Origin: Alphaproteobacteria bacterium
GTDB taxonomy: Bacteria; Pseudomonadota; Alphaproteobacteria; Micropepsales; Micropepsaceae
Length of the DNA: 64,000 nucleotides
Direction: 5' to 3'
Assembly (NCBI GenBank): GCA_017308375.1
Contig: JAFKEW010000042.1
Location: 62,001-126,000, forward strand
The notes below the pieces were generated by a model, which saw only the letters and a program-made list of their open reading frames with translations, made no database searches and had not been told where the DNA came from. This document shows, piece after piece, positions 1-64,000 of this stretch. Made by a program: the position numbers and the translations under genes. Each line of letters starts with the position of its first letter. The stretch's first letter is position 1.

Positions 1-1000
1 GCCGCTTCATGAAATGCGAGACCAGAAGCGGAATATCGTCGCGCCGTTCCGCCAGCGACGGCACACGCACCGGCACCACATTCAGCCGGTGATAAAGATC
101 CTCGCGGAAACGGCCATTGGCGATTTCGACATGCAGATCGCGGGTGGAGGACGAAACCACCCGCACATCGACCTGAACCCGTGTGTTGCCGCCAAGGCGC
201 AGGAATGTCTGATCGACCAGAACGCGCAAAACCTTGCCCTGTGTTTCGAGCGGCATGTCAGCGATCTCGTCGAGATAAAGCGTGCCGTTATGCGCGAGTT
301 CCAGCAGCCCAGTCTTGCGCGGGGAATCCGCCTGTTCAACGCCGAACAATTCGGCCTCGATATGGGCGGGAGACATGTTGGCGCAATTGACGGCGACAAA
401 GGCATTGCCGGCACGGCGCGAACGCGCATGGATCAAACGCGCCACCACCTCCTTGCCGGAACCGGACGGGCCGGTGATCATCACGCGGCTGCCGGCGGGG
501 GCAATCTTGTCCACCATCTGGCGGACTTGCGAGATGGCGGAGGAAACACCGACAAGCTCGGCATCATCGCCGGCCTTCAGTTTCAGCTCCTGAACTTCAC
601 GGCGCAGGCGTGCGGCTTCCAGCGCGCGGCCCACCACATGGATCAGGCGGTCCGACTTGAACGGCTTTTCGATAAAGTCATAGGCGCCCTTCTTGATCGA
701 GGCGACCGCGGTTTCGATGGTGCCATGGCCGCTGATCATCACCACAGGCAGATCGGGATGTTCCTGCTTGATCTGGTCCAGCACCTGTATCCCATCGAGC
801 CTGCTGCCTTGCAGCCAGATGTCGAGCACTAACAGACGCGGGCGGCGATGGCGTACGGCTTCAAGCGCGCCGTCGCTATCGGATGCGACACGGGTCTCAT
901 AGCCCTCATCGTGCAAAATACCCGCGATCAGATCGCGAATATCGTCTTCATCATCCACGATGAGAATTTCAGGCGCGATCAACGACCCGTACTTGCTCAT
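1..1000 (-). CDS. ntrX: NtrX nitrogen/redox response regulator, 3' end beyond window
   Basis: Cytoplasmic response regulator paired with the NtrY kinase. About 333 residues are visible and the C-terminal DNA-binding part runs off the left edge. The receiver domain (residues about 10-125) has the acidic pair in ILIVDDEDD and the phospho-acceptor Asp60 in LLVLDIW. An AAA+ domain follows with Walker A GPSGSGKE and Walker B LYLDEIAD. The sigma-54 contact loop GAFTGA is absent (GVEQADSPRKTG in its place), as is usual for NtrX, so it probably does not act as a classical sigma-54 activator. The ATG at 1000 lies inside the end of ntrY (32-base overlap), implying translational coupling. Confidence 0.95.
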   Translation of the reverse strand, partial: MSKYGSLIAPEILIVDDEDDIRDLIAGILHDEGYETRVASDSDGALEAVRHRRPRLLVLDIWLQGSRLDGIQVLDQIKQEHPDLPVVMISGHGTIETAVASIKKGAYDFIEKPFKSDRLIHVVGRALEAARLRREVQELKLKAGDDAELVGVSSAISQVRQMVDKIAPAGSRVMITGPSGSGKEVVARLIHARSRRAGNAFVAVNCANMSPAHIEAELFGVEQADSPRKTGLLELAHNGTLYLDEIADMPLETQGKVLRVLVDQTFLRLGGNTRVQVDVRVVSSSTRDLHVEIANGRFREDLYHRLNVVPVRVPSLAERRDDIPLLVSHFMKR

Positions 1001-3242
1001 CCGTCACTCCCTTTTGATCCAGAGTTTTCTGACGCAGCGGAAAAACCAGCCGGATTTCGGCCCCCGAGGTTTCATCGGCAGCATCGCCGATGTGGATCTC
1101 GCCGCCATGGTCTTCCACAATCTTGCGTACGATGGCCAACCCCAGCCCGGTCCCCTTCACCCGTGTGGTGACATAAGGTTCCGTCAGCCTGTGGCGATGT
1201 TGTGGCGGAAGACCGATCCCATTGTCGCAGACGGTAAACGCGATCTGCTGTCCATCCTCGGTAAGGCGCACGCGCACGCGGCCCGGCGTATCGTCACCTT
1301 CGGTCTGGCGCGCGGCAATCGCTTCCGCCGCATTCTTCAGCACATTGGTCAGTGCCTGCGATACCAGGCGGCCATCGCATTCAATGTAAACCGGTTCGCG
1401 CGGCGCCTGGCTCTCAAACGTCACGCTCGGATGAGCAACACGCTGGAGGAATATGGCCTGGGTCAAAAGCTCCTGCGCGCTCTCGCGCCGCATCTTGGGC
1501 GACGGCATCCGCGCAAAGGAGGAGAATTCATCCACCATGCGCCCGATGTCGCCCACCTGACGGATGATGGTGTCGGTGCATTGCGCAAAAATATCGGGAT
1601 CGGTGGTGACCTCGCGGCCATATTTGCGCTTCAACCGCTCTGCCGAAAGTTGAATGGGCGTAAGCGGATTCTTGATTTCATGAGCGATGCGGCGCGCCAC
1701 ATCGGCCCAGGCGGCGGTGCGTTGCGCCGAAATCAGATCGGTGATGTCGTCGAACGTCACCACATAACCGCCGCCATCGGCGCCCTGCTCGCTCGCCACC
1801 TGCACACTCAGATTGCGCACCGTGGCGCCGCGGTTGAGCGTGGCCTCGCCGCTGGCGCGGCCCACAGGTTCCTGAATCGCACGGCGGATCAGGGCGGCAA
1901 ATTCCGGCACGGCCTGTGAGTAATGGCGGCCCTCCACCTCGTCCGGCTCTGCATTCAGAAGGCGCTGGGCCATGCGATTAACAATGGTCACAGTGCCTTC
2001 GGAATCGAGGCCGACAACACCGGCGCTGACACCGGCCAGCACCGCTTCGGTGAAACGGCGGCGTTCGTCGATCTGACGGCTTGCGGCGACAAGGGCTTCG
2101 CGCTGGGCGCTCAACTGGCTCGTCATACGATTGAAGGTGCGGCTTAGAACGCCGACTTCATCGTCGTCACGCTCGATCTCCACCTGCGCTTTCAGATCGC
2201 CTTCCGAAACGCGTTCGGAAGCCTCGATCAGCCGTGAAATCGGCCGCACCAGTTTGTTCGCCGCCCACAAACCGGCCCACACCGCCGCCAGCAGGATGAC
2301 CAGCGAGACGACGCCATAAAGCACCGCGAAGATGAGTTGAACCTCGCCGCGGTTCTTGCTCAACCGGTTATATTCCGAAACCGCGTCAATGGTGCGCTGC
2401 TGGTGGGCCAGCACTTCCGGGTCAATCGCGCGCGCCACCAGAAGATAGGCATCGACAAAGGCGTCGAGCTTCACCATGGCACGAACCAGATTGTCATTGG
2501 AATCGGTCAGCACCACTACCTGACCCTGTGCCGCTTCCGCTATCGCCTTGGCCGATGGTGCAGCGTAGTCCGGCATCGAGGGGAGTTTCGCACTGGCAAG
2601 AACCCGGCCGGAGGAATCGATCACGAACACGGCGGGCAGCGCGCGGACCGATGCCTGTGTCACCAGATAGTCGGTGAAGCGCTTGCGGGTGTCGCCACCG
2701 TCCTTCTGCTGGATCAAAGGCGCGGCACGGTCGATGTCATAAGCCATGGCGAGGATGTCGCCACGGATCACCTGGCGATGTTCCTCCACATAAGCGCGCG
2801 CAACGCTGACCGAGTTTTCCAGCGCCGCCTTCACCCGCTCGGAGAACCACGCCTCCACACCCAGGTTCAGCGTCACGGCGGCAAACACCGCCACAAAGAT
2901 CGCCGGCAGCACCGCAACCGTGCTGAACATCGCGACAAGGCGCACATGCAGCCGGGCACCCGCGGTGCCGGAGCGCCGTGCACTCCACAACCGCACCAGC
3001 CGCCAGGCAACCAGCGCGCCCAAGGTGAGCACCAGGGTCAGATTGACGAGAAGCAGGACCACCAGGCCGGTCGGCGTCGGGTTATAGGGAACCAGCCCGG
3101 TAATGATGGCATAGGTCGCAGCGCCGGAGGCGATCGCCATCAAGCCGACCGCGAACGCCAGCAGCGAAGGCCGGGAGACCGCCTGAAGAATGGCCAATAT
3201 CCCGCCTTTTGCGGGCATATCCACGGTATTGCTCGCGGCCAT
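969..3242 (-). CDS. ntrY: NtrY membrane sensor histidine kinase
   Basis: Membrane histidine kinase that phosphorylates NtrX in nitrogen and redox control. The open frame extends to 3338. The ATG at 3242 (MAASNTVDMPAKG) is preferred because the upstream residues do not look like an NtrY N-terminus; that gives about 757 residues. The order is: N-terminal hydrophobic segments, a periplasmic sensor stretch, another membrane segment (VSLVILLAAVWAGLWAA), HAMP (KLVRPISRLIEASERVSEGD), PAS, the H-box ([20 protein letters not shown]), and the N, G1 and G2 boxes (NVLKNAAEAI, DNGIGLP, GTGLGLAI). It lies 139 bases after ntrC and overlaps ntrX, in the usual ntrBC-ntrYX order. Confidence 0.95.
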   Translation of the reverse strand: MAASNTVDMPAKGGILAILQAVSRPSLLAFAVGLMAIASGAATYAIITGLVPYNPTPTGLVVLLLVNLTLVLTLGALVAWRLVRLWSARRSGTAGARLHVRLVAMFSTVAVLPAIFVAVFAAVTLNLGVEAWFSERVKAALENSVSVARAYVEEHRQVIRGDILAMAYDIDRAAPLIQQKDGGDTRKRFTDYLVTQASVRALPAVFVIDSSGRVLASAKLPSMPDYAAPSAKAIAEAAQGQVVVLTDSNDNLVRAMVKLDAFVDAYLLVARAIDPEVLAHQQRTIDAVSEYNRLSKNRGEVQLIFAVLYGVVSLVILLAAVWAGLWAANKLVRPISRLIEASERVSEGDLKAQVEIERDDDEVGVLSRTFNRMTSQLSAQREALVAASRQIDERRRFTEAVLAGVSAGVVGLDSEGTVTIVNRMAQRLLNAEPDEVEGRHYSQAVPEFAALIRRAIQEPVGRASGEATLNRGATVRNLSVQVASEQGADGGGYVVTFDDITDLISAQRTAAWADVARRIAHEIKNPLTPIQLSAERLKRKYGREVTTDPDIFAQCTDTIIRQVGDIGRMVDEFSSFARMPSPKMRRESAQELLTQAIFLQRVAHPSVTFESQAPREPVYIECDGRLVSQALTNVLKNAAEAIAARQTEGDDTPGRVRVRLTEDGQQIAFTVCDNGIGLPPQHRHRLTEPYVTTRVKGTGLGLAIVRKIVEDHGGEIHIGDAADETSGAEIRLVFPLRQKTLDQKGVTDEQVRVVDRA

Positions 3243-3381
3243 CAAGGTCCCGTTCTGGAAGCCTTCAGGAAGCCTTGAACCCGCAAACGCCACCGCGCAG
3301 GCCCTTGGCAAATCATGGTCAGTGTAGCCAAGCCACATCCTGTTGCAAGAATACAGCGCCCGGCCGTGACCATCGATAAAT

Positions 3382-4827
3382 TCAGTCGGTTTTGAGGCCC
3401 CGTATCACTTCCAGACCAAGGTCCCGGATCTTCTTGCGCAAGGTATTGCGGTTCAGGCCCAGAAGATGCGCCGCTTTGATCTGGTTGCCGCGGGTGGCGG
3501 CAAGGCAGATCGAGATCAGCGGCCGCTCCACCTCCGTCAGCACGCGATCATAAAGGCCGGGTGGTGGCAGCCCATCGCCCTGCGAGCGGAAATATTGTGC
3601 GAGATAACGCTCCGCCGCCGTGGCCAGCGAACCGGGCGCATCGTCGCTTTCCACCATCACGGCCGGTTCGCGCAATTCGGCGGCAATCACGTTGGCCGGA
3701 ATATCTTCGCCCGCGTGCAAAACCGCGAGCCGCCGCACCAGATTTTCCAGTTCGCGCACATTGCCCGGCCAACGGTAATGCTTCATCAGGTCAAGGCCTT
3801 CGGCATCGAGATTCTTGACCGGCAGGCCCTCCTCCTCCGCCTTGCGCAGGAAATGGCGGACGAGATCGGGAATGTCCTCCGTCCGCTCGCGCAGGGGCGG
3901 CAGGCGCAGCGGCACCACATTCAGCCGGTAATAGAGGTCTTCGCGGAACAGCCCCTGATGAATGAGCTGACGCAGATCGCGGTTTGTGGCCGCGATAATA
4001 CGCACATCGGTCCTGATCGCGACGCGGCCGCCAACCGCGGTGTATTCGCCCTGCTGCAACACGCGCAGCAGCCGGGTTTGCGCATCGAGCGGCATGTCGC
4101 CGATTTCGTCGAGGAACAGGGTGCCGCCCTCAGCCTGTTCAAAGCGGCCGACACCGCGTGCGGTGGCGCCGGTAAAGGCGCCGCGCTCATGCCCGAACAA
4201 CTCACTTTCCACCAATTCCTTCGGGATGGCGGCCATATTCACGGCCACGAAGGGACCATGGCGGCGCTTGCCGTAATCATGCAGGGCGCGGGCCACCAGT
4301 TCCTTGCCGGTGCCGGATTCCCCCATGATGGTCACGGTCAGATCGGTCTGCGTCAGCCGCGCAATGGTGCGGTAGATTTCCTGCATCGCGGGCGAACGCC
4401 CGATCAACGGCAGGCGGTCATCGCTGTTCTCCGCCGCACTGCCATTGTTGCGTTTGGTCTGCGGCGCGGCCAGTGCGCGCTGCACCACCGCGATCAGTTC
4501 GCGCAGATCGAATGGCTTGGGCAGATATTCAAAGGCACCACGCTCCGCCGCCGTGATCGCGGTGAGAAGCGTGTTCTGCGCACTCATCACCACCACCGGC
4601 AGATCGGGGCGTGTGCGCTTGATGCGCGGGATCAGGTCGAAGCCGTTTTCATCCGGCAGCACCACATCGGAGATGACGAGATTGCCCTCGCCCGAGGCAA
4701 CCCAGCGCCACAGGCCAGCCGCGCTGCCCGTGGTGCGCACATCATAACCGGCGCGCCCCAGCGCCTGATTGAGCACGGTGCGGATGGCGGCGTCGTCGTC
4801 GGCGACGAGAATGGTTCCGGCGGGCAT
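3382..4827 (-). CDS. ntrC: NtrC sigma-54-dependent response regulator
   Basis: Transcription activator of nitrogen-assimilation genes at sigma-54 promoters, 481 residues, the usual length. The receiver domain has Asp54 ([13 protein letters not shown]). The central AAA+ domain has Walker A GESGTGKE, an intact GAFTGA loop ([14 protein letters not shown]) and Walker B LFLDEIGD. The C-terminus carries a Fis-type helix-turn-helix ([20 protein letters not shown]). Its ATG shares one base with the ntrB stop codon (TAATG), so the two are translationally coupled. The intact GAFTGA contrasts with NtrX encoded 2.4 kb downstream. Confidence 0.97.
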
Positions 4828-5930
4828 TACACAGTGCCTCCTTCGCTGGGGGCCATTGGAAGAAGTATGCGGAAGACGGTGCGGCGCGGGATCGATTCAC
4901 ATTCGATCACACCGCCATGGTCGCCCACGATCTTGGCCACCAGCGGCAGACCGAGGCCGGAGCCGTGCGGCTTTGCGGTGACGAAAGGATCGAAAATATG
5001 TGGCATCAGATCGGTGGAGATACCGCTGCCATTGTCGCGCACGGTCACTTCCAGCGGCAGGCTCAACCGTTCGCCGGAAACCGGCGCGCTGACCCGCACG
5101 CCGGGACGATAGGCGGTGGTCAACGTGATCTCGCCACCGGCATCGGGCAGCGCATCGCTCGCGTTGCGCACCAGATTGAGGAACACCTGAATCAATTGAT
5201 CACGGTCGCCCAGCACCGGCGGCAGTGAGGGGTCGAATTGTTCGCTGAACGGCACGCCGCGCGCGAAACTGGTTTCGGCCACCTTGCGCACACGGTCCAG
5301 CACTTCGTGGATGTTGACCGGCGCGCGGGGCAGATTGCGGGTGTCGCCAAAATCCTCCATCCGGTCGATCAGGGTGCGGATGCGGTCTGCCTCCGAACAG
5401 ATCAGTTCGGTCAGATTGCGTTCGGAAGGCGGCACCGCCTCCTCCAGCAATTGTGCGGCGCCGCGAATGCCGGCCAGCGGATTTTTGATTTCGTGCGCCA
5501 TCACCGCCGCCATGCCGTGCATTGAACGCACGGCGCCACGATGCAGAAGCTGACGGTCGATGCGTTGCGCGAGACTGCGTTCCTGCAGCGTGAGGATGAC
5601 GGCACCTTCGGGATCGGGCACCGGTGTTGCGGTGACATCGGCAATGCGCTCGCCATAACGCGGCGTGGTCAGATCCATATCGCGTTCACCGGCAGAGGCG
5701 CCGCGTTCACGCACCTGCAACAAAAGCTGCAGCACCGGACTGCCGAACGGTACGATTTCATCCAGCCGCAATTTGGCGAGCGTGGCGGCGCCCATGTCGA
5801 AGAACTGCTCCGCCGCCGGATTGACGTAGAGGATTCGCTGACGCCGCCCGATCAGCAGAACAGGCATCGGGAGCGCCGCTGCAATCTGGGCCCCGATGCG
5901 ATCCGTGGTTAGCAATTCTGCATTGCTCAT
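4827..5930 (-). CDS. ntrB: NtrB nitrogen sensor histidine kinase
   Basis: Soluble histidine kinase/phosphatase that controls NtrC in response to PII, 367 residues. An N-terminal PAS domain (about 10-120, [20 protein letters not shown]) is followed by the H-box with His146 ([21 protein letters not shown]) and a HATPase_c domain ([29 protein letters not shown]). No membrane segment is present, as expected for NtrB. The gene is first in the visible ntrBC unit; in many alphaproteobacteria dusB precedes it, but here ispDF lies directly upstream in the divergent direction after a 103-base gap. Confidence 0.97.
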
Positions 5931-6033
5931 AAAATAGGCATTTCAAGTATTGCATAATTCGTAAGCATATTAGGGCCGCAACGGCAGCCCGGCAAGGCTT
6001 GGCGGCGATGCCGGGCCTGAATAGGGTGGCGCC

Positions 6034-7179
6034 ATGGGCAGGGTAGCGATTCTGATCGTGGCAGGCGGACGCGGCCTCAGGGCCGGTGGCGGGATTCCGA
6101 AGCAATATCGGGATCTTGCCGGGCACTCCTTACTCCGTAGAACAATCGCGGCCTGCCTGGATGCCGCCGATCTGGTGCAGGTGGTGATCGGGCAAGGCGA
6201 CGAGGATGCCTATGCCAGGGCGGTGGAAGGGTTCACCCTCCTCCCGCCCACGCATGGTGGCGCGAACCGGCAGGAATCGGTTTGCCGCGGACTGGAGGCG
6301 CTGGAGCCGCACAAGCCCGAATTCGTCCTGATCCACGATGGCGCGCGGCCGCTGGTAACACCGGAATTGATCGGGCGGGTGATCGATATCCTGCGGAAGG
6401 GTGCCGATGCCGTGGTGCCGGTTCTGCCGGTAACCGACGCCCTCAAACGCGAAGGCAAACCCGGCGTACTGGAAGCGATTTCACGCGACGGGCTTTACCG
6501 GGCGCAGACGCCGCAGGGCTTCCGCTTTGACGCCATCCTCCGCGCCCATCGGGCCGAGCGTGGCCGCGAAGCGGTGGACGACATCGCGATTGCCGAAACG
6601 GCCGGGATGAAGGTGATGACGGTGGCCGGCGACGAAAGGAACATGAAGGTGACATCGGCCGACGATTTTGCCATTGCCGGGCGCCTGCTTGGCGCTCCGT
6701 TGCCGCGCACCGGCATGGGTTTCGATGCCCATCGTTTCGGGCCGGGCGATCACGTCTGGCTGTGCGGCATCCGCATCGCCCATTCGGCCGGATTGATCGG
6801 CCATTCCGATGCCGATGCGGGGCTGCACGCACTGACCGATGCGGTTCTGGGGGCGCTCGGCGCCGGTGATATCGGGCAGCACTTTCCACCCACGGACGAA
6901 CGCTGGCGCGGCGCCTCTTCCGACAAATTCCTGATCCATGCGCGCGATCTGGTGCGCGCGGCCGGTGGTGCAATCGTGCATTGCGACGTGACGGTGATCT
7001 GCGAGCGGCCGAAACTGTCACCGCATCGCGACGCCATGCGGGCGCGCATCGCCGAAATCCTGGAACTCGACATGTCCCGCGTCAGCGTGAAGGCGACCAC
7101 GACCGAAGGCATGGGCTTTACCGGGCGGCAGGAAGGCATTGCGGCACAGGCTGTCGCCACCATCGTTTTACCGTCCTGA
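6034..7179 (+). CDS. ispDF: Bifunctional IspD/IspF enzyme
   Basis: Fusion enzyme of the MEP isoprenoid pathway: the CDP-ME synthase (IspD) step and the MECDP synthase (IspF) step in one 381-residue polypeptide. The IspD half (about 1-222) shows the CTP-binding start [17 protein letters not shown] and IHDGARPLV. The IspF half begins near [11 protein letters not shown], with the metal-binding DAH and the [15 protein letters not shown] motif. The fusion is common in Alpha- and Epsilonproteobacteria. The gene is divergent from ntrB. With ispG at 28.3-29.4 kb, two loci of the same pathway fall in this window. Confidence 0.97.
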
Positions 7180-7192
7180 TCGTGATGGCCTG

Positions 7193-7642
7193 ATGCTGGC
7201 GCGCCTGATCTCGACCTTTTTCGGCGTTGGCTATGCGCCATTTGCATCCGGCACCGCGGCCAGCATCGTCGCTCTGCCCTTCGCATGGCTCATCGCGCAC
7301 TATGGCGGGCCGGTTGTGCTCGCGCTTGCCGCCTTCGCGGCCTTCGGTGCCGGTGTGTGGAGTTGCGGCGTCTATATCCGCGAGAGTGCGAACAAGGACC
7401 CATCCGAATGCGTGATTGACGAGGTGGCGGGCCAATGGCTGGCCTGTGCCTTCGCGCCTTTGACGCTGCCGGGCTTCGCACTCGCCTTCGCACTGTTCCG
7501 GCTGTTCGACATCTTGAAGCCCTGGCCGGTCGGCCCGGCCGAAAAGGCACCCGGCGGACTTGGCGTGATGCTGGATGACATGGTGGCCGGATTGCTGGCC
7601 GGTGTTATTGTTCTTCTGCTGCATTTGGCGAAGGTGATCTGA
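7193..7642 (+). CDS. pgpA: Phosphatidylglycerophosphatase A family
   Basis: Membrane enzyme that dephosphorylates phosphatidylglycerophosphate in phosphatidylglycerol synthesis. 149 residues from the ATG at 7193 (MLARLISTFFGVGYAPFASGTAAS), chosen because it follows the ispDF stop by 13 bases and begins at the conserved family start; the frame is open further upstream. Conserved acidic motifs are visible: DPSECVIDEVAGQ and LFRLFDILKPWP, and near the end the GGLGVMLDDMVAG motif. Several hydrophobic segments fit an inner-membrane protein. Its stop overlaps the next start (TGATG), so ispDF-pgpA-pncC looks like one operon. Confidence 0.93.
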   Translation: MLARLISTFFGVGYAPFASGTAASIVALPFAWLIAHYGGPVVLALAAFAAFGAGVWSCGVYIRESANKDPSECVIDEVAGQWLACAFAPLTLPGFALAFALFRLFDILKPWPVGPAEKAPGGLGVMLDDMVAGLLAGVIVLLLHLAKVI

Positions 7643-8130
7643 TGTTTTCCGCACCGTTGTTACGTCTGGCCGAAGTGGTATTGATGGAGGCACGCGAAAA
7701 AAAGCTGCGCATCGCCACAGCGGAAAGCTGTACCGGCGGACTGATCGGCGGATTGTTGACGGAAATTCCCGGTTCGTCGGACGTGGTGGAGCGCGGCTTC
7801 ATCGTTTATTCCAACCGCGCCAAGTCTGACATGCTGGATGTGCCGGGCGACATGATCGCCGACATGGGCGCGGTATCGGAAGCCGTGGCGCGCGCGATGG
7901 CAGAAGGCGCTGTTGCCAATTCCAACGCCCATATGGCAGTGGCGGTGACGGGCGTCGCCGGGCCCGGCGGCGGCACACCATTGAAACCGGTGGGGCTGGT
8001 TCACATCGCAGCGGCGCGCGAAAACCGCAGCATTCTGCACGAGGCCCATCGTTTCGGGGATATTGGCCGCGGCGAAATCCGCATGAAGACTGTAGAGGCC
8101 GCTTTATTGCTGTTGCAGCGACTGTTGTGA
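7642..8130 (+). CDS. pncC: CinA C-terminal family nicotinamide-nucleotide amidase
   Basis: 162-residue stand-alone CinA C-terminal domain; such proteins deamidate nicotinamide mononucleotide in NAD salvage. Visible motifs are the ATAESCTGGLIGGLLTEIPGSS start with the conserved Ser-Cys-Thr, GFIVYSNRAKSDML, and AVTGVAGPGGGTPLKPVGLVHIA. Translation is coupled to pgpA by a one-base overlap. The end runs 27 bases into the 3' end of the convergent coq10-like gene. The activity is assigned by family and was not tested for this branch. Confidence 0.9.
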   Translation: MFSAPLLRLAEVVLMEAREKKLRIATAESCTGGLIGGLLTEIPGSSDVVERGFIVYSNRAKSDMLDVPGDMIADMGAVSEAVARAMAEGAVANSNAHMAVAVTGVAGPGGGTPLKPVGLVHIAAARENRSILHEAHRFGDIGRGEIRMKTVEAALLLLQRLL

Positions 8131-8565
8131 CAGCGCTTTCGCTCGCTTCTCGAACGCATCGGCCATCTTGAACAGCACACGCTCGAATGCCGCCCCGGCA
8201 ACCGCATTCAGGATGCGGCTCTTGAATTCAAAAGCGATCCGGAAATCCACCCGGCAGCCATTGGGCATCGGGGCGAAACGCCAATGGTTTTCCAGACGCC
8301 GGAACGGCCCCTTGCTCTGTTCCACATCAATGCTGCGCATGGCGGGATCGAGCACGACGCGGCTGGTATAGCGTTCGCGCAAACCATGATAGCCGACCAT
8401 CATTTCGGCCATCATGGTTTGGCGCGCCCCATCCTGGGCGCGGGACAGCACGCGCAGCCCCACGCACCAGGGAAGGAATTCCGGATAGCGCTCCACATCG
8501 GCGACGACCGCATACATCAGGTCTGCCGAATAGGGCAGGATCCGGGTTTCGCTATGTTCGGCCAA
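8104..8565 (-). CDS. Coq10/RatA-like START-domain protein
   Basis: 153-residue single-domain SRPBCC/START protein of the Coq10 (ubiquinone-binding) family, also called RatA in E. coli. The family signature is clear: YSADLMYAVVADVERYPEFLPWC at the N-terminus and RLENHWRFAP plus FKSRILNAVAGAAFERVLFKMADAFEKRA at the C-terminus. The alphaproteobacterial homologue usually sits directly after lipA; here a pirin gene lies between them. The likely role is ubiquinone binding or delivery to the respiratory chain; a RatA toxin role is less likely. It overlaps the convergent pncC by 27 bases. Confidence 0.9.
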   Translation of the reverse strand: MAEHSETRILPYSADLMYAVVADVERYPEFLPWCVGLRVLSRAQDGARQTMMAEMMVGYHGLRERYTSRVVLDPAMRSIDVEQSKGPFRRLENHWRFAPMPNGCRVDFRIAFEFKSRILNAVAGAAFERVLFKMADAFEKRAKALSQQSLQQQ

Positions 8566-8583
8566 CTGTGCCCCGCACGGCGG

Positions 8584-9450
8584 TTAGAAGCGGCCGGCGC
8601 GATAGTCGCTGATGGCCGCGTTGATCTCCGCCGCCGTGTTCATCACAAATGGACCATATTTGGCAATCGGTTCGCGCAACGGCTTACCGGCCACGACCAG
8701 AAACCGTGCCCCGGCCGCCTGTGCCGAAACGGACAGCGCACCATCGGCCGACAGCACGGCAATTTCGCCGTCCTTCACGCGGGTACCCTCCCCCTCCGGC
8801 CCGAACTGCGCCGAACCCTGAAAGACGAAGGCGAAGGCGTTATGCCCGTCCGGCAGCGGAATGGTTTGCTTGCCATAAGCCGGAATGGTGACATCTGCGA
8901 TGAAGGGGGCGGTGGCCCGCGCCGGTGCCGGGCCTTCCACGCCGTTCCAGCGGCCCGCGATCAGACGCGCCGTGGCGCCATCTTCCAGCGGCACATCGGG
9001 AATGGCGGTGGCGGCAATATCCCTGTACCAGGGATCGCGCATCTTTTCCGCCGCCGGCAGGTTGATCCAGAGCTGGAAGCCGAACAGGGCGCCATCGTTC
9101 TGCGCCGGCATTTCGGAGTGGACCACGCCGCGCCCTGCCGTCATCCATTGCACGCCACCGTCGCTGATCAGGCCTTTGCCGCCGTGACTGTCACGGTGCT
9201 GCATGCTGCCCTTGATCATGTAGCTGACGGTTTCGAAGCCGCGATGAGGATGTTCCGGAAAGCCCGCGATATAGCCCTTCGGATCGTCCGAACGGATCAC
9301 ATCCAGCATCAGAAGCGGATCGAGGTCAGGCAATTGCGGTGTGCCGATCATGCGGGTGAGCTTGACGCCCGCCCCATCTTCGGTCGGCATGCCCGGCAAT
9401 GTCTGCACCACACGGCGGGCGGTTTTCGTATTTTCTGCGGTCCTGGTCAT
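8584..9450 (-). CDS. Pirin family protein
   Basis: 288-residue bicupin of the pirin family. The start at 9450 is set by a near-perfect GGAGGT eight bases upstream; an in-frame ATG 45 bases further up lacks such a site. Iron-site residues are visible in the N-terminal cupin: FPEHPHRGFETVSYMIKGSMQHRDSHG followed by WMTAGRGVVHSEMP, giving the His/His/His/Glu set. The C-terminal half (PFVMNTAAEINAAISDYRAGRF) is the pirin C-domain. Pirins may act as quercetin dioxygenases or redox-sensitive co-regulators; no choice can be made here. It sits between lipA and the Coq10-like gene. Confidence 0.93.
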   Translation of the reverse strand: MTRTAENTKTARRVVQTLPGMPTEDGAGVKLTRMIGTPQLPDLDPLLMLDVIRSDDPKGYIAGFPEHPHRGFETVSYMIKGSMQHRDSHGGKGLISDGGVQWMTAGRGVVHSEMPAQNDGALFGFQLWINLPAAEKMRDPWYRDIAATAIPDVPLEDGATARLIAGRWNGVEGPAPARATAPFIADVTIPAYGKQTIPLPDGHNAFAFVFQGSAQFGPEGEGTRVKDGEIAVLSADGALSVSAQAAGARFLVVAGKPLREPIAKYGPFVMNTAAEINAAISDYRAGRF

Positions 9451-9527
9451 GAGTGACCTCCACGAATGGTTTCCGCTGTTATATGTGGCCGCCACCTGTT
9501 TCCAGAAGTCATACGAAGGGAAACATA

Positions 9528-9548
9528 CTGTTCGCGTTCTGCGAACAG
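9528..9548. other. Perfect hairpin between lipA and pirin
   Basis: An 8-base perfect inverted repeat, CTGTTCGC and GCGAACAG, separated by GTTCT. It lies just past the lipA stop (9555, minus strand) and about 80 bases upstream of the pirin start. The run after it on the minus strand (TATGTTTCCC) is only weakly T-rich, so it is either a poor terminator for lipA or an operator for the pirin gene. Confidence 0.45.
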
Positions 9549-9554
9549 GTGGAT

Positions 9555-10508
9555 TTACGCCAGCCCCTGACGCGCCGCCTTCAGCGCCGCAAAATCCGTA
9601 TCGGCGTGGTAGGAGGACCGGGTCAAGGGCGATGCCGAGACCATCAGGAACCCCTTGGCGCGGGCGATGGTTTCGAGGGACCGAAATTCATCCGGCGTCC
9701 AGAACCGTACCAGTTCCGCATGGCGGCGTGTGGGTTGCAGATATTGGCCGATGGTCAGGAAATCGACACCGGCGGTACGCAGGTCGTCCATCACCTGCAT
9801 GATCTCCTCCCGGCTTTCGCCAAGGCCTACCATCAGGCCCGATTTGGTGAAGCCGGTGGGATCAATCTCCTTCACCCGCTCCAGCAGGCGAAGGCTGGCG
9901 TAATAACGCGCGCCGGGCCGCACGCGCAGATAAAGCCGCGGCACGGTTTCCAGATTGTGGTTGAAGACATCGGGCCGGGCGGCCGCCACAACCTCGATCG
10001 CGCCGGGTTTGCGCAGGAAGTCCGGGGTCAGCACCTCAACCGTCGTGCCGGGCGAAACCGCACGAATGGCGTTGATGGTATCGGCGAAATGCCGAGCGCC
10101 GCCGTCCGGCAGATCGTCCCGGTCCACCGAGGTGATCACCACATGCTTGAGGCCGAGCTTTTGCACCGCGCGGGCGACGTTGGCCGGTTCTTCGCGATCG
10201 AGCATGCCGGGCAGCCCGGTCTTCACATTGCAGAAGGCACAGGCCCGCGTGCAGGTATCCCCCATGATCATCATGGTGGCGTGACGGTGCGACCAGCATT
10301 CCCCGATATTGGGACAGGCCGCTTCCTCGCAAACCGTGTGCAGATTGTGTTCCCGCACGATGGCGCGGGTGTTGGCATATTCACGGCTGGTGGGCGCTTT
10401 GACCCGAATCCACTCCGGCTTGCGCAGAACGGGCGTTTCGGCCCTGCCTGCTTTTTCGGGGTGGCGCTGCGCGCGCCGGTCTGTGGTGAGGTCGATTACC
10501 GTGGTCAT
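9555..10508 (-). CDS. lipA: Lipoyl synthase
   Basis: Radical SAM enzyme that inserts two sulfurs into octanoylated E2/H proteins to make lipoate. 317 residues. The auxiliary cluster cysteines are Cys60, Cys65 and Cys71 ([15 protein letters not shown]) and the radical SAM cluster is Cys86, Cys90 and Cys93 ([15 protein letters not shown]). The conserved Arg-Ser-Ser near the C-terminus ([10 protein letters not shown]), which also ligates the auxiliary cluster, is present. Divergent from the acyl synthetase gene with a gap of about 175 bases that holds no further gene. Confidence 0.98.
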
Positions 10509-10683
10509 GCCGATATCCTGTGCACGGCCGAGATATAGACTCTCCAGCGCCGGAAATCACCCTGCCGGGCCGGTTGACGCACCCCTTTCCTGCGCTAACC
10601 TCCTCTCCCGTCGAATAAAGGCGCCAGAATCCCTTACGATCTTCGGGGGTTGGGGCTGGGAGCGTTCCGGTGAGGGCATCGCG

Positions 10684-12288
10684 GTGAGTCTGGCAACGGT
10701 TGCGGCTGCGTCCGGCGAAGAACTTGTCACCACCGATCTCTCCTACGAGCGCAAGCCGGTGTTCCGCGCCCTTCTGGATGCAAGGGCCAAATTCGGCGGC
10801 AAACGCGAAATCCTGGTCGATGGCGACGGGCGGGTTCTGAGCTATGACGAAATCGTCCGCGCGGCATTCGCGCTCGGCCATGCGCTGAAACGTGGGACGG
10901 AGCCGGGCGATTCCGTCGGCATCATGCTGCCTACAGGTGCAGCGGCGGTGATCGCCTTCTTCGCCGTGTCGGCTTATGGCCGCGTACCGGCGATGCTGAA
11001 TTTCACCGCCGGCAGTGCGGGTTTGAAATCTGCCCTGAGAACCGCGCAGGTCAAACGGATCATCACCGCGCATCGCTTCATCGAACTCGGCAAACTGGAG
11101 GCGCTGGAAGCCGCGCTGAAAGAAGCCGCCGAGCTTGTCTATCTCGAAGATGTGCGCGAACAGCTTTCGCTGCGTGACAAGGGCGCCGCTGTTACCGGCA
11201 TGGTGTTGCCGCGGATCGTTGCGGCGCGGCCGCTGCACCAGTCGCCGGCCGTGATCCTGTTCACCTCGGGAACGGAGGGGGAGCCGAAGGGCGTGGCGCT
11301 GTCGCACGGCAATCTGGTCTCCAATGTGGAGCAGGTGCGCGCCCATATCCGGCTGTCAGCGGAATCCGATGTGCTGTTCAACCCGCTGCCGACCTTCCAT
11401 TGCTTCGGCCTGACGGTGGGGGCGCTGGTGCCGCTGTTCGCGGGCATCAAGGTAGTTTGCCATCCGACCCCGTTACAGCCGCATGAAATCGCGCGCCGCA
11501 TTCGCGAGGCCGGTGCAACCATCCTGCTTTCGACCGACACATTCATTTCGCAATATGCCCGCGCGGGCGAGCCGGGCGATCTCAATTCGCTGCGCCTTGC
11601 GGTGTGCGGGGCAGAGCGTTTGCGGGACGAAACACGCGCCCTGCTGCGCAAAAAATATTCCATCGAATTGCTGGAAGGCTATGGCGTGACCGAAGCCTCC
11701 CCCGTTGTGGCCGCCAACCAACTGGGCGCAAACCGCTACGGCACCGTGGGTCGTTTGATGAAAGGCATGGAATACAGGCTCGATCCGGCGGAGGGCATCG
11801 CGAATGCCGGGCGGCTGGTGGTACGCGGACCGAATGTGATGCTGGGCTACATCCGGCCCGATGCACCGGGCGTGATCGACCCGCCGAAAGAGGGCTGGTA
11901 CGACACCGGCGATGTGGTGAGTGTGGATGAGGAAGGCTTCATCACCATTCGCGGCCGTCTGAAACGCTTTGCCAAGATCGGTGGCGAAGCGGTTTCGCTG
12001 GCGGTGGTGGAAAGCTGTGCTTCCGCCCTGTGGCCGGATTACAGCCATGCGGCGATCGCGCTTCCCGATGAACGCAAAGGCGAGCAAATCATTCTGGTGA
12101 CGGATTGCCCGAATGCCGAACGCATGGACCTTGCCGGTTGGGCGAGCAATCATGGCGTCAGCGAATTGGCGGTGCCGCGGCGCATTCTGAAGGCCCAGTC
12201 CATTCCGGTACTCGGCACCGGCAAAACAGATTACGTTCAGGTGCAGAAAATTGCCGAGCGGCAAATGGGGGAAAGAGATGAACATTGA
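10684..12288 (+). CDS. AMP-dependent acyl-CoA/acyl-ACP synthetase
   Basis: ANL-superfamily adenylate-forming enzyme, about 534 residues from a GTG at 10684, chosen because GAGGG lies about seven bases upstream; the frame stays open to 10309, which would overlap lipA. Core motifs are present: ILFTSGTEGEPKGVALSHGN (P-loop), LLEGYGVTEASPV, GWYDTGDVV and RGRLKRFAKIGGE. Similarity in style is to the ligase half of 2-acyl-glycerophosphoethanolamine acyltransferase/acyl-ACP synthetase (Aas), but the PlsC and MFS parts found in full Aas are missing. It may activate fatty acids for phospholipid repair. The substrate is unknown. It overlaps phoD by 11 bases. Confidence 0.88.
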   Translation: MSLATVAAASGEELVTTDLSYERKPVFRALLDARAKFGGKREILVDGDGRVLSYDEIVRAAFALGHALKRGTEPGDSVGIMLPTGAAAVIAFFAVSAYGRVPAMLNFTAGSAGLKSALRTAQVKRIITAHRFIELGKLEALEAALKEAAELVYLEDVREQLSLRDKGAAVTGMVLPRIVAARPLHQSPAVILFTSGTEGEPKGVALSHGNLVSNVEQVRAHIRLSAESDVLFNPLPTFHCFGLTVGALVPLFAGIKVVCHPTPLQPHEIARRIREAGATILLSTDTFISQYARAGEPGDLNSLRLAVCGAERLRDETRALLRKKYSIELLEGYGVTEASPVVAANQLGANRYGTVGRLMKGMEYRLDPAEGIANAGRLVVRGPNVMLGYIRPDAPGVIDPPKEGWYDTGDVVSVDEEGFITIRGRLKRFAKIGGEAVSLAVVESCASALWPDYSHAAIALPDERKGEQIILVTDCPNAERMDLAGWASNHGVSELAVPRRILKAQSIPVLGTGKTDYVQVQKIAERQMGERDEH

Positions 12289-14083
12289 CCGGCGTGGTGC
12301 GTTATCGCTGCTTGCCCTGACGGGCGCGGCACCTTTCGCGATCGCGGATGCAAAGGCGGCATCCTACAAGGGCGCGGTGACGTTCGAGCATGGCGTAGCA
12401 AGCGGTGATCCATTGCAGGATCGCGTCGTGCTGTGGACGCGGGTGACCCCGGCGGAAACGGGCGCCGCTTCCATTCCAGTATCCTGGGAAATCGCGGAAG
12501 ACGAAGCCTTCAAACACATGGCCGCGATGGGCGCCATCGGTACCCATGGCGAGCGCGACTATACTGTGAAAGTGGATGCGACCGGCCTGAAACCGGCGAC
12601 GGACTATTTCTACCGCTTCCGCGTCAACACCACCTATTCGCCGGTGGGCCGCACACGCACATTGCCGGAAGGCAGCGTGAAGGATGTGGTGCTCGCCTTC
12701 GTCAGTTGCGCGCTCTATCCGGGCGGTTTCTTCAATGCCTATGACGACATTGCGAAGCTGCCGCGCGTCGACGCCGTGGTGGAGCTTGGCGACTATTATT
12801 ACGAGTATGGCGCAAAAGAAACCGATTACGGCATGAATGTCGGCGCCAAGCTGAACCGTATCCCCGACCCGCCGCATGACACCGTGACCCTTGCCGACTA
12901 TCGCACGCGCCATTCGCTCTACAAGCGTGACAAGGATCTTCAGGCCGCACATGCGCGCGCACCATGGATCTGTGTGTGGGACGATCACGAAACCGCCAAC
13001 GACAGTTGGGTGGGCGGCGCCGAAAACCATCATCCCAAAACCGAAGGGCCGTGGATCGACCGCGAACAGGCCGCCATGCGCGCCTATTACGAATGGATGC
13101 CGATCCGCGAACCCGAACCGGGTCGCGCGTTTGAGGCGATCAACCGCGCCTTTGAATTCGGCGATCTGATGAGCCTGATCATGGTGGAATCACGCCTGGT
13201 CGCGCGCTCCCAGCAACTGGAATACGACCGCAAGGGCGATCTGCCGATTGCGGTTTACGATTCCGCCGATTGGCAGACACGCAAGAAAGTCACCGATCCC
13301 GCCATCATCCAGAAGGTCATGGCGGCGGTCAAAGCGGACAAGGCGCCGCCCGCACCCTATGCGCTGGGGCCCGATATCGAACAGCTTAACGCCATACTGA
13401 ACAATCCGGAGCGCCAGATGCTGGGCGCACGGCAGGAAGAATGGCTGGGGCTGAAAATCGCAGCGTCCGTGAAAGCGGAAAAACCCTGGCAGGTGCTGGG
13501 CAATCAGGTGGTGATGGCGCGCACCAAGGCGCCGAACATCTACCGCACACTGGGCACCGAACGGGTGCAGGCACTCCTCGCGTCCTTGCCCGAAGGCCCT
13601 TATCGTGAGCGTGTGGCCGATGCCGTGAATTTGTTTACGTTCGACATTCCGTTCGATCCCGATGGCTGGGACGGTTATCCCGCGGCACGTGAACGTGTCT
13701 ACGACGCGATCAAGCAATCGGAAAGCAATGTGGTCGTGGTGTCGGGGGACAGCCACGCTTTCTGGATGAACCAGCTTTATGACGCGGACGGCAAAACGCG
13801 CGTGGCGGCGGAGTTCGGCGTCAGTTCGGTTTCAAGCCCCTCGGTGGGCGATTTTGTGCCGGGCCTCGACATCGGGCGGTTGATTTCCGATGCCAATAAC
13901 GAAGTGATCTTCAACGATCAGAACCGCAAAGGTTATCTGGTGCTGACCGTGACGGCGGAGGCCGTCACCGGCCAGATGATCGCCGTGGATGTGTTCAGAA
14001 AGCCTTATATCAAGCGCGTTCTGGCCCAATACCGGGTGGCGCCTGCCGCCGGGCCCGGCGTCGGAGAGATTACGAAATTGTGA
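12278..14083 (+). CDS. phoD: PhoD-family alkaline phosphatase/phosphodiesterase
   Basis: 601-residue PhoD metallophosphoesterase, a secreted Ca/Fe-dependent phosphatase of phosphate scavenging. The start at 12278 follows GGGGGAAAGAG; the previous in-frame ATG at 12251 lies deep inside the upstream gene. The N-terminus (NIDRRGALSLLALTGAAPFA) has an Arg pair and hydrophobic stretch consistent with Tat export. PhoD motifs: FEHGVASGDPLQDRVVLWTRVTP, VVELGDYYYEYG, CVWDDHETANDSW and VVSGDSHAFWMNQL. Translation is probably coupled to the acyl synthetase because the ATG overlaps that gene's end. No Pho box was identified upstream. Confidence 0.93.
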   Translation: MNIDRRGALSLLALTGAAPFAIADAKAASYKGAVTFEHGVASGDPLQDRVVLWTRVTPAETGAASIPVSWEIAEDEAFKHMAAMGAIGTHGERDYTVKVDATGLKPATDYFYRFRVNTTYSPVGRTRTLPEGSVKDVVLAFVSCALYPGGFFNAYDDIAKLPRVDAVVELGDYYYEYGAKETDYGMNVGAKLNRIPDPPHDTVTLADYRTRHSLYKRDKDLQAAHARAPWICVWDDHETANDSWVGGAENHHPKTEGPWIDREQAAMRAYYEWMPIREPEPGRAFEAINRAFEFGDLMSLIMVESRLVARSQQLEYDRKGDLPIAVYDSADWQTRKKVTDPAIIQKVMAAVKADKAPPAPYALGPDIEQLNAILNNPERQMLGARQEEWLGLKIAASVKAEKPWQVLGNQVVMARTKAPNIYRTLGTERVQALLASLPEGPYRERVADAVNLFTFDIPFDPDGWDGYPAARERVYDAIKQSESNVVVVSGDSHAFWMNQLYDADGKTRVAAEFGVSSVSSPSVGDFVPGLDIGRLISDANNEVIFNDQNRKGYLVLTVTAEAVTGQMIAVDVFRKPYIKRVLAQYRVAPAAGPGVGEITKL

Positions 14084-14106
14084 TCGCCTGACGAAGTACT
14101 GGCGCG

Positions 14107-15186
14107 TTACTGCAGCGTGAATGTGCGCGTATCCGGCGGATGCGCGCTGAATACTACCTTGAACAGAATGCGTCCGATCACGCGGCCATCGACCGTATCG
14201 ACATCCACGCGCCATTCACCGGGTATAAGGTTCGCTTTCATCGAATAGCCGCGATAACCGTTGTCGCGCCCGCCCCGGATCGGAAAGGCGATTTTGGATT
14301 TGCTGACCCAGCGGCCCTGCGCGGAATCGAAAAACTGCCAGTCGTGCACAATGCGGGTTTTGAGCGCGATCGGCGCGTAAACCGCGCTGAAAAAATAAAG
14401 CGGCTTTCCCGGTTCGACATGCACAAGACGCGGGAAACCGAAGCGACTTCGCCATGGCTGCTGTTCACCGGTGGCGTAATAGCTGCCGTCTGTCTTCCAC
14501 ACCCTGTGATAGACGCCCGCATCCGATAGCGCGAGCGGGATGGGCGGAAGCAAGTTCAGAAAATAAAACACATTGAGGAACAGGAGCGCACCACCCGCGC
14601 TGGCCACCAGCCGGCCGAACTGGTTCCACATCCGCTTGCGGCCCAGAACGGTGAGCACCAGCAGATAGACCACAAACACCGCGATGCTGATCACACCGCT
14701 CAGAAGATAGGTTTTCTCGTTGATGGTGCCGGCCGCAATCGGCACCAGAAACGTCATGTAGGTGAACAGCGCGATGAAAAACAGCGTCGTGGTGAAAACC
14801 AGGCGCGAATGATATTCACGCAAATATTCGTTCGCGATCAGAAGGCTCGCGAGCACAATCAGGAACGGCCATGACACGATGATGGCTGCGCTGCGCGAAT
14901 AGAAAATCAGGAACGCGCTCCACAGCCCGCCTAGTGCAAACTGTGTCGCGGCCGAAACATAGGCCCGCCAGCGGAACGCCTGCCCTGCACGCTCCGCACG
15001 CGCTTCGAAATAGTGCTGGATGGCGATGGTCAGCGCAGCGCCGAGGAGATAGCCCGCAATCGCGATCTGTGTTGCCGGATGCTCCAGCCGCCCAAAAGCA
15101 AAATTGTCAAAGATAAACCCGCCCACCATCGCGAGTGCGGAAAGGTGGCGTTCATACAGCTGGAGACGGGTGATCCAGGCAGGCAT
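14107..15186 (-). CDS. DUF2914 multi-pass membrane protein
   Basis: 359-residue protein with about seven hydrophobic segments in the first 240 residues (for example AIAGYLLGAALTIAIQHY, YLLSGVISIAVFVVYLLVL, GGALLFLNVFYFLNLLPPIP). A soluble C-terminal domain of about 110 residues has the DUF2914 pattern: W-F at VHDWQFFDSAQGRW, then FPIRGGRDNGYRGYSMK, GEWRVDVDTVDGRVIGRI. The domain resembles an extracytoplasmic carbohydrate- or ligand-binding fold, but no function is established. It stands alone between the convergent phoD and the divergent bfd. Confidence 0.85.
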   Translation of the reverse strand: MPAWITRLQLYERHLSALAMVGGFIFDNFAFGRLEHPATQIAIAGYLLGAALTIAIQHYFEARAERAGQAFRWRAYVSAATQFALGGLWSAFLIFYSRSAAIIVSWPFLIVLASLLIANEYLREYHSRLVFTTTLFFIALFTYMTFLVPIAAGTINEKTYLLSGVISIAVFVVYLLVLTVLGRKRMWNQFGRLVASAGGALLFLNVFYFLNLLPPIPLALSDAGVYHRVWKTDGSYYATGEQQPWRSRFGFPRLVHVEPGKPLYFFSAVYAPIALKTRIVHDWQFFDSAQGRWVSKSKIAFPIRGGRDNGYRGYSMKANLIPGEWRVDVDTVDGRVIGRILFKVVFSAHPPDTRTFTLQ

Positions 15187-15283
15187 TGGCGAATCCGGAA
15201 TACCGGGACGGATCAGTTAAGCCGCGGCAAGGGCGGGAAAAAGGTCAAAACCGCGAATAGCATGCGACAGCTTGCTCACAGTA

Positions 15284-15320
15284 CGCGATTGACAATCACT
15301 CGCAACTGCCCCATATAAAA
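15284..15320 (+). promoter_or_regulatory. Candidate iron-regulated promoter of bfd-bfr
   Basis: A TTGACA hexamer at 15289-15294 and an AT-rich ATATAAAA at 15313-15320 (spacing about 17-19) form a plausible promoter 27 bases before bfd. The stretch TGACAATCACTCGC overlapping the -35 matches 10 of 14 positions of the right part of the E. coli Fur consensus (TGATAATCATTATC). In alphaproteobacteria Irr or RirA could be the actual regulator. Confidence 0.4.
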
Positions 15321-15346
15321 GCTGTCCAGCAAACGGGCGTACTTGG

Positions 15347-15535
15347 ATGATCGTCTGCGTCTGCAATAGGCTGAAGGAATCGAGCGTACGGAACGCCGCG
15401 CGTGCCGGTGCCACCTCGGCTGATGAGGTTTACACGCATTGCGGCGTGGAAAGGAATTGCGGACGATGCCAGGACGAGATCGAGCTGATACTGGACGAGG
15501 AACAGGTCCCCGCGGGGATGGAAAAGGCGGCATAG
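15347..15535 (+). CDS. bfd: Bacterioferritin-associated ferredoxin
   Basis: 62-residue [2Fe-2S] protein that docks on bacterioferritin and reduces its stored iron for release. The four cluster ligands are visible as Cys4, Cys6, Cys38 and Cys41 (MIVCVCNRLKE ... RNCGRCQDEI), with an extra Cys32. Length and spacing match the family. It is followed after 20 bases by bfr, forming the classic iron-storage pair. Confidence 0.96.
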   Translation: MIVCVCNRLKESSVRNAARAGATSADEVYTHCGVERNCGRCQDEIELILDEEQVPAGMEKAA

Positions 15536-15555
15536 GCCCCTCCCCCACGGCTTCG

Positions 15556-16041
15556 ATGCCCGGTGATGCCGAGGTCATCCGCTTTCTCAACACTGTTTTG
15601 AAAAACGAGTTGACCGCGATCAACCAGTATTTTCTGCACTCGCGGATGCTGGCGGATTGGGGGCTTTCCGAACTCGCGGAGCATGAGTACCGCGAATCGG
15701 TCGACGAGATGAAACACGCCGACCGGCTGATCAAACGCATTCTGTTTCTTGGCGGCCTGCCCAATCTACAGGATCTGGGAAAAATCCTGATTGGCGAAGA
15801 CGTTCAGGAGATTCTGGAATGCGACCTCCGGCTGGAGGAGCGTGCGCATCCCGATCTACGTGACGCCATCGCCCATTGCGAAAAGGTGCGCGATTTCGTC
15901 AGCCGGGAACTGTTCCTGCAGATTCTGGAAAGCGAGGAAGAGCATATCGACTGGCTGCAAACCCAGTTGCGCCTGCTCGGCCAGATGGGGCTGCCGAATT
16001 TTGTCCAGTTCCAGAGCAAGCCGAATGAATCCGGCGGTTAG
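15556..16041 (+). CDS. bfr: Bacterioferritin
   Basis: 161-residue subunit of the heme-containing 24-mer that oxidises and stores iron. The start at 15556 (MPGDAEVIRFLNTVLKNELT) is set by the invariant family N-terminus; the frame is open further upstream into bfd, but that part looks like a shadow. Ferroxidase residues Glu18, Glu51 and His54 and the heme-ligating Met52 are visible (KNELTAINQYF; DEMKHADR), and the second half of the di-iron site lies in ILESEEEHIDWL. Co-transcribed with bfd. Confidence 0.96.
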   Translation: MPGDAEVIRFLNTVLKNELTAINQYFLHSRMLADWGLSELAEHEYRESVDEMKHADRLIKRILFLGGLPNLQDLGKILIGEDVQEILECDLRLEERAHPDLRDAIAHCEKVRDFVSRELFLQILESEEEHIDWLQTQLRLLGQMGLPNFVQFQSKPNESGG

Positions 16042-16161
16042 GTTACTTTCGGGAACGTCTGCAACCTATTGATAAATCAGTAAAACCTTATCGACATGGC
16101 GGCCCGCGGTGACGCTGGGCGGCCCGGGTGAATTTTCTGACAAGAAAACGTTTCGCGGCGC

Positions 16162-16174
16162 AGCATTAAATGCT
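16162..16174. promoter_or_regulatory. Small perfect palindrome upstream of phaZ
   Basis: AGCATT-A-AATGCT, a 13-base palindrome about 72 bases before the PHA depolymerase start, inside an otherwise gene-free 204-base gap (16042-16245). It is TGC-containing, and PhaR-type regulators of PHA genes bind TGC-rich sites, so it could be an operator. This is a weak inference. Confidence 0.3.
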
Positions 16175-16245
16175 TTAGGCTCGAAGGATCTGGCGGCGAC
16201 TCAAGGCCCGTCAGCGGCTTTCGGTGCGGGCAGATTGGGGCGTCA

Positions 16246-17463
16246 GTGATCTACGAAGCATATCAGGCGCAGGAAGACTTTTTCCTGCCGTTCCGGGCTG
16301 CGGCCGAACTGGTGGCCGCCAATCTCAAGCAACCGCTGGCCGGTCCCTTCGGCAACTTTCTGGCGCGAGGCGTCGCTGCCGGTGCCGAACTCGTTTCCCG
16401 CGCCAAACTGATTCATGAGCGGCCGGATTTCGGCATCACCACCATCAAGGTTGCCGGCCGCGAAACCCAGGTGTTTGAAGACGTGGCGGCCGAAACCGCG
16501 TTCGGCACCTTGCTGCATTTCCGCAAGGAACCGGCATCCAGACAGCCGCCTGTTCTTCTGGTCGCGCCAATGGCCGGGCATTTCGCGACACTTCTGCGCG
16601 ACACGGTGCGGACCCTGCTACCGGATCACGATGTCTATGTGACGGACTGGCATAACGCGCGTGACATCCCACGTGCCGAAGGCCGTTTCGGACTGGATGA
16701 CTATATCGGGCATCTGATCGGCTTTCTGGAACAGATTGGGCCGGGCGCGCATGTGATCGGCGTGTGCCAGCCCTGCAATGCGTTGTTGGCGGCGGTGGCC
16801 GTCATGGCACAGGGCAAACACAAGGCACAGCCGCGTAGCATGACATTGATGGCGGGACCGGTGGATGCACGTTTCAACCCCACCCGCGTCAATCAACTGG
16901 CGATGGACCACCCGATTTCATGGTTCGAAGACAATCTGATCACCACAGTTCCACGCCAGTTTCACGGCGCCCATCGCCGCGTCTATCCGGGCTTTCTGCA
17001 ATTGTCGGCTTTCATGTCGATGAACCCTGCGCGCCACCTGCGGGCCCATTGCGATCTGTTCGGGAATCTCCTGAGCGGCAATCTTGCCGGCGCCGATGTC
17101 ACGCGCAATTTCTACGATGAATATTTCGCGGTGCTGGATCTGCCCGCGGAATTCTATCTCGAAACGGTGGAACGCGTGTTTCAGGACCATTGTCTGGCCC
17201 GCGGAGAATTCCACCATCGCGGTCGCAAGGTTGAACCCGCGGCGATCCGCAACACTGCATTGCTGACCGTTGAAGGCACGCGCGACGACATTTGCGGCAT
17301 CGGCCAGACCAAGGCCGCGCATACGCTGTGCACAGGCATCGCCGCCGGTTTCGAACGGCGCCACCAGCAGGTGGACACCGGCCATTACGGCGTCTTTTCC
17401 GGTAGCCGTTGGCAAAAAGAAATCTATCCCACCGTGCGGGATGTCATCCGCGCCAGCAACTGA
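16246..17463 (+). CDS. phaZ: Intracellular polyhydroxyalkanoate depolymerase
   Basis: 405-residue intracellular PHA depolymerase that mobilises native PHB granules. It starts at GTG (MIYEAYQAQEDF), matching the family N-terminus. The lipase-like box is GVCQPCN with Cys174 in place of serine, as in the characterised PhaZ1 group of Cupriavidus, where the cysteine is the nucleophile. A His near the C-terminus (QVDTGHYGVFSGSRW) completes the probable triad. No signal peptide is seen. The stop lies 12 bases from the convergent DUF3300 gene. It supplies C4 units that could enter the ethylmalonyl-CoA route suggested by genes elsewhere in the window. Confidence 0.93.
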   Translation: MIYEAYQAQEDFFLPFRAAAELVAANLKQPLAGPFGNFLARGVAAGAELVSRAKLIHERPDFGITTIKVAGRETQVFEDVAAETAFGTLLHFRKEPASRQPPVLLVAPMAGHFATLLRDTVRTLLPDHDVYVTDWHNARDIPRAEGRFGLDDYIGHLIGFLEQIGPGAHVIGVCQPCNALLAAVAVMAQGKHKAQPRSMTLMAGPVDARFNPTRVNQLAMDHPISWFEDNLITTVPRQFHGAHRRVYPGFLQLSAFMSMNPARHLRAHCDLFGNLLSGNLAGADVTRNFYDEYFAVLDLPAEFYLETVERVFQDHCLARGEFHHRGRKVEPAAIRNTALLTVEGTRDDICGIGQTKAAHTLCTGIAAGFERRHQQVDTGHYGVFSGSRWQKEIYPTVRDVIRASN

Positions 17464-17475
17464 CCGGCAGCCCGT

Positions 17476-18936
17476 TCAGGGCTGATCTCCCTGCTTCTCC
17501 CGCTTGCGATTGTCGTTGCGGCGCTCCTGGCCACGGCCTTCGGGCTTTGCGGCCGGACGCGACGGCGCAGCTTGCTGCGGACGCTGTGGTCTGACCTGAC
17601 CGGGCTGTTGCGCGGGCGCTTGCGGCGCCGCTTGTGGCGGAGCTGCCGGGCGCGACTGAACCGGCTCTGATGGCCGGGTTTGTGGAACAGGCCGCGGTGA
17701 AGGCGATGCGGCCGGCCTGCTGGGTGGCGGTGTTGGCCGCGCACCATTTACCGGCCGGGACGGCGTGGGCTTCGGATTGGCCGTTGTTGGCGGACGCGTC
17801 TCAGGCCGCACTGGCCGGTTCGGCGCCGGTCTGGTGCCTGGCCTGTTCGCAGCCGGCTGAACCGGCGGTTCAGGACGATTGATTCCAGGCCGATTGGTCA
17901 TTCCGGGCCGGCCGGGCCTTTCCGGCTGCCCGGGGCGGTTCACACCCGGCCTTTGTGGCTGGCCGGGCCTTGCAGGCTGCACCGTGGCCGGCGGCCTGAC
18001 GGATGGGCCACCCGGCCTGCCCGGGCGCGGCGGGCGCGCACCTTGTGATGGCGGGCGATGGACTGGCGGCTTCCATGCCGGGGGCTTTGACGGCAGGCCC
18101 GGACGATGCGGCCGATTGGAAGGTGGACGGTTCGATGGTGGGCGATTCGATGGTGGACGGACACCGGGCCGATTGGGGCGCGGACGATAATGCCAGACCG
18201 ATCCGGGCCGCCCATGGCCGCCGATCACCACATGATGATGCCGCCAGTCCGGCCGTGCCGGACGGAAAATGGACGAGACAATGCCGACGCCAACGCCAAA
18301 AAAGATTCCACTCGCAACGGAATAGTGCGGCGGCCGGTAACGCGGCGGTGGCGCCCAGTAATAAGGCGGGTAATCCGGATAGCGCCAACTGCCATACACC
18401 ACCAGAGGGTCGTAATACGGCACATAGAAATAACCGGGCCGGGCCGGTTCGATATAAACGTAGTTGTTCTGCACGATGATGCGCTGCTGCTCATTCGACA
18501 ACAATGTGCCGGCATCGCGGGCATTGGCACGCAGGCGTTGCACCGCGGCCATCACATCGCCCTGTTGATAGACAAAGGCATAGCCGATGGCATCGGCCCA
18601 ATCCGGCTGATCGTTCAGCATCGCAATCACCGATGGAAACTGCGTCAATGCCTTGACGCTATCGTCCCATGGCTGATCCTCCACGGCATCCGCAAGATCG
18701 TTGCCATTGAGGCCCTGACTGCGGTCGAGGAAATCGGCAGCATCGGCCACATCGTCGGGATAGGTGGCGGCGATCAGCACTTGCGAGAGCAATTCGTCCG
18801 GGTACAGAGCAATCGGCGCCAGCATCGATTCAAGCTGTTGCTGGGAATACGCATCCGACTGCGCCAATGCAGGCGGGACCCCAAGCGCCGCCGCAAAGAT
18901 CAATCCAGCCATCCACCGGAAGAAGGATTTGCCCAT
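17476..18936 (-). CDS. DUF3300 secreted proline-rich protein
   Basis: About 486 residues from the ATG at 18936, chosen for the AAAGGG upstream and the signal peptide (MGKSFFRWMAGLIFAAALGVPPALA). Residues about 28-220 form the DUF3300 domain (LESMLAPIALYPDELLSQVLIAATYP ... YVPYYDPLVVYG). The rest is a long Pro/Arg-rich low-complexity tail with repeated PPSNR and RPG units. At DNA level these produce short tandem 15-base repeats (around 18123-18165). Function is unknown; the tail looks suited to cell-envelope or polymer contact. Confidence 0.88.
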   Translation of the reverse strand: MGKSFFRWMAGLIFAAALGVPPALAQSDAYSQQQLESMLAPIALYPDELLSQVLIAATYPDDVADAADFLDRSQGLNGNDLADAVEDQPWDDSVKALTQFPSVIAMLNDQPDWADAIGYAFVYQQGDVMAAVQRLRANARDAGTLLSNEQQRIIVQNNYVYIEPARPGYFYVPYYDPLVVYGSWRYPDYPPYYWAPPPRYRPPHYSVASGIFFGVGVGIVSSIFRPARPDWRHHHVVIGGHGRPGSVWHYRPRPNRPGVRPPSNRPPSNRPPSNRPHRPGLPSKPPAWKPPVHRPPSQGARPPRPGRPGGPSVRPPATVQPARPGQPQRPGVNRPGQPERPGRPGMTNRPGINRPEPPVQPAANRPGTRPAPNRPVRPETRPPTTANPKPTPSRPVNGARPTPPPSRPAASPSPRPVPQTRPSEPVQSRPAAPPQAAPQAPAQQPGQVRPQRPQQAAPSRPAAKPEGRGQERRNDNRKREKQGDQP

Positions 18937-19069
18937 ACGTTGCCCTTTCACGGCAGAGGGAAATGTCGCGAAAAGCCTAGCAGCCCTTTCACCCCGCCGG
19001 TAGGCGTACCTTCCATTGCGCGTGCACCGCACCCTTTGCTATTGCGGCGCAAACAAACAGGAGGTGCCT

Positions 19070-19363
19070 ATGGCGTCATTCGATGGTGAAACCTTCTCGG
19101 GCCAGCGCATCGTTCTGGATGGCAACGCCTATCGGAACTGCCGTTTCGAACAATGCGAAATCATCATCACGGCCACCGCCTCCAAGACCGTGGTGGACTG
19201 CAACTTCGTCAACTGCCGCTGGGATTTCGACGGCCCTGCCCGCACCACGATCCAGGATCTGATCAAACTCTACCAGATGCCGGGCATGGCGCCGGTGATC
19301 GAGAATCTGTTCAACATCATCCGCAAAGGCCCGCAGGCGCCAGAGGGTGAAACCCGGCAATGA
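19070..19363 (+). CDS. Small protein with two CX4C repeats, unknown function
   Basis: 97 residues. The start at 19070 has an ideal AGGAGGT seven bases upstream. Two similar motifs 20 residues apart, YRNCRFEQCEI (Cys24, Cys29) and VVDCNFVNCRW (Cys44, Cys49), look like two rungs of a pentapeptide-like or beta-helix fold, followed by an amphipathic C-terminus (IQDLIKLYQMPGMAPVIENLFNII). No signal peptide. It has its own ribosome site and stands between the divergent DUF3300 gene and the padR operon. I do not recognise a named family. Confidence 0.8.
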   Translation: MASFDGETFSGQRIVLDGNAYRNCRFEQCEIIITATASKTVVDCNFVNCRWDFDGPARTTIQDLIKLYQMPGMAPVIENLFNIIRKGPQAPEGETRQ

Positions 19364-19496
19364 TCAGCCTGGCGGTTTGAAGAATGTATCCACCGTATGC
19401 AGAGTTTGGCCCAAAGATTTCGGGTGGCCGCTGGACCGTCCTGGGCTGGCTCCAGCCGAAATATATCAAACTCCCGTATAGCTCACTCTTGTATAG

Positions 19497-19526
19497 TACG
19501 AAGTTCGTGCTAGATTGAACTTCGTA
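19497..19526. promoter_or_regulatory. Inverted repeat, likely PadR operator
   Basis: Perfect 10-base arms TACGAAGTTC and GAACTTCGTA around a 10-base spacer, 25 bases before the padR start. A direct repeat GTATAG (19476 and 19491) with TATAGT overlapping the left arm is a candidate -10 region, so a dimer bound here would block transcription. PadR proteins commonly autoregulate through such dyads. Confidence 0.65.
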
Positions 19527-19551
19527 ATACCAAGGGAGGCGGGAAACGCGC

Positions 19552-19944
19552 GTGACTGAAGAAACGACCTATACGCGCAAATTCCGTAAGGAACTGATGG
19601 CCGGGCTATCCTCGCTCGTCCTCCTGGCCGTGCTCGCCCGCGCGGGCCGGGAGATGTATGGCTACGAAATTGCCAAAGCCGTGAAGGCTGAAGGCGAAGG
19701 CGGACTGATCTTCAAGCAGGGTGCGATTTATCCGGTCCTGCGCTCGCTCAACACGCAAGGGCTTCTCGAAAGCCGGGTAGAGGCTTCGGCCTTCGGTCCG
19801 CCCCGGCGCTATTACACCATTACCGACGAGGGGCGGCAGGCCCTGTCGGACTGGCAAGGCGCCTGGAAAGACATGCGTGAATTCGTGGATGACGCCCTTA
19901 TGGCGCAGCAGGGAGCCGGATATGAGCACAGGCCGGCAACCTGA
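19552..19944 (+). CDS. PadR family transcriptional regulator
   Basis: 130-residue winged-helix regulator starting at GTG, with GGGAGG about 15 bases upstream. The PadR fold is seen in LLAVLARAGREMYGYEIAKAV (first helices), GAIYPVLRSLNTQGLLES (recognition helix) and PPRRYYTITDEGRQAL (wing). The C-terminal helix needed for dimers is present but short, as in subfamily 2. It overlaps the next gene by 23 bases, so PadR and the membrane partner are co-expressed. The dyad just upstream is the likely binding site. Confidence 0.92.
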   Translation: MTEETTYTRKFRKELMAGLSSLVLLAVLARAGREMYGYEIAKAVKAEGEGGLIFKQGAIYPVLRSLNTQGLLESRVEASAFGPPRRYYTITDEGRQALSDWQGAWKDMREFVDDALMAQQGAGYEHRPAT

Positions 19945-20824
19945 GACCGTCCGCGCCTATCTGGATGCGCTGCAGGCGGCCCTGAAGGGTGCGCCACCGG
20001 CTCTGATCCAGGACGCGCTGGCCGATGCCGAGGAGCATCTGCGCAACGAGATCGCCCAAAATCCGGAGCTTTCGGAATCCGCTGTTCTGGAATCGGCGAT
20101 CGAGAATTTCGGCACCCCTGAGGAGGTGGCCGAGACCTACCGCCTGCTGGAAGAAAGCCTCACCGGACCTTTTCCAAAATCTGAAGAAAACCGCCCAAGC
20201 CGTTTCAGTTTCTTTGGAATTGTCTCTGATCCGCGGGCCTATGGTGCGCTGGTTTATATGCTACTCTCGATTGCGACAGGCATCTTCTATTTCACCTGGA
20301 CGGTGACCGGCCTGTCGCTGACGGTGGGGCTGTTCATCCTGGTCATCGGCATCCCCTTCGCCCTGCTGTTCATCGGCTCCGAGCGCGTCATCGCCCATGT
20401 CGAAGGGCGCGTGGTGGAGACGTTGCTTGGCGTGCGCATGCCGCGTCGCCTGCCCCCAGCCTATGCCGAACGGCGCACCCTGTTTTCGCGCATCGGCGAG
20501 GCGCTGGCCGATATCCGGACATGGTCTTCCATCCTGTACCTGCTGCTGATGCTGCCGCTCGGCGTGATCTACTTCGTTATCGCCGTTGTGGGCCTGTCAC
20601 TTTCGCTGGGCATCGCGGCCGTGTCCATGTACTCGCTGGTCACCAACCAGTCCCACTTCAGCATGGACGCCCTCCCCGTTCTGGACCACGTCCTGCACAC
20701 CGCGCCGGGGCTGGTGATCTTTGCCCTGATCGGAGTGTTGCTCTTCTTTGTGGTCCTGCACGTGGCCAAATTCATCGGCCTGCTGCACGGCAAGCTGGCG
20801 GAGCTTTTGCTGGTCCGCCTTTGA
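19922..20824 (+). CDS. HAAS-like/sensor-domain membrane protein
   Basis: 300-residue protein co-encoded with PadR; the start ATG is at 19922 inside the padR 3' end. Residues 9-80 form a helical HAAS/DUF1700-like region (AYLDALQAALKGAPPALIQDALADAEEHLRN ... ENFGTPEEVAETYR). The rest carries an internal duplication: two similar hydrophobic blocks near 108-150 and 202-238 share the pattern Y-LLL-G-YF-V-GLSL-G, as in the putative sensor domain family. A last membrane segment lies at 262-288. PadR-plus-HAAS membrane pairs are known mainly from Gram-positives, where they respond to envelope stress. Here the ligand is unknown. Confidence 0.8.
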   Translation: MSTGRQPETVRAYLDALQAALKGAPPALIQDALADAEEHLRNEIAQNPELSESAVLESAIENFGTPEEVAETYRLLEESLTGPFPKSEENRPSRFSFFGIVSDPRAYGALVYMLLSIATGIFYFTWTVTGLSLTVGLFILVIGIPFALLFIGSERVIAHVEGRVVETLLGVRMPRRLPPAYAERRTLFSRIGEALADIRTWSSILYLLLMLPLGVIYFVIAVVGLSLSLGIAAVSMYSLVTNQSHFSMDALPVLDHVLHTAPGLVIFALIGVLLFFVVLHVAKFIGLLHGKLAELLLVRL

Positions 20825-20848
20825 CCCCCAAAGGGCTGGCACCGGCAC

Positions 20849-20883
20849 GGCCGCAGTCGAGGGGACTGCGGCCGGTTTCTTTA
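20849..20883 (+). terminator. Intrinsic terminator after the padR operon
   Basis: Perfect 10-base stem GGCCGCAGTC / GACTGCGGCC with loop GAGGG (20849-20873), followed by a T-rich run GGTTTCTTT. It lies 25 bases after the membrane-protein stop. Confidence 0.85.
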
Positions 20884-20896
20884 AACGATTCTTAAC
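20881..20896. promoter_or_regulatory. CtrA-type box upstream of M23 peptidase
   Basis: TTAAACGATTCTTAAC matches the CtrA consensus TTAA-N7-TTAAC exactly. The spacer contains GATTC, a CcrM (GANTC) methylation site, and a second GANTC (GAATC, 20908) lies in the other arm of an AACGATTC / GAATCGTT dyad (20884-20915). It is 167 bases before the preferred peptidase start, directly after the terminator. Confidence 0.6.
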
Positions 20897-21062
20897 AGCG
20901 ATGTTTCGAATCGTTCTTTTGCGACAAGATGTTCTAGCGTTAACGGGGCCGAAACGGTTGACGGCGCGATAGTGCATCCGGCTATATGTGAACGCTGGTT
21001 CGCCAGCGTACATCAGGGCTGGGGCTGGCGGTTTCCGTTGGCACCGAACACCGGGAGTCAGC

Positions 21063-22688
21063 GTGGACCGGCGTAACGATTCAGCGCATCTGCTGCGTAT
21101 CGATTCCTGGCGCCGTTCGGCGCGCTCTGCGGTTGCCGGCCTCGCCGATCCAGATGCGCGCTGGGCACTTGTCTCCACTTCCGTCACAGCGCTGGTTGCC
21201 GGTGCCGTCGCATGGCTTGCCGCGGGTGTCGTGCAGCCGGGTACGCAACAAAACGCATCGCGCGATCACGGGCTAATGCCCTATCAGCTGTTTCTGCAGC
21301 TTGCCTCCAAAGCCGGCGACACATCGCACGCCTCGCTGACGCCAACGATGCCCGGCGAGAGAGACGGACGCAGCGTTGCCGGATCGTCCTATTCATTCGA
21401 TGGCGCGCTCTCGGCCGAAGAAGCCGGTGCCAGCGCAGCACCGGCAGGTATCGAAACACACACTGTAACGCTCGATTCCGGCGACACGCTGATGGGTGCG
21501 CTGACGAATGCGGGCCTGAGCGCCGGTGAAGCGCAGAGCGTGATCAGCGAGCTTGCCAAAGTGTACGATCCGCGCAGCATTCACACAGGGCAGAGCTTCG
21601 ATCTGACATTCGCCGCCGCCCCGCCGCCGCCCGCCGCATCGGTCACGATAACCTTACCGAATGACGGTGTCAGCGATGCGGGCGCCGCTGTCGACGAAGC
21701 CAATGCAGAGCCGGTGCAGGACACGCAGGGCCGCCTGCTTTCCCTTGCCTTCTCGCCATCGGTGGAGCGCGACATCACGGTGACGCGCACCGCGTCAGGC
21801 ACATTTGTCGTCAACGACGCGCAAAAAGTTCTGCACGCGCAACTGCATCGTGCCGGTGCGAAGATCGATTCAAGTCTCTATCTCTCGGCCATGAAAGCCG
21901 GCATCCCGGCCGAGGTCGTGGTGGAGATGATCCGGATGTTCTCTTACGAGGTCGACTTTCAGCGCGATCTGCAGCCGGGCGACTCGTTCGAAGTTCTCTA
22001 CAATTACTACTACACGCCGGATGGACAGCCCGCGAAACAGGGCGACATCAGTTACGCCGCAATACATCTGGGCAACAGATCGGTAGCAATGTACCGCTAT
22101 CAACCCAAGAATGGCGACCCGGCGGAGTATTTCGACTCACAGGGCCGCAGCGCCAAAAGCATGCTGATGAAAACGCCCGTGGACGGCGCACGCATCAGCT
22201 CCGGCTTCGGCATGCGCTTCCATCCGGTGCTGGGCTATTCCCGCATGCACAAGGGCATCGACTTCGCAGTGCCGATCGGCACGCCGGTGATGGCCGCGGG
22301 TAGCGGTACGGTGCAGATCGAGGGCCGTGTCCGCGGCTATGGCAATTTCATGATGGTCAATCATGGCAATGGCTATTCCACGGCCTATGGTCACCTGTCG
22401 CGCTTTGCCGCCGGCATTCACAAGGGTTCGCGCGTGCGCCAGGGCCAGGTGATCGCCTATAGCGGCAACACCGGCATGACGACGGGTCCGCATCTGCACT
22501 ACGAAATCCGCGTACATAACCAACAGGTCAATCCGCGCAACGTGAAGATTGCGTCAGGCCGCAAACTTGGCGGTTCCGAACTGAAGACGTTCATGGCGCA
22601 GCGGGCCACGATCGACAAGGAAATCGCGGGCCTGCCGCTTGAAACCAAAGTGGCGGACGCGACCGGCGATCTGCGCTCCGCCGACTAA
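21063..22688 (+). CDS. M23 family metallopeptidase with OapA/LysM-like domain
   Basis: About 541 residues from a GTG at 21063; another in-frame GTG at 20988 would give 566. A single N-terminal membrane anchor (WALVSTSVTALVAGAVAWLAAG) follows a short basic tail. After a linker comes an OapA/LysM-like segment (HTVTLDSGDTLMGALTNAGLS) and a Csd3-like middle domain. The LytM/M23 domain (about 400-520) has the zinc ligands HKGIDFAVP (His, Asp) and HLHYEIRV. It probably cleaves cross-linked peptidoglycan peptides at the inner-membrane face. A CtrA-type box lies upstream, fitting cell-cycle control of wall remodelling. Confidence 0.92.
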   Translation: MDRRNDSAHLLRIDSWRRSARSAVAGLADPDARWALVSTSVTALVAGAVAWLAAGVVQPGTQQNASRDHGLMPYQLFLQLASKAGDTSHASLTPTMPGERDGRSVAGSSYSFDGALSAEEAGASAAPAGIETHTVTLDSGDTLMGALTNAGLSAGEAQSVISELAKVYDPRSIHTGQSFDLTFAAAPPPPAASVTITLPNDGVSDAGAAVDEANAEPVQDTQGRLLSLAFSPSVERDITVTRTASGTFVVNDAQKVLHAQLHRAGAKIDSSLYLSAMKAGIPAEVVVEMIRMFSYEVDFQRDLQPGDSFEVLYNYYYTPDGQPAKQGDISYAAIHLGNRSVAMYRYQPKNGDPAEYFDSQGRSAKSMLMKTPVDGARISSGFGMRFHPVLGYSRMHKGIDFAVPIGTPVMAAGSGTVQIEGRVRGYGNFMMVNHGNGYSTAYGHLSRFAAGIHKGSRVRQGQVIAYSGNTGMTTGPHLHYEIRVHNQQVNPRNVKIASGRKLGGSELKTFMAQRATIDKEIAGLPLETKVADATGDLRSAD

Positions 22689-22710
22689 TCATCACTCGCG
22701 CACATAGGCA

Positions 22711-22743
22711 CGGCGGGCAAAGGCGCATGCGCCCTGCCCGCCG
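22711..22743. terminator. Bidirectional hairpin between M23 gene and clpB
   Basis: Outer stem CGGCGGGC / GCCCGCCG enclosing a perfect inner palindrome GGCGCATGCGCC. It occupies the 69-base gap between two convergent genes, so it probably ends both transcripts, although T-runs are weak. Confidence 0.65.
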
Positions 22744-22757
22744 CCATTCGTTTTCGA

Positions 22758-25388
22758 TCAATGCAACGCCTCGCTTGGTGCGCGATCGGTTGCAACATCG
22801 TCTTCGGGCGAAGCGAACTCCTGCCCATTGATGACGAGGCCGGATTTCCCTGCACCGACCGTGATCGTATCGCCGTCGCCGATTTTGCCTTCCAGCAGCA
22901 TCTGCGCCAGCGGATCCTGCAAACGGCGCTGGATCACGCGCTTCAGCGGACGGGCGCCGTAAACGGCGTCGTAACCCGCATTGGCAAGCCAGTCGCGGGC
23001 CTTCGCATCCAGCGTGATGGCAATCTTGCGATCCGCCAGAAGCTGCTGCAGATGCGCCATCTGGATGTCCACGATCTTGTCCATGTTCGCACGCGACAGG
23101 CGATGGAACAGGATGATCTCATCCAGCCGGTTGAGGAATTCGGGGCGGAAATGCCCACGCACGACCTCCATCACCTGCGCCCGCATGGATGCGGTATCCT
23201 GCAGCGCATTGGCCGCCATGAACTCCGCCCCGAGGTTGGAGGTCAGGATGATCACGGTGTTACGGAAATCGACCGTGCGGCCCTGGCCATCGGTCAACCG
23301 GCCATCGTCCAACACCTGCAACAGCACGTTGAACACATCGCCATGCGCCTTTTCGACTTCGTCGAACAGGATCACCTGATAAGGCCGGCGCCGCACCGCT
23401 TCGGTCAGCACGCCGCCTTCCTCATAGCCGACATAGCCGGGCGGTGCACCGATCAGCCGCGCCACGGAATGCTTCTCCATGAATTCGCTCATGTCGATGC
23501 GCACCATCGCGGTATCGTCATCGAACAGGAAGGCGGCCAGCGCCTTGGTCAGTTCGGTTTTGCCGACGCCCGTGGGGCCAAGGAACAGGAATGAGCCGAT
23601 GGGCCGGTTTGGATCCTGAAGCCCGGCGCGCGCCCGGCGCACCGCGTTGGAGATTGCCCGCACGGCCTCATGCTGGCCGACAACGCGCTTCTCCAGCCCC
23701 TCCTCCATCCGCAACAGCTTTTCGCGCTCACCCTCCAGCATCTTGTCCACCGGAATGCCGGTCCAGCGGGAAACCACCTGTGCGATGTTTTCCGGCGTGA
23801 CGGCTTCGTTCACCAAAGCAGCGCTTTCGCGCTCCTCAATCTCACGAAGCTGTTTCTCGAGGCCGGGGATCACGCCATAGGTCAGTTCGCCGGCGCGGGC
23901 GAAATCGCCCTTGCGTTGCGCGATATCCACTTCCTGACGGGCGGCATCCAGCTTTTCCTTCAGGCCCTGTGCGGTCTGAACGGATTTCTTCTCCTCCTGC
24001 CACTTCGCAGTCATGGCAGCGGCTTTTTCCTCAAGCTCCGCCAGCTCGTGTTCGAGCGTGGTCAGGCGATCGCGCGAGGCCTTGTCGGTCTCTTTCTTCA
24101 ACGCTTCGCGTTCGATCTTGAGCTGGATCACCCGGCGGTCGAGTTCGTCGAGTTCTTCCGGCTTCGAATCGATCTGCATCCGCAAGCGGCTGGCGGCCTC
24201 GTCCATCAGGTCGATGGCCTTGTCCGGCAGGAAACGATCCGTGATGTAGCGGTTGGAGAGCGTGGCTGCCGACACAAGCGCCGCATCGGTAATGCGCACA
24301 CCGTGATGGGCCTCGTATTTCTCCTTCAGGCCGCGCAGGATCGAGATCGTATCCTCGACCGTCGGCTCACCCACGAATACCGGCTGGAAACGCCGCGCCA
24401 GCGCAGCGTCCTTCTCTACGTGCTTGCGATATTCGTCGAGTGTGGTGGCACCGATACAATGCAGTTCGCCGCGTGCCAGCGCCGGCTTCAGCAGATTGGA
24501 CGCATCCATCGCGCCATCCGCCTTGCCCGCGCCGACAAGGGTGTGCATCTCATCGATAAACAGAATGGTCTTGCCTTCCGCCGCGGTGATTTCGTTCAGA
24601 ACGGCCTTCAGCCTCTCCTCGAACTCACCACGGAATTTCGCACCGGCGATCAGCGCACCCATGTCGAGCGCCATCAACTGCTTGTCGCGCAGCGATTCCG
24701 GCACATCGCCATTGACGATGCGCAATGCCAGACCTTCGACAATCGCGGTCTTGCCCACACCAGGCTCACCGATCAGAACCGGGTTGTTTTTCGTGCGCCG
24801 CGACAGCACCTGCACCGTGCGGCGGATTTCCTCGTCACGCCCGATCACCGGATCGAGCTTGCCGCTGCGCGCGGCCTCGGTCAGGTCGCGGGCGTATTTC
24901 TTCAGGGCATCATACTGGTTTTCCGCCGTCGCGCTGTCCGCGGTGCGGCCCTTGCGCAGATCGTTGATCGCAGTGTTGAGATTCTGCGCGGTAACGCCCG
25001 CATCTTTCAGAATGCGCGCGGCATCGGTGCCTTGCGCCATCGCAAGCGCCAGCAGCATGTATTCGGCAGTAACGAAACTGTCGCCCGCTTTCTTCGCGAG
25101 TTTCTCCGCATTGTCGAGCATCCGCGCGGTTGGCGGCGCGAGATAAATCTGCCCATTGCCGCCTTCGACACGCGGCAGCTTGGCCAGCGCCATTTCGGTG
25201 TCGCGCAACGCCTCTTCCGGGCGGCCGCCGGCGGCGCGGATCAGGCGCGCGGCAAGCCCTTCCTCGTCATCGAGGAGAACTTTTAAAAGATGTTCAGTGG
25301 TGAATTGCTGGTGGTTGGAGCGCAGTGCCAACCCCTGTGCGGATTGAATGAAACCGCGCGCACGCTCGGTGAATTTCTCAGCGTCCAT
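22758..25388 (-). CDS. clpB: ATP-dependent disaggregase ClpB
   Basis: 876-residue Hsp104/ClpB chaperone that extracts proteins from aggregates with DnaK. The order is: double Clp_N domain, AAA-1 with Walker A GEPGVGKT and Walker [12 protein letters not shown], a coiled-coil M-domain (about 400-530, [20 protein letters not shown]), then AAA-2 with GPTGVGKT and [11 protein letters not shown], and the C-terminal D2-small domain. All elements are complete. A weak CTTG ... CACATAT pattern about 115-145 bases upstream, beyond the DUF4167 stop, recalls an RpoH promoter but its spacing is long. It lies downstream of the DUF4167 gene in a common alphaproteobacterial order. Confidence 0.98.
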
Positions 25389-25520
25389 ATCATCCTCTCA
25401 AGCACACGTTCCGCCGCCATTTGGCCAGCATTCCCGTGTCCCATCAACGTAACGGCACCTCCGTGGAGCATACCGTCCAGAATGATATGTGTGGTTCCCA
25501 TCCCCCTTCTGCAAGGGGTG

Positions 25521-25946
25521 TCAGGCCGTCTCGCCTGCCACTTCGGCTGGTTCCTCGGCGGGTTCCGATCCTTCCGCGATAGAGAACGTGGCGCCGCTGG
25601 CCCCGTTCTGAACCGTGCCGTCTGCGGGCCGCGCACCATTTCCGTTCCCGGCCGCCGCTGCCGCCTGTCCGTTGGCCTGCTGGTACTGCGCCTGCTGGGC
25701 GGCGATCACCGCCAGGATGCGGAAATAGTGTTCCGCATGTTGCAGATAATTCTCGGCCATCACGCGATCGCCGGAGGCATTGGCGTCCCGCGCGAGCTGC
25801 AGATACTTCTCATAGACGTGCGAGGCAGAGCCCCGAATCTTCACCTCCGGGCCATTCGAATCATAGGTCCGGTTGGGGTTGTAGTTGTTGTGATTGCCAC
25901 CATGATTGGTCTGCGGCCGGCGGCCGCCTCTTCTCGAACGCTTCAC
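25521..25946 (-). CDS. DUF4167 domain protein
   Basis: 141 residues from a GTG at 25946 ([16 protein letters not shown]), chosen because AAGGGG precedes it and the family starts with such an Arg/Gly-rich, nucleic-acid-binding-like tail. The conserved core (SNGPEVKIRGSASHVYEKYLQLARDANASGDRVMAENYLQHAEHYFRIL) is diagnostic of DUF4167. The C-terminus is Ala/Gln/Glu-rich and disordered. The gene is restricted mainly to alphaproteobacteria and lies as usual next to prmC/prfA. Function is unknown. The 278-base gap to prmC (25947-26224) holds an 8-T tract (26198-26205) but no gene that I can support. Confidence 0.88.
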   Translation of the reverse strand: MKRSRRGGRRPQTNHGGNHNNYNPNRTYDSNGPEVKIRGSASHVYEKYLQLARDANASGDRVMAENYLQHAEHYFRILAVIAAQQAQYQQANGQAAAAAGNGNGARPADGTVQNGASGATFSIAEGSEPAEEPAEVAGETA

Positions 25947-26224
25947 GTGATCCCCTTGTCGGTTACTGACCCCTGCATGCCTGCTGACGAAAAGGAGGCC
26001 GCGCACAGGAACGCGCATCCGGTTCCAACCGCATGAAGGCCTGGCTTTCTCGTCCGCTTTCGTTCTGTGCAGTTACCCTGGCGCGGCAAACGCACCCGCG
26101 CCCGAGGGCGCCAATACCGGCGTGCCGAGACACCCGGCGGGAGTTCCTGCTCCCCACAGAATCTCAAGCTAACCGCTCAACATCCGGCTTTCCACTGTTT
26201 TTTTTGGGAGAACCTGCGGCTTTA

Positions 26225-27073
26225 TCAGCCGGTCCTCCGCGCCACAACACAGCGTGGGATACCCGCCAGATCGGCACGGATACCCCGCATTTCAAGGCCT
26301 TGTGCCGCCAGAATCGCCGAAACCGCCTCCCCCTGACCAATCCCGATCTCCAGGAGGACATGGCCACCCGGTACCAGCCAGGCGCCGAGGCGGATAGACA
26401 GGTCCCTGTAGGCATCAAGCCCATCGGCCCCGCCATCCAGCGCCTGACGCGGCTCATAGCGCAGTTCGGGCGCCAGGCCGTCCAGCGCAGCCACGGGAAT
26501 ATAAGGCGGGTTCGAAACCACCAGATCGAACCGCCCAAGGGCCGGTTCCTGCCAGGCGGCAGCGAGAAGGGTTGCGCGGTCATCAAGCCCCAATGCGGCC
26601 CGGTTGGTGCGTGCGAAAGCAAACGCGGCTTCAAACTGTTCCACCCCCGTCCCGGTAGCATTGGGAAAGGCATGCAGCAGCGTAAGCAGAAGACATCCCG
26701 ATCCGGTGCCGAGGTCGAGAAGCCGCAAGGGTGTCTGCCGGTCGGGGAAAAGGCGGAACGCCTCCTCAATCAGGGTTTCGGTTTCCGGCCGCGGCACCAG
26801 CACGCCCGGCCCTACCGCGAACTCATGACTCCAGAATCCCTTGCGGCCCGTCAGATAGGCCAATGGTTCGCGCGCTTCGCGCCGCACGACCAATCGGTCA
26901 AAGCGCGATACGGCCTCCGGCGCTACGGCCACGCTGCTGCCGGCAAGCAGCGATCCCGGCGCCACGCCCAATACATGCGCCAGAAGCAGCCGCGCATCGA
27001 GGCGGGCGCTTTCGACACCAGCCCCGGCAAGGCGTGCGGCGGCGGCACCAAGCAGCGCGTCGGCCGACCTCAC
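26225..27073 (-). CDS. prmC: Release-factor glutamine methyltransferase
   Basis: 282 residues. N5-methylates the glutamine of the GGQ motif in RF1/RF2, raising termination efficiency. The SAM-binding motif is [16 protein letters not shown], and the catalytic NPPY motif is present as [13 protein letters not shown]. The small N-terminal helical domain that recognises release factor is intact ([14 protein letters not shown]). Its ATG overlaps the prfA stop by four bases, so enzyme and substrate are coupled. Confidence 0.97.
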
Positions 27074-28149
27074 ACCCCTGAATCCAGCGCAGCCAGGCGG
27101 CTGGCCTGATCTTCGGTGATCAGGGCTTCGATCACTTCGTCCAGTTCTTCGCCGGACAGAATGCGGTCGAGCTTATAGAGCGTCAGATTGATCCGATGAT
27201 CGGTGACGCGGCCTTGCGGAAAATTGTAGGTGCGGATGCGCTCCGACCGGTCGCCCGAACCGACCAGACCTTTGCGTTCGGCGGCGCGCGCACTGTCCAC
27301 CCGGTTGCGTTCGGCTTCAAACAGGCGCGCCTTCAGAAGCTTCATCGCCTGGGCCTTGTTCTTGTGCTGGGATTTCTCGGTCTGCTGCGCCACCGCGATC
27401 CCGGTTGGAAGGTGCGTGATGCGCACAGCACTTTCGGTCTTGTTCACGTGCTGGCCGCCGGCGCCGCTGGCCCTAAACACATCGATGCGCAAATCCTTCT
27501 CGTCGATCTGCACATCGACATCCTCCGGCTCGGGCAGCACCGCAACCGTGGCCGCCGAGGTATGAATGCGTCCGCCGCCTTCGGTCACCGGCACGCGCTG
27601 CACACGGTGGCCGCCGGATTCGAATTTGAGTTTGGCAAAGGCGCCCGTTCCCGCCACCTCCAGTATGGCTTCGCGCACGCCACCCAGATCGCTTTCATGA
27701 ACGCTCATCAGATCGGCACGCCAGCCCTGCAATTGCGCATAGCGGGTGTACATGCGTACCAGATCGCCTGCGAACAGGGCGGCCTCATCTCCACCCGTGC
27801 CGGCACGGATTTCCACGATGGCGGAGGACGAATCCGCCGCATCTTTCGGCAACAACTCGATCCGCAATTGATGTTCAAGGTCCGCAAAGCGTGCCTTTAA
27901 CTCTGCGCGTTCTTCTTCCGCCAAGGCGCGCATCTCTGCGTCCGATGCCGGATCGCCGATCAGCGCATCGGTTTCGTGCAACTGCTTCTCGACCTCGCGA
28001 TAAGCGTTTACCGCGTCGATCACCGGGGCGAGCTCGGCATGCTCCTTCGACAGTTTGACGAAATCCGTACCGCCCGCACCGGCCGCAAGACGCGCTTCGA
28101 TTTCCGCAAAGCGGTTCGATAGCCGGTCGAGTTTGGCAGCGGGAATCAT
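27070..28149 (-). CDS. prfA: Peptide chain release factor 1
   Basis: 359-residue RF1 decoding UAA and UAG. The start at 28149 ([21 protein letters not shown]) fits the family; the frame is open 102 bases further upstream but over a repeat-like region. The GGQ motif lies in [19 protein letters not shown] and the codon-recognition loop in [19 protein letters not shown]. The tripeptide anticodon should lie in the segment before GGQ. Forms a unit with prmC. Confidence 0.97.
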
Positions 28150-28160
28150 GCAGTAAGACC

Positions 28161-28263
28161 TGTCATCCGGGGCAAGCGGCAACACCGCGCAGACCCGGGA
28201 TCCATCGAGACACGCCACGATCGGCTCCGGCCCGGAGCGATGCCGACGCATCGCTTGCCCGGA
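28161..28263. repeat. Palindromic intergenic repeat-like element
   Basis: The prfA-ispG gap contains near-inverted ends TCCGGGGCAAGCG (28166-28178) and CGCTTGCCCGGA (28252-28263), plus internal CCCGGGATCC and CCGGCCCGG. The composition resembles the dispersed palindromic repeats of alphaproteobacteria that begin TGTCATCC. Only one copy is seen here. Confidence 0.45.
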
Positions 28264-28280
28264 CGGCAGATCATAAGGAG

Positions 28281-29417
28281 CTACTGCGCCGGCTCAAGCG
28301 CAGGTGCGTCGCCGCGGGCCGCTTCGATCTCCGCCGCTTTCTTTTCGCAAAGTTCGACGACGTGATCGATCAGATTCTCATTGTCCAGCCGATAGGACGG
28401 CTTGCCGTTGAGATAGATTTGCCCATGGCCCTTGCCCGCGCCGCCACCAGTGAACCCGAGGTCGGTTTCACGCGCCTCACCCGGGCCGTTGACCACACAG
28501 CCAATGATCGAAAGCGACATCGGCGTTGAAATGTGCTTCAGCCGGTCTTCCAGCGCGCGCACCGTTTCGATCACCTTGAAGCCCTGCCGCGCACAGGACG
28601 GGCACGAAACGATGTTCACACCACGATGGCGCAGGTTGAGCGCCTTCAGAATATCGAAGCCGACCCGCACTTCCTCTTCCGGTTCGGCGGAAAGTGAAAC
28701 CCGGATCGTGTCGCCGATACCGGACCACAACAGCATGCCCATGCCGATGGAGGATTTCACCGTACCGGGGATCATGCCACCCGCCTCGGTCACGCCCAGA
28801 TGCAGCGGATAATCGCACGCCTCCGCCAGCCCCTGATAGGCCGCAACCGCCAGGAACGGATCGGATGCCTTCACGCTGATCTTGAATTCGGTGAAGTCGT
28901 TGTCTTCGAGAATCTTCGCATGGTTGAGCGCGCTTTCGACCATCGCTTCCGGGCAAGGCTCGCCATAACGCTCAAGCAATTCCTTTTCGAGCGATCCGGC
29001 ATTGACGCCGATGCGCATCGAACAGCCGTGATCCTTCGCGGCCTTGACCACTTCCTTCACCCGCGCCGCGGACCCGATATTACCCGGATTGATACGCAGA
29101 CAGGCCGCGCCCGCCTCCGCCGCCTCGATCGCGCGCTTGTAGTGAAAATGAATGTCGGCAACGATCGGGATTTTCGCCGCCCTGCAGATCGGCTTCATCG
29201 CCTTGGTGGCGTCTTCATCCGGGCAGGAGACACGGACGATGTCGCATCCCGCCTCTTCCACACGGCGGATCTGGTCGATCGTGCCGCGCACATCCGACGT
29301 CACCGTGTTGGTCATGGTCTGGACCGTGATCGGTGCATCGCCACCAACTGCGACGGGCCCCACATGAATCTGACGGGATTTGCGCCTGTGAATATCGCGA
29401 TACGCGCGAATGCTCAT
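28281..29417 (-). CDS. ispG: HMB-PP synthase IspG (GcpE)
   Basis: 378-residue [4Fe-4S] enzyme converting MECPP, the product of IspF, to HMBPP in the MEP pathway. The N-terminal TIM barrel contains [15 protein letters not shown] and [21 protein letters not shown]. Cluster ligands lie in [11 protein letters not shown] and [24 protein letters not shown]. No plant-type insert. It lies just after the RodZ-like gene in the same direction, an arrangement common in proteobacteria. Confidence 0.98.
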
Positions 29418-29438
29418 GATGTCCTTCCCCGCCGCTGT

Positions 29439-30425
29439 TCAGCGCGGCGTCTGCACATTCTTAAGGTCAGCCACGGCCTGTGGGTCCAGCGATACGCCTT
29501 CAACGCCTCCGGTTCCAGTGCCCGCGTAGCCGCTGGCCGCGCCATCGAGCAGCAGTTCCACCGCATCGCCCTCGCCCGCCTTGAGTTTCAGCCCCGGCGC
29601 GTTCGGCACCCGGTATGAATCGCCCGGCTCCAGTATCCGGTTGATATAGACCGTGCCATCCGGCCCCACGACATTGACCAGGGTCGCCCGGTGCGCCAGC
29701 AAGACCACCCGTGGATTGGCATTCTGCAGCCCGAAAACCTCGCCCTTGGGCAATGTTTCTGCCGTCTGCGGAGTAGTTGATGATGGTGTGATGGCAGTCG
29801 TCGCCGCATTTTCACCCGTAACCGGCGCCCCCGGTTCGGGTGCCGGTGCGGCCTGCGGCGCCGGTGCGGCCGGTGGCGGAGAGACCGGATTCGTGACGGC
29901 GGGCTGGGCCGGCTTCGGCGCCAATTGCGCGGGTACGGGCGCTACCGGCGGCACACCCGGTGCCACGGCGGAGGACACCATCTTGTAAACGCCATAGATC
30001 AGGAGCGCGGCGAGGACCGCCGCGATCACGATCCAGCCTTGCGGCAGCCGCCGCTCCACCGGCTCGATGAACGGGGTGAGGTGCGGATTCTCGGCCCGGC
30101 CCGCGATTTCAGTCTTGAACCGCTCCACGTACTCCGACGCGTCGAGCCCCAGATAAAGCGCATAGGTGCGCACGAAGCCGACCGCATAGGTCCGCCCCGG
30201 CAGCGCTTCGACCCGGTCTTCCTCAAGGGCTTCAAGATGATCCTTGCGGATCTTGAGATCGCGCGCGACGAGGGCGAGTTCGTCCCCGCGGCGCAGACGA
30301 GCTGCCCGCAGGTCCTGGCCCACGGTCCCGAGCGGGGCATCCGCATCGCCCGAAATCTCACGCAAATGCAATCGGCCGGAGCCCTGCCCGTTGCCACTCA
30401 TGGTAAAGCGCGTAACTTTTGTCAT
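29439..30425 (-). CDS. rodZ: RodZ-like HTH membrane protein
   Basis: 328 residues from ATG 30425; an ATG at 30401 is also possible. An N-terminal HTH_25 domain (about 33-110, GQDLRAARLRRGDELALVARDLKIRKDHLEALEE) would sit in the cytoplasm and bind MreB. One membrane segment (WIVIAAVLAALLIYGVY) is followed by a Pro/Ala-rich linker and a DUF4115 periplasmic domain (ATLVNVVGPDGTVYINRILEPGDSYRV). RodZ links MreB to the elongation machinery. Adjacent to ispG as in many genomes. Confidence 0.9.
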   Translation of the reverse strand: MTKVTRFTMSGNGQGSGRLHLREISGDADAPLGTVGQDLRAARLRRGDELALVARDLKIRKDHLEALEEDRVEALPGRTYAVGFVRTYALYLGLDASEYVERFKTEIAGRAENPHLTPFIEPVERRLPQGWIVIAAVLAALLIYGVYKMVSSAVAPGVPPVAPVPAQLAPKPAQPAVTNPVSPPPAAPAPQAAPAPEPGAPVTGENAATTAITPSSTTPQTAETLPKGEVFGLQNANPRVVLLAHRATLVNVVGPDGTVYINRILEPGDSYRVPNAPGLKLKAGEGDAVELLLDGAASGYAGTGTGGVEGVSLDPQAVADLKNVQTPR

Positions 30426-30509
30426 CAGGCTACGAATAGCGATTCTGCGCCCGCTATTCCACCGAAACGATGCTTAAGACATTTTGAGAAGAAGCGGCAA
30501 AAGGCGGCG

Positions 30510-30782
30510 TCAGAGCCCCAGGCTGGAGCGCTTGCTCTGCATCTGAATGCGCGTAACCGCTGCCTGCGATTGCTGTCTGATGTCATTCCACTCGCGCTGC
30601 GTGTGACAGACCCGCGGCCCCGGAAGGCGGGAGCCGGTTATCGGTTCGCCTGCACGGCAGACGACCTTGTCCAGATCGGAAGTGCTGGTCGGCGCCGGTT
30701 GCGGCGCATCGTCCGCGGCCATTGCGACAACGGGCATCAAAAGCATCGAAGAAAACGCCAAAGTGAGCAAGGAACGCCGCAT
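30510..30782 (-). CDS. Small exported two-cysteine protein, paralogue A
   Basis: 90 residues from the ATG at 30782 preceded by GGAGA. Signal peptide MRRSLLTLAFSSMLLMPVVAMA. The mature part has the pattern VVCRAGEPITGSRLPGPRVC with two cysteines, then REW and an amphipathic helix. It resembles the next gene upstream (30890-31162): both have VVCR, a second VC after about 20 residues, and (E/D)W three to four residues later. Function is unknown. The two cysteines may form a disulfide in the periplasm. Confidence 0.75.
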   Translation of the reverse strand: MRRSLLTLAFSSMLLMPVVAMAADDAPQPAPTSTSDLDKVVCRAGEPITGSRLPGPRVCHTQREWNDIRQQSQAAVTRIQMQSKRSSLGL

Positions 30783-30889
30783 GCCATCTCCATGAAAAGA
30801 TCGCTGAACACAAATGATAATAGCCAATATTTACACTACTGCAACTGGAATTTGCGGCGGCTCCAACCTCAATGCTTACTGCGGGACGG

Positions 30890-31162
30890 CTATGGGTTCT
30901 TCATCATGGCGCGGCGTTGCACGATATTGACCTGATCCTGTGCATCGCGCCGCGCACGTTCCCAATCCCGGTTGCTCAGGCAGACAATCCGCCCGTCGAT
31001 CTGGGGCGAGGTACCTGCGCGCGGCATATGCCGGCAAACAACGCTATCGGGTGCGTCCGGGTTGAAGCTGACCTGCCGGGGCATATCGTTCGACGACGCG
31101 GCCGCCGGCAGTGCGCCAAACGCCGCCGCCACAAACAGAGCGGTTGCAAATGCGTATTTCAT
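30890..31162 (-). CDS. Small exported two-cysteine protein, paralogue B
   Basis: 90 residues with a signal peptide (MKYAFATALFVAAAFGALPAAA). The mature part contains VVCRHMPRAGTSPQIDGRIVC and NRDWERARRDAQDQV, alignable with the downstream paralogue A. GGAGG lies about eight bases before the ATG. The pair sits between the RodZ-like gene and ptsP, separated by about 107 bases, probably as a tandem duplication. Function unknown. Confidence 0.75.
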   Translation of the reverse strand: MKYAFATALFVAAAFGALPAAASSNDMPRQVSFNPDAPDSVVCRHMPRAGTSPQIDGRIVCLSNRDWERARRDAQDQVNIVQRRAMMKNP

Positions 31163-31253
31163 GGCGTGCCTCCACTTGAGGGTTGCACTGTTCCCGTGCG
31201 TAATGACGCAAGAACAATACGCTCAAGCCTCGGTTCGCGCCATAAACTCACGC

Positions 31254-33518
31254 TTATTTGAGAACGATGCCGCGTTCGGCTGCGAAGGCCGAAAGCCGTG
31301 TGCGCAGCGAATGATCAGTCCGGCCGCACAACTTGACGACGAATTCGGAGACTTCCGCGGCGTTCATGCTGCGAATCATCATTTTGATCGGCCCGATATG
31401 GCTTGGCTGCATCGAAAGCGTGCGCAGGCCGAGCCCGATCAGCGCCATGGCATCCAGCGGGTGACCGGCCATTTCTCCGCACAAGGACAATTCCCCGCTC
31501 GCCTCTGCCGCGCTGTGCACGATCTGACGGATCAGCGTCAGCGCGGCCGGGTTGAGGGGGTCGTAGCGCCGCGCCACGCGCGGGTTTGTGCGGTCGACCG
31601 CGAAGACGAACTGGAACAGATCGTTAGAGCCGATAGAGACGAAATCCGCGCTGCGCATGATCTGGGGCAGCATGAAGGCAAGCGCAGGCACCTCCAGCAT
31701 CGCGCCTACCAGTACCTGCCGCGGCTGCGGGTGGGATAACAGCCGCGCCCGCTCCACCTCACGATCGATCAGAGCACGCGCGGCGTTGAATTCCGCCACC
31801 TCGCTGACCAGCGGCAACAGCAGCCGCAACGTTCCGCCAGCCGCAGCGGCAAGCAATGCGCGCACCTGGTAACGCAACAATGCCGGACGATCGAGCGCGA
31901 TGCGGATCGCGCGCCAGCCAAGCGATGGGTTCTCCTCCCGCTCCCAGCGGGCATAGGGAAGAACCTTGTCGCCACCGAGATCGAGGGTGCGGAACACCAC
32001 CGGCTTCTCGCCCGCGGAATCGAGCACCTGCTTGTAGAAGGCAGTCTGGTCTGCCAGCCGCGGCATGGTTTCGCCGATCATGAATTGCAGTTCGGTGCGG
32101 AACAGCCCCACCCCGTCCGCACCCGATTCATGAAGCTGTGGCATGTCGAACAGAAGACCGGCATTCATCATCAGCCGGATATGCACGCCATCTTTCGTCA
32201 CCGCCGGCAGATCGCGGATACGGGCAAAGCGGGCCACACGATGCGCCCGCATCGCACGCCGCGCCTCGAACGCCAGGATGATCTCCGAAGGCGGGCGCAG
32301 ATGCACCTCACCAATTTCGCCATCCACCGCGATCGGATCACCGGCGCGGGCCGCGTCGGTAATGCCTTCCGCCGACCCGACCAGCGGCACCCCCATCGAC
32401 CGCGCCACGATGGCGACATGCGAGGTAGACGCTGCCTCCTCCAGCACCAGGCCAAGAATCCGCCCGCGCCGGTAATCGACCAGATCCGCCGGTCCCATCG
32501 CGCGGGCGACAAGCACGGCATCCGGCGGCAGTTCCTCTTCGTGTTCGCCATCGCCCGTCAGGTGACGCAGCAGCCGCCGCGCCAGATCATCGAGATCATG
32601 GGCACGCTCGCGCAACAGCGGGTCGCCCAGCCGGTTGACGCGCAGGCGCATGTCATCCTGCACCCGCTCGACCGCGGCTTCGGCCGTCAGGCCGGTGTTG
32701 ATCGCGTCGCGCATACGCGCAAGCCAGCCCTGATCGTAGGTGAACAGGCGATAAGTCTCGATCACCTCGCGGCCCTCGCCGGTCAGATCGAGTTCGCTGG
32801 AATCGAGCATCCGGTCTACGGACAGTCTGAGGCCGCCAATCGCATCGTCCAGCCGTTTCAATTCGATGACCGGATTGTCGGCGATCATGCGCTCGACCCT
32901 CACGCGCGGTTCGTGCAGCACCACACGGCCCACCGCCACGCCTTCGCACAATCCTTCGGCATGAAAGGCGAGCGGCCGGTCGGGCCGCAGCTCCGGTTCA
33001 TCCAGTTCGGCGATATCGAACAGATTGCCTTGCGCCACCACCTCGGCCAGCACCATGGCCACGGTCTGCAGCGCCTCAACTTCCTCTTCGGCATATTGGC
33101 GCGCAGTCTTGTTCTGTACCGTCAGCACGCCGAACACCTGCCCGCCGCGCACGATCGGCACGCCAAGAAAGGATTTGTACGGGTCTTCGCCTGTTTCCGG
33201 GCGGTAGGAGAAATGCGGGTCGGACGGTGCGTCGCTGAGGTTCACGGCATCCGCCGTCTCGGCCACCCAGCCGACAAGGCCCTCCCCCTGCTTCAGCCGC
33301 GTATTGTGAACAGCCGACGGATTCAGGCCCTCGGTCGCGAACAGTTCAAGCAGGTTGCCCGCACGCCGGAGATAGATCGAGCAAACCTCCGCCACCATGA
33401 TGGAAGCGATGACGGAAACAAGCTTGTTCAGCCGTGTCTGCGCACTGCCTGGTTCCGCCATGATCTCGCGCAGGCGGCGCAGCAGCAGCCGGGGCCCGCG
33501 TGCGGAAACAGGCGCCAT
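31254..33518 (-). CDS. ptsP: PTSNtr enzyme I (PtsP)
   Basis: 754-residue phosphoenolpyruvate-protein phosphotransferase of the nitrogen-related PTS. It has an N-terminal GAF domain (about 20-165, EVCSIYLRRAGNLLELFATEGL), the phospho-histidine domain (ASTSHVAIVARSMGVPLV), and the PEP-binding barrel (GADGVGLFRTELQFM, SLGWRAIRIALDRP, FVSIGSNDLFQFVFAVDR, ELSLCGEMAGH). It phosphorylates NPr and signals carbon/nitrogen state, a theme shared with the ntr genes at the left edge. An AGGAGG lies before the start. It follows lysC on the same strand. Confidence 0.97.
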   Translation of the reverse strand: MAPVSARGPRLLLRRLREIMAEPGSAQTRLNKLVSVIASIMVAEVCSIYLRRAGNLLELFATEGLNPSAVHNTRLKQGEGLVGWVAETADAVNLSDAPSDPHFSYRPETGEDPYKSFLGVPIVRGGQVFGVLTVQNKTARQYAEEEVEALQTVAMVLAEVVAQGNLFDIAELDEPELRPDRPLAFHAEGLCEGVAVGRVVLHEPRVRVERMIADNPVIELKRLDDAIGGLRLSVDRMLDSSELDLTGEGREVIETYRLFTYDQGWLARMRDAINTGLTAEAAVERVQDDMRLRVNRLGDPLLRERAHDLDDLARRLLRHLTGDGEHEEELPPDAVLVARAMGPADLVDYRRGRILGLVLEEAASTSHVAIVARSMGVPLVGSAEGITDAARAGDPIAVDGEIGEVHLRPPSEIILAFEARRAMRAHRVARFARIRDLPAVTKDGVHIRLMMNAGLLFDMPQLHESGADGVGLFRTELQFMIGETMPRLADQTAFYKQVLDSAGEKPVVFRTLDLGGDKVLPYARWEREENPSLGWRAIRIALDRPALLRYQVRALLAAAAGGTLRLLLPLVSEVAEFNAARALIDREVERARLLSHPQPRQVLVGAMLEVPALAFMLPQIMRSADFVSIGSNDLFQFVFAVDRTNPRVARRYDPLNPAALTLIRQIVHSAAEASGELSLCGEMAGHPLDAMALIGLGLRTLSMQPSHIGPIKMMIRSMNAAEVSEFVVKLCGRTDHSLRTRLSAFAAERGIVLK

Positions 33519-33578
33519 GATCAGCCTCCTATGCCCCGCGCATGGGGAATACCGGAATGGAACGGAGGCCGGATATTG

Positions 33579-34829
33579 TCATGGACCATCCAGATCGTAA
33601 GCGGAATGAAGCGCACGAACCGCGAGTTCGACATAGTCTTCCGAGATCAGAACACTGACCTTGATTTCCGATGTCGAGATCACCTGGATATTGATGCCTT
33701 TTTCCGACAGCGTGCGGAACATGGTCTGTGCCACGCCGGGATGGGCCCGCATCCCGATACCGATGATCGAAACCTTGGCGACATGGGCATCCGACGTGAT
33801 GTCCTTGTAACCGATGGTGGGCGCCGCCGCCTCAATCGCGGCCATGGCGCGGCCAAGTTCATTGCGATTGCAGGTGAAGGTCAGGTCCGTCCGCCGCCCG
33901 TCCGGCGAGACGTTCTGCACGATCATGTCCACATTGATGCCGGCGTCGGCCAGCGGGCCGAAAATGGCCGCCGCCACACCGGGCTGATCCGAAATGCGGT
34001 GCAGCGTGATCTTCGCTTCATCCCGCGAATAGGCAATTCCGGTGACTGGTTTCTTTTCCACGATATCGTCCTCGTCACAAAGCAGTGTGCCGCCTGCACC
34101 GGCATCAAAAGTAGAGAGCACGCGCACCGGCACGCGATGCACCATCGCGGTCTCGACCGAGCGGGTCTGCAGCACCTTGGCACCCAGCGATGCCATTTCG
34201 AGCATTTCCTCGAACGCGATTTTTTCCAGCCGGCGCGCTTTCGGCACGATGCGGGGGTCGGTGGTATAGACCCCATCCACGTCGGTATAGATGTCACAAC
34301 GGTCGGCCTGAAGTGCTGCCGCCACCGCAACCGCACTGGTGTCCGAACCGCCACGGCCAAGCGTGGTGATGCGGTTGTCGGGCGCCACGCCCTGAAACCC
34401 GGCCACCACGGCCACCTGTCCCTGCTCCAGCCGCTCGTTGATCAGCTTGGGCTTGAACGATTCGATCATGCCCTCGACCTCGATCGCCTCGATCCGTGCC
34501 GCCCCGTGCATGGCGGAGGTCTTGAGCGGCATCTGCCAGCCGAGCCAGGAGCGCGCATTCACCCCGATTGCCGCCAGCGCGATGGCGGTCAACCCCGCCG
34601 TCACCTGCTCACCCGAAGCGACAACGACGTCATATTCACGGGCGTCGTGAAGGGGCGAAAGCTCCCGCACCCAGCCGACCAGTTTGTTGGTCTCGCCCGC
34701 CATGGCCGAAACCACCACGGCGACCTGGTTGCCGAGATCGACCTCGCGTTTCACCAGCGTTGCCACATGCCGGATACGATCGAGATCGGCCACCGAGGTG
34801 CCGCCGAATTTCATGACGATTTTGGCCAT
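33579..34829 (-). CDS. lysC: Aspartate kinase
   Basis: 416-residue aspartokinase, the first step of the Lys/Thr/Met pathway. The start at 34829 ([19 protein letters not shown]) is set by the KFGGTS family start. The kinase domain includes [14 protein letters not shown] and [23 protein letters not shown]. Two C-terminal ACT domains (about 265-416) suggest feedback control by lysine and threonine. It precedes ptsP by 60 bases and is divergent from ubiG; the lysC-ptsP neighbourhood is common in alphaproteobacteria. Confidence 0.97.
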
Positions 34830-34989
34830 GCCTGCTGTGAACCACGTTTGCTGTCTGAAGGGGATACATAGACGGCAGGCCGGTGCCACTCAATGCGCCA
34901 GAAGGCGCGGATTGGGCTTTAAGCGCCACTTTTTGCCGGTTGCGCCGCTCCTGATGACCGGGGCGGCCGGCTTCGCTATGGTCCCGCCC

Positions 34990-35799
34990 ATGAACACGGC
35001 AGAAGCAAACGCGGCAGACCCAGCGGCACCGGACGCATCGCCCCCGGGTGGCCCAGCCTCGGTCGATCCAAGCGAGATCGAGAAATTTTCCGCCATGGCC
35101 GCGGAATGGTGGGATCCGGAAGGCAAATTCGCACCGCTGCACAAATTCAATCCGGTCCGGCTTGGCTTCATCCGCGGCACAGCCGCGGCCCATTTTCGCC
35201 GAGCCGGAACAGGCCTGCGGCCGTTCGAGGGCCTGCACCTGCTCGACATCGGTTGCGGCGGCGGGCTGCTGTCCGAACCCATGGCCCGGCTGGGCTTTGC
35301 GGTAACCGGCGCGGATGCCGCGGTGCGCAATGTCGAGACCGCCCGGGCCCACGCCGCGGAAAGCGGGCTCGCCATCACCTATCGCGCCACCACCGCCGAA
35401 TCGCTTGCGGTCGAAGGTGCACATTTCGATGTGATCCTGAATATGGAAGTGGTGGAGCATGTCGCCGACCTCGACAGTTTCCTGCGGGCGTCAGCAGAGA
35501 TGCTTTCCCCCGGCGGACTGATGATCGTCGCGACGCTGAACAAGACATTGCGTTCGCTGGCGCTGGCAAAATTCGCCGCCGAATATGTGCTGGGCTGGCT
35601 GCCGCGCGGCACACACGACTGGAGCCGTTTCATCAGCCCGGCAACACTTCAACAGGCGCTGGAACAGGCCGGGCTCAACGTCCAGAAAATACAGGGGGTC
35701 TCATTCAACCCGCTGACATGGGACTGGCGGCTGTCCGACGACCTGGCCGTTAACTACATGATCACAAGCACGAAAGATCACGAGCCGGTGCGCGTATAG
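34990..35799 (+). CDS. ubiG: Ubiquinone O-methyltransferase UbiG
   Basis: 269-residue SAM methyltransferase for the two O-methylations of ubiquinone. The ATG at 34990 is taken; an ATG at 34978 is equally possible, and the longer open frame upstream overlaps lysC antisense. Motifs: [29 protein letters not shown] (UbiG signature), [19 protein letters not shown] (SAM-binding) and [14 protein letters not shown] short Pro/Ala-rich N-terminal extension is unusual but harmless. Divergent from lysC. Confidence 0.96.
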
Positions 35800-35884
35800 G
35801 ATTTATTTTGTTTAATTGTGGTTGTACGCTTGGCGGAATATTCCACAGCGTATTTTCGCAATCCCAACAAGACGCGCGCGAAAA

Positions 35885-36856
35885 ATGACCGGCCCGCATA
35901 TTGGCGAATTCTATCGTATTTCGACCGATTCGGTTCGGGCGCAGGAACGGTTCAACTTCTGGCGGACGCATCATCAGCAGCTCGACTTGCGGCTGACGGA
36001 CCCAACCGCGGAAAATCAGTTCGAGGGTGAAATTCTCGAATGTCTCGGGCCGGAGGGTGCGCTTTTCGGCCATTCGAAAAGCACCGGCGTGGTCAGCCAT
36101 TTCGGCCGCGCGCCCGCAAACCATATTCTGCTGAGCCATGTGCAAAGCGGGATCGTGGAAGTCCGCCACAATCGTGATGGCGGCTTTTATGGCGAAACCC
36201 CGAATGGCCTCACCATGATGGATACGAGGCACAACATGACCTCGGCCTCGCCGGGACGGTTCTCGCATCTTTATCTGACATTGCCCGAGCCATACGTCGC
36301 CCAGGTACTGGGTCATGGCGATTTGGGCTTGCGCGCCGTGCAGCGGCTGCCGGAGACGGGCCTGTTTCCCTTTGTGCTGACACAAATGAAGTTGCTCGCG
36401 GCCAATTGGGACCAACTCGGGCCGGAGGAAGCATCGGCCGCCATTCAATCCATGGCAGGCCTTGCGCTGACAGGCTTGCGCCAGTTGGCGCGCGGCCCGC
36501 TGGACAGGGACGACAACGTCGCGACGCATGCGCTTTACAGGGCGGCCTGCCGTTACATCGAACGCCACGCTGTGACCCATCAGATCGCGGCCGTCGAAAT
36601 CGCCAGCATACTTGGCTGTTCACGCGCGCATCTTTATCGCGTTTTCGCCGCGCACGGCACGACCATCGGCGAAGTGATCCGCAAGGCCAATCTGGACAAA
36701 GCCAGATGGATGCTTTCCAAGGGCCGGCCGCTGGCCCGCATCGCGTGGGAAACCGGCTATGCCGACACGGCATCTTTCGGCCGCGCCTTCAAAAAGCACT
36801 TCGGCCTGACGCCGGGGGAATACCGCGCCCAAAACGGGCAGGCCCTAAAGGGCTGA
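35885..36856 (+). CDS. AraC-family transcriptional regulator
   Basis: 323 residues from ATG 35885. An N-terminal cupin-like AraC_binding_2 domain (about 1-180) with ILLSHVQSGIVEVRH and a C-terminal double helix-turn-helix (about 220-318): EIASILGCSRAHLYRVFAAHG, KARWMLSKGRPLARIAWETGYADTASFGRAFKKHFGLTPGEYR, typical of AraC/XylS. The effector is unknown. The gene stands alone, convergent with an AhpD-like gene, so a local target is not obvious. Confidence 0.9.
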   Translation: MTGPHIGEFYRISTDSVRAQERFNFWRTHHQQLDLRLTDPTAENQFEGEILECLGPEGALFGHSKSTGVVSHFGRAPANHILLSHVQSGIVEVRHNRDGGFYGETPNGLTMMDTRHNMTSASPGRFSHLYLTLPEPYVAQVLGHGDLGLRAVQRLPETGLFPFVLTQMKLLAANWDQLGPEEASAAIQSMAGLALTGLRQLARGPLDRDDNVATHALYRAACRYIERHAVTHQIAAVEIASILGCSRAHLYRVFAAHGTTIGEVIRKANLDKARWMLSKGRPLARIAWETGYADTASFGRAFKKHFGLTPGEYRAQNGQALKG

Positions 36857-37036
36857 AGAGAGCCCCACGCCCTTCATTTGAGACGCGCTGTCTATTGTTT
36901 TGAGACGGGCTGCGTATAGGCCCGATCTATCGTCTGCGCGCCGGTCGGAGCCGTGCGCAACAAGACCGCGCACAGTCTTTACCGCAAACCGATATCGAAC
37001 CGCAGCATGCCAGACAGTTTGTCCGGTCTATGCGGC

Positions 37037-37070
37037 TGGGGCCTGCGTGTGTTGGGACACGCAGGCCCCA
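37037..37070. terminator. Strong hairpin between convergent genes
   Basis: Perfect 14-base arms TGGGGCCTGCGTGT and ACACGCAGGCCCCA around a six-base loop GTTGGG. It is 19 bases beyond the stop of the AhpD-like gene (minus) and 180 bases after the AraC gene (plus). No long T-tract follows on either side, but position and stability favour termination for both. Confidence 0.65.
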
Positions 37071-37088
37071 TTCTCATCATGGAGCGTA

Positions 37089-37547
37089 TTACGCGGCCTT
37101 GGCCCGTTCGCTGAGCGGCACGGAACGGAAGCCGATGGCAAAGCGGTTCCACGCATTGATGGTGCCGATCAGAAGCGTCAGATCCGCCGCTTCCTTTTCG
37201 CTGAAGTGCTGCATCAGCGCTTCATAATCCGCATCCGGCGCATGGGTTTGCGAAATCAGCGTCAGCGCCTCTGTCCAGGCCAGCGCCGCCCGTTCACGCG
37301 GGGTGTAACGGGTCGATTCCTCCCAGGCCGAAAGCATGTAGAGCCGTTCCTCGCTTTCGCCCGCCTTGCGCGCATCGTGCGCGTGCATGTCGATGCAGAA
37401 TGCGCAACCATTGATCTGCGAGGCGCGCATCTTCACCAGTTCGATCAAGGACTGTTCCAGTCCCGATTGATGGATATAGGCTTCCAGCGCCTGCATCGGC
37501 TTCATCGCACCGGGTGAAGCCTTGTAAGGGTCCATTCGTGCCGTCAT
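37089..37547 (-). CDS. AhpD-like carboxymuconolactone-decarboxylase-family protein
   Basis: 152 residues. The start at 37547 (MTARMDPYKASPGAMK) is preferred because AAAGGAG lies eight bases upstream. The AhpD active-site pattern is intact: NGCAFCIDMH with Cys48, Cys51 and His55. Such proteins act as peroxidase or disulfide reductants and are the commonest genomic partners of ECF41 sigma factors. Here the sigma gene lies 13 kb away, but a matching TGTCACA-N16-CGTC promoter lies 30 bases upstream, so this is a likely ECF41 target. Confidence 0.93.
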   Translation of the reverse strand: MTARMDPYKASPGAMKPMQALEAYIHQSGLEQSLIELVKMRASQINGCAFCIDMHAHDARKAGESEERLYMLSAWEESTRYTPRERAALAWTEALTLISQTHAPDADYEALMQHFSEKEAADLTLLIGTINAWNRFAIGFRSVPLSERAKAA

Positions 37548-37576
37548 TGGCATCTCCTTTGTTGTCACACCACAAA

Positions 37577-37603
37577 GACGAAACAGCCCGCCCCGCTGTG
37601 ACA
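37577..37603 (-). promoter_or_regulatory. Candidate ECF41 promoter of the AhpD-like gene
   Basis: On the minus strand, TGTCACA (37603-37597), 16 bases, then CGTC (37580-37577), 29 bases before the ATG. It matches the ECF41 -35/-10 motif as I recall it from the literature. The same spacing occurs at 50199-50225 in front of the sigma factor's operon. Confidence 0.7.
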
Positions 37604-37660
37604 GGGCAGACCGAGGGATTCGCGGCTCACGGGCCGTGCAATTTTCCGAAAAGGGCAGCG

Positions 37661-38080
37661 TTAGTTGGCGTCGTTGAGATCCGGCGGCAGGGGCGCAACA
37701 TCGACGCCCTCCTCAACCAGCTCCTTGGCTTCCTCAATGGTCGCCTCACCGTAGATATGGCGTTCGTCGGTTTCGCCATAATGGATCTTGCGCGCCTCCT
37801 CCGGGAAGCGGGTACCGACATATTCGGCGTTTTCTTCGACATATTTGCGCAAACCGGTCATGAACTGCCGCATTTTCTGCAGTTCGGCGGCAGAGGGTTT
37901 GTTCTTTTCAACGCCGGCGCCCTTCAGGGACGGGGCCATCGGCGCCTTGTCGATCTTGCGCGAACGGCATACCGGGCAGACAAGCTTGCCGCCCGCCGCC
38001 TGTTCGTCATAAGCCGCGCTGTCCTTGAACCAGCCTTCGAAGGCATGGCCTTTCCGGCATGCCAAACTATAAACGATCAC
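37661..38080 (-). CDS. DUF1178 protein
   Basis: 139-residue small protein of the DUF1178 family, starting at GTG 38080 with AGGAAG upstream. Two cysteine pairs are recognisable: Cys8 in YSLACRKGHAFEGWF and the zinc-ribbon-like VCPVCRSRKIDKAP. The family sits beside nitrilase and grxC in alphaproteobacteria, and that order is kept here although a 142-base gap with a tandem repeat separates it from the nitrilase. Function is unknown. Confidence 0.9.
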   Translation of the reverse strand: MIVYSLACRKGHAFEGWFKDSAAYDEQAAGGKLVCPVCRSRKIDKAPMAPSLKGAGVEKNKPSAAELQKMRQFMTGLRKYVEENAEYVGTRFPEEARKIHYGETDERHIYGEATIEEAKELVEEGVDVAPLPPDLNDAN

Positions 38081-38122
38081 CGCTTCCTCAATACCTGGCG
38101 CACCGGGTCACACAACCGCTAT

Positions 38123-38166
38123 CCATTACACATAGAACGTGGGGCCATTACACATAGAACATGGGG
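38123..38166. repeat. Two tandem copies of a 22-base repeat
   Basis: CCATTACACATAGAAC followed by GTGGGG, then the same unit with ATGGGG; copies at 38123-38144 and 38145-38166 differ at one base. It lies in the 142-base gap between the nitrilase and DUF1178 genes. It could be a leftover of an IS21-like multiple terminal repeat or a regulator site; no transposase gene is nearby. Confidence 0.8.
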
Positions 38167-38222
38167 GTAAATACCCGGTTCCGCAAGCAGTTACGGCGCG
38201 GGAGTGCCAGCGGCATGGATAC

Positions 38223-39044
38223 TTACGGGCCGGAAAAGGGCCGGTCATGCTCCAGATTCGGCACCCGGGCGCGGGCATCGGCTGACAGGGCTGGATCGAT
38301 ATCCGCCACGATCACCCCCGGTTCGGTTCCGGCCTCGGCCAATACCTCCCCCCATGGCGCCACGATCAGGCTGTGGCCGTAAGTGCGCCGCCCATTGGCA
38401 TGATGGCCCCCTTGGGCAGGTGCCACCACGAAAGCACCATTTTCGATCGCGCGCGCCCGCAACAGCGTGTGCCAATGGGCCTTGCCTGTGGTCTCCGTAA
38501 AAGCGGATGGGACGGTGAGCAGGAACGATCCCGCCTTGGCCAGTGCGCGGTAAAGCTGCGGGAAGCGCAAATCGTAACAGATGGTGAGCCCGATCCGCCC
38601 CCACGGCAGATCAGCCGTCACCGCCTGCCCGCCGCCCGCGACAGTATTCGATTCCCGGTATTTCTCGCCCGACGGCAATTGCACGTCGAACAGATGGATC
38701 TTGTCGTAGCGCGCCGCGATCCGCCCATCTGGCCCGATCAGAAACGAACGGTTCGCGGTCTTGCTTTCACTGACCTTGATCGCGAGCGATCCGATCAGAA
38801 GCCAGATTCCCAGTTCCTCCGCCAACGTGCAAAAGGCGAGGAGTGCCGGATCGTCGGCTTCCGCAAAACTGCGCTCCAGCTTGGCGCCGCCATCGGGCGC
38901 CATCAGGGTGGTGTTTTCCGGCGTCGCGATGAACCGGGCACCTTTTGCATGCGCCGCGCGGATCAGATCCGACGTGACGCGGATGTTCTCAGCCACATCA
39001 TCGGTTGAGCGCAATTGCACACAGGCGGCACGAAAAGTGCTCAT
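38223..39044 (-). CDS. Nitrilase-superfamily carbon-nitrogen hydrolase
   Basis: 273 residues, Nit1/Nit2-like (omega-amidase or deaminated-glutathione amidase branch). The Glu-Lys-Cys catalytic set is visible: Glu in FIATPENTTLM, Lys in RYDKIHLFDV, Cys in LTICYDLRFPQLYR. It is four bases from grxC, suggesting repair of deaminated glutathione, which fits a glutaredoxin neighbour. The exact substrate is inferred from family and context. Confidence 0.92.
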   Translation of the reverse strand: MSTFRAACVQLRSTDDVAENIRVTSDLIRAAHAKGARFIATPENTTLMAPDGGAKLERSFAEADDPALLAFCTLAEELGIWLLIGSLAIKVSESKTANRSFLIGPDGRIAARYDKIHLFDVQLPSGEKYRESNTVAGGGQAVTADLPWGRIGLTICYDLRFPQLYRALAKAGSFLLTVPSAFTETTGKAHWHTLLRARAIENGAFVVAPAQGGHHANGRRTYGHSLIVAPWGEVLAEAGTEPGVIVADIDPALSADARARVPNLEHDRPFSGP

Positions 39045-39047
39045 CCC

Positions 39048-39305
39048 TTATCCCGCCAGCAGGGCGTCGAGTTTGCCCGCCTGTTCCAGTGCGTAGAGTT
39101 CGTCGCTGCCGCCGACATGGGTATCCCCGATGAAAATCTGCGGCACCGTGCGCCGTCCGCCGGAGCGCGCCTCCATCTCCGCCCGCGCCTTGGCATCCAT
39201 GAACACGTCGATTTCGGAGAATTTCGCCCCCTTCTGCTGCAACAGCGATTTCGCACGATGGCAATAGGGACAGATCGGTGTCGTATAAATGGTGATATCG
39301 GCCAT
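39048..39305 (-). CDS. grxC: Glutaredoxin 3
   Basis: 85 residues from ATG 39305; an ATG at 39317 adds four residues. Dithiol glutaredoxin with CPYC active site (ITIYTTPICPYCHRAKSLL), TVPQIFIGD cis-proline loop and GGSDELYAL glutathione-binding end. Reduces protein disulfides with glutathione. Between comF (15-27 bases) and the nitrilase (three bases), so comF-grxC-nit form one operon. Confidence 0.96.
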   Translation of the reverse strand: MADITIYTTPICPYCHRAKSLLQQKGAKFSEIDVFMDAKARAEMEARSGGRRTVPQIFIGDTHVGGSDELYALEQAGKLDALLAG

Positions 39306-39332
39306 ATCCGGTTCCACAAGATACGGCTTCGA

Positions 39333-40112
39333 TCATAGCGCGGCTTCATGCGGGCGAACAACGCGGGCCAGGGTCAGGGCAAAAACCCGTGCGGCCCCGC
39401 CCCGCTTCAGCACGCGGGCACAAGCCTCAAGCGTAGCGCCGGTGGTGTGCACGTCATCGACCAGCAGCACGGTGCGCCTACGCAGCGACGGCTGCCGCCG
39501 TTCCGCAATCCCGAATGCCGCCGCCACATTGCGCCGCCTTGCGGCCGCAGACGGCATGGTGCCCTGGCTGGCGGTCGCCCGGACGCGGCGCAGGACAAAG
39601 GGATCGAACGGTGCGCCGCACAGGCGCGAAAGCGCGGCCCCAGCAATCGCGGCCTGATTGTAACGCCGCCGCCAGAGCCGGAAGCGATGCAGCGGCACCG
39701 GCACAATCAGGTCGCATTCGGCGGTCAGTGCGCGACCCGCACGGTCCAGCCAGTGTGCCAGCCCCGGCGTGAGGTCGAGCCGGTCCGCCCATTTGAAGGC
39801 GAGGATCAGCCCACGCGATGCGTCGTCATAGCGCATCACGGCGCGCGCCCGGTCGAACGCCGGGGGTACCGCATGACAGGCGGCACAGAGCATTTCACCG
39901 CCCGGATCGGCATCAAACGGCAACCCGCAACAGGCGCACATCGCCCCTTCCAGAAAAGCGATTTTGCCCCAGCACTGGGCACAAAGCTGGCCCGCAGCGG
40001 CGACCGGCGCACGGCAGGCCATGCAAAGCGGCGGGAACAGGAGATTGAGCGTACCCTGCCCCCACGCCGCCGCTTTGCGGCGAAAGTGTCCCGTTTCCGC
40101 CCCCGCATCCAT
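39333..40112 (-). CDS. comF: ComF-family phosphoribosyltransferase-like protein
   Basis: 259 residues. An N-terminal double zinc ribbon with four CXXC pairs (CMAC, CAQC, CACC, CAAC) is followed by a type I phosphoribosyltransferase domain with the PRPP loop VLLVDDVHTTGATL. ComF homologues take part in DNA uptake in competent bacteria, but the family is widespread in non-competent species and its wider role is unclear. First gene of the comF-grxC-nitrilase-DUF1178 cluster, divergent from the methyltransferase with a 40-base gap. Confidence 0.92.
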   Translation of the reverse strand: MDAGAETGHFRRKAAAWGQGTLNLLFPPLCMACRAPVAAAGQLCAQCWGKIAFLEGAMCACCGLPFDADPGGEMLCAACHAVPPAFDRARAVMRYDDASRGLILAFKWADRLDLTPGLAHWLDRAGRALTAECDLIVPVPLHRFRLWRRRYNQAAIAGAALSRLCGAPFDPFVLRRVRATASQGTMPSAAARRRNVAAAFGIAERRQPSLRRRTVLLVDDVHTTGATLEACARVLKRGGAARVFALTLARVVRPHEAAL

Positions 40113-40152
40113 GCGCCTAGATTAACCCGCTGATCGGGATTGGCGAGTTTTC

Positions 40153-41049
40153 ATGGCAGATCGTCCACCACAGATTTTCGACCGCAAGCTTTACGCCGAA
40201 CGGCGCAAGCGCGCGCTGGCCCGCAACGGCGACGTTTTTCTGGCGGTGGAAGCAGCGGCCCTGATGGCCGAACGCCTCAGCGGCATCAAACGCACATTTG
40301 AAACCGCGCTGGCCCTCAATATCCGCCCGGAATGTTTCGAGGCACTGCGACCCCATGCCGATAAATGGATCGCGGCACCGAACATGCCATCCCTGACGCT
40401 GGATGAGGAAGCCTTGCCGTTCGCGGAAGGCAGTTTCAACCTGATCGTCAGTATCCTGTCGCTGCATGCGGTGAACGATCTGCCGGGCACCCTGATCCAG
40501 ATCCGCCGCGCACTGAAACCCGATGGATTGTTTCTCGCAGCTCTATTCGGCGGCGAGACCCTGCACGAATTGCGTGCCGCTTTTGCCGCCGCAGAAGGGG
40601 AAACCATGGGCGGCGTCAGCCCGCGCGTGGCACCGTTTGCCGATGTGCGCGACATGGGCAGCCTGCTGCAACGGGCGGGATTCGCGCTGCCGGTCACCGA
40701 TGTCGAACGGACAATTGTGCGCTATCGCCGTTTTGAGACGCTGATCGAAGATCTTCGCGCGCTGGGCGAGACGAACATGCTGATCGAACGGCTGAAGCGC
40801 CCGCTCAGACGCGATACGCTGGCCGCAATGCTGTCCCATTACCAGCGTGAGAATGGCAACACGGACGGGCGGCTCAACGCGACCTTCGACGTCGTTTATC
40901 TGGCTGGGTGGGCACCGCATGAAAGCCAGCAGAAGCCGCTTCGCCCCGGCAGTGCACGCGCCCGCCTGGCTGATGCGCTTGGCACAAAAGAGATTCCGGC
41001 CGGCGATGCGGTGCCGCCTCGCCCCGGTGATCCGTCACACAAACACTGA
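40153..41049 (+). CDS. BioC/NDUFAF5-like SAM methyltransferase
   Basis: 298 residues. The start MADRPPQIFDRKLYAERRKRA and the motifs SLTLDEEALPFAEGSFNLIVSILSLHAVNDLPGTLIQI and PDGLFLAALFGGETLHELR match the alphaproteobacterial relatives of NDUFAF5 (complex I arginine hydroxylase) and BioC. The first SAM loop is less conserved than in true BioC, as in NDUFAF5. A role in complex I maturation is possible; biotin synthesis is less likely as no bio genes are nearby. Divergent from comF. Confidence 0.87.
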   Translation: MADRPPQIFDRKLYAERRKRALARNGDVFLAVEAAALMAERLSGIKRTFETALALNIRPECFEALRPHADKWIAAPNMPSLTLDEEALPFAEGSFNLIVSILSLHAVNDLPGTLIQIRRALKPDGLFLAALFGGETLHELRAAFAAAEGETMGGVSPRVAPFADVRDMGSLLQRAGFALPVTDVERTIVRYRRFETLIEDLRALGETNMLIERLKRPLRRDTLAAMLSHYQRENGNTDGRLNATFDVVYLAGWAPHESQQKPLRPGSARARLADALGTKEIPAGDAVPPRPGDPSHKH

Positions 41050-41083
41050 AGGCCGCGGGTGACATATTTACGGATAAGAATTC

Positions 41084-41242
41084 TTATGGGAAACCGGCGA
41101 CCACCGCTTCGAACGTGCTGCTGAGTGTCATCCCGATCGAGGTCGCCCCCGCCACGATGGCGATGGAAACGATCCCGGCGATCATGGCGTATTCGATGGC
41201 CGTGGCCCCGCCGTTTGCCGCCCGGAATGCGTGCAGCTTCAG
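41084..41242 (-). CDS. Short Flp-type pilin, probable CTG start
   Basis: 52 residues ending at 41084, beginning MKLHAFRAANGG if CTG (41242) is the start. The class IVb prepilin features are complete: a short basic leader, a processing site Gly|ATAIEYAMIAG with the conserved Glu5 and Tyr6, and a hydrophobic stem (IVSIAIVAGATSIGMTL). No ATG, GTG or TTG lies in frame before the mature part, except within a long unrelated upstream stretch. The CTG overlaps the mutT stop (CTGA), so coupling by reinitiation is likely. No tad or cpa genes are in the window. Confidence 0.75.
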   Translation of the reverse strand: MKLHAFRAANGGATAIEYAMIAGIVSIAIVAGATSIGMTLSSTFEAVVAGFP

Positions 41243-41646
41243 AGATAGTCGCGCAACATCGGCACCAGCGGCAGGTCTGCGGGCGGCATGGGATAGTTGG
41301 GAAGCTCGCGCGGGCGCACCCATTTGAGCCCCTGCCCTTCCCGCGCCGTCACGCTGCCTTCCCAGCGCCGGCACAGAAACAACGGCATCAGAAGATGGAA
41401 TTTCTCGTAGCTGTGTGAGGCGAAGACGAAGGGTGCGAGACAGGGCTCCCGCACGGTGATGCCCAGTTCCTCCGCCATCTCCCGGATAACGGTGTCCTCC
41501 GGCCGCTCGCCCGGCTCGATCTTGCCGCCAGGAAATTCCCATAGCCCCGCCATCTCCTTGTCTGCCGGACGTTGGGCGATCAATACCCTGCCGTCAGGAT
41601 CGATCAGCACACAGGCTGCCACCAGAACCAGTTTGTGGTGCGTCAT
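41239..41646 (-). CDS. mutT: MutT-like 8-oxo-dGTP pyrophosphohydrolase
   Basis: 135-residue Nudix hydrolase that removes oxidised dGTP. The Nudix box is complete in GGKIEPGERPEDTVIREMAEELGI, with the catalytic REXXEE. Family start VLVAACVLIDPDGRVLIAQRP and length match MutT. It follows argJ on the same strand by 101 bases, an arrangement shared by other alphaproteobacteria; the CtrA-type box lies in that gap. The stop overlaps the CTG start of the flp gene. Confidence 0.95.
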   Translation of the reverse strand: MTHHKLVLVAACVLIDPDGRVLIAQRPADKEMAGLWEFPGGKIEPGERPEDTVIREMAEELGITVREPCLAPFVFASHSYEKFHLLMPLFLCRRWEGSVTAREGQGLKWVRPRELPNYPMPPADLPLVPMLRDYL

Positions 41647-41677
41647 GGTGCGTCCCTTCCAGCATGGGCCCGCGGTC

Positions 41678-41692
41678 TTAAGCCGGGTTTAA
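41678..41692. promoter_or_regulatory. CtrA-type box upstream of mutT-flp
   Basis: TTAA-GCCGGGT-TTAA, an exact TTAA-N7-TTAA, 32 bases before the mutT ATG in the argJ-mutT gap. In Caulobacter the Flp pilin gene pilA is CtrA-dependent, which makes a box before an operon holding an Flp pilin meaningful. Confidence 0.5.
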
Positions 41693-41747
41693 AACGGGCC
41701 CGAAATTTTATGGTAAATACCTGAAATTACCGAAGGATTGCGGGCAT

Positions 41748-43076
41748 TCAGCTACGGTAATCGCCATTGATGCGGATATAGCCGTCGGTCAGATCGCAGG
41801 TCCACACCCGCGCACGCCCCTTGCCGAGCCCCAGATCGACGGCAATATCGACCTCTCGCCCCGAAACCGCCTTGGTCGCCGCGGCTTCATTATAGGCGGC
41901 TGCGCGTGCGCCCTTCTCCGCCACCACCTGATCGCCGAAACTGATCCTCAGCCGGTCGCGGTCGGCAGGCTCCCCCGCCTTGCCCACGGCCATCACCACC
42001 CGGCCCCAATTGGCATCACTGCCCGCGATCGCAGTTTTCACCAACGGCGAATTGGCGACGGAAAGCGCGATGCGCCTGGCGGAATCGTCCGACTTCGCGC
42101 CCGTCACATCCACCCGGATCAGTTTCTGCGCCCCTTCCCCGTCGCGCACCACCTGAAGCGCAAGGTTCAGCAGCACACTGTCGAAGGCGCGGCGGAATTC
42201 GGCCAGCCGCTTGTCATTCGCCTTGGTGATGGCAGGATGCTGCGCACCTTTACCGGTCGCGAAAACCAGAAGCGTGTCGCTGGTCGAGGTGTCGCTATCC
42301 ACCGTGATGGCATTGAAACTTGTTTTGACGCCTGCATCCAGCAAGCCCTGGAGCACCGCCGCCGGAAGGTTGGCGTCGGTCATCACAAAGGCCAACATCG
42401 TCGCCATATCGGGCGCGATCATGCCGCTGCCCTTGGCGATGCCGTTGATGGAAACCCGGCGGCCGCCGATCTCCGCCGTCGCCGTGGCAAGCTTCGGATA
42501 GGTGTCGGTGGTCATGATCGCCTCGGCCGCGGCGCGCCAGCCATCGGCGGCGCCCTTCTCCGCCAGCCCGCTCAGCACCGCGGTGATCTTTTCCGCCGCC
42601 AGCGGTTCGCCGATCACCCCGGTCGAGGCCAGAAAAATCTCCTGTGCCCGGCAGCCCAAGACCCCGGCCGCCGACTCGGCAACGCTGCGGGCGGCCTCCA
42701 TTCCCGCCTTGCCGGTAAAGGCGTTGGCGTTGCCGCTGTTCACGACCAACCCCCGCGCGGTTCCCGCCTTCAGCCGCGCCCGGCACCATTCCACCGGCGC
42801 GGAAGCGGTCTTCGACTGGGTGAAGACCCCGGCCACCTGTGTTCCCGGTGCAAACACCGTCATCAACACGTCGGTGCGGCCCTGATAGCGCACACCGGCA
42901 GCGATGGTGGAAAGGCGCACCCCGGCGAGCGGGCGCAAAGCCGGGTACGTTTTCGGCGCGAGCGGAGAAACAGCAGGCGCCACAGCCGCTTTGGCGGCCG
43001 GTGGCGTTTCAGCCATCCCCTTGGACTGTTTAGCAGACCGGGGTTTCCCCCCTGTGGCTTGCCGCGCCGTGGTCAT
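41748..43076 (-). CDS. argJ: Bifunctional glutamate N-acetyltransferase/NAGS
   Basis: 442 residues from ATG 43076, preferred for AAGGG upstream; a GTG at 43112 and ATG at 43085 are in frame. ArgJ recycles acetyl from N-acetylornithine to glutamate in arginine synthesis. The autoproteolysis site is visible: [16 protein letters not shown], with cleavage before the Thr nucleophile of [19 protein letters not shown] and [15 protein letters not shown] are further signatures. The roughly 40-residue Ala/Pro/Lys-rich N-terminal extension is unusual. Divergent from secA; the peptidyl-prolyl isomerase gene that often lies between them is absent. Confidence 0.96.
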
Positions 43077-43302
43077 AGCGGCCATCCCTTCGATGCTCAA
43101 TATATGGGGCACCTCTGCAAATCCGGGTGCCGGCGCGCGGGATTAGGCCCGAACCGCTTGAATTGACAAGGGGGAGAGCGGTTCTTATCTCTCCCCCGCG
43201 CACCCGCCGGCGTGATTTGCGCCAGCACCCGCGTGGCATGTGCCGGAACGGCAACCCGGTCTGCCACAACCGGCCGTATCCGGCCCCAATCCGAGGACGT
43301 TT

Positions 43303-46026
43303 ATGCTTCAGGCCTTTGCCCGACGATTTTTTGGCTCTGCCAATGAGCGCAAGCTGAAGCCCATGTGGCGCAGGGTCGAGGAGATCAACGCGCTCGAACC
43401 CCGCTTCCAGGCGATGTCGGATGAGGAATTGCGGGCGATGACCCCGGCCTTCCGGGAGCGGCTGGCCAAGGGCGAAACCCTCGACATGCTGTTGCCGGAA
43501 GCCTTTGCGGTGGTGCGCGAAGCCGCCAAGCGGACCCTTGGCCAACGCCATTTCGATGTGCAGCTTGTGGGCGGTATGGTGCTGCATCAGGGCCGCATCG
43601 CCGAGATGCGCACCGGCGAAGGCAAGACGCTGGTTGCCACCCTGCCGGTCTATCTCAATGCGCTGGCCGGCAATGGTGTGCACGTCGTGACCGTCAACGA
43701 CTATCTGGCCAGCCGCGATGCGGACTGGATGGGCCAGATCTATCGCTTTCTGGGCATGACGGTCGGCTGCATCGTGCACGGCCTCAGCGACGAGCAGCGC
43801 AAAGATGCCTACGGCGCCGACATCACTTACGGCACCAACAACGAATATGGCTTCGACTATCTGCGCGACAACATGAAGTATTCGATCGAAACGATGACGC
43901 AGCGCGGCCACGCCTTCGCCATCGTCGACGAGGTCGACTCCATTCTGGTCGATGAAGCGCGCACGCCGCTGATCATCTCCGGCCCCACCGACGACCGCTC
44001 CGATACCTATCGCACCGTGGATGCGCTGATCCCGGGTCTGGTCGATGACGATTTCGAACTGGACGAAAAGCAGAAGACCGTCACACTGACCGACGCCGGC
44101 AACGAGCATATGGTCAACCTGCTGCGCGAAGCGGGCATGCTGCCGACGGGCGATCTTTACGACAGCGAGAACATCACTCTTGTCCATCACGTCAATCAGG
44201 CACTGAAGGCGCACAAACTGTTCCAGCGCGACCGCGATTACATCGTGAAGGACAATCAGGTCGTCATCATCGACGAATTCACCGGCCGCATGATGCAGGG
44301 CCGCCGCTATTCCGAAGGCCTGCATCAGGCACTGGAGGCGAAGGAAGCCGTCGAGATTCAGCCGGAAAACGTAACGCTGGCCTCGATCACCTTCCAGAAT
44401 TATTTCCGCCTCTACAAGAAGCTCGCCGGGATGACCGGCACGGCCATGACGGAAGCGGCCGAATTCCTCGACATCTACGGTCTGGAAGTGATGGACATTC
44501 CGACCAACCTTCCGGTACGCCGCATCGACCACGATGACGAGGTTTATCGCAGCTTCGATGAAAAATACGACGCGATCACCAAGCTGATTGCAGAGTGCCA
44601 GAAACGCGGCCAGCCCATCATCGTCGGTACCACCTCGATCGAGAAATCGGAACTGCTGTCGGAGCTGCTGAAGAAGCGCAAGGTCAAGCACAACGTCCTG
44701 AACGCCCGCTACCATGAGCAGGAAGCCAACATCGTTGCCCAGGCGGGGGTTTCGGGCACGGTGACCATTGCCACCAACATGGCCGGCCGCGGCACCGACA
44801 TTCAGCTTGGCGGCAATGCCGACATGCGTATCCAGAACGAGTTGAAGGACATTACCGACGAAGCCGAACTGAAACGGCTGAGCGATGAGATCCGGGCCGA
44901 AGTCGCCGCCGACAGGGAGCGCGCGCTGGCGGCCGGTGGCCTCTATGTGGTCGGCACCGAGCGGCATGAGAGCCGCCGCATCGACAACCAGCTTCGCGGC
45001 CGTTCCGGCCGTCAGGGTGACCCCGGCGCCTCCAAATTCTTCCTCAGCCTGCAGGACGATTTGATGCGCATCTTCGGGTCCGAGCGCATGGACAGCCTGC
45101 TGCAAAAGCTGGGCCTGGAAAAAGGCGAAGCCATTACCCATCCCTGGGTCAACCGGGCCCTCGAAAAAGCGCAGCAGAAGGTCGAAGCGCGCAATTTCGA
45201 GATGCGCAAGAACATCCTGAAATATGACAACGTGCTGAACGATCAGCGCCGCGTGATCTTCGAGCAGCGCCGCGAGATCATGTCATCCGATGACGTCAGC
45301 GATCAGATCAGCGATTTCCGCGAACGGCTGGTCGATGACATGGTGATGCGCCACATCCCCGAAAAATCCTATGCGGAAAAATGGGATGCAGTTGGCCTTG
45401 CCGAAGAAGCCGACAACATCTTCGGCCTGCAGTTGCCGATCCCGGACTGGACCCAGGAAGAAGGTATCGCCGAAGAGGAAGTACGCGAGCGTCTTTTGAA
45501 GGCGGTCGAAAACCGCGCCGCCGAACGTACTGCCAATGCCGGCACCGATGTGATGCGTTACATCGAAAAGGCGATCCTGCTGCAGACACTGGATCACGAT
45601 TGGCGCGAGCATATCGTGAACCTTGACCATCTGCGCCAGTATGTGGGCCTGCGCGGCTATGGTCAGCGCGATCCGCTGAACGAATACAAACAGGATGCCT
45701 TCGAACTGTTCGAGGGCCTGCTCGCGAAACTGCGCGCCGACGTCGTGCGCCAGTTGATGACGATCCAGATCAATGTTGAGCAGCCACCCGAGATCGAGCA
45801 ACGCCCGCCGCTGCAGATGTTCGCCTCTCACGTCGATCCGCTGACCGGAGAGGAAGAAGTGGGCGGCAATGACGCATTCGCGGACACGCCTGTCCGCGTT
45901 GTCCGTGTCAAAGACGTGACACCGGACCCCAACGACCCGTCCACATGGGGCAAGGTACAGCGCAACGCCCCCTGCCCCTGCGGTTCAGGCCGGAAATTCA
46001 AACATTGTCACGGCGCCCTTGTGTGA
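43303..46026 (+). CDS. secA: Protein translocase ATPase SecA
   Basis: 907-residue motor of the Sec pathway. The start [21 protein letters not shown] at 43303 has CGAGGA upstream. DEAD motor with Walker [15 protein letters not shown] and Walker [20 protein letters not shown], preprotein cross-linking and helical-scaffold domains ([35 protein letters not shown]), and the C-terminal zinc motif [14 protein letters not shown] for SecB. Complete. Expressed alone. A 190-base gap (43113-43302) separates it from argJ and contains no other gene. Confidence 0.99.
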
Positions 46027-46152
46027 CCTGACCGGTCATAGAGATCGCCTATAGCCACATTACAAATGTTTGAATTTCGCCGCACCTGTTCTAACATCAG
46101 GCGCGGCAAATCTGCCGCGTCTTGGGGCTGAACTTTTTCAAAAGAGGATTTT

Positions 46153-47109
46153 ATGCGCACCGAACTATCGCTGCGCGCTTTCGCAATCAGTGCGATGGCG
46201 CTTGGCATGATGATCCCTGCGATTTCATCGGCTTACGGCGAAACCGCTCAGGAACAGCGGCAACAGCAAGAGGCTGAACTTCCCCGCTGCACCCATCGTC
46301 TCGGCACACTCGCGGTGGTCGAACCCGAAACCAACTGGTGGACCCAATATGGCCTCGGCTCGCCCGAAGCGCTGCTGAAGGTCTTTGCCATGCGTTCGGG
46401 CTGTTTCGGCCTGGTCGATCGCGGCAAAGGCATGGCCGCCATCCAGGCTGAGCGGGCGCTCGCCTCCGGCGGCGATCTACGCCAGGGCTCCAACATGGGC
46501 AAGGGCCAGATCAAAGCGGCCGATTACGTTCTCGTCCCGGATCTTGTTTCCAAGAACAACAATTCCGGCGGCATGAACATTGGCGGCATTCTGGGCGGCT
46601 TCATCGGGGGCCCTGTCGGTGGCCTGGTTGGTGGTATCAACATCAACAAGAAAACCGCCGACGTGGTGCTGACCGTCACCGATGTGCGCTCGTCGGAGCA
46701 GGTGGCGATGGAAGAAGGTCATTCCACGAAGAGCGACCTGTCGTGGGGCGGCGGCGGTGGCGTGTTCGGCTGGGGCGGTTTCGGTGCCGCCGGTGCGACC
46801 GGTTATGCCGATACCGAAATCGGTCAGGTTATCACGCTCGCTTACCTTGACGCCTATACCAAGTTGATTGCGCAGCTCGGCGGCCTTCCGGCCAATGCCT
46901 CGCAGGCCAATGAGACCCAGGCCGTCACGATGACCAAGCCCGGCCACCTCTACACAAGCCCGTCGGCGAAAAGCAAAGTCGTGCGCACGCTCGACCCCGG
47001 CATGATGCTTTACCCCACGGGCCAGAAGGATGGCGTGTGGTGGCAGGTGAAAGACGAACTCGGCAATGAAGGCTGGGTTTCGTCGCTGCTGGTCGAACTG
47101 TCCAAATAA
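46153..47109 (+). CDS. CsgG/HfaB-like exported protein with C-terminal SH3 domain
   Basis: 318 residues. Signal peptide MRTELSLRAFAISAMALGMMIPAISSA; no lipobox Cys is obvious. The centre shows CsgG-family features: LGTLAVVEPETNWWTQYGLGSPEALLKVFAMRSGCFGLVDR, AIQAERALASGG, AADYVLVPDLV and a Gly-rich membrane-like GGILGGFIGGPVGGLVGG, then TADVVLTVTDVRSSEQV. The last 60 residues are an SH3_3 domain (GHLYTSPSAKSKVVRTLDPG). CsgG-type proteins form outer-membrane export channels; the SH3 may bind peptidoglycan. No curli subunit genes are nearby. Confidence 0.8.
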   Translation: MRTELSLRAFAISAMALGMMIPAISSAYGETAQEQRQQQEAELPRCTHRLGTLAVVEPETNWWTQYGLGSPEALLKVFAMRSGCFGLVDRGKGMAAIQAERALASGGDLRQGSNMGKGQIKAADYVLVPDLVSKNNNSGGMNIGGILGGFIGGPVGGLVGGININKKTADVVLTVTDVRSSEQVAMEEGHSTKSDLSWGGGGGVFGWGGFGAAGATGYADTEIGQVITLAYLDAYTKLIAQLGGLPANASQANETQAVTMTKPGHLYTSPSAKSKVVRTLDPGMMLYPTGQKDGVWWQVKDELGNEGWVSSLLVELSK

Positions 47110-47132
47110 CAGCCACGCCGCAATCGATGCCG

Positions 47133-47164
47133 AAAGGGGGGCTTATCGCCCCCCTTTTTGTTTT
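47133..47164 (+). terminator. Intrinsic terminator after the CsgG-like gene
   Basis: Stem AAAGGGGGGC / GCCCCCCTTT with loop TTATC, followed by T-rich TTTTTGTTTT. It ends the CsgG-like transcript just before the MliC-like gene. The A-run on the left would also allow use from the opposite side. Confidence 0.9.
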
Positions 47165-47222
47165 CGCGGCCGTGGCACACTATCCTCCGATCCGGAACCG
47201 GAACCGGAACGGAGAACGGGCA

Positions 47223-47525
47223 ATGATGCGCGGCCTTCTCGTCTTTGTGGGCGTCATGCTGCTGGCCACGGGCCCCGCAAACGCAAAATATGTTCTTTAC
47301 CGCTGCGCCCTCGATCTCGACATTATGGCGGATTATCCGGCCGGCGGCGAAACCGTGACGGTTCGCGTGCAAGGACAAACCTTCCAGTTGCCGCGCACGA
47401 TTTCGGGCTCCGGCGCAAAATATAGTGACGGCAAGACCACGCTGTGGGAGCATCAAGGCGTCGCCACGTTTGAAACGCCGGGCGCCTCTCTCACCGATTG
47501 CAAGCTGAACGAGGAATCCAAGTGA
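47223..47525 (+). CDS. MliC-like C-type lysozyme inhibitor
   Basis: 100 residues from ATG 47223 with a signal peptide (MMRGLLVFVGVMLLATGPANA). The mature domain has the MliC pattern: YRCALD at the start, then SGSGAKYSDGKTTLWEHQGVATFE and a final Cys in LTDCK, giving one disulfide pair. It lacks a lipobox Cys, so it is likely periplasmic (PliC/MliC type). It protects peptidoglycan from host lysozyme. Its GTGA end overlaps the epoxide hydrolase start. Upstream is a (CCGGAA)3 repeat at 47192-47209. Confidence 0.8.
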   Translation: MMRGLLVFVGVMLLATGPANAKYVLYRCALDLDIMADYPAGGETVTVRVQGQTFQLPRTISGSGAKYSDGKTTLWEHQGVATFETPGASLTDCKLNEESK

Positions 47526-48676
47526 GCACGCCACGCCCTTTCCACATCGACATTCCGCAGGAACGCCTCGATGCCATCCGCACCCGCATTGAGGCTTACG
47601 AATGGCATGAGATGCCGCGCGGCGATGGCCTCGACGGCACATGGGCTTACGGCGCCAACCTCGATTACATGAAAAAACTCTGCGCCTATTGGACCAGCGG
47701 CTATGACTGGCGCAAATGGGAGGCGGCGCTGAACCGCTTTCCGCAGTTCATCGCAAAGGTTGATGACCTCGACATTCATTTCTATCGCGAAGACGGTTCC
47801 GGCCCTTCACCGCGCCCGCTGGTCCTCAGCCATGGCTGGCCCGGATCGGTGTTCGAGTTTCTGCACATCATCGAAAAGCTGGCGCATCCCGAACGCTTCG
47901 GCGGCTTGGTGGAGGACGCCTTCACAGTGATCGTACCATCGCTGCCGGGTTATGGATTTTCGGGCAAGCCGGCGCGCCCGATCGGGCCACGCACCACCGC
48001 GCGCTATTTCGACAAATTAATGCGCGACGTGCTGTGCCTTCCCGGTTACATCGCGCAGGGCGGCGACTGGGGTTCGGCCATTTCGGGCTGGATGGGATAT
48101 GACGGTGCGGGCTGCAGGGCGGTGCATCTCAACATGTTCGGCTGGCGCTCCCCCGGCGTGCATCCCGAAACGCCGGAAGAAATGGAATATGCCGCCCGCG
48201 CCCAGCAACTGTTCCAGATGGAGGGCGCCTATTTCCAGGAGCACACCACCAAGCCGCAGACGCTGTCCTATGCGATGATGGATTCACCGGTCGGCGCGTG
48301 TGCCTGGATCGTGGAGAAATTCTACGGCTGGTCCGACACGCGCAAAGGCTTCGAGAACGTCTACACAATGGATCAGCTTCTGACCAATGTGATGATCTAT
48401 CTCGTCACCCGCAGCTTCAACACCGCGACATGGATGTATCGCGGGCTGGCGGAAGACCGTTCCGGTACGCCGGTCCCCGACAAGGCGCGGCTGGAAAAGC
48501 CGGTCGGTATCGCCAATTTTCCGGTCGACCTGATTCCGTTTCCGCCGCGCAGCATGGTGGAACGGCATTTGAACGTCGTGCGCTGGACGGACTTCACCGA
48601 GGGCGGCCACTTCGCGGCGCTGGAGCGGCCGGACGATCTGGTGGGCGATATCCGCGCCTTTGCCCGCGCACTTTGA
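47522..48676 (+). CDS. Epoxide hydrolase (EHN-domain alpha/beta hydrolase)
   Basis: 384 residues from GTG 47522, four-base overlap with the MliC-like gene. The N-terminal EHN domain (PFHIDIPQERLDAIRTRIEAYEWHEMP) precedes the alpha/beta fold. Oxyanion loop LSHGWPGSVFEFLHII, nucleophile Asp in IAQGGDWGSAISGW, and catalytic His in EGGHFAALERPD are visible, as is the lid with paired Tyr. Probably opens epoxides to diols; the substrate is unknown. Coupling to a lysozyme inhibitor is unusual. Confidence 0.92.
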   Translation: MSTPRPFHIDIPQERLDAIRTRIEAYEWHEMPRGDGLDGTWAYGANLDYMKKLCAYWTSGYDWRKWEAALNRFPQFIAKVDDLDIHFYREDGSGPSPRPLVLSHGWPGSVFEFLHIIEKLAHPERFGGLVEDAFTVIVPSLPGYGFSGKPARPIGPRTTARYFDKLMRDVLCLPGYIAQGGDWGSAISGWMGYDGAGCRAVHLNMFGWRSPGVHPETPEEMEYAARAQQLFQMEGAYFQEHTTKPQTLSYAMMDSPVGACAWIVEKFYGWSDTRKGFENVYTMDQLLTNVMIYLVTRSFNTATWMYRGLAEDRSGTPVPDKARLEKPVGIANFPVDLIPFPPRSMVERHLNVVRWTDFTEGGHFAALERPDDLVGDIRAFARAL

Positions 48677-48688
48677 CCGGTGGGCAGA

Positions 48689-49132
48689 TCAGGCGCGCGC
48701 GATAATCTTCGCATCGGCCAGCGTGCGCTTGGTCACCAGCGGGTCGACGTGGCGGTGCACGATTTTCCAGTCGCCATCTTCGCGCCGGTAAACCTGCGTT
48801 ACGCGCTGGCTCCAGCTTTGCGGCGCGCTATCGCCGCTGAACGTCACGGTTTGATGTTCAAGCAGAACCAGCACCAGCAGATCGCCGCACTCGTGGACCG
48901 AGAACAATTCCAGCTTCGCCTCGCCCTTTTTGAAAATACCGGCGGCGGCGGGCGCAACCTTGCGCCATTCGGCGGAACCCTTCATCGGCGCCGGCCCGCC
49001 GGTTGGGCCGAAAATGGTGAAATCGCTTTTCTGCGTGATCAGCGCATCGAAACCTGACGGATCGCCGTTCATCAGGCCGTGCGCGGCCTCTTCCGTCCGC
49101 TTCAGCAGGGCGTCGAGTTCGGCTTTGTCCAC
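48689..49132 (-). CDS. SnoaL/DUF4440-like NTF2-fold protein
   Basis: 147 residues of the nuclear-transport-factor-2 superfamily: EEAAHGLMNGDPSGFDALITQKSDFTIFGPTGG at the start and QRVTQVYRREDGDWKIVHRHVDPLV at the end. Such proteins are often small enzymes or binding modules; no catalytic set can be named. It lies 18 bases downstream of accA on the same strand and is convergent with the epoxide hydrolase. It may follow accA by chance. Confidence 0.82.
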   Translation of the reverse strand: MDKAELDALLKRTEEAAHGLMNGDPSGFDALITQKSDFTIFGPTGGPAPMKGSAEWRKVAPAAAGIFKKGEAKLELFSVHECGDLLVLVLLEHQTVTFSGDSAPQSWSQRVTQVYRREDGDWKIVHRHVDPLVTKRTLADAKIIARA

Positions 49133-49150
49133 GTCCGTCTCCAGCTCTCG

Positions 49151-50107
49151 TTACGACAGATTGCGGCCGATGCCGAGGAACTTCTCGCGCCGCTGTTTGC
49201 GGATCTGTTCGCCGCCCATGCTGGCCATATCGTTCAGCGCACGCTCGATCGTGTCGCCCACACTGTTGATGGCCGCTTCGGGGTTGCGATGCGCGCCGCC
49301 CATCGGCTCCGGGATCACGGCATCGATCACTTTCAGGTCGAGCAGATCCTGCGCGGTAATCTTCATCGCGGCGGCGGCGTCCTGCGCCTTGTCCGCGCTG
49401 CGCCACAGGATGGAGGCGCAGCCTTCGGGCGAGATCACGGCATAAATCGAATGCTCCAGCATGAACACGCGATTGGCCGTGGCGATGGCAAGCGCGCCGC
49501 CCGACATCCCTTCCCCGATGATGGTGGCAATGAACGGCACACGCAGATTGAGCCCTGCCTGCGTAGAACGCGCAATCGCCTCGGCCTGGCCCCGCTCCTC
49601 CGCGCTCACGCCCGGATAGGCGCCGGAAGTATCGGCAAACGAAAGCACCGGCAGGCCGAAACGGTCGGCCAGATCGAAAATCCGCTGCGCCTTGCGATAG
49701 CCTTCCGGCATCGCCATGCCGAAATTGTGTGTCAGGCGGGTTTGTGTGTCGTGGCCCTTTTCCTGGCCGATCACCGCCACCGGCCGACCGCGGAACCGCG
49801 CCAGTCCGGTAATCACCGCACGGTCCTCACCGTAAAGCCGGTCACCGGCCAGCGGTGTGAAATCCTCGAACAGCGTCTCGGCATAATGGATGAAATGGGG
49901 CCGCGCCGGATGACGCGCCACAAGCGTCTTTTGCCACGGCGTCAGCTTGGCATAGGTCTGCTTGACCAGCGTATCGACCTTGCCCTGAAGGCGTGAAACC
50001 TCGTCGTCGATATTGGTCGTGGGATCTTCCTCCGCCAGTTGGCGCAGTTCCACGATCTTTCCTTCGAGGTCGGCAATCGGGCGTTCAAATTCGAGATAAA
50101 TGGGCAT
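49151..50107 (-). CDS. accA: Acetyl-CoA carboxylase carboxyltransferase alpha subunit
   Basis: 318 residues from ATG 50107 (MPIYLEFERPIADLEGKI). Transfers CO2 from biotin to acetyl-CoA with AccD, starting fatty-acid synthesis. Conserved: GDRLYGEDRAVITGLARF, IGQEKGHDTQTR, NFGMAMPEGYRKAQRI, DTSGAYPGVSAEERGQAEAIA and EGMSGGALAI. In many alphaproteobacteria xerD follows upstream directly; here a 3.3-kb block intervenes. Divergent from the ECF41 operon. Confidence 0.97.
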   Translation of the reverse strand: MPIYLEFERPIADLEGKIVELRQLAEEDPTTNIDDEVSRLQGKVDTLVKQTYAKLTPWQKTLVARHPARPHFIHYAETLFEDFTPLAGDRLYGEDRAVITGLARFRGRPVAVIGQEKGHDTQTRLTHNFGMAMPEGYRKAQRIFDLADRFGLPVLSFADTSGAYPGVSAEERGQAEAIARSTQAGLNLRVPFIATIIGEGMSGGALAIATANRVFMLEHSIYAVISPEGCASILWRSADKAQDAAAAMKITAQDLLDLKVIDAVIPEPMGGAHRNPEAAINSVGDTIERALNDMASMGGEQIRKQRREKFLGIGRNLS

Positions 50108-50198
50108 CGTCACCGGGGGGAAACGCACGGGCGGCGGTATGGCAAGGGGGTGTACCGGCTGTCAAATCGCGTACCTTCCACCCAAACTGGTTTCTTGC

Positions 50199-50225
50199 CG
50201 TCACAAATCCAAGGGCTCTCCCGTC
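50199..50225 (+). promoter_or_regulatory. Candidate ECF41 autoregulatory promoter
   Basis: CGTCACA (50199-50205), 16 bases, CGTC (50222-50225), 30 bases before the ATG at 50256. This places the transcription start near 50232, so the ATG at 50256, not an ATG at 50232, should begin the first gene. Matches the site before the AhpD-like gene except for one -35 base. Confidence 0.65.
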
Positions 50226-50255
50226 TTATGAATGAATGTGACGGGGCGTCAAGCC

Positions 50256-50651
50256 ATGTTGATCCGCATCTTATTGATTCTTTTGGGACTATTCCACGCC
50301 GCCAACGGCCTTTTCATGGTCCTGGCGCCTTCGCGCTGGTATCTCGCGGTCCCCGGCGTGATCCACACAGGCCCTACCAATCTGCATTTCATACCCGATA
50401 TCGGCTTTGCCTTTTTGCTAAGCGGGCTCGGCCTGCTACTGGGCGCACGAAACGGGCCCCGTGCGGGCACCTATGCTCTTGCCGGTGCGGCCTTCCCGTT
50501 CGTCCACGCCCTGTTTCATATATGGGGCTGGGGCATGCACGGCTTCCCGCAAGGCACAGCCTTCATCGTTTCTGAAACCATCGGTGTGGTCGGCGTGTCG
50601 TTCCTCGGAATGGCGCTTGCATGGCTGCGCGCCAGAGAGGGAGGAGCGTGA
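50256..50651 (+). CDS. Small four-segment membrane protein, ECF41 operon
   Basis: 131 residues from ATG 50256, chosen from the promoter position. About four membrane segments: LIRILLILLGLFHAANGLFMVL, FAFLLSGLGLLLGA, YALAGAAFPFVHALFHIWGW, VVGVSFLGMALAWL. The family is unknown to me. It overlaps the 43-residue gene after it by GTGA and starts the ECF41 operon, so it could be a sensor or a target of the sigma factor. Confidence 0.82.
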   Translation: MLIRILLILLGLFHAANGLFMVLAPSRWYLAVPGVIHTGPTNLHFIPDIGFAFLLSGLGLLLGARNGPRAGTYALAGAAFPFVHALFHIWGWGMHGFPQGTAFIVSETIGVVGVSFLGMALAWLRAREGGA

Positions 50652-50779
50652 TCAGGCCGGGGCCAGATGCCGCCCTCGCCTTTCGCTGTGGCATTGCGGT
50701 GGCGACGGATGGGAACACGCTGGAACTGGTCGAAAAAGCACGCAACCGCTTCGGCGAACGCGGGCTGATAGTGCTATAA
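50648..50779 (+). CDS. 43-residue small protein in ECF41 operon
   Basis: Starts at GTG 50648 overlapping the previous stop (GTGA) and ends at TAA 50779, ten bases before the sigma gene. The sequence begins MIRPGPDAALAFRCG and ends FGERGLIVL. It has one Cys and an amphipathic helix (NTLELVEKARNRF). No family recognised. Coupling and operon position support translation; it could be a leftover reading frame that merely links the two genes. Confidence 0.5.
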   Translation: MIRPGPDAALAFRCGIAVATDGNTLELVEKARNRFGERGLIVL

Positions 50780-50789
50780 AAGAGGCAGC

Positions 50790-51713
50790 ATGATGGATGA
50801 CGCCACTACCCGCTTCGCCGAGGTCCGGCCGCATCTTCTCGGCCTCGCCTATCGTATGCTGGGTGAAATGTCGGGCGCGGAAGATATCGTGCAGGAAGCC
50901 TGGCTGCGCTGGCACCGCCAGGATACGCACGTCGTCCGCGATGCACGCGCATGGCTTTCCGCCGTCACCATCCGGCTTGCGCTCGATACCCTGCGGTCGG
51001 CGCGCTCGAAACGGGAGACCTATGTCGGACCGTGGTTGCCCGAACCGCTGATGCCGGATGATATGCGCACATTGTCCACCACTGATCCGGCCGCACACGC
51101 CGAACTGGCATCGGATTTGTCGCTCGCCCTGCTGCACACGATGGAACGGCTGTCGCCGGAAGAACGCGCGGCCCTCATCCTGCATGACGCATTCGATTGC
51201 GAATACGCCGAAATCGCCGCCATGCTGGACAAGACGGAAGCCGCCTGCCGCAAGCTCGTCTCCCGCGCGCGGGAGCGGGTGAAGGCCGACCGCCCGCGCT
51301 ACACCGTTTCCCGGCAGCAACACGAGCAGATGCTGGCGCGCTTCGCGCAAGCCGTCACGACCGGCAATACGGCGGAACTGGGCGCATTGTTTGCCGACGA
51401 TGTGGTGTTCTATTCCGATGGTGGCGGCCATGTATCGGCTGCGCGCAATCCGGTATTCGGCATCGACCGCGTCACGCGGCTGATTGCCGGTCTGTGGCGG
51501 AAATTCTATGGCCTCGCGCCGGTCCGCCTCACCGCGACAGAGATCAACGGCCAGCCCAGCATCCTGATCACGGGCGGCGATCAGGTGGTCTCGACCATGA
51601 CCATTGAATGCGAAGACGGGCGTATCACCGCGCTTTACGTGATGCGCAACCCCGAAAAGCTGACCCGGATTCTGCGCGCGGTTACGACGCACCCTTCTGG
51701 TGTAACCACATAG
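50790..51713 (+). CDS. ECF41-group RNA polymerase sigma factor
   Basis: 307 residues. Sigma-2 (about 10-75, LLGLAYRMLGEMSGAEDIVQEAWLRW) and sigma-4 (about 110-165, LSPEERAALILHDAFDCEYAEIAAML) are followed by a SnoaL-like C-terminal domain of about 130 residues. Three group-specific motifs are present: WLPEP (82-86, linker), DGGG (210-213) and NPEKL (287-291). In ECF41 the C-terminal domain controls activity in place of a classical anti-sigma factor. An upstream CGTCACA-N16-CGTC suggests autoregulation. No anti-sigma gene is nearby. Confidence 0.95.
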   Translation: MMDDATTRFAEVRPHLLGLAYRMLGEMSGAEDIVQEAWLRWHRQDTHVVRDARAWLSAVTIRLALDTLRSARSKRETYVGPWLPEPLMPDDMRTLSTTDPAAHAELASDLSLALLHTMERLSPEERAALILHDAFDCEYAEIAAMLDKTEAACRKLVSRARERVKADRPRYTVSRQQHEQMLARFAQAVTTGNTAELGALFADDVVFYSDGGGHVSAARNPVFGIDRVTRLIAGLWRKFYGLAPVRLTATEINGQPSILITGGDQVVSTMTIECEDGRITALYVMRNPEKLTRILRAVTTHPSGVTT

Positions 51714-51722
51714 GTTTGAAGC

Positions 51723-52082
51723 TCATAGTGCCAGCCCGAGGCGTGCAGCGACACCATTGAGCTTTCTGTCACGCGTCCACAGGCGGGTGGCGTCACTCAA
51801 CCGGGCCGAAGCCAGGAGATGCGCATCGACATAACCGATCCCGCTACCCGCCAAGTTCCAGTCTTCAATCGCGCGCAACAATTCCGCGTCGCTGGCAATA
51901 ATAGCTTGCGGCAGATCCTGAAGGGATTCCAATATGAGCTTGCGCTGGCGCAGCGAACCCAGCGCGATTTCACCCACGATAAAGGGATGCACCAGCACTA
52001 GTCCATCGGTGAGCCACCGCGTGAGCTGTGCATCACCCTTGCGCAAATGATCAATCCAGACGGACGTATCGACCAGGATCAC
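51723..52082 (-). CDS. vapC: VapC toxin (PIN-domain ribonuclease)
   Basis: 119 residues from GTG 52082, overlapping the vapB stop (GTGA). PIN-domain acidic residues: ILVDTSVWIDHLR, FIVGEIALGSL, SGIGYVDAHLLASARL and LWTRDRKL. VapC toxins cleave specific RNAs and arrest growth when the antitoxin is lost. Located between the ECF41 operon and the malyl-CoA lyase gene, convergent with the sigma gene with a 9-base gap. Confidence 0.94.
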   Translation of the reverse strand: MILVDTSVWIDHLRKGDAQLTRWLTDGLVLVHPFIVGEIALGSLRQRKLILESLQDLPQAIIASDAELLRAIEDWNLAGSGIGYVDAHLLASARLSDATRLWTRDRKLNGVAARLGLAL

Positions 52083-52276
52083 GGCCGCTGTGGCCGCCGG
52101 CGTGGAATGGGTTTCGCCTTGCGTTCGCTGCCGCCAAGCCGGGCCAGCCGGCGCGCCGCTTCCCGTTCGATCAGCGCTTTCAGTGCTTCGTGCACCAGCC
52201 GGGATTTTTCCTTGTAACCGGTAAAGGCCTGCGCCCGCGCCACAAGCGCGGCGTCGAGGGCAATCGTGGTACGCAT
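52079..52276 (-). CDS. vapB: VapB antitoxin
   Basis: 65 residues from ATG 52276, preceded by GGAG; an ATG 18 bases upstream is possible. The N-terminus RTTIALDAALVARAQAFTGYKEKSRLVHEALKALIEREAARRLARLGG is a ribbon-helix-helix-like DNA-binding dimer of the VapB/DUF2191 type; the basic C-terminal tail probably inhibits VapC. The pair overlaps by four bases, as usual for antitoxin-first operons. Confidence 0.92.
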   Translation of the reverse strand: MRTTIALDAALVARAQAFTGYKEKSRLVHEALKALIEREAARRLARLGGSERKAKPIPRRRPQRP

Positions 52277-52364
52277 TTGCCGATCTCCATCCATGGCACG
52301 AATCTGTCACCAATTGATGACGGATTCAATGCCATTAAATGGACGAAGGAACTACGCGCGAGGG

Positions 52365-53354
52365 TTACGACGTCGCCTTTTCCCGGATCATCTGCATCTG
52401 CTTGACGATGTTCTGCGCCTGCCGGATCGAGGCGGCGTCGATCAGCACGCCTTTCAGCGCGGCAGCACCAGAACCCGTCTTATGCGCCTCATCCATCGCG
52501 GCCAGAATGGCCTCTGCCCGCTCCACTTCCTTCGCGGGCGGCGTGTAGATTTCATTCGCAAGCGCAATCTGGCTCGGGTGAATGGCCCACTTGCCTTCGC
52601 AGCCGAGGATCGCGGTGCGGTTCGCCTGCACGCGGAAACCATCCGGATCGCCGTAGTCACCGAACGGTCCGTCGATTGCCATCAGGCCGTGCGTGCGGGC
52701 CGCCTGCACCATACGGAACAGCGGGAAATGCCAGAGGTCGTTCCAGTGGCGAACGCGCTCCCCCTTCTCGTCCTTGTCGGTGAGCATCACATAGTCGGCA
52801 TTGCCGCCGCCGATGTTGGTGGTGCGCATGCCCTGGCTGGCGGCGTAATCGGCCGCGCCGAAGTGTAGACTTTCGAGGCGCTTCGACGAACCGGCAATCT
52901 CATCGATATTGGTGAGACCGAGCACGCTTTCGATGATGACTTCGAGACCGATCTTCTTCTTGCGGCCCACCGCGGCGGAAGCCTGCGTGATCAGCATATC
53001 GATCGCATAAATGTCAGCGCCGCGACCCACTTTCGGGATCATGATCGCGTCGAGGCGTTCGCCGCCCTTCTCCACCAGCGCCAGCACGTCCTGATAGCAA
53101 AGCGGCGTATCGAGGCCGTTGACGCGAACCGTCACCGTCTTGTTGCCCCAGTTCACGTCGTTCAGGGCCGCCACAATGTTCTTCCGCGCCACCTCCTTGT
53201 CGTTGGGCGCCACCGCATCTTCGAGGTCGAGACAGACCACATCGGCAGGCCCGGCCGCCGCCTTCTCAAAGAATTTGGTCTGGGAGCCCGGCACAAACAA
53301 TTTGGACCGGTAAAGACGGACGGGCGCCTGGCGCTCGATGGCGGTAAAGCTCAC
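52365..53354 (-). CDS. mcl1: L-malyl-CoA/beta-methylmalyl-CoA lyase
   Basis: 329 residues from GTG 53354, after GGGGACATATT. CitE-like lyase; family motifs SKLFVPGSQTKFFEKAA, VVCLDLEDAVAPNDKE, RVNGLDTPLCYQDV, IMIPKVGRGADIYAID, EVIIESVLGLTNIDEIA, AADYAASQGMRTTNIGG and AIHPSQIALANEIYTPP. It resembles the Rhodobacter Mcl1 enzyme, which splits malyl-CoA to acetyl-CoA and glyoxylate and beta-methylmalyl-CoA to propionyl-CoA and glyoxylate in the ethylmalonyl-CoA pathway. A monofunctional citramalyl-CoA lyase cannot be excluded. Confidence 0.9.
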   Translation of the reverse strand: MSFTAIERQAPVRLYRSKLFVPGSQTKFFEKAAAGPADVVCLDLEDAVAPNDKEVARKNIVAALNDVNWGNKTVTVRVNGLDTPLCYQDVLALVEKGGERLDAIMIPKVGRGADIYAIDMLITQASAAVGRKKKIGLEVIIESVLGLTNIDEIAGSSKRLESLHFGAADYAASQGMRTTNIGGGNADYVMLTDKDEKGERVRHWNDLWHFPLFRMVQAARTHGLMAIDGPFGDYGDPDGFRVQANRTAILGCEGKWAIHPSQIALANEIYTPPAKEVERAEAILAAMDEAHKTGSGAAALKGVLIDAASIRQAQNIVKQMQMIREKATS

Positions 53355-53420
53355 AATATGTCCCCATTTGCTGCAACTGCGAACAGCGTGGCCCGCCAGC
53401 GCCGCCCCGTCAACCGGCAC

Positions 53421-54398
53421 TCAGCGTCGCGGGGTGGCCGGTTTGCGGGCCAGCGGATGGGCCTCGGCCATGGTCTTTTCCAGCCGGTCGCGCGCCACAT
53501 GGGTGTAAATCTGTGTGGTCGCGACATCGGCGTGGCCAAGCAGCATTTGCACACTGCGCAGATCGGCCCCGCCCTCTACCAGATGGGTGGCGAAGGCATG
53601 GCGCAGCACATGCGGCGACAGCCGTTCGGGATCGAGTCCTGCCTTTGCGGCAAGCGCTTTCAGCATCTGGTGCAAACGGCGGCGCGTCAGGTGCCCTTCG
53701 GCGGAGCGCGACGGAAAAAGATAGCGTTCGGCCACCGCACGCCGCGCCCCTTGCGGCAGAAATACCTCCCGCACGGCGAGATAGGATTCCATCGCTTCAC
53801 GGGCCGGCCGGTTTAGCGGCGCAATCCGTTCCTTACCGCCTTTGCCTTTCACCAGAAGCGTATCGCGGCCGCGGACAGCGGCGTGAGACAGCGTTGCCAG
53901 CTCCGACACCCGCAGGCCGGAGGCGTAGAGCATCTCCACGATACAGAGCAGCCGCCGCGCCTCCGCCGATTTGTCGGTATTTTGCCGCGCGGTGAGGATC
54001 AATTGCTCCACCTCCTCGCCCGACAGCACTTTCGGCAGCACACGGCCCCGGCGCGGTGCTTCCACCGCATCGGTCGGATCGTCCGTGCGAAAACCCTCGC
54101 TGTAGGAGAAACCGAAAAACTGCCGCAAGGCCGACAGCCGCCGCGCCTGCGACGAACCCGCCATGCCGCTTTCGGACAAGCTTTGCAGATAGAACTTTAC
54201 GTCATCGCGGCTGGCGCCCGGCATCGCCCGCCCGCGCCCCGTAACAAAGCCTGCGAAATCCAGAAGATCGCGACGGTAGGCGGCCAGCGTATTCTGGCTG
54301 GCGCCACGCTCGGCACTCATCATGTCGAGAAAAGTTTCGATCGCTTCCGCCGCGCCGGGCATCCGGCGGGATTTGCCGCTACCCCGGGAAGCGGTCAT
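53421..54398 (-). CDS. xerD: Tyrosine recombinase XerD
   Basis: 325 residues from ATG 54398; the open frame starts at a TTG 18 bases upstream. Resolves chromosome dimers at dif with XerC. N-terminal SAM-like core-binding domain (AIETFLDMMSAERGASQNTLAAYRRDL). Catalytic set: Arg in YASGLRVSEL, HVLRHAFATHLVEGG, LLGHADVATTQIYTHV with the Tyr nucleophile. It overlaps the small membrane protein gene upstream by 20 bases. Confidence 0.96.
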   Translation of the reverse strand: MTASRGSGKSRRMPGAAEAIETFLDMMSAERGASQNTLAAYRRDLLDFAGFVTGRGRAMPGASRDDVKFYLQSLSESGMAGSSQARRLSALRQFFGFSYSEGFRTDDPTDAVEAPRRGRVLPKVLSGEEVEQLILTARQNTDKSAEARRLLCIVEMLYASGLRVSELATLSHAAVRGRDTLLVKGKGGKERIAPLNRPAREAMESYLAVREVFLPQGARRAVAERYLFPSRSAEGHLTRRRLHQMLKALAAKAGLDPERLSPHVLRHAFATHLVEGGADLRSVQMLLGHADVATTQIYTHVARDRLEKTMAEAHPLARKPATPRR

Positions 54399-54522
54399 TG
54401 GAGAGCGTCTGCTCAAAGGCCGTCTGTGGCGGGCTCAGCGTGCTGGCATAGAACAGCAAGCCAAAGCCGCCGATGATGGCCAGAACGATAATCGCGAGAA
54501 GGACGCGCAAACCCCAACCCAT
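54379..54522 (-). CDS. 47-residue single-pass membrane protein upstream of xerD
   Basis: Starts at ATG 54522 (MGWGLRVLLAIIVLAIIGG) and ends at TAG 54379 inside the xerD start, so the genes are coupled. One N-terminal membrane segment and a short polar tail (TLSPPQTAFEQTLSNDRFPG). Similar tiny genes precede xerD in other alphaproteobacteria, as far as I recall. Function unknown. Confidence 0.75.
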   Translation of the reverse strand: MGWGLRVLLAIIVLAIIGGFGLLFYASTLSPPQTAFEQTLSNDRFPG

Positions 54523-54657
54523 GGCAAATCGGCCCCTGCTGGTTCGTGGTGATTCGTCTCATGGCTTTGTGGCGGATATCGGACCCCGAACGCAAGGGCG
54601 TAACCATCACCGGTTGCCGGGCTAGGCGTGGGCGCCAAGGCGGTGTAACCAACGCCC

Positions 54658-55188
54658 ATGAGCGGTATTGATCGCACAATCGCCCTCGTCGGCATGATGG
54701 GAGCCGGCAAAAGCTCGGTCGGGCGGCGCCTTGCCGCGCGGCTGAACCTGCCGTTCCGCGATGCCGACAGCGAAATCGAACAGGCGGCTGGCTGCTCCAT
54801 CACCGAGATTTTCGCCCGTTACGGCGAAGCCGCCTTCCGCGACGGGGAACGTCGCGTCATTGCGCGGCTGCTGACCGAGGCGCCACACGTTCTGGCAACC
54901 GGCGGCGGCGCCTTTATCGATGAGACCACCCGGCAGGCGCTTCAAAGGCAGGCTGTGACCATCTGGATCAAGGCCCCGCTGGAAGTTCTGCTCACCCGTG
55001 TCCAACGCCGTGACACCCGTCCGCTTCTGAACAATGGCGACCGGCGCGAAACGCTAACCCGCCTGCTCGCGGAGCGGGAGCCATTCTACGCGCAGGCGAA
55101 TATCACGGTGGACAGCGGCGACGGCCCGCATGCCACGGCGGTGGAACGCATCATTGCCACGCTGCGCGAAAACGGGGTGATGGCATGA
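54658..55188 (+). CDS. aroK: Shikimate kinase
   Basis: 176 residues. Phosphorylates shikimate in aromatic amino-acid synthesis. Walker A GMMGAGKSSVGRRLAARL, shikimate-binding FRDADSEIEQAAG, Arg in YGEAAFRDGERRVIARL and GGGAFIDE, and lid RDTRPLL. The stop overlaps aroB (ATGA). Divergent from the xerD unit, the usual alphaproteobacterial arrangement. Confidence 0.97.
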   Translation: MSGIDRTIALVGMMGAGKSSVGRRLAARLNLPFRDADSEIEQAAGCSITEIFARYGEAAFRDGERRVIARLLTEAPHVLATGGGAFIDETTRQALQRQAVTIWIKAPLEVLLTRVQRRDTRPLLNNGDRRETLTRLLAEREPFYAQANITVDSGDGPHATAVERIIATLRENGVMA

Positions 55189-56279
55189 GCGTTCGCATCG
55201 ATGTCGGCCTTGGCCCGCGCAGCTATGCCATTCATGCCGGTGCCGGTGTTCTGGCGCAAGCGGGCAATCTGCTGGCACCGTTTGCACGCGGTACCGTGCC
55301 GGTGGTCAGCGACGAAAATGTTGCGGTCCGCCATCTGCCGGCATTGCAGAACGCACTGACCGCCGCCGGCATTCAGAACCGGCCCATTGTGCTGCCGCCC
55401 GGTGAAGGCACGAAAAGCTTTGCGGGACTGGAAAGCCTTTGCACCGCACTGCTCGAATCCGGAGTGGAGCGCGGCGGGCTTATCATTGCGCTGGGCGGCG
55501 GGGTGATCGGCGATCTGACCGGCTTTGCCGCCGGTGTGCTCAAGCGCGGCATCGCGTTCGCACAAATCCCCACCACATTGCTGGCACAGGTGGATTCCTC
55601 CGTCGGCGGAAAAACCGCCATCAACACGGCCCAGGGCAAAAACCTCATCGGCATGTTTCATCAGCCCCGCATCGTGCTGGCGGATGTCACCACGCTGACC
55701 ACATTGCCGCCGCGCGAACTGCGGGCCGGTTATGCGGAGGTCGTCAAATACGGTGCCCTTGGCGATGAAGATTTCTTCGGCTGGCTGGAAACAAACGGCG
55801 CCAAAGTCGTCTCCGGCGATACGCAAGCGCGTATCCATGCCGTCGCCCATTCCTGCAAAATGAAAGCCGATATCGTGGCCCGCGACGAGCGTGAGGCGGG
55901 GGAGCGCGCACTTCTCAATCTCGGTCACACCTTCGGCCACGCACTGGAAGCCGCCACGGGCTATAGCGAGCGCCTGCTGCACGGCGAAGGCGTGGCGGTC
56001 GGCATGGCACTGGCGTTGCGCCTTTCCGCACGCCTGAACCTGTGTCCGGTCAACGATGTGGTGCGGCTGGAGCGCCATTTGCGCACCGTGGGTCTTCCCG
56101 CCGCCATCGCCGATATACCGGGGCCGCGGCCTGCGGCAGACGTGCTGATCGCGCATATGGCACATGACAAAAAGGCCGAAGGCGGCAAACTCACCTTCAT
56201 CCTCACGCGCGGACTCGGCAAAGCCTTCGTCACGCAGGATGTGCCGGACGACGCCTTGCACGAAATTCTCTCCGCCTGA
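55185..56279 (+). CDS. aroB: 3-dehydroquinate synthase
   Basis: 364 residues. Converts DAHP to 3-dehydroquinate using NAD and zinc. Motifs: GGGVIGDLTGFAAGVLKRGI, PTTLLAQVDSSVGGKTAINTAQGKNLIG, zinc ligands in ELRAGYAEVVKYG and LNLGHTFGHALEAATGY, and LLHGEGVAVGMALALRLS. Four-base overlap with aroK. Confidence 0.98.
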   Translation: MSVRIDVGLGPRSYAIHAGAGVLAQAGNLLAPFARGTVPVVSDENVAVRHLPALQNALTAAGIQNRPIVLPPGEGTKSFAGLESLCTALLESGVERGGLIIALGGGVIGDLTGFAAGVLKRGIAFAQIPTTLLAQVDSSVGGKTAINTAQGKNLIGMFHQPRIVLADVTTLTTLPPRELRAGYAEVVKYGALGDEDFFGWLETNGAKVVSGDTQARIHAVAHSCKMKADIVARDEREAGERALLNLGHTFGHALEAATGYSERLLHGEGVAVGMALALRLSARLNLCPVNDVVRLERHLRTVGLPAAIADIPGPRPAADVLIAHMAHDKKAEGGKLTFILTRGLGKAFVTQDVPDDALHEILSA

Positions 56280-56332
56280 GGCGGACATCGCGCGCTATAC
56301 TTCCCCTTTTTGAGACCGGTGAGGACACCACA

Positions 56333-57631
56333 ATGGATGGCCTGGCACTTGCCATAAGTGCGATTGTTTTCCTGATGCTGTGCTCCGCCTTCTTTTCGGC
56401 GTCGGAAACGGCGCTGACGGCGGTTTCCCGCGGACGGATGTTCCAGCTCGAACGGGATGGCTCCCGCGCCGCCGCGAACGTCAATGCCTTGTTGGCAAAT
56501 CGGGAGCGATTCATCGGCGCCGTTCTTCTCGGCAATACTTTCGTCAACATTCTCGCCTCCTCCATCGCGACCAGCGCGCTTGAAACGAGGCTGCCCGGCA
56601 ATGCTGTGGTGATTGCAACCCTTGCGATGACCGTCCTGATCCTTGTCTTTGCCGAGGTGATGCCGAAAACGGTTGCCATTACCCAGACGGATCGCGTTGC
56701 CCTCCTCGTCGCCCGCCCGCTCAGCGGTGTGGTCACGGTGTTCGCGCCAGCAATCAATGCGGTGCAGTTTGTCGTCTGGAAGGCGCTATGGCTGTTCGGC
56801 ATCCGCCAGCAGGGCATGCAGACGGCACTGGTGCCGCCGCATGAGGAAATCCGCGGTACGGTCGAGTTGCACCACGTCGAAGGTACCGTCGAACGCGAGC
56901 ATCGCGACATGATCGGCGGTGTTCTCGACCTGCGCGAATTGCGCATCGCCGACATCATGACCCATCGCAAGAACATGGTGACCGTGGATGCCGCCCTGCC
57001 CCCACGCGCGCTGTTCGATGCGGTTCTCGAAACGCATCACATGCGCGTTCCGGTCTGGAAGGGCGAGACGGAGAACATCATCGGCATTCTCAATCTGCGC
57101 GATGTGGTGCGGGTTTACGCCGAACGCGGCGGCGCGATCGACGATTTCGATTTCGTCAGCCTGGCCCAGCCGGTCTGGTATGTGCCCGAAACCACCGGCC
57201 TCGAAGAACAGCTTGAGGCCTTCCGCGCCCGCAAATCACGCTTTGCACTGGTGGTGGATGAATATGGCGATCTGCAGGGACTGGTGACGTTCGAGGATAT
57301 CGTCGATGAGATTTTCGGCGAGGTACCGGATCAGGATCAGGCCAAGGAGCCGTCCGGCATCCGGCCGCAACCCGACGGCTCTTTCAACATCGACGGCAGG
57401 ATGGCCATTCGCGACGTCAATCGTGTGCTGGAATGGGATCTGCCGGACGAGGAGGCCACCACCATCGCCGGTCTTGTCATCCATGAAGCGCGTGCGATCC
57501 CGGAAGTGGGCCAGCGTTTTGCCTTCTACGGCTATATGTTTGAAATCCTGCGCCGCCAGCGCAATCAGATCACAGCCTTGCGCGTGACACCGCCAAAGCC
57601 GGACGGGGCAGTGGCGCTCCCTTCACCCTAA
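56333..57631 (+). CDS. CNNM/CorC family transporter
   Basis: 432 residues. An N-terminal DUF21 domain with three to four membrane segments (AISAIVFLMLCSAFFSASETALTAVSRG), a tandem CBS pair (about 200-320, ADIMTHRKNMVTVDAALPP; FALVVDEYGDLQGLVTFEDIVDEIFGEV) and a C-terminal CorC_HlyC domain (DGSFNIDGRMAIRDVNRVLEWDLP). Thought to export Mg2+ or Co2+. It follows aroB by 53 bases in an order common in alphaproteobacteria and meets the bolA gene convergently with a four-base overlap. Confidence 0.93.
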   Translation: MDGLALAISAIVFLMLCSAFFSASETALTAVSRGRMFQLERDGSRAAANVNALLANRERFIGAVLLGNTFVNILASSIATSALETRLPGNAVVIATLAMTVLILVFAEVMPKTVAITQTDRVALLVARPLSGVVTVFAPAINAVQFVVWKALWLFGIRQQGMQTALVPPHEEIRGTVELHHVEGTVEREHRDMIGGVLDLRELRIADIMTHRKNMVTVDAALPPRALFDAVLETHHMRVPVWKGETENIIGILNLRDVVRVYAERGGAIDDFDFVSLAQPVWYVPETTGLEEQLEAFRARKSRFALVVDEYGDLQGLVTFEDIVDEIFGEVPDQDQAKEPSGIRPQPDGSFNIDGRMAIRDVNRVLEWDLPDEEATTIAGLVIHEARAIPEVGQRFAFYGYMFEILRRQRNQITALRVTPPKPDGAVALPSP

Positions 57632-57903
57632 CGGGCGGCTTCTTCCGGTGTCTGGACCGAAAGCGTCAGCGCGTGCACACGCTCCGCCAGTTCGCTGGCG
57701 AGAACGGTATGAATCTTCCGTTGCCGGTCCACCCGCGAAAGCCCCTGAAATGCGGCCGACACGATGTGAACCCGGAAATGGGTTTCACCGCCCGGCCTGC
57801 TTCCGGCATGGCCTGCATGGCGGGCGCTTTCATCCTCTACCGAAAGCGTCACCGGCTGAAAGGCGGCGGTCAGTTTTTCCTCGATGCGTGCGGCGTAGCT
57901 CAT
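57628..57903 (-). CDS. bolA: BolA family protein
   Basis: 91 residues from ATG 57903; the frame extends 36 bases further. BolA fold: YAARIEEKLTAAFQPVTLSVEDES, HFRVHIVSAAFQGLSRVDRQRKIHTVLASEL with His ligands that bind a [2Fe-2S] cluster with a monothiol glutaredoxin. Roles in stress shape control and Fe-S trafficking. Divergent from the J-domain gene, a pairing common in alphaproteobacteria. Confidence 0.94.
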   Translation of the reverse strand: MSYAARIEEKLTAAFQPVTLSVEDESARHAGHAGSRPGGETHFRVHIVSAAFQGLSRVDRQRKIHTVLASELAERVHALTLSVQTPEEAAR

Positions 57904-57986
57904 GAAAGGTTCTGAAAAGAATCCGCGACGCGAAGTCAAGTGCGAGGATTTCTTGTTTTTTTAAACGTCACACCCATAATTCACAC

Positions 57987-58583
57987 ATGGCAGGAAACCG
58001 TCACACATCCCTGGGCGACATCCGGATCAAGCCGGACAAACAGCCGGTCGTGGAAAAGACCGTGCGTGTTTGCAGCTTTGGCGGCTGCCGTGAAGAGGCA
58101 ACGCACCGCGTTCCCAAAAGCCGGGAGAGGCTGGAAGAACATCTCTGGCTTTGCCTTGCCCATGCCCGCGCCCATAACGAAGCTTGGGATTTCTTCGCCG
58201 GAATGACGGATGCGGAGATTGAGCAGTTCCAGAACGAAGCGGTGATCGGTCACCGCCCGACCTGGCCGCTTGGCAAGCGGGCGGCCCGCGCGCGAACGGG
58301 TGAGGCGACATTTTCGTTCAAGGACGATTTCGGCATCTTCACGGGCGAGGCGGAGCCCGCCCGCCCGCGTGCCCCGGTGCGACGCCTGACGGGCGTGCAA
58401 ATTCAGGCACTTTCGGTCCTCAACCTTGAGGAGGGCGCCTCCTTGCACGAGATAAAGCTGCGGTATAAGGAGCTTGTGAAGCGGTTTCATCCCGATGCCA
58501 ACGGCGGTGATCGGGGCGCCGAGGAGCGTCTGAAGCAGGTTATCAAGGCCTATAGCGTGTTGCGCGCTGCGGGACTGACCTAG
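57987..58583 (+). CDS. J-domain (DnaJ-like) protein
   Basis: 198 residues. The J-domain is at the C-terminus (about 135-196) with HPD in KRFHPDANGGD; the N-terminal part has paired CXC-like motifs (VRVCSFGGCREEATH, LWLCLAHARAHNEAW) that may bind zinc. Probably recruits DnaK to a specific client. Commonly placed between bolA and cobS, as here. Confidence 0.9.
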   Translation: MAGNRHTSLGDIRIKPDKQPVVEKTVRVCSFGGCREEATHRVPKSRERLEEHLWLCLAHARAHNEAWDFFAGMTDAEIEQFQNEAVIGHRPTWPLGKRAARARTGEATFSFKDDFGIFTGEAEPARPRAPVRRLTGVQIQALSVLNLEEGASLHEIKLRYKELVKRFHPDANGGDRGAEERLKQVIKAYSVLRAAGLT

Positions 58584-58660
58584 ACTGAGGGGCGTCACAC
58601 AGCGCCCCTGTTCCCTTGCGGCGGAAGGCCACGCCGCTTCATGACCCGCGTTCCGGATGG

Positions 58661-59662
58661 ATGCAAATGACGACTGACCCACAGGGCCTCGATCCCACAT
58701 TGACGCCCGATACCACTGTTGACGTGCGCAAGACCTTCGGCTTCGACGCTGCGATGAAGGTTCCGGCGTTTTCAAAGAAGACGGAATATGTTCCGGATTT
58801 CGATGAGGCCTACCGTTTTGACCGCGAAACCACGCTGGCGATTCTGGCGGGCTTTGCCTTCAACCGCCGGGTCATGATCCAGGGTTATCACGGCACGGGC
58901 AAATCGACGCACATCGAACAGGTGGCGGCGAGGCTGAACTGGCCCTGTATCCGCATCAATCTGGATAGCCACATCAGCCGTATCGACCTCGTGGGCAAGG
59001 ACGCCATCGTGCTGAAGGACGGCCAGCAGGTGACCGAATTCCGCGAAGGCCTGCTTCCCTGGGCGCTGCAGCATCCGGTGGCGCTGACCTTCGACGAATA
59101 TGACGCCGGCCGCCCGGACGTGATGTTTGTGATCCAGCGCGTGCTGGAGGTGCAGGGCAAGTTGACCCTGCTCGACCAGAACCGTGTCATCCGCCCGCAT
59201 CCGGCGTTCCGCCTGTTCTCGACCACCAACACCATCGGGCTCGGCGACACCACCGGGCTCTACCACGGCACGCAGCAGATCAATCAGGGCCAGATGGACC
59301 GCTGGAGCATCGTCGCCACCCTGAATTACCTGCCGCATGAATCCGAAGTCGCGATCATTCTGGCCAAGGTGCCCTCCTACAACGCGACGCCCGAAAAGAA
59401 AAAACAGATCGCCGCCATGGTCCGCGTGGCCGACATGACGCGCAATGCTTTCATCAACGGCGATCTCTCGACCGTGATGAGTCCGCGCACAGTGATCACA
59501 TGGGCCGAGAATGCGGACATCTTCAACGATGTCGGCTTCGCCTTCCGGCTGACCTTCCTCAACAAATGCGATGAACTGGAACGCTCCAGCGTGGCCGAGT
59601 TCTATCAGCGCTGCTTCGGTGAGGATCTACCGGAAAGCGCGGCCAAAGTTCTGGTGGCATGA
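58661..59662 (+). CDS. cobS: Aerobic cobaltochelatase subunit CobS
   Basis: About 333 residues from ATG 58661 (58667 also possible). AAA+ motor that, with CobT and CobN, inserts cobalt into hydrogenobyrinate diamide in aerobic B12 synthesis. Walker [19 protein letters not shown], Walker [16 protein letters not shown], sensor [14 protein letters not shown], arginine finger [13 protein letters not shown]. Overlaps cobT by ATGA. CobN is not in the window. Confidence 0.97.
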
Positions 59663-61521
59663 AGAACGAAAATCCTGCCGAACCGTTCAAGCGCGCGGTG
59701 GGAACGGCCGTTCGCGCGCTCGCGGGCGAGCCGGAACTGGAAGTCACCTTCACCACCGAACCGCCGCAGCTCAAAGGGCTGAAGGCCCGCCTGCCGCAGC
59801 CATCGCGCAATCTGCCGCCGAACGAGGTGGCGATCGTCCGTGGCGCGGGCGATGCACAGGCGCTGCGCCGGGCTTATCACGAAGATTCCATTCACGACCG
59901 CTTCCGCCCGCAATCGCAGGACGGCGCCGCGGTTTTCGAGGCTGCGGAACAGGCCCGCGTCGAAGCCATCGGCACACTCGCCATGAAAGGCGTTGCGGAC
60001 AATCTCGCGGCCGGCCTCGAAGCGCGCTGCAACGCGCGCGGCCTTGCCAAGGCGCGTGACCGTGCCGAAGCCCCGCTTGCCGATGTCATCGGCCTTCTGG
60101 TGCGCGAAAAGCTGACCGGTGCGCCGCCGCCGGAGTGCGCACAGACCGCCGTCGATCTCTGGCGCCCCTATATCGAGGAAAAAGCCAGCAAGGAATTCTC
60201 CCAGCTTCAGGATGTGTTGCGCGACCAGCAGGCCTTTGCCCGGCTGACCCGCACGATCCTGCGCGATCTCAACCTCGGTGACGACGCGTCCCCCGACAAC
60301 GAGGAATCGTCGGAGGAACAGGGCGAAGGCGAACCGCAATCGCAGGAAGGCGGCCAGCAGAGCGAATCGTCCGAAACCGCCGAGGCCGATCTGTCGGAGG
60401 CCGAGGGCGAAGAAGGCGAAGAATCCACCACCGAAATGCGCACCGAGAAAAGCGAAGAGCTTTCCGATGCGCAGGAGCCTGATGAGGGCACACAGCCCTG
60501 GCGCCCCGAAAATGCGTTCTCGCAACAGAGCGAATGGGGCTACCACGTTTATACACAGCAGTTCGACGAGATCGTTTCCGCTGCCGATCTTTGCGACGCC
60601 GAAGAACTGGCGCGGCTGCGCAGCTTCCTCGACCAGCAATTGCAGGCGATGCAGGGCGTCGTCTCGCGCCTCGCCAACAAGCTGCAGCGGCTTTTGATGG
60701 CACAGCAGAACAGAAGCTGGGATTTCGACCTGGAAGAAGGAATTCTGGATTCGGCGCGATTGCCGCGAATCGTCATCGATCCGATGTACCCGCTGTCCTA
60801 CAAGCGCGAGCGCGACACCGATTTCCGCGATACCGTCGTCACCCTGCTTCTGGACAATTCCGGTTCCATGCGCGGCCGCCCGATCATGGTGGCAGCGATG
60901 TGCGCCGATATTCTGGCCCGCACGCTCGAACGCTGTGCGGTGAAGGTGGAAATTCTGGGCTTTACCACACGGGCCTGGAAGGGCGGCCAGGCCCGCGAGA
61001 AATGGATTGCCGACGGCAAGGCGCCCCACCCCGGGCGGCTGAACGACCTGCGCCACATCGTCTACAAGGCGGCGGATGAGCCGTGGCGGCGCGCGCGCCG
61101 CAGCCTGGGCCTGATGATGCGCGAAGGTCTGCTGAAGGAGAATATCGACGGCGAGGCGCTGATGTGGGCGCACAACCGCATCGTCGCCCGGCCGGAACAG
61201 CGCCGCATCCTGATGGTGATCTCGGACGGTGCGCCGGTGGATGATTCAACGCTGTCGGTCAATGCCGGCAACTACCTCGAGCGGCATCTCAGGCACGTCA
61301 TCGAAGACATTGAAAACAAATCGGATGTTGAACTGGCGGCCATCGGCATCGGCCATGACGTGACGCGCTATTACCGGCGCGCGGTTACCATTGTGGATGC
61401 CGAACAGCTTGGCGGCGCGATGACCGATCAACTGATCTCGCTGTTCGTGGAAGACGAGGCCAAATCCGGCCATGGCCGACGCCGTGGCGCCGGGCGCAAG
61501 TCTCACCGCAAAGCGGCGTAA
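59659..61521 (+). CDS. cobT: Aerobic cobaltochelatase subunit CobT
   Basis: 620 residues. Partner of CobS. Structure: N-terminal helical region, a very acidic Glu/Ser-rich linker (about 205-280), and a C-terminal von Willebrand A-like domain with the MIDAS motif [13 protein letters not shown]. Typical CobT features: [18 protein letters not shown] and [31 protein letters not shown]. Encoded right after cobS; together they supply B12 for methylmalonyl-CoA mutase downstream. Confidence 0.97.
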
Positions 61522-61537
61522 ACTTCAGCGAAAAGAA

Positions 61538-61828
61538 TTAGGCCGCGGCTTGCTGCTTCTTCGCGATCTGGCGCTTCAGGCGCAGGGCGCGGGCCGACAG
61601 GTTGGCATCGCGGGCCTTGAGCAGGAACGCATCGATACCGCCATTACGGTCGATTGTGCGCAGCGCCGCCATGCTGATGCGCAGCGTCACATGCTGCCCC
61701 AGTGCATCGCTCGCCAGCGAAATGGTCTGCAGATTCGGGCGGTAGACCCGTTTGGTCTTGTTGTTGGCGTGGCTGACATTGTGGCCAACCATTGGGCCCT
61801 TACCGGTCAATTCGCAACGGCGAGACAT
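61538..61828 (-). CDS. rpmB: 50S ribosomal protein L28
   Basis: 96 residues starting [29 protein letters not shown] at 61828; the longer frame upstream is a shadow of the neighbouring region. Structural protein near the ribosomal E site. The body is basic and complete ([14 protein letters not shown] at the end). Convergent with cobT, the common alphaproteobacterial arrangement. Confidence 0.97.
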
Positions 61829-61904
61829 GGCGAAACTCTCTGAATTCGGCTTGAAAAGAGGGGGTCTCATAGGGTTTTGACGCTTTGCGGTCAAGTGCGA
61901 CCGC

Positions 61905-62900
61905 TCAAGCCCCTTTGCCCGGCCCACCCTCCAGGAACGACAGCAGGGTCCGCGCCGCCTTTTGGGGCAGGACGGCACCGGCGGCCACCTCCCCCTCCAG
62001 CACATTGGCCCGCGCGCCCAGGGCGGGATCGGAGAGAATTCGCTCCGTCAGCGTGCTCTGCACCTCGTTCCAGAACCAGTTCCGCGCCTGTTCGGCCCGC
62101 TGGCGATTCAGACGGTCATCCGCCGCCAGCGCATCACGAAACGCCGTGATCGCGGCCCAACATTCCGCAATCCCCGCCCCTTCCAATGCGGACACTGTTA
62201 ACACATGGGCGTTCAAGCCCTTGTGCTTCGGCCGCATCAGCCGCAGCGCCAGCCGGTAGTCCGCCGCCGCCCGGCGCGCCGCCGCAACCAGATCGCCATC
62301 CGCCTTGGTCACCAGCAGGATGTCGGCCAGCTCCATCACCCCACGCTTGATTCCCTGCAGATCATCCCCGCCACCCGGGCTCAACAGCAGCAGGAACAGA
62401 TCGGTCATGTCGGCCACCGCCGTTTCGGACTGGCCAACCCCGACTGTTTCCACCAGCACAACGTCAAAGCCCGCCGCCTCGGTCAGCAACAGGGTTTCGC
62501 GCGTCCGCCGCGCCACGCCACCCAGTGTGGTGCCGGCCGGTGACGGGCGGATAAAGGCATTCGGATCGCGCGAAAGCTGCTCCATCCGCGTCTTGTCGCC
62601 GAGGATCGAGCCGCCCGACCGGCGTGAGGATGGATCGACCGCCAGCACCGCCACCCTGTGGCCTTCGCCGGTCAGATATTTGCCGAAACTCTCGATAAAG
62701 GTGGATTTCCCCGCCCCCGGCGCCCCCGAAATGCCGATGCGGATGCTTTTGCCGGTATGGGGCAGCAGCGCACTCAACAGGGCTTCCGAAGCCGCCTGAT
62801 CCTGCGCCCGGGTGGATTCCACCTGTGTGATGGCGCGGGCCAGCGCGCGGCGGTCTCCCTTTATAATCGCCTGTGCCAGTGCCTGGGTCCGGTCCGTCAT
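61905..62900 (-). CDS. meaB: MeaB methylmalonyl-CoA mutase GTPase chaperone
   Basis: 331 residues from ATG 62900 (62912 also possible). G3E-family GTPase that protects and reactivates methylmalonyl-CoA mutase. GTP-binding loop [75 protein letters not shown] and VTKAD. It is two genes away from the mutase 3' end at the right edge, on the same strand but with a DUF3108 gene between, encoded in the other direction. Confidence 0.96.
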
Positions 62901-63011
62901 GATCTCACGCAAAATCTCCAGCCTTCCCTCGCGTCATAATCGGGCCATAGTGGCAAAGCAATTTTCGATGCGTGCGGGGCACACGCGCAGTGTGGTTAAG
63001 GAGTTTTTGCG

Positions 63012-63881
63012 ATGTTCACCCGCCCCGGATCTCTCCGCCGCTGGCGCATGGCCATTCTTGTTGCCCTGCTGCCGGGCGCGGCATTTGCCGCAGGCGGCGA
63101 AGCGGCACAGACGACGGCCGCGCCTGCCTCAACCCTCAAAATGGCGATGACGCTTTATGCCGGCGGCATCAAACTCGGTAGCGTCGATCTCGATGCCGCC
63201 ATCCGCGGCAAGCAATACCGGGCCGTCTCCAATCTCGAAACCGCCGGTGTCGTCAACGCCTTCTGGCAATCGCGGATTCAGGCCACCTCCACAGGCGAAA
63301 TCGGCGGCCGCGATTTTCAGCCACGCCTTTATGATTCCTTCTATGTCGGCCGCGCGAACCACAAGCAGGAAGTCTCGCTCAGCTATGACGATGGCGGCGC
63401 AATCCGGCTTTACGCCAATCCGCCTTATGACATTGCCCGCTATCCCGTCAGCGCTGCACAGAAGAAAGATACCTTCGATCCGTTAAGTGCAATCGTCTAC
63501 GTCACCACCGGGGCCGGGGCCGATGCGGCCAATCCCTGCAACGTCACCGCGCCCGTTTTTGACGGCAAGCGCCGTTACAACATCGAGATCAAAAAGGAAA
63601 AAGACACGCGCGTGGAGATGGACAACGGGCTCTACAAGGGCACCGCCATCCTCTGTCAGGCACGCTATGTTCAGGTCGCGGGGTTTAGCCAGAAAGTGCT
63701 GGACGAGCGGGACAGCTTTCCGGTGATCCACGCCTGGATCGTCACGTTTCCCAGCAAGATTCCGGGCCGCAATTACGCTGTGCCGCTTCGGGTGTGGGCC
63801 GACACGCCTTATGGCGTAGTCGCAGCCGTTACGACGGCGCTGAACATCGACGGTATCGATAAAGGCAAGAGCGGCGGCTGA
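63012..63881 (+). CDS. DUF3108 exported protein
   Basis: 289 residues with a signal sequence (MAILVALLPGAAFAAGG). DUF3108 domain (about 40-285): MTLYAGGIKLGSVDLDAAIRGKQYRAVSNLETAGVVNAFWQ, QEVSLSYDDGGAIRLYANP, DTFDPLSAIVYVTTGA. A beta-rich periplasmic protein family, often encoded near rpmB in alphaproteobacteria. Function unknown. AAGGAG precedes the ATG. Divergent from meaB. Confidence 0.88.
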   Translation: MFTRPGSLRRWRMAILVALLPGAAFAAGGEAAQTTAAPASTLKMAMTLYAGGIKLGSVDLDAAIRGKQYRAVSNLETAGVVNAFWQSRIQATSTGEIGGRDFQPRLYDSFYVGRANHKQEVSLSYDDGGAIRLYANPPYDIARYPVSAAQKKDTFDPLSAIVYVTTGAGADAANPCNVTAPVFDGKRRYNIEIKKEKDTRVEMDNGLYKGTAILCQARYVQVAGFSQKVLDERDSFPVIHAWIVTFPSKIPGRNYAVPLRVWADTPYGVVAAVTTALNIDGIDKGKSGG

Positions 63882-63901
63882 CCGGCGGCTCGGCCTGCTG
63901 A

Positions 63902-64000
63902 TCATTCCGCCGCGTGATTGAGCGGGCGCGTGCGAATGAGATTCAGAACCTTGCGTGCGGCTTCGGGAATGTTGGTTCCCGGCCCGAACACGGCGGCAAC
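63902..64000 (-). CDS. Methylmalonyl-CoA mutase C-terminus (partial)
   Basis: The last 32 codons are visible: AAVFGPGTNIPEAARKVLNLI then a stop at 63902. This is the cobalamin-domain end of methylmalonyl-CoA mutase (scpA/bhbA) type proteins. The rest lies outside the right edge. It fits MeaB encoded just beyond the DUF3108 gene. A free-standing B12-binding subunit or isobutyryl-CoA mutase is possible. Confidence 0.8.
   Translation of the reverse strand, partial: VAAVFGPGTNIPEAARKVLNLIRTRPLNHAAE

Follow-up and report, generated by a model that had tools for sequence, protein, structure and literature searches.

The DNA analysed here (hereafter the window) is a 64,000-nucleotide stretch of a contig from an alphaproteobacterium of the family Micropepsaceae. 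It carries a gene for an M23 peptidase, upstream of which lies a gene pair encoding a PadR-family regulator and a HAAS/Sensor protein (Pfam assignments). The features of the region, with positions given in the window, are:

20848-20874, plus strand: intrinsic-terminator-like hairpin (-25.3 kcal/mol, z -4.95), belonging to the upstream gene pair
20881-20896, plus strand: perfect TTAA-N7-TTAAC box TTAAACGATTCTTAAC, distal and lineage-specific
20884-20915: exact 8-bp dyad with arms AACGATTC (20884-20891) and GAATCGTT (20908-20915), holding two GANTC sites
20940-20954, plus strand: CtrA-type element TTAA-N7-GAAA, 59 bp downstream of the 20881 box, with an apparently decayed second half-site
20958-20963, plus strand: -35 hexamer TTGACG, found with the TTAA in 33 of 60 orthologues
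20982-20987, plus strand: -10 hexamer CTATAT within GGCTATATG, at a spacer of 18
21016-21023, plus strand: motif GGGCTGGG within the M23 5' leader, recurrent in relatives
21063-22688, plus strand: M23 peptidase gene, with GTG 21063 as the likely start by comparison with relatives

The M23 protein matches two Pfam families, Peptidase_M23 (PF01551, 2.8e-34) and Csd3_N2 (PF19425, 1.1e-7). The catalytic, zinc-ligand-type residues H396, D400, H477, and H479 are invariant in 15 sequences, and an N-terminal hydrophobic membrane segment can be read from the sequence; together, these properties suggest a MepM/RgsM-like membrane-anchored endopeptidase, which is probably active as such. The protein shares the N-terminal membrane segment, the C-terminal M23 domain, and the HxxxD and HxH motifs of the RgsM/MepM/Csd3 type (S. 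meliloti SMc02432, A. tumefaciens Atu4178), the likeness to RgsM being judged on domains (including Csd3_N2) and features. Csd3 is described as the H. pylori orthologue of MepM (PMC8416486), and polar growth of S. meliloti and A. tumefaciens is described as requiring RgsM (PMC6107284, PMC8416486). As the promoter discussed below occupies 20940-20987, translation most likely starts at GTG 21063 and not at GTG 20988, directly after the -10 hexamer. The leader motif GGGCTGGG is found exactly in 24 of 48 leaders, where 0.2 would be expected from its density in coding regions, and occurs in lineages with and without the promoter box described below. It is present in 32 of the 60 loci between 560 bp upstream and 90 bp downstream of the match start. 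A search of Rfam with 20800-21150 gave no match, and no shared fold of the leaders was seen by eye.

The initial annotation singled out the perfect box at 20881, describing a GATTC in its spacer and a second GANTC in the other arm of a dyad, and the sequence confirms this description (GATTC at 20887-20891, GAATC at 20908-20912). Its expectation that TTAA-N7-TTAA should be rare by chance also holds: two occur in 64 kb (at 20881 and 41678), against a mean of 0.04 in dinucleotide shuffles of the window, none of which reached two (0 of 100), and against 0.008 expected from the TTAA density of the window (just 23 TTAA). At the remaining spacings between 1 and 25, TTAA pairs are absent from the 64-kb window. 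The further statement that both boxes are intergenic stands in part: both lie outside the open reading frames (ORFs) called by a simple picker using length and GC3, but mechanically listed overlapping ORFs cross 20881. The box at 41678-41692 has a NUDIX ORF on one side and an ArgJ ORF on the other, neither being a typical target of CtrA. TTAA is depleted in the window (23, versus 60 in Markov sequences). A T-rich run comes after the terminator-like hairpin and passes straight into the 20881 box, whose first TTAA adjoins it.

The GANTC dyad, in contrast to the box, is at chance level. Perfect 8-bp inverted repeats with loops of 3-30 number 67 in the window, versus 57.7 (sd 8.9) in 20 Markov sequences, and GANTC pairs no more than 30 bp apart number 8, versus 6.9 expected. 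GANTC positions are scattered or missing between orthologous M23 promoters, which does not agree with the proposed CcrM/GANTC control; in the ctrA promoters of the genus, by contrast, GANTC is conserved in 17 of 21 (our own count). At chance level and without conservation, the methylation part of the proposal looks coincidental. GANTC as a whole is depleted in the window, with 123 sites versus 270 in Markov sequences.

Absence of CtrA or CcrM from the organism had been named as an observation that would speak against cell-cycle control, and this is not the situation here: genes for CtrA, a CcrM-like methylase, and GcrA were all found. CtrA is encoded with 79% identity over query positions 1-227 (the query being a Caulobacter sequence), GcrA is encoded (E 6.9e-49), and the methylase candidate is a 382-amino acid open frame with a RAMA domain above the cut-off, its likeness to CcrM judged by eye. 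Several further CtrA-like response regulators are present in the genome. Of 69 genomes in the genus, 62 have a CtrA match (E <= 1e-90). The CcrM-like gene (locus L004, minus strand, start 2637) has four GANTC sites within 85 nt of its start.

Pattern searches of the whole genome show that perfect boxes have the spacing excess expected of CtrA sites. TTAA-N{1,25}-TTAA is found at 78 places, 23 of them at spacing 7 and the other 55 spread over 24 spacings (2.3 per spacing), an approximately tenfold excess (Poisson, approximately 8e-16); among the 50 places listed of these 78, spacing 7 accounts for 17 and every other spacing for at most 4. A reversed pattern, AATT-N7-AATT, was tried as a control and gave 28 sites against 23, an apparent lack of enrichment; over spacings 1-25, however, the AATT pattern occurs 671 times against 78, which makes it a weak control, and comparing spacings is more informative. 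TTAA-N{1,25}-GTAA lacks an excess at spacing 7, with 5 among the 100 places listed of 116 found genome-wide, and the TTAA-N7-GTAA site of ctrA itself lies outside those 100.

Seventeen of the 23 perfect boxes are outside ORFs by the simple picker. Pfam was run on 20 ORFs flanking boxes, a subset of the neighbours. One box is near a prepilin peptidase that adjoins a small ORF, which we take to encode a Flp-type pilin; others neighbour a ChpT-type histidine phosphotransferase (HPTransfase) and a penicillin-binding protein, and two are flanked by a FlgEFG-type gene and fliP (the picker places both of these boxes inside a 144-amino acid ORF). CtrA classically controls pilin, chpT, and flagellar genes. 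The remaining neighbours include acyl-CoA dehydrogenase, globin, TrmO, CHAP, sugar transferase, enoyl-CoA hydratase, ABC transporter, DUF2336, TPR, and the NUDIX/ArgJ pair, with some ORFs giving no match.

Orthologues of the M23 gene (E <= 1e-100) are present in 60 of the 69 genomes, that of the window included, and the upstream DNA of all 60 was read. The 20881 box is not conserved before these orthologous peptidases, as the initial annotation would have required: the other 59 have no distal perfect box within 700 bp or the available DNA. An exact TTAA-N7-TTAA is found within 700 bp upstream in six of the 60 (two loci hold less DNA than this), namely the distal box of the window and a proximal one in five relatives. 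In a named collection, the region from 350 bp upstream to 60 bp downstream of the first in-frame start contains an exact box at 5 of 80 loci, and three of these five have gammaproteobacterial titles; the 80 are the best of 588 matches, 78 lie outside the genus, and five hold less than 100 bp of upstream DNA.

What is conserved is a proximal footprint, which in relatives reads TTAA-N7-(G/T)TAA-N-GG-TTGACG-N18-CTATAT. TTAA-N7-N4-N3-TTGACG is present in 33 of the 60 promoters, or 33 of 59 testable ones, as one contig ends 68 nt upstream. In 26 of the 33 box-bearing promoters the second half is NTAA, most often GTAA, and five relatives have TTAA-N7-TTAA without mismatch at this place; the -10 is CTATAT, CTATAA, or CTAAAT in 29 of the 33. 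In the window, the corresponding promoter (20940-20987) is TTAACGGGGCCGAAACGGTTGACG...CTATAT, with GAAA where relatives have NTAA. The -35 hexamer begins 77 bp downstream of the start of the distal box, and transcription would begin near 20994. Three bp separate the conserved element, at approximately -54 to -40, from the intact TTGACG downstream.

In a profile built from 30 promoters that have TTGACG together with a CTATA-type -10, the TTAA is exact in 29 and the AA of the second half in all 30; information stays under 0.4 bits in five of the seven spacer columns and in most columns lying over 4 bp upstream, and the four bases preceding TTAA have 0.6-0.9 bits. The -35 and -10 columns of this profile are fixed by the choice of promoters, which had also taken TTAA into account; when TTGACG and CTATA(A/T) alone serve as anchors, 29 promoters are obtained, with TTAA in 28 and AA in 29. 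Across the 69 genomes, the exact pattern TTAA-N8-TAA-N3-TTGAC has 29 matches, one per genome, of which 26 lie before the M23 gene, and its reversed control has 8 (our own count). The combination of box and TTGAC is thus essentially private to this gene.

The same dyad form recurs in ctrA promoters. Twenty-one of these were compared: that of the genome itself and 20 chosen from the other 61 genomes with CtrA. TTAA-N7-GTAA is conserved in 19 of the 21, upstream of TTAAC half-sites, and on this ground we assign the M23 footprint to CtrA. Autoregulation of ctrA is expected, and CtrA-type sites in its promoter fit this. The ctrA promoter (locus L001, upstream of 1501, and loci L173-L192) reads TTAA-N7-GTAAAC-TTAAC followed by GAATCAA, strongly conserved in the 21, and these promoters also carry a downstream TTAACCAT-like half-site.

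The element is not universal before the M23 gene: 26 of 59 testable orthologues do not have it, and CtrA reaches the cut-off in 25 of these 26 genomes, all but G049, which is 86% complete. In a protein tree of 33 rows, the presence of the box changes three times, versus 8.7 when shuffled. Of the 42 loci with coding sequence, this tree includes the 33 in which 200 or more residues run uninterrupted from the match start; 9 of the 26 testable boxless promoters are represented in it. One of the changes is the contig that ends 68 nt upstream, leaving two losses on the tree, which with midpoint rooting fall in a 7-member clade and in the pair G056/G057. The promoters of G056 and G057 lack TTGACG but keep CTAA- or GTAA-N7-TTAAC close to the gene. 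In several boxless promoters (e.g. L023-L026, L064-L069, L072), a CAATGnnAACAA-type sequence is seen by eye upstream, ahead of TTG(A/C)C and (G/T)TTATATG. Extra upstream sites with at most one mismatch are found in four of seven promoters with a decayed second half versus two of 26 others (Fisher, 0.011; our own count), a result that we do not rely on, as the conserved TTAA is part of five of the six extra sites and three of the six belong to promoters resembling one another.

Our preferred reading, held with slightly better than even confidence, is that the M23 gene is under CtrA control through the conserved proximal element. A sigma70-type promoter (TTGACG, 18-bp spacer, CTATAT) would transcribe the gene, and phosphorylated CtrA would bind the direct repeat TTAA-N7-NTAA, which has an 11-bp period and is set 3 bp before the -35. 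CtrA would most likely activate transcription there by contacting RNA polymerase, and synthesis of the membrane-anchored wall endopeptidase would then be timed to a particular stage of the cell cycle. CtrA binding, activation as opposed to repression, and cell-cycle timing are predicted here from the promoter sequences. In the lineage of the window, the second half-site would have decayed to GAAA and the perfect box 59 bp further upstream would have been gained; this distal box probably also binds CtrA and may aid occupancy or adjust timing, as in Caulobacter pilA. The cell-cycle control of a wall hydrolase proposed in the initial annotation therefore keeps its CtrA part, acting mainly via the proximal element rather than the box first noticed, and loses its GANTC/CcrM part. 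Several observations count against a CtrA reading: the position of the element, the absence of a GTAA spacing excess, the private architecture, the 26 of 59 orthologues that are boxless (25 of them in genomes with CtrA), and the degenerate copy in the window itself. We think it rather improbable that the whole of a wider picture would hold, namely a private CtrA architecture in which a dyad abuts full-strength -35 and -10 hexamers, is ancestral to the genus, and was lost repeatedly with CtrA kept, together with operator turnover to the distal box and GGGCTGGG acting as a control after initiation.

Two other accounts concern the 20881 box. That it serves the M23 gene as principal CtrA operator, tuned by CcrM methylation of its GANTC sites, would fit its perfect consensus (by the spacing background of 23 versus 2.3, about a tenth of such boxes would be chance), the M23 gene being the next gene downstream, and the presence of CcrM-like and GcrA genes; we nevertheless judge it unlikely, given its location approximately 113 bp upstream of the presumed start site, its absence from the other 59 orthologues, and a GANTC dyad that is neither above chance nor conserved. 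A possibility that deserves more weight, while still well short of even, is that the box is a functionless by-product of the terminator T-tract and chance, which would be compatible with CtrA acting at the proximal element. Its first half-site comes right after the hairpin and T-rich run and it is not conserved, but the excess at spacing 7 implies a background of only about 10%, and the T-tract does not reach the second half, TTAAC. We regard the 20881 box as a credible CtrA site, additional and specific to this lineage, that adjoins the T-rich run of the terminator, yet not as the conserved operator.

The proximal element could instead bind another OmpR-family regulator with 11-bp repeats, such as one of the envelope-stress CenR/ChvI type. 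Activating CenR sites just upstream of the -35 are described in R. sphaeroides and S. meliloti (PMC9275681, PMC9561847), a better positional fit; the target here is an envelope enzyme, the architecture is not common to a regulon, and other CtrA-like response regulators are available in the genome. The motifs given in the published excerpts differ, however, being TGA-N8-TGA or AGTCAC-N6-GTGACT for CenR and TTGC-N3-GCAA or GCC-N8-GCC for ChvI, whereas the element is a perfect CtrA box in five relatives and TTAA-N7-GTAA recurs in the ctrA promoter. We see a fairly small chance of such a regulator. Smaller again is the chance that the element is an AT-rich UP-element for the alpha subunits of RNA polymerase and the promoter constitutive: the spacing of its AT-rich blocks by one helical turn, immediately ahead of a near-consensus promoter, would suit this, but an exact TTAA in 29 of 30 and 28 of 29 promoters goes beyond mere A+T, and the N7 spacer is variable and GC-rich.

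Under CtrA control through the proximal element, the M23 promoter is predicted to be a further case among known CtrA-controlled promoters. It resembles the CtrA-activated promoters (TTAA-N7-TTAA) of Caulobacter crescentus in motif, spacing, and 11-bp period, and CtrA is encoded here too; as in Caulobacter, some perfect boxes in this genome are beside pilin, ChpT-type, and flagellar genes. Most Caulobacter CtrA boxes are described as overlapping the -35 (PMC11264516, PMC4287350), with box 5' ends at -39 in ctrA P2 and -49 in podJ P1 (PMC4287350), whereas the conserved box here is upstream of an intact -35 and usually has GTAA as its second half. The CtrA consensus obtained by ChIP-seq in Hyphomonas neptunium is described as TTAA-N7-TTAAC as well (PMC7200025). 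Caulobacter pilA is alike in having a promoter-proximal site and a further upstream site (PMC11264516). Its promoter has four footprinted CtrA sites, that at the -35 being nearest to consensus, and in reporters the upstream sites reduce and delay expression (as described in PMC11264516). In contrast to pilA, the better consensus match here is the distal candidate site, found in one genome only.

We found no report of CtrA controlling this peptidase in the available portions of the literature on CtrA and M23-type peptidases. In the accessible text of the two RgsM papers (PMC6107284, PMC8416486), CtrA occurs once each, in the reference list, and SMc02432 was not found in the main text of an S. 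meliloti CtrA study (PMC4433202). According to passages of another study, A. tumefaciens L,D-transpeptidase genes are preceded by in silico CtrA motifs (PMC11527210); the idea of CtrA control of wall enzymes is therefore not new.

A perfect consensus match in one genome need not equal a conserved operator. If our preferred reading of the proximal element is true, the timing of a likely wall-expanding endopeptidase would be tied directly to CtrA in this alphaproteobacterial group, and its promoters (with an intact dyad, with a decayed dyad and a new distal box, or boxless) would form a natural series for operator gain and loss.

Follow-up and report, generated by a model that had tools for sequence, protein, structure and literature searches.

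An ECF41-type sigma factor with a decayed AhpD-fold partner gene and a probable unlinked AhpD target

The sigma factor and its operon

The window, the whole 64-kb stretch of DNA that was analysed, carries on its forward strand a sigma factor gene (50790-51713) encoding a protein of 307 amino acids with a C-terminal SnoaL_2 domain, as identified by motifs, by profiles and by sequence matches in a structure database. The Pfam domains Sigma70_r2, Sigma70_r4_2 and SnoaL_2 all scored above their cut-offs, which corresponds to the domain layout of ECF41, where a SnoaL-like extension of about 100 residues follows regions 2 and 4, and the protein also exceeded the thresholds of the NCBIfam SigJ model PRK09636 (347.8 bits, cut-off 271) and of TIGR02957 (331.3 bits, cut-off 323.25). 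The nearest solved structure was that of Mycobacterium tuberculosis SigJ (PDB 5XE7; phmmer E=1.4e-54), a protein from a different phylum which, compared by sequence only, has the same architecture along almost its whole length. The sequence-only reading had credited this protein with three ECF41 hallmarks and a SnoaL-like C-terminal domain, and all of these were recovered, with WLPEP (51033-51047), DGGG (51417-51428) and NPEKL (51648-51662) lying in frame. We take DGGG and NPDKL-type sequences to be the letters of the ECF41 extension motifs; DGGG and NPEKL are kept in congeners and also in genomes G099 and G096. Published work gives WLPEP in the linker as a feature of ECF41, together with a C-terminal extension bearing three conserved motifs (PMC3426412), and the WLPEP of the window's protein is kept in its relatives. 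On sequence, the protein is assigned to the ECF41/SigJ type. No intact COE gene was found adjoining the sigma factor gene, only a remnant; such a neighbour is usual and not required, and about 30% of ECF41 members are orphans without one.

Upstream of the sigma factor gene lies a gene for a DoxX-like four-helix membrane protein (50256-50651, forward strand), whose start was placed by homology within an ORF opening at 50232. Its match to the Pfam profile DoxX_2 (PF13564) was below threshold (17.2 bits, cut-off 26.3), and a fold search with its confidently predicted model (pLDDT 96.8) returned no meaningful match; the protein is filed as DoxX-like only. It had been described as an unknown membrane protein of the sigma operon, of which the membrane location stands, while the protein itself can now be described as DoxX-like and a conserved partner of the sigma factor. 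In a sample of 69 genomes of the genus, in which the window's genome is G000, the sigma factor was present in 11, and every one of these 11 has an N16 promoter-type site before the DoxX-like gene. In 10 of them an intact AhpD-fold gene of about 180 codons stands between doxX and the sigma factor gene, the exception being the window's own genome. The ancestral operon is widespread and consists of doxX, a divergent AhpD-fold gene and the ECF41 gene. No published link between ECF41 and DoxX was found in the literature searched. Two further genomes, G023 (locus L068) and G030 (L075), have doxX-type genes with a good ECF41-type site, and no ECF41 sigma factor was found in either genome, reflecting either loss of the sigma factor or an assembly gap.

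Two minus-strand features flank the operon. A probable VapBC-type toxin-antitoxin pair, named from its translations as a PIN-domain-like protein and a small antitoxin-like protein, follows directly after the sigma factor gene (51734-52294), and a free-standing SnoaL-like protein (Pfam SnoaL_3) is encoded 1 kb upstream of the operon (48689-49132).

The AhpD-fold middle gene and its remnant

The middle gene of the congeners encodes a protein of about 180 amino acids with an invariant EDCGPCxQ motif. Its family was surveyed at 80 named loci (L159-L238) from Proteobacteria, Myxococcales, Acidobacteria and Planctomycetes. An ECF41 gene was nearby at 58 of these loci and a DoxX-like gene at 50, with both present at 42, and an ECF41-type site fell within the locus in 57 of the 58 that bear ECF41, where simple pattern arithmetic leads one to expect about 0.15 chance sites per locus. 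The predicted fold of the relatives' protein (pLDDT 96) best matched AhpD/CMD structures, namely the debrominase Bmp8 (6OHI, TM 0.67), SMU.961 (3LVY) and Atu0492 (2GMY), with TM scores of 0.58-0.67 and a Foldseek E of only about 0.07. The middle protein carries a CxxC and differs from these three proteins in sequence, with only 10-17% identity to them. By prediction, then, the ancestral middle protein has the AhpD fold. Since its structural matches are AhpD/CMD proteins and Pfam CMD at E<=0.01 detects only 16 of 55 family members, the middle protein appears to be a cryptic version of the C of the published COE partners. This EDCGPCxQ family is widespread, occurs mostly in doxX/ECF41 operons and is largely missed by Pfam CMD.

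In the window the corresponding place (50647-50793, forward strand) holds an ORF of 43 codons (50648-50779), which the sequence-only reading had listed as a 43-residue protein of the sigma operon. It is open, lies within the operon and has a GTG start that overlaps the doxX stop, all of which would suit a genuine small protein. When its DNA was aligned base by base with the middle genes of G053, G050 and G004, however, the region proved to correspond to the part around residues 100-140 of the 180-residue protein, followed by the last codons and the original stop of the gene, which is retained at 50791-50793. Relative to the intact gene, two internal stretches have been deleted, the frame is shifted near the 5' junction and a TAA has newly arisen, and the EDCGPCxQ core and the conserved C-terminal RxxPxxKRxxGHxxxC block are both gone. 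When a relative's middle protein was searched against the genome, the match fell in this region too and was interrupted by one TGA and one TAA. On this alignment the ORF is best described as a pseudogene remnant of the local AhpD-fold gene, and it is very improbable that it is a real small operon protein. The same alignment displaced another candidate identity, that of an oxidoreductase fragment.

Promoter-type sites and the unlinked AhpD gene

Two ECF41-type sites had been proposed in the window, and both are exact matches at the places claimed. The first, CGTCACA-N16-CGTC (CGTCACAAATCCAAGGGCTCTCCCGTC), stands before the doxX-(remnant)-sigma operon at 50199-50225 on the forward strand, 30 nt from the doxX ATG at 50256, and was found by motif scan in 11/11 genus genomes with the sigma factor. 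The second, TGTCACA-N16-CGTC (TGTCACAGCGGGGCGGGCTGTTTCGTC), located by motif scan and matrix scoring, lies at 37577-37603 on the minus strand, 29 nt from the ATG at 37547. Their spacing is identical, as had been noted, with 16 bases in each, and both have the TGTCACA-N16-CGTC form expected of promoters of ECF41 targets and sigma operons. Leaders of 22/23 nt have been mapped for ECF41 targets, and the distances of 29 and 30 nt from CGTC to ATG fit these (PMC3426412).

The gene behind the second site (37089-37547, minus strand) encodes an AhpD/carboxymuconolactone decarboxylase of 152 amino acids, placed by profiles and by a tree, with the CxxC-type core NGCAFCIDMH typical of the CMD/AhpD family. 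It is a single gene with its own putative promoter, and is followed at 37042-37067 by a 10-bp perfect inverted repeat, GCCTGCGTGT-GTTGGG-ACACGCAGGC, read from the sequence as a possible terminator. That an AhpD/CMD gene exists and does not adjoin the sigma factor gene is borne out by its profile scores (Pfam CMD E=2.8e-22; ahpD_dom E=8.3e-18) and by its position 12.6 kb from the sigma operon on the opposite strand.

The motif was scanned for in the window and genome-wide. With up to one mismatch, three sites were observed in the 64-kb window against 2.53 expected, and 39 in the genome against 29 for a reversed-pattern control. Near-matches being about as frequent as chance, the motif by itself proves nothing, and the attempt to draw significance from counts alone was dropped. 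Exact NGTCACA-N16-CGTC sites number 14 in the genome and only four of these occupy a promoter position before an identifiable gene, namely those of AhpD, of the doxX-sigma operon and of both members of a divergent gene pair at a second ECF41-like locus; the remaining 10 lie within ORFs or have no recognisable gene downstream. One exact match, in contig C49, was considered as a promoter and rejected, as it lies within an ORF of 714 amino acids. Across the 11 sigma-bearing genomes the pattern GTCACAR-N15-CGTC occurs 52 times (control 21), and among all 52 sites only the doxX operon and AhpD recur downstream, with no further conserved regulon member. The case for site function rests on position and conservation, and it is the comparative sequence evidence that is decisive.

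For this comparison, AhpD homologues of at least 54% identity were classified by three features: an adjoining ECF41 gene, an upstream site and an ECF41 encoded elsewhere in the genome. Where AhpD does not adjoin ECF41 and ECF41 occurs elsewhere, a site was present 55-72 nt upstream in 7 of 7 genomes (G000, G101, G034, G105, G233, G387 and G269); where the genome has no ECF41 (E<=1e-40), it was present in 0 of 11. A Fisher test of six against 11, with G387 left out, gave p=8e-5, which is optimistic because the genomes are related. The two genes share a contig in G101, at a distance of 25 kb, and in G269, at 2.9 Mb; in G034 and G387 AhpD lies close to a contig end, which leaves its distance from the sigma factor gene unproven in these two. 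An intact doxX, AhpD-fold and ECF41 operon accompanies the unlinked AhpD in five of the seven genomes, and dual CMD outputs thus recur; near the ECF41 gene of G269 neither doxX nor the middle gene was seen. That site and sigma factor occur together across genomes, and that other genomes also have the two genes unlinked, supports the earlier reading, in which an ECF41 circuit reaches an AhpD gene away from the sigma operon.

The history of the window's AhpD bears on whether its site is in use. A class-wide tree grouped the protein with ten other AhpD proteins (90/86, moderate support) and apart from the AhpD of the congeners (98/98); of the eleven clade members, nine are encoded next to an ECF41 gene. 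The idea that the window's gene is the congeners' AhpD in a new place was discarded, both on the tree and because the neighbourhoods differ: in the congeners an arylamine N-acetyltransferase gene comes after AhpD, which lies between phaZ and a PadR gene, and different genes occupy the equivalent place in the window (17.5-19.5 kb). From its clade, and from the separate clade of the congeners, the window's AhpD looks like a canonical ECF41 partner that has parted from its own sigma factor gene. Such an origin leaves room for the site having been inherited and now lying idle, as its clade normally adjoins another ECF41 gene, and the near-match counts, at chance level in the window and little above the control in the genome, would also suit a chance match. 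We nevertheless consider it unlikely that the site arose by chance or survives unused from an earlier partner sigma factor, as it has 11/11 motif letters at the exact spacing, stands 29 nt before an ATG with a GGAG, and has no counterpart in any of the 11 ECF41-less genomes with unlinked AhpD homologues. In the congeners, the arylamine N-acetyltransferase gene after the site-bearing AhpD (L156:3861-5227, L157:13367-14657, L158:3883-5373) might be an additional ECF41 target.

A second ECF41-like sigma factor, on contig G000:C68 (L013:2437-3850), is divergent from its own CMD gene, and the two genes of this pair have TGTCACA-type N16 sites (TGTCACATCGGGTTGCTGTCCTTCGTC and GGTCACATTCCATCTCTCTCGTCCGTC) of the same core and spacing as the AhpD site. 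Cross-talk is possible through the shared TGTCACA/CGTC core, and for this reason AhpD is described as a probable target of the window's sigma factor. A matrix built only from the 11 congeneric doxX sites also leaned towards the second factor, by -6.2 bits. Against this, a broad matrix (consensus TGTCACAaCggGcccgGCTGnCTCGTC), built from 47 sites that precede WLPEP-type ECF41 operons beyond the genus, preferred the window's AhpD site over the matrix of the second factor by 10.7 bits, and all 14 sites of the second factor scored the opposite way. At these 14 sites, which form divergent pairs in seven genus genomes, the base following the -35 heptamer is always T, and in the AhpD site it is G. T is found there in 9 of the 47 sites from ECF41 operons elsewhere as well, so that this base is not decisive by itself and its use as sole discriminator was dropped. 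The second factor lacks WLPEP, DGGG and NPEKL and falls below the SigJ cut-off. It is also absent from G034, G101 and G105, three of the four congeneric genomes with AhpD, in which the AhpD site is present, and no close AhpD homologue (E <= 1e-45) was found in G106, G102 and G058, which have only the second factor. It is therefore rather improbable that recognition of the AhpD promoter falls wholly or chiefly to the second factor, and both spacer sequence and co-occurrence favour the window's own.

A model of the circuit and its relation to known ECF41 systems

The genes, sites, remnant, conservation and co-occurrence, all read from sequence, are in our judgement most likely explained by an ECF41 circuit with a target in trans, in which the sigma factor has the promoter of its own doxX operon and that of the unlinked AhpD gene, and in which AhpD is the only intact CMD-type output, the local AhpD-fold gene having decayed. 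By analogy with studied ECF41 factors (PMC3426412; PMC8999054), the SnoaL-like C-terminal domain would restrain the sigma factor until a conformational change frees it. The freed factor may then direct RNA polymerase to the two (C/T)GTCACA-N16-CGTC promoters. At the promoter of the doxX-remnant-sigma operon this would amount to autoregulation, and transcription of the AhpD/CMD gene, on the other strand at a distance of 12.6 kb, would be raised as well. In the lineage of the window the local AhpD-fold gene would have been partly deleted and then decayed, leaving the canonical AhpD, a putative CxxC-type redox enzyme, as sole intact CMD-type output and perhaps in the role of the lost gene. The DoxX-like protein would be a conserved membrane partner.

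In the regulons published for ECF41 the target is a neighbouring gene or operon (PMC3426412; PMC6180224). The factors of Bacillus licheniformis and Rhodobacter sphaeroides (Wecke et al., 2012; PMC3426412) resemble that of the window in their WLPEP linker, regulatory C-terminal extension, TGTCACA-N16-CGTC promoter and CMD-type target, and in having no obvious anti-sigma factor. In those systems a CMD/oxidoreductase/epimerase gene adjoins the sigma factor gene and is its sole target, whereas in the window the place next to the sigma factor gene is taken by an AhpD-fold remnant that follows a doxX-like gene, and 12.6 kb separate the operon from the intact CMD gene. RpoE9 of Sinorhizobium meliloti is likewise an ECF41 factor with a single target, the CxxC-containing CMD SMb20029, whose promoter TGTCACACCGGCGGCCGCTGTCTCGTC is close to the window's AhpD site, and unlike the window operon no doxX was reported for it (PMC6180224).

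Seen against the published picture of one adjacent target per sigma factor, with some 30% orphans, what is new here is the unlinked output, the cryptic AhpD-fold partner and the loss of the cis partner in the window's genome. We lean slightly towards a wider reading, in which doxX-type ECF41 factors run dual CMD outputs, the divergent AhpD-fold gene of the operon and an unlinked canonical AhpD, and the window's genome represents target replacement, its local output having decayed and the sigma factor having been kept for a single intact enzyme target elsewhere. If this is true, many 'orphan' ECF41 factors would have an overlooked partner, either a cryptic AhpD-fold gene missed by Pfam or an unlinked AhpD. 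ECF41 is a large group of sigma factors, and the operon links both a membrane protein and a cryptic protein of redox type with it. The doxX, AhpD-fold and ECF41 operon together with the unlinked AhpD would thus supply candidate partners for orphan ECF41 factors, and the window's genome would offer a clean case of regulon rewiring through loss of the cis target.
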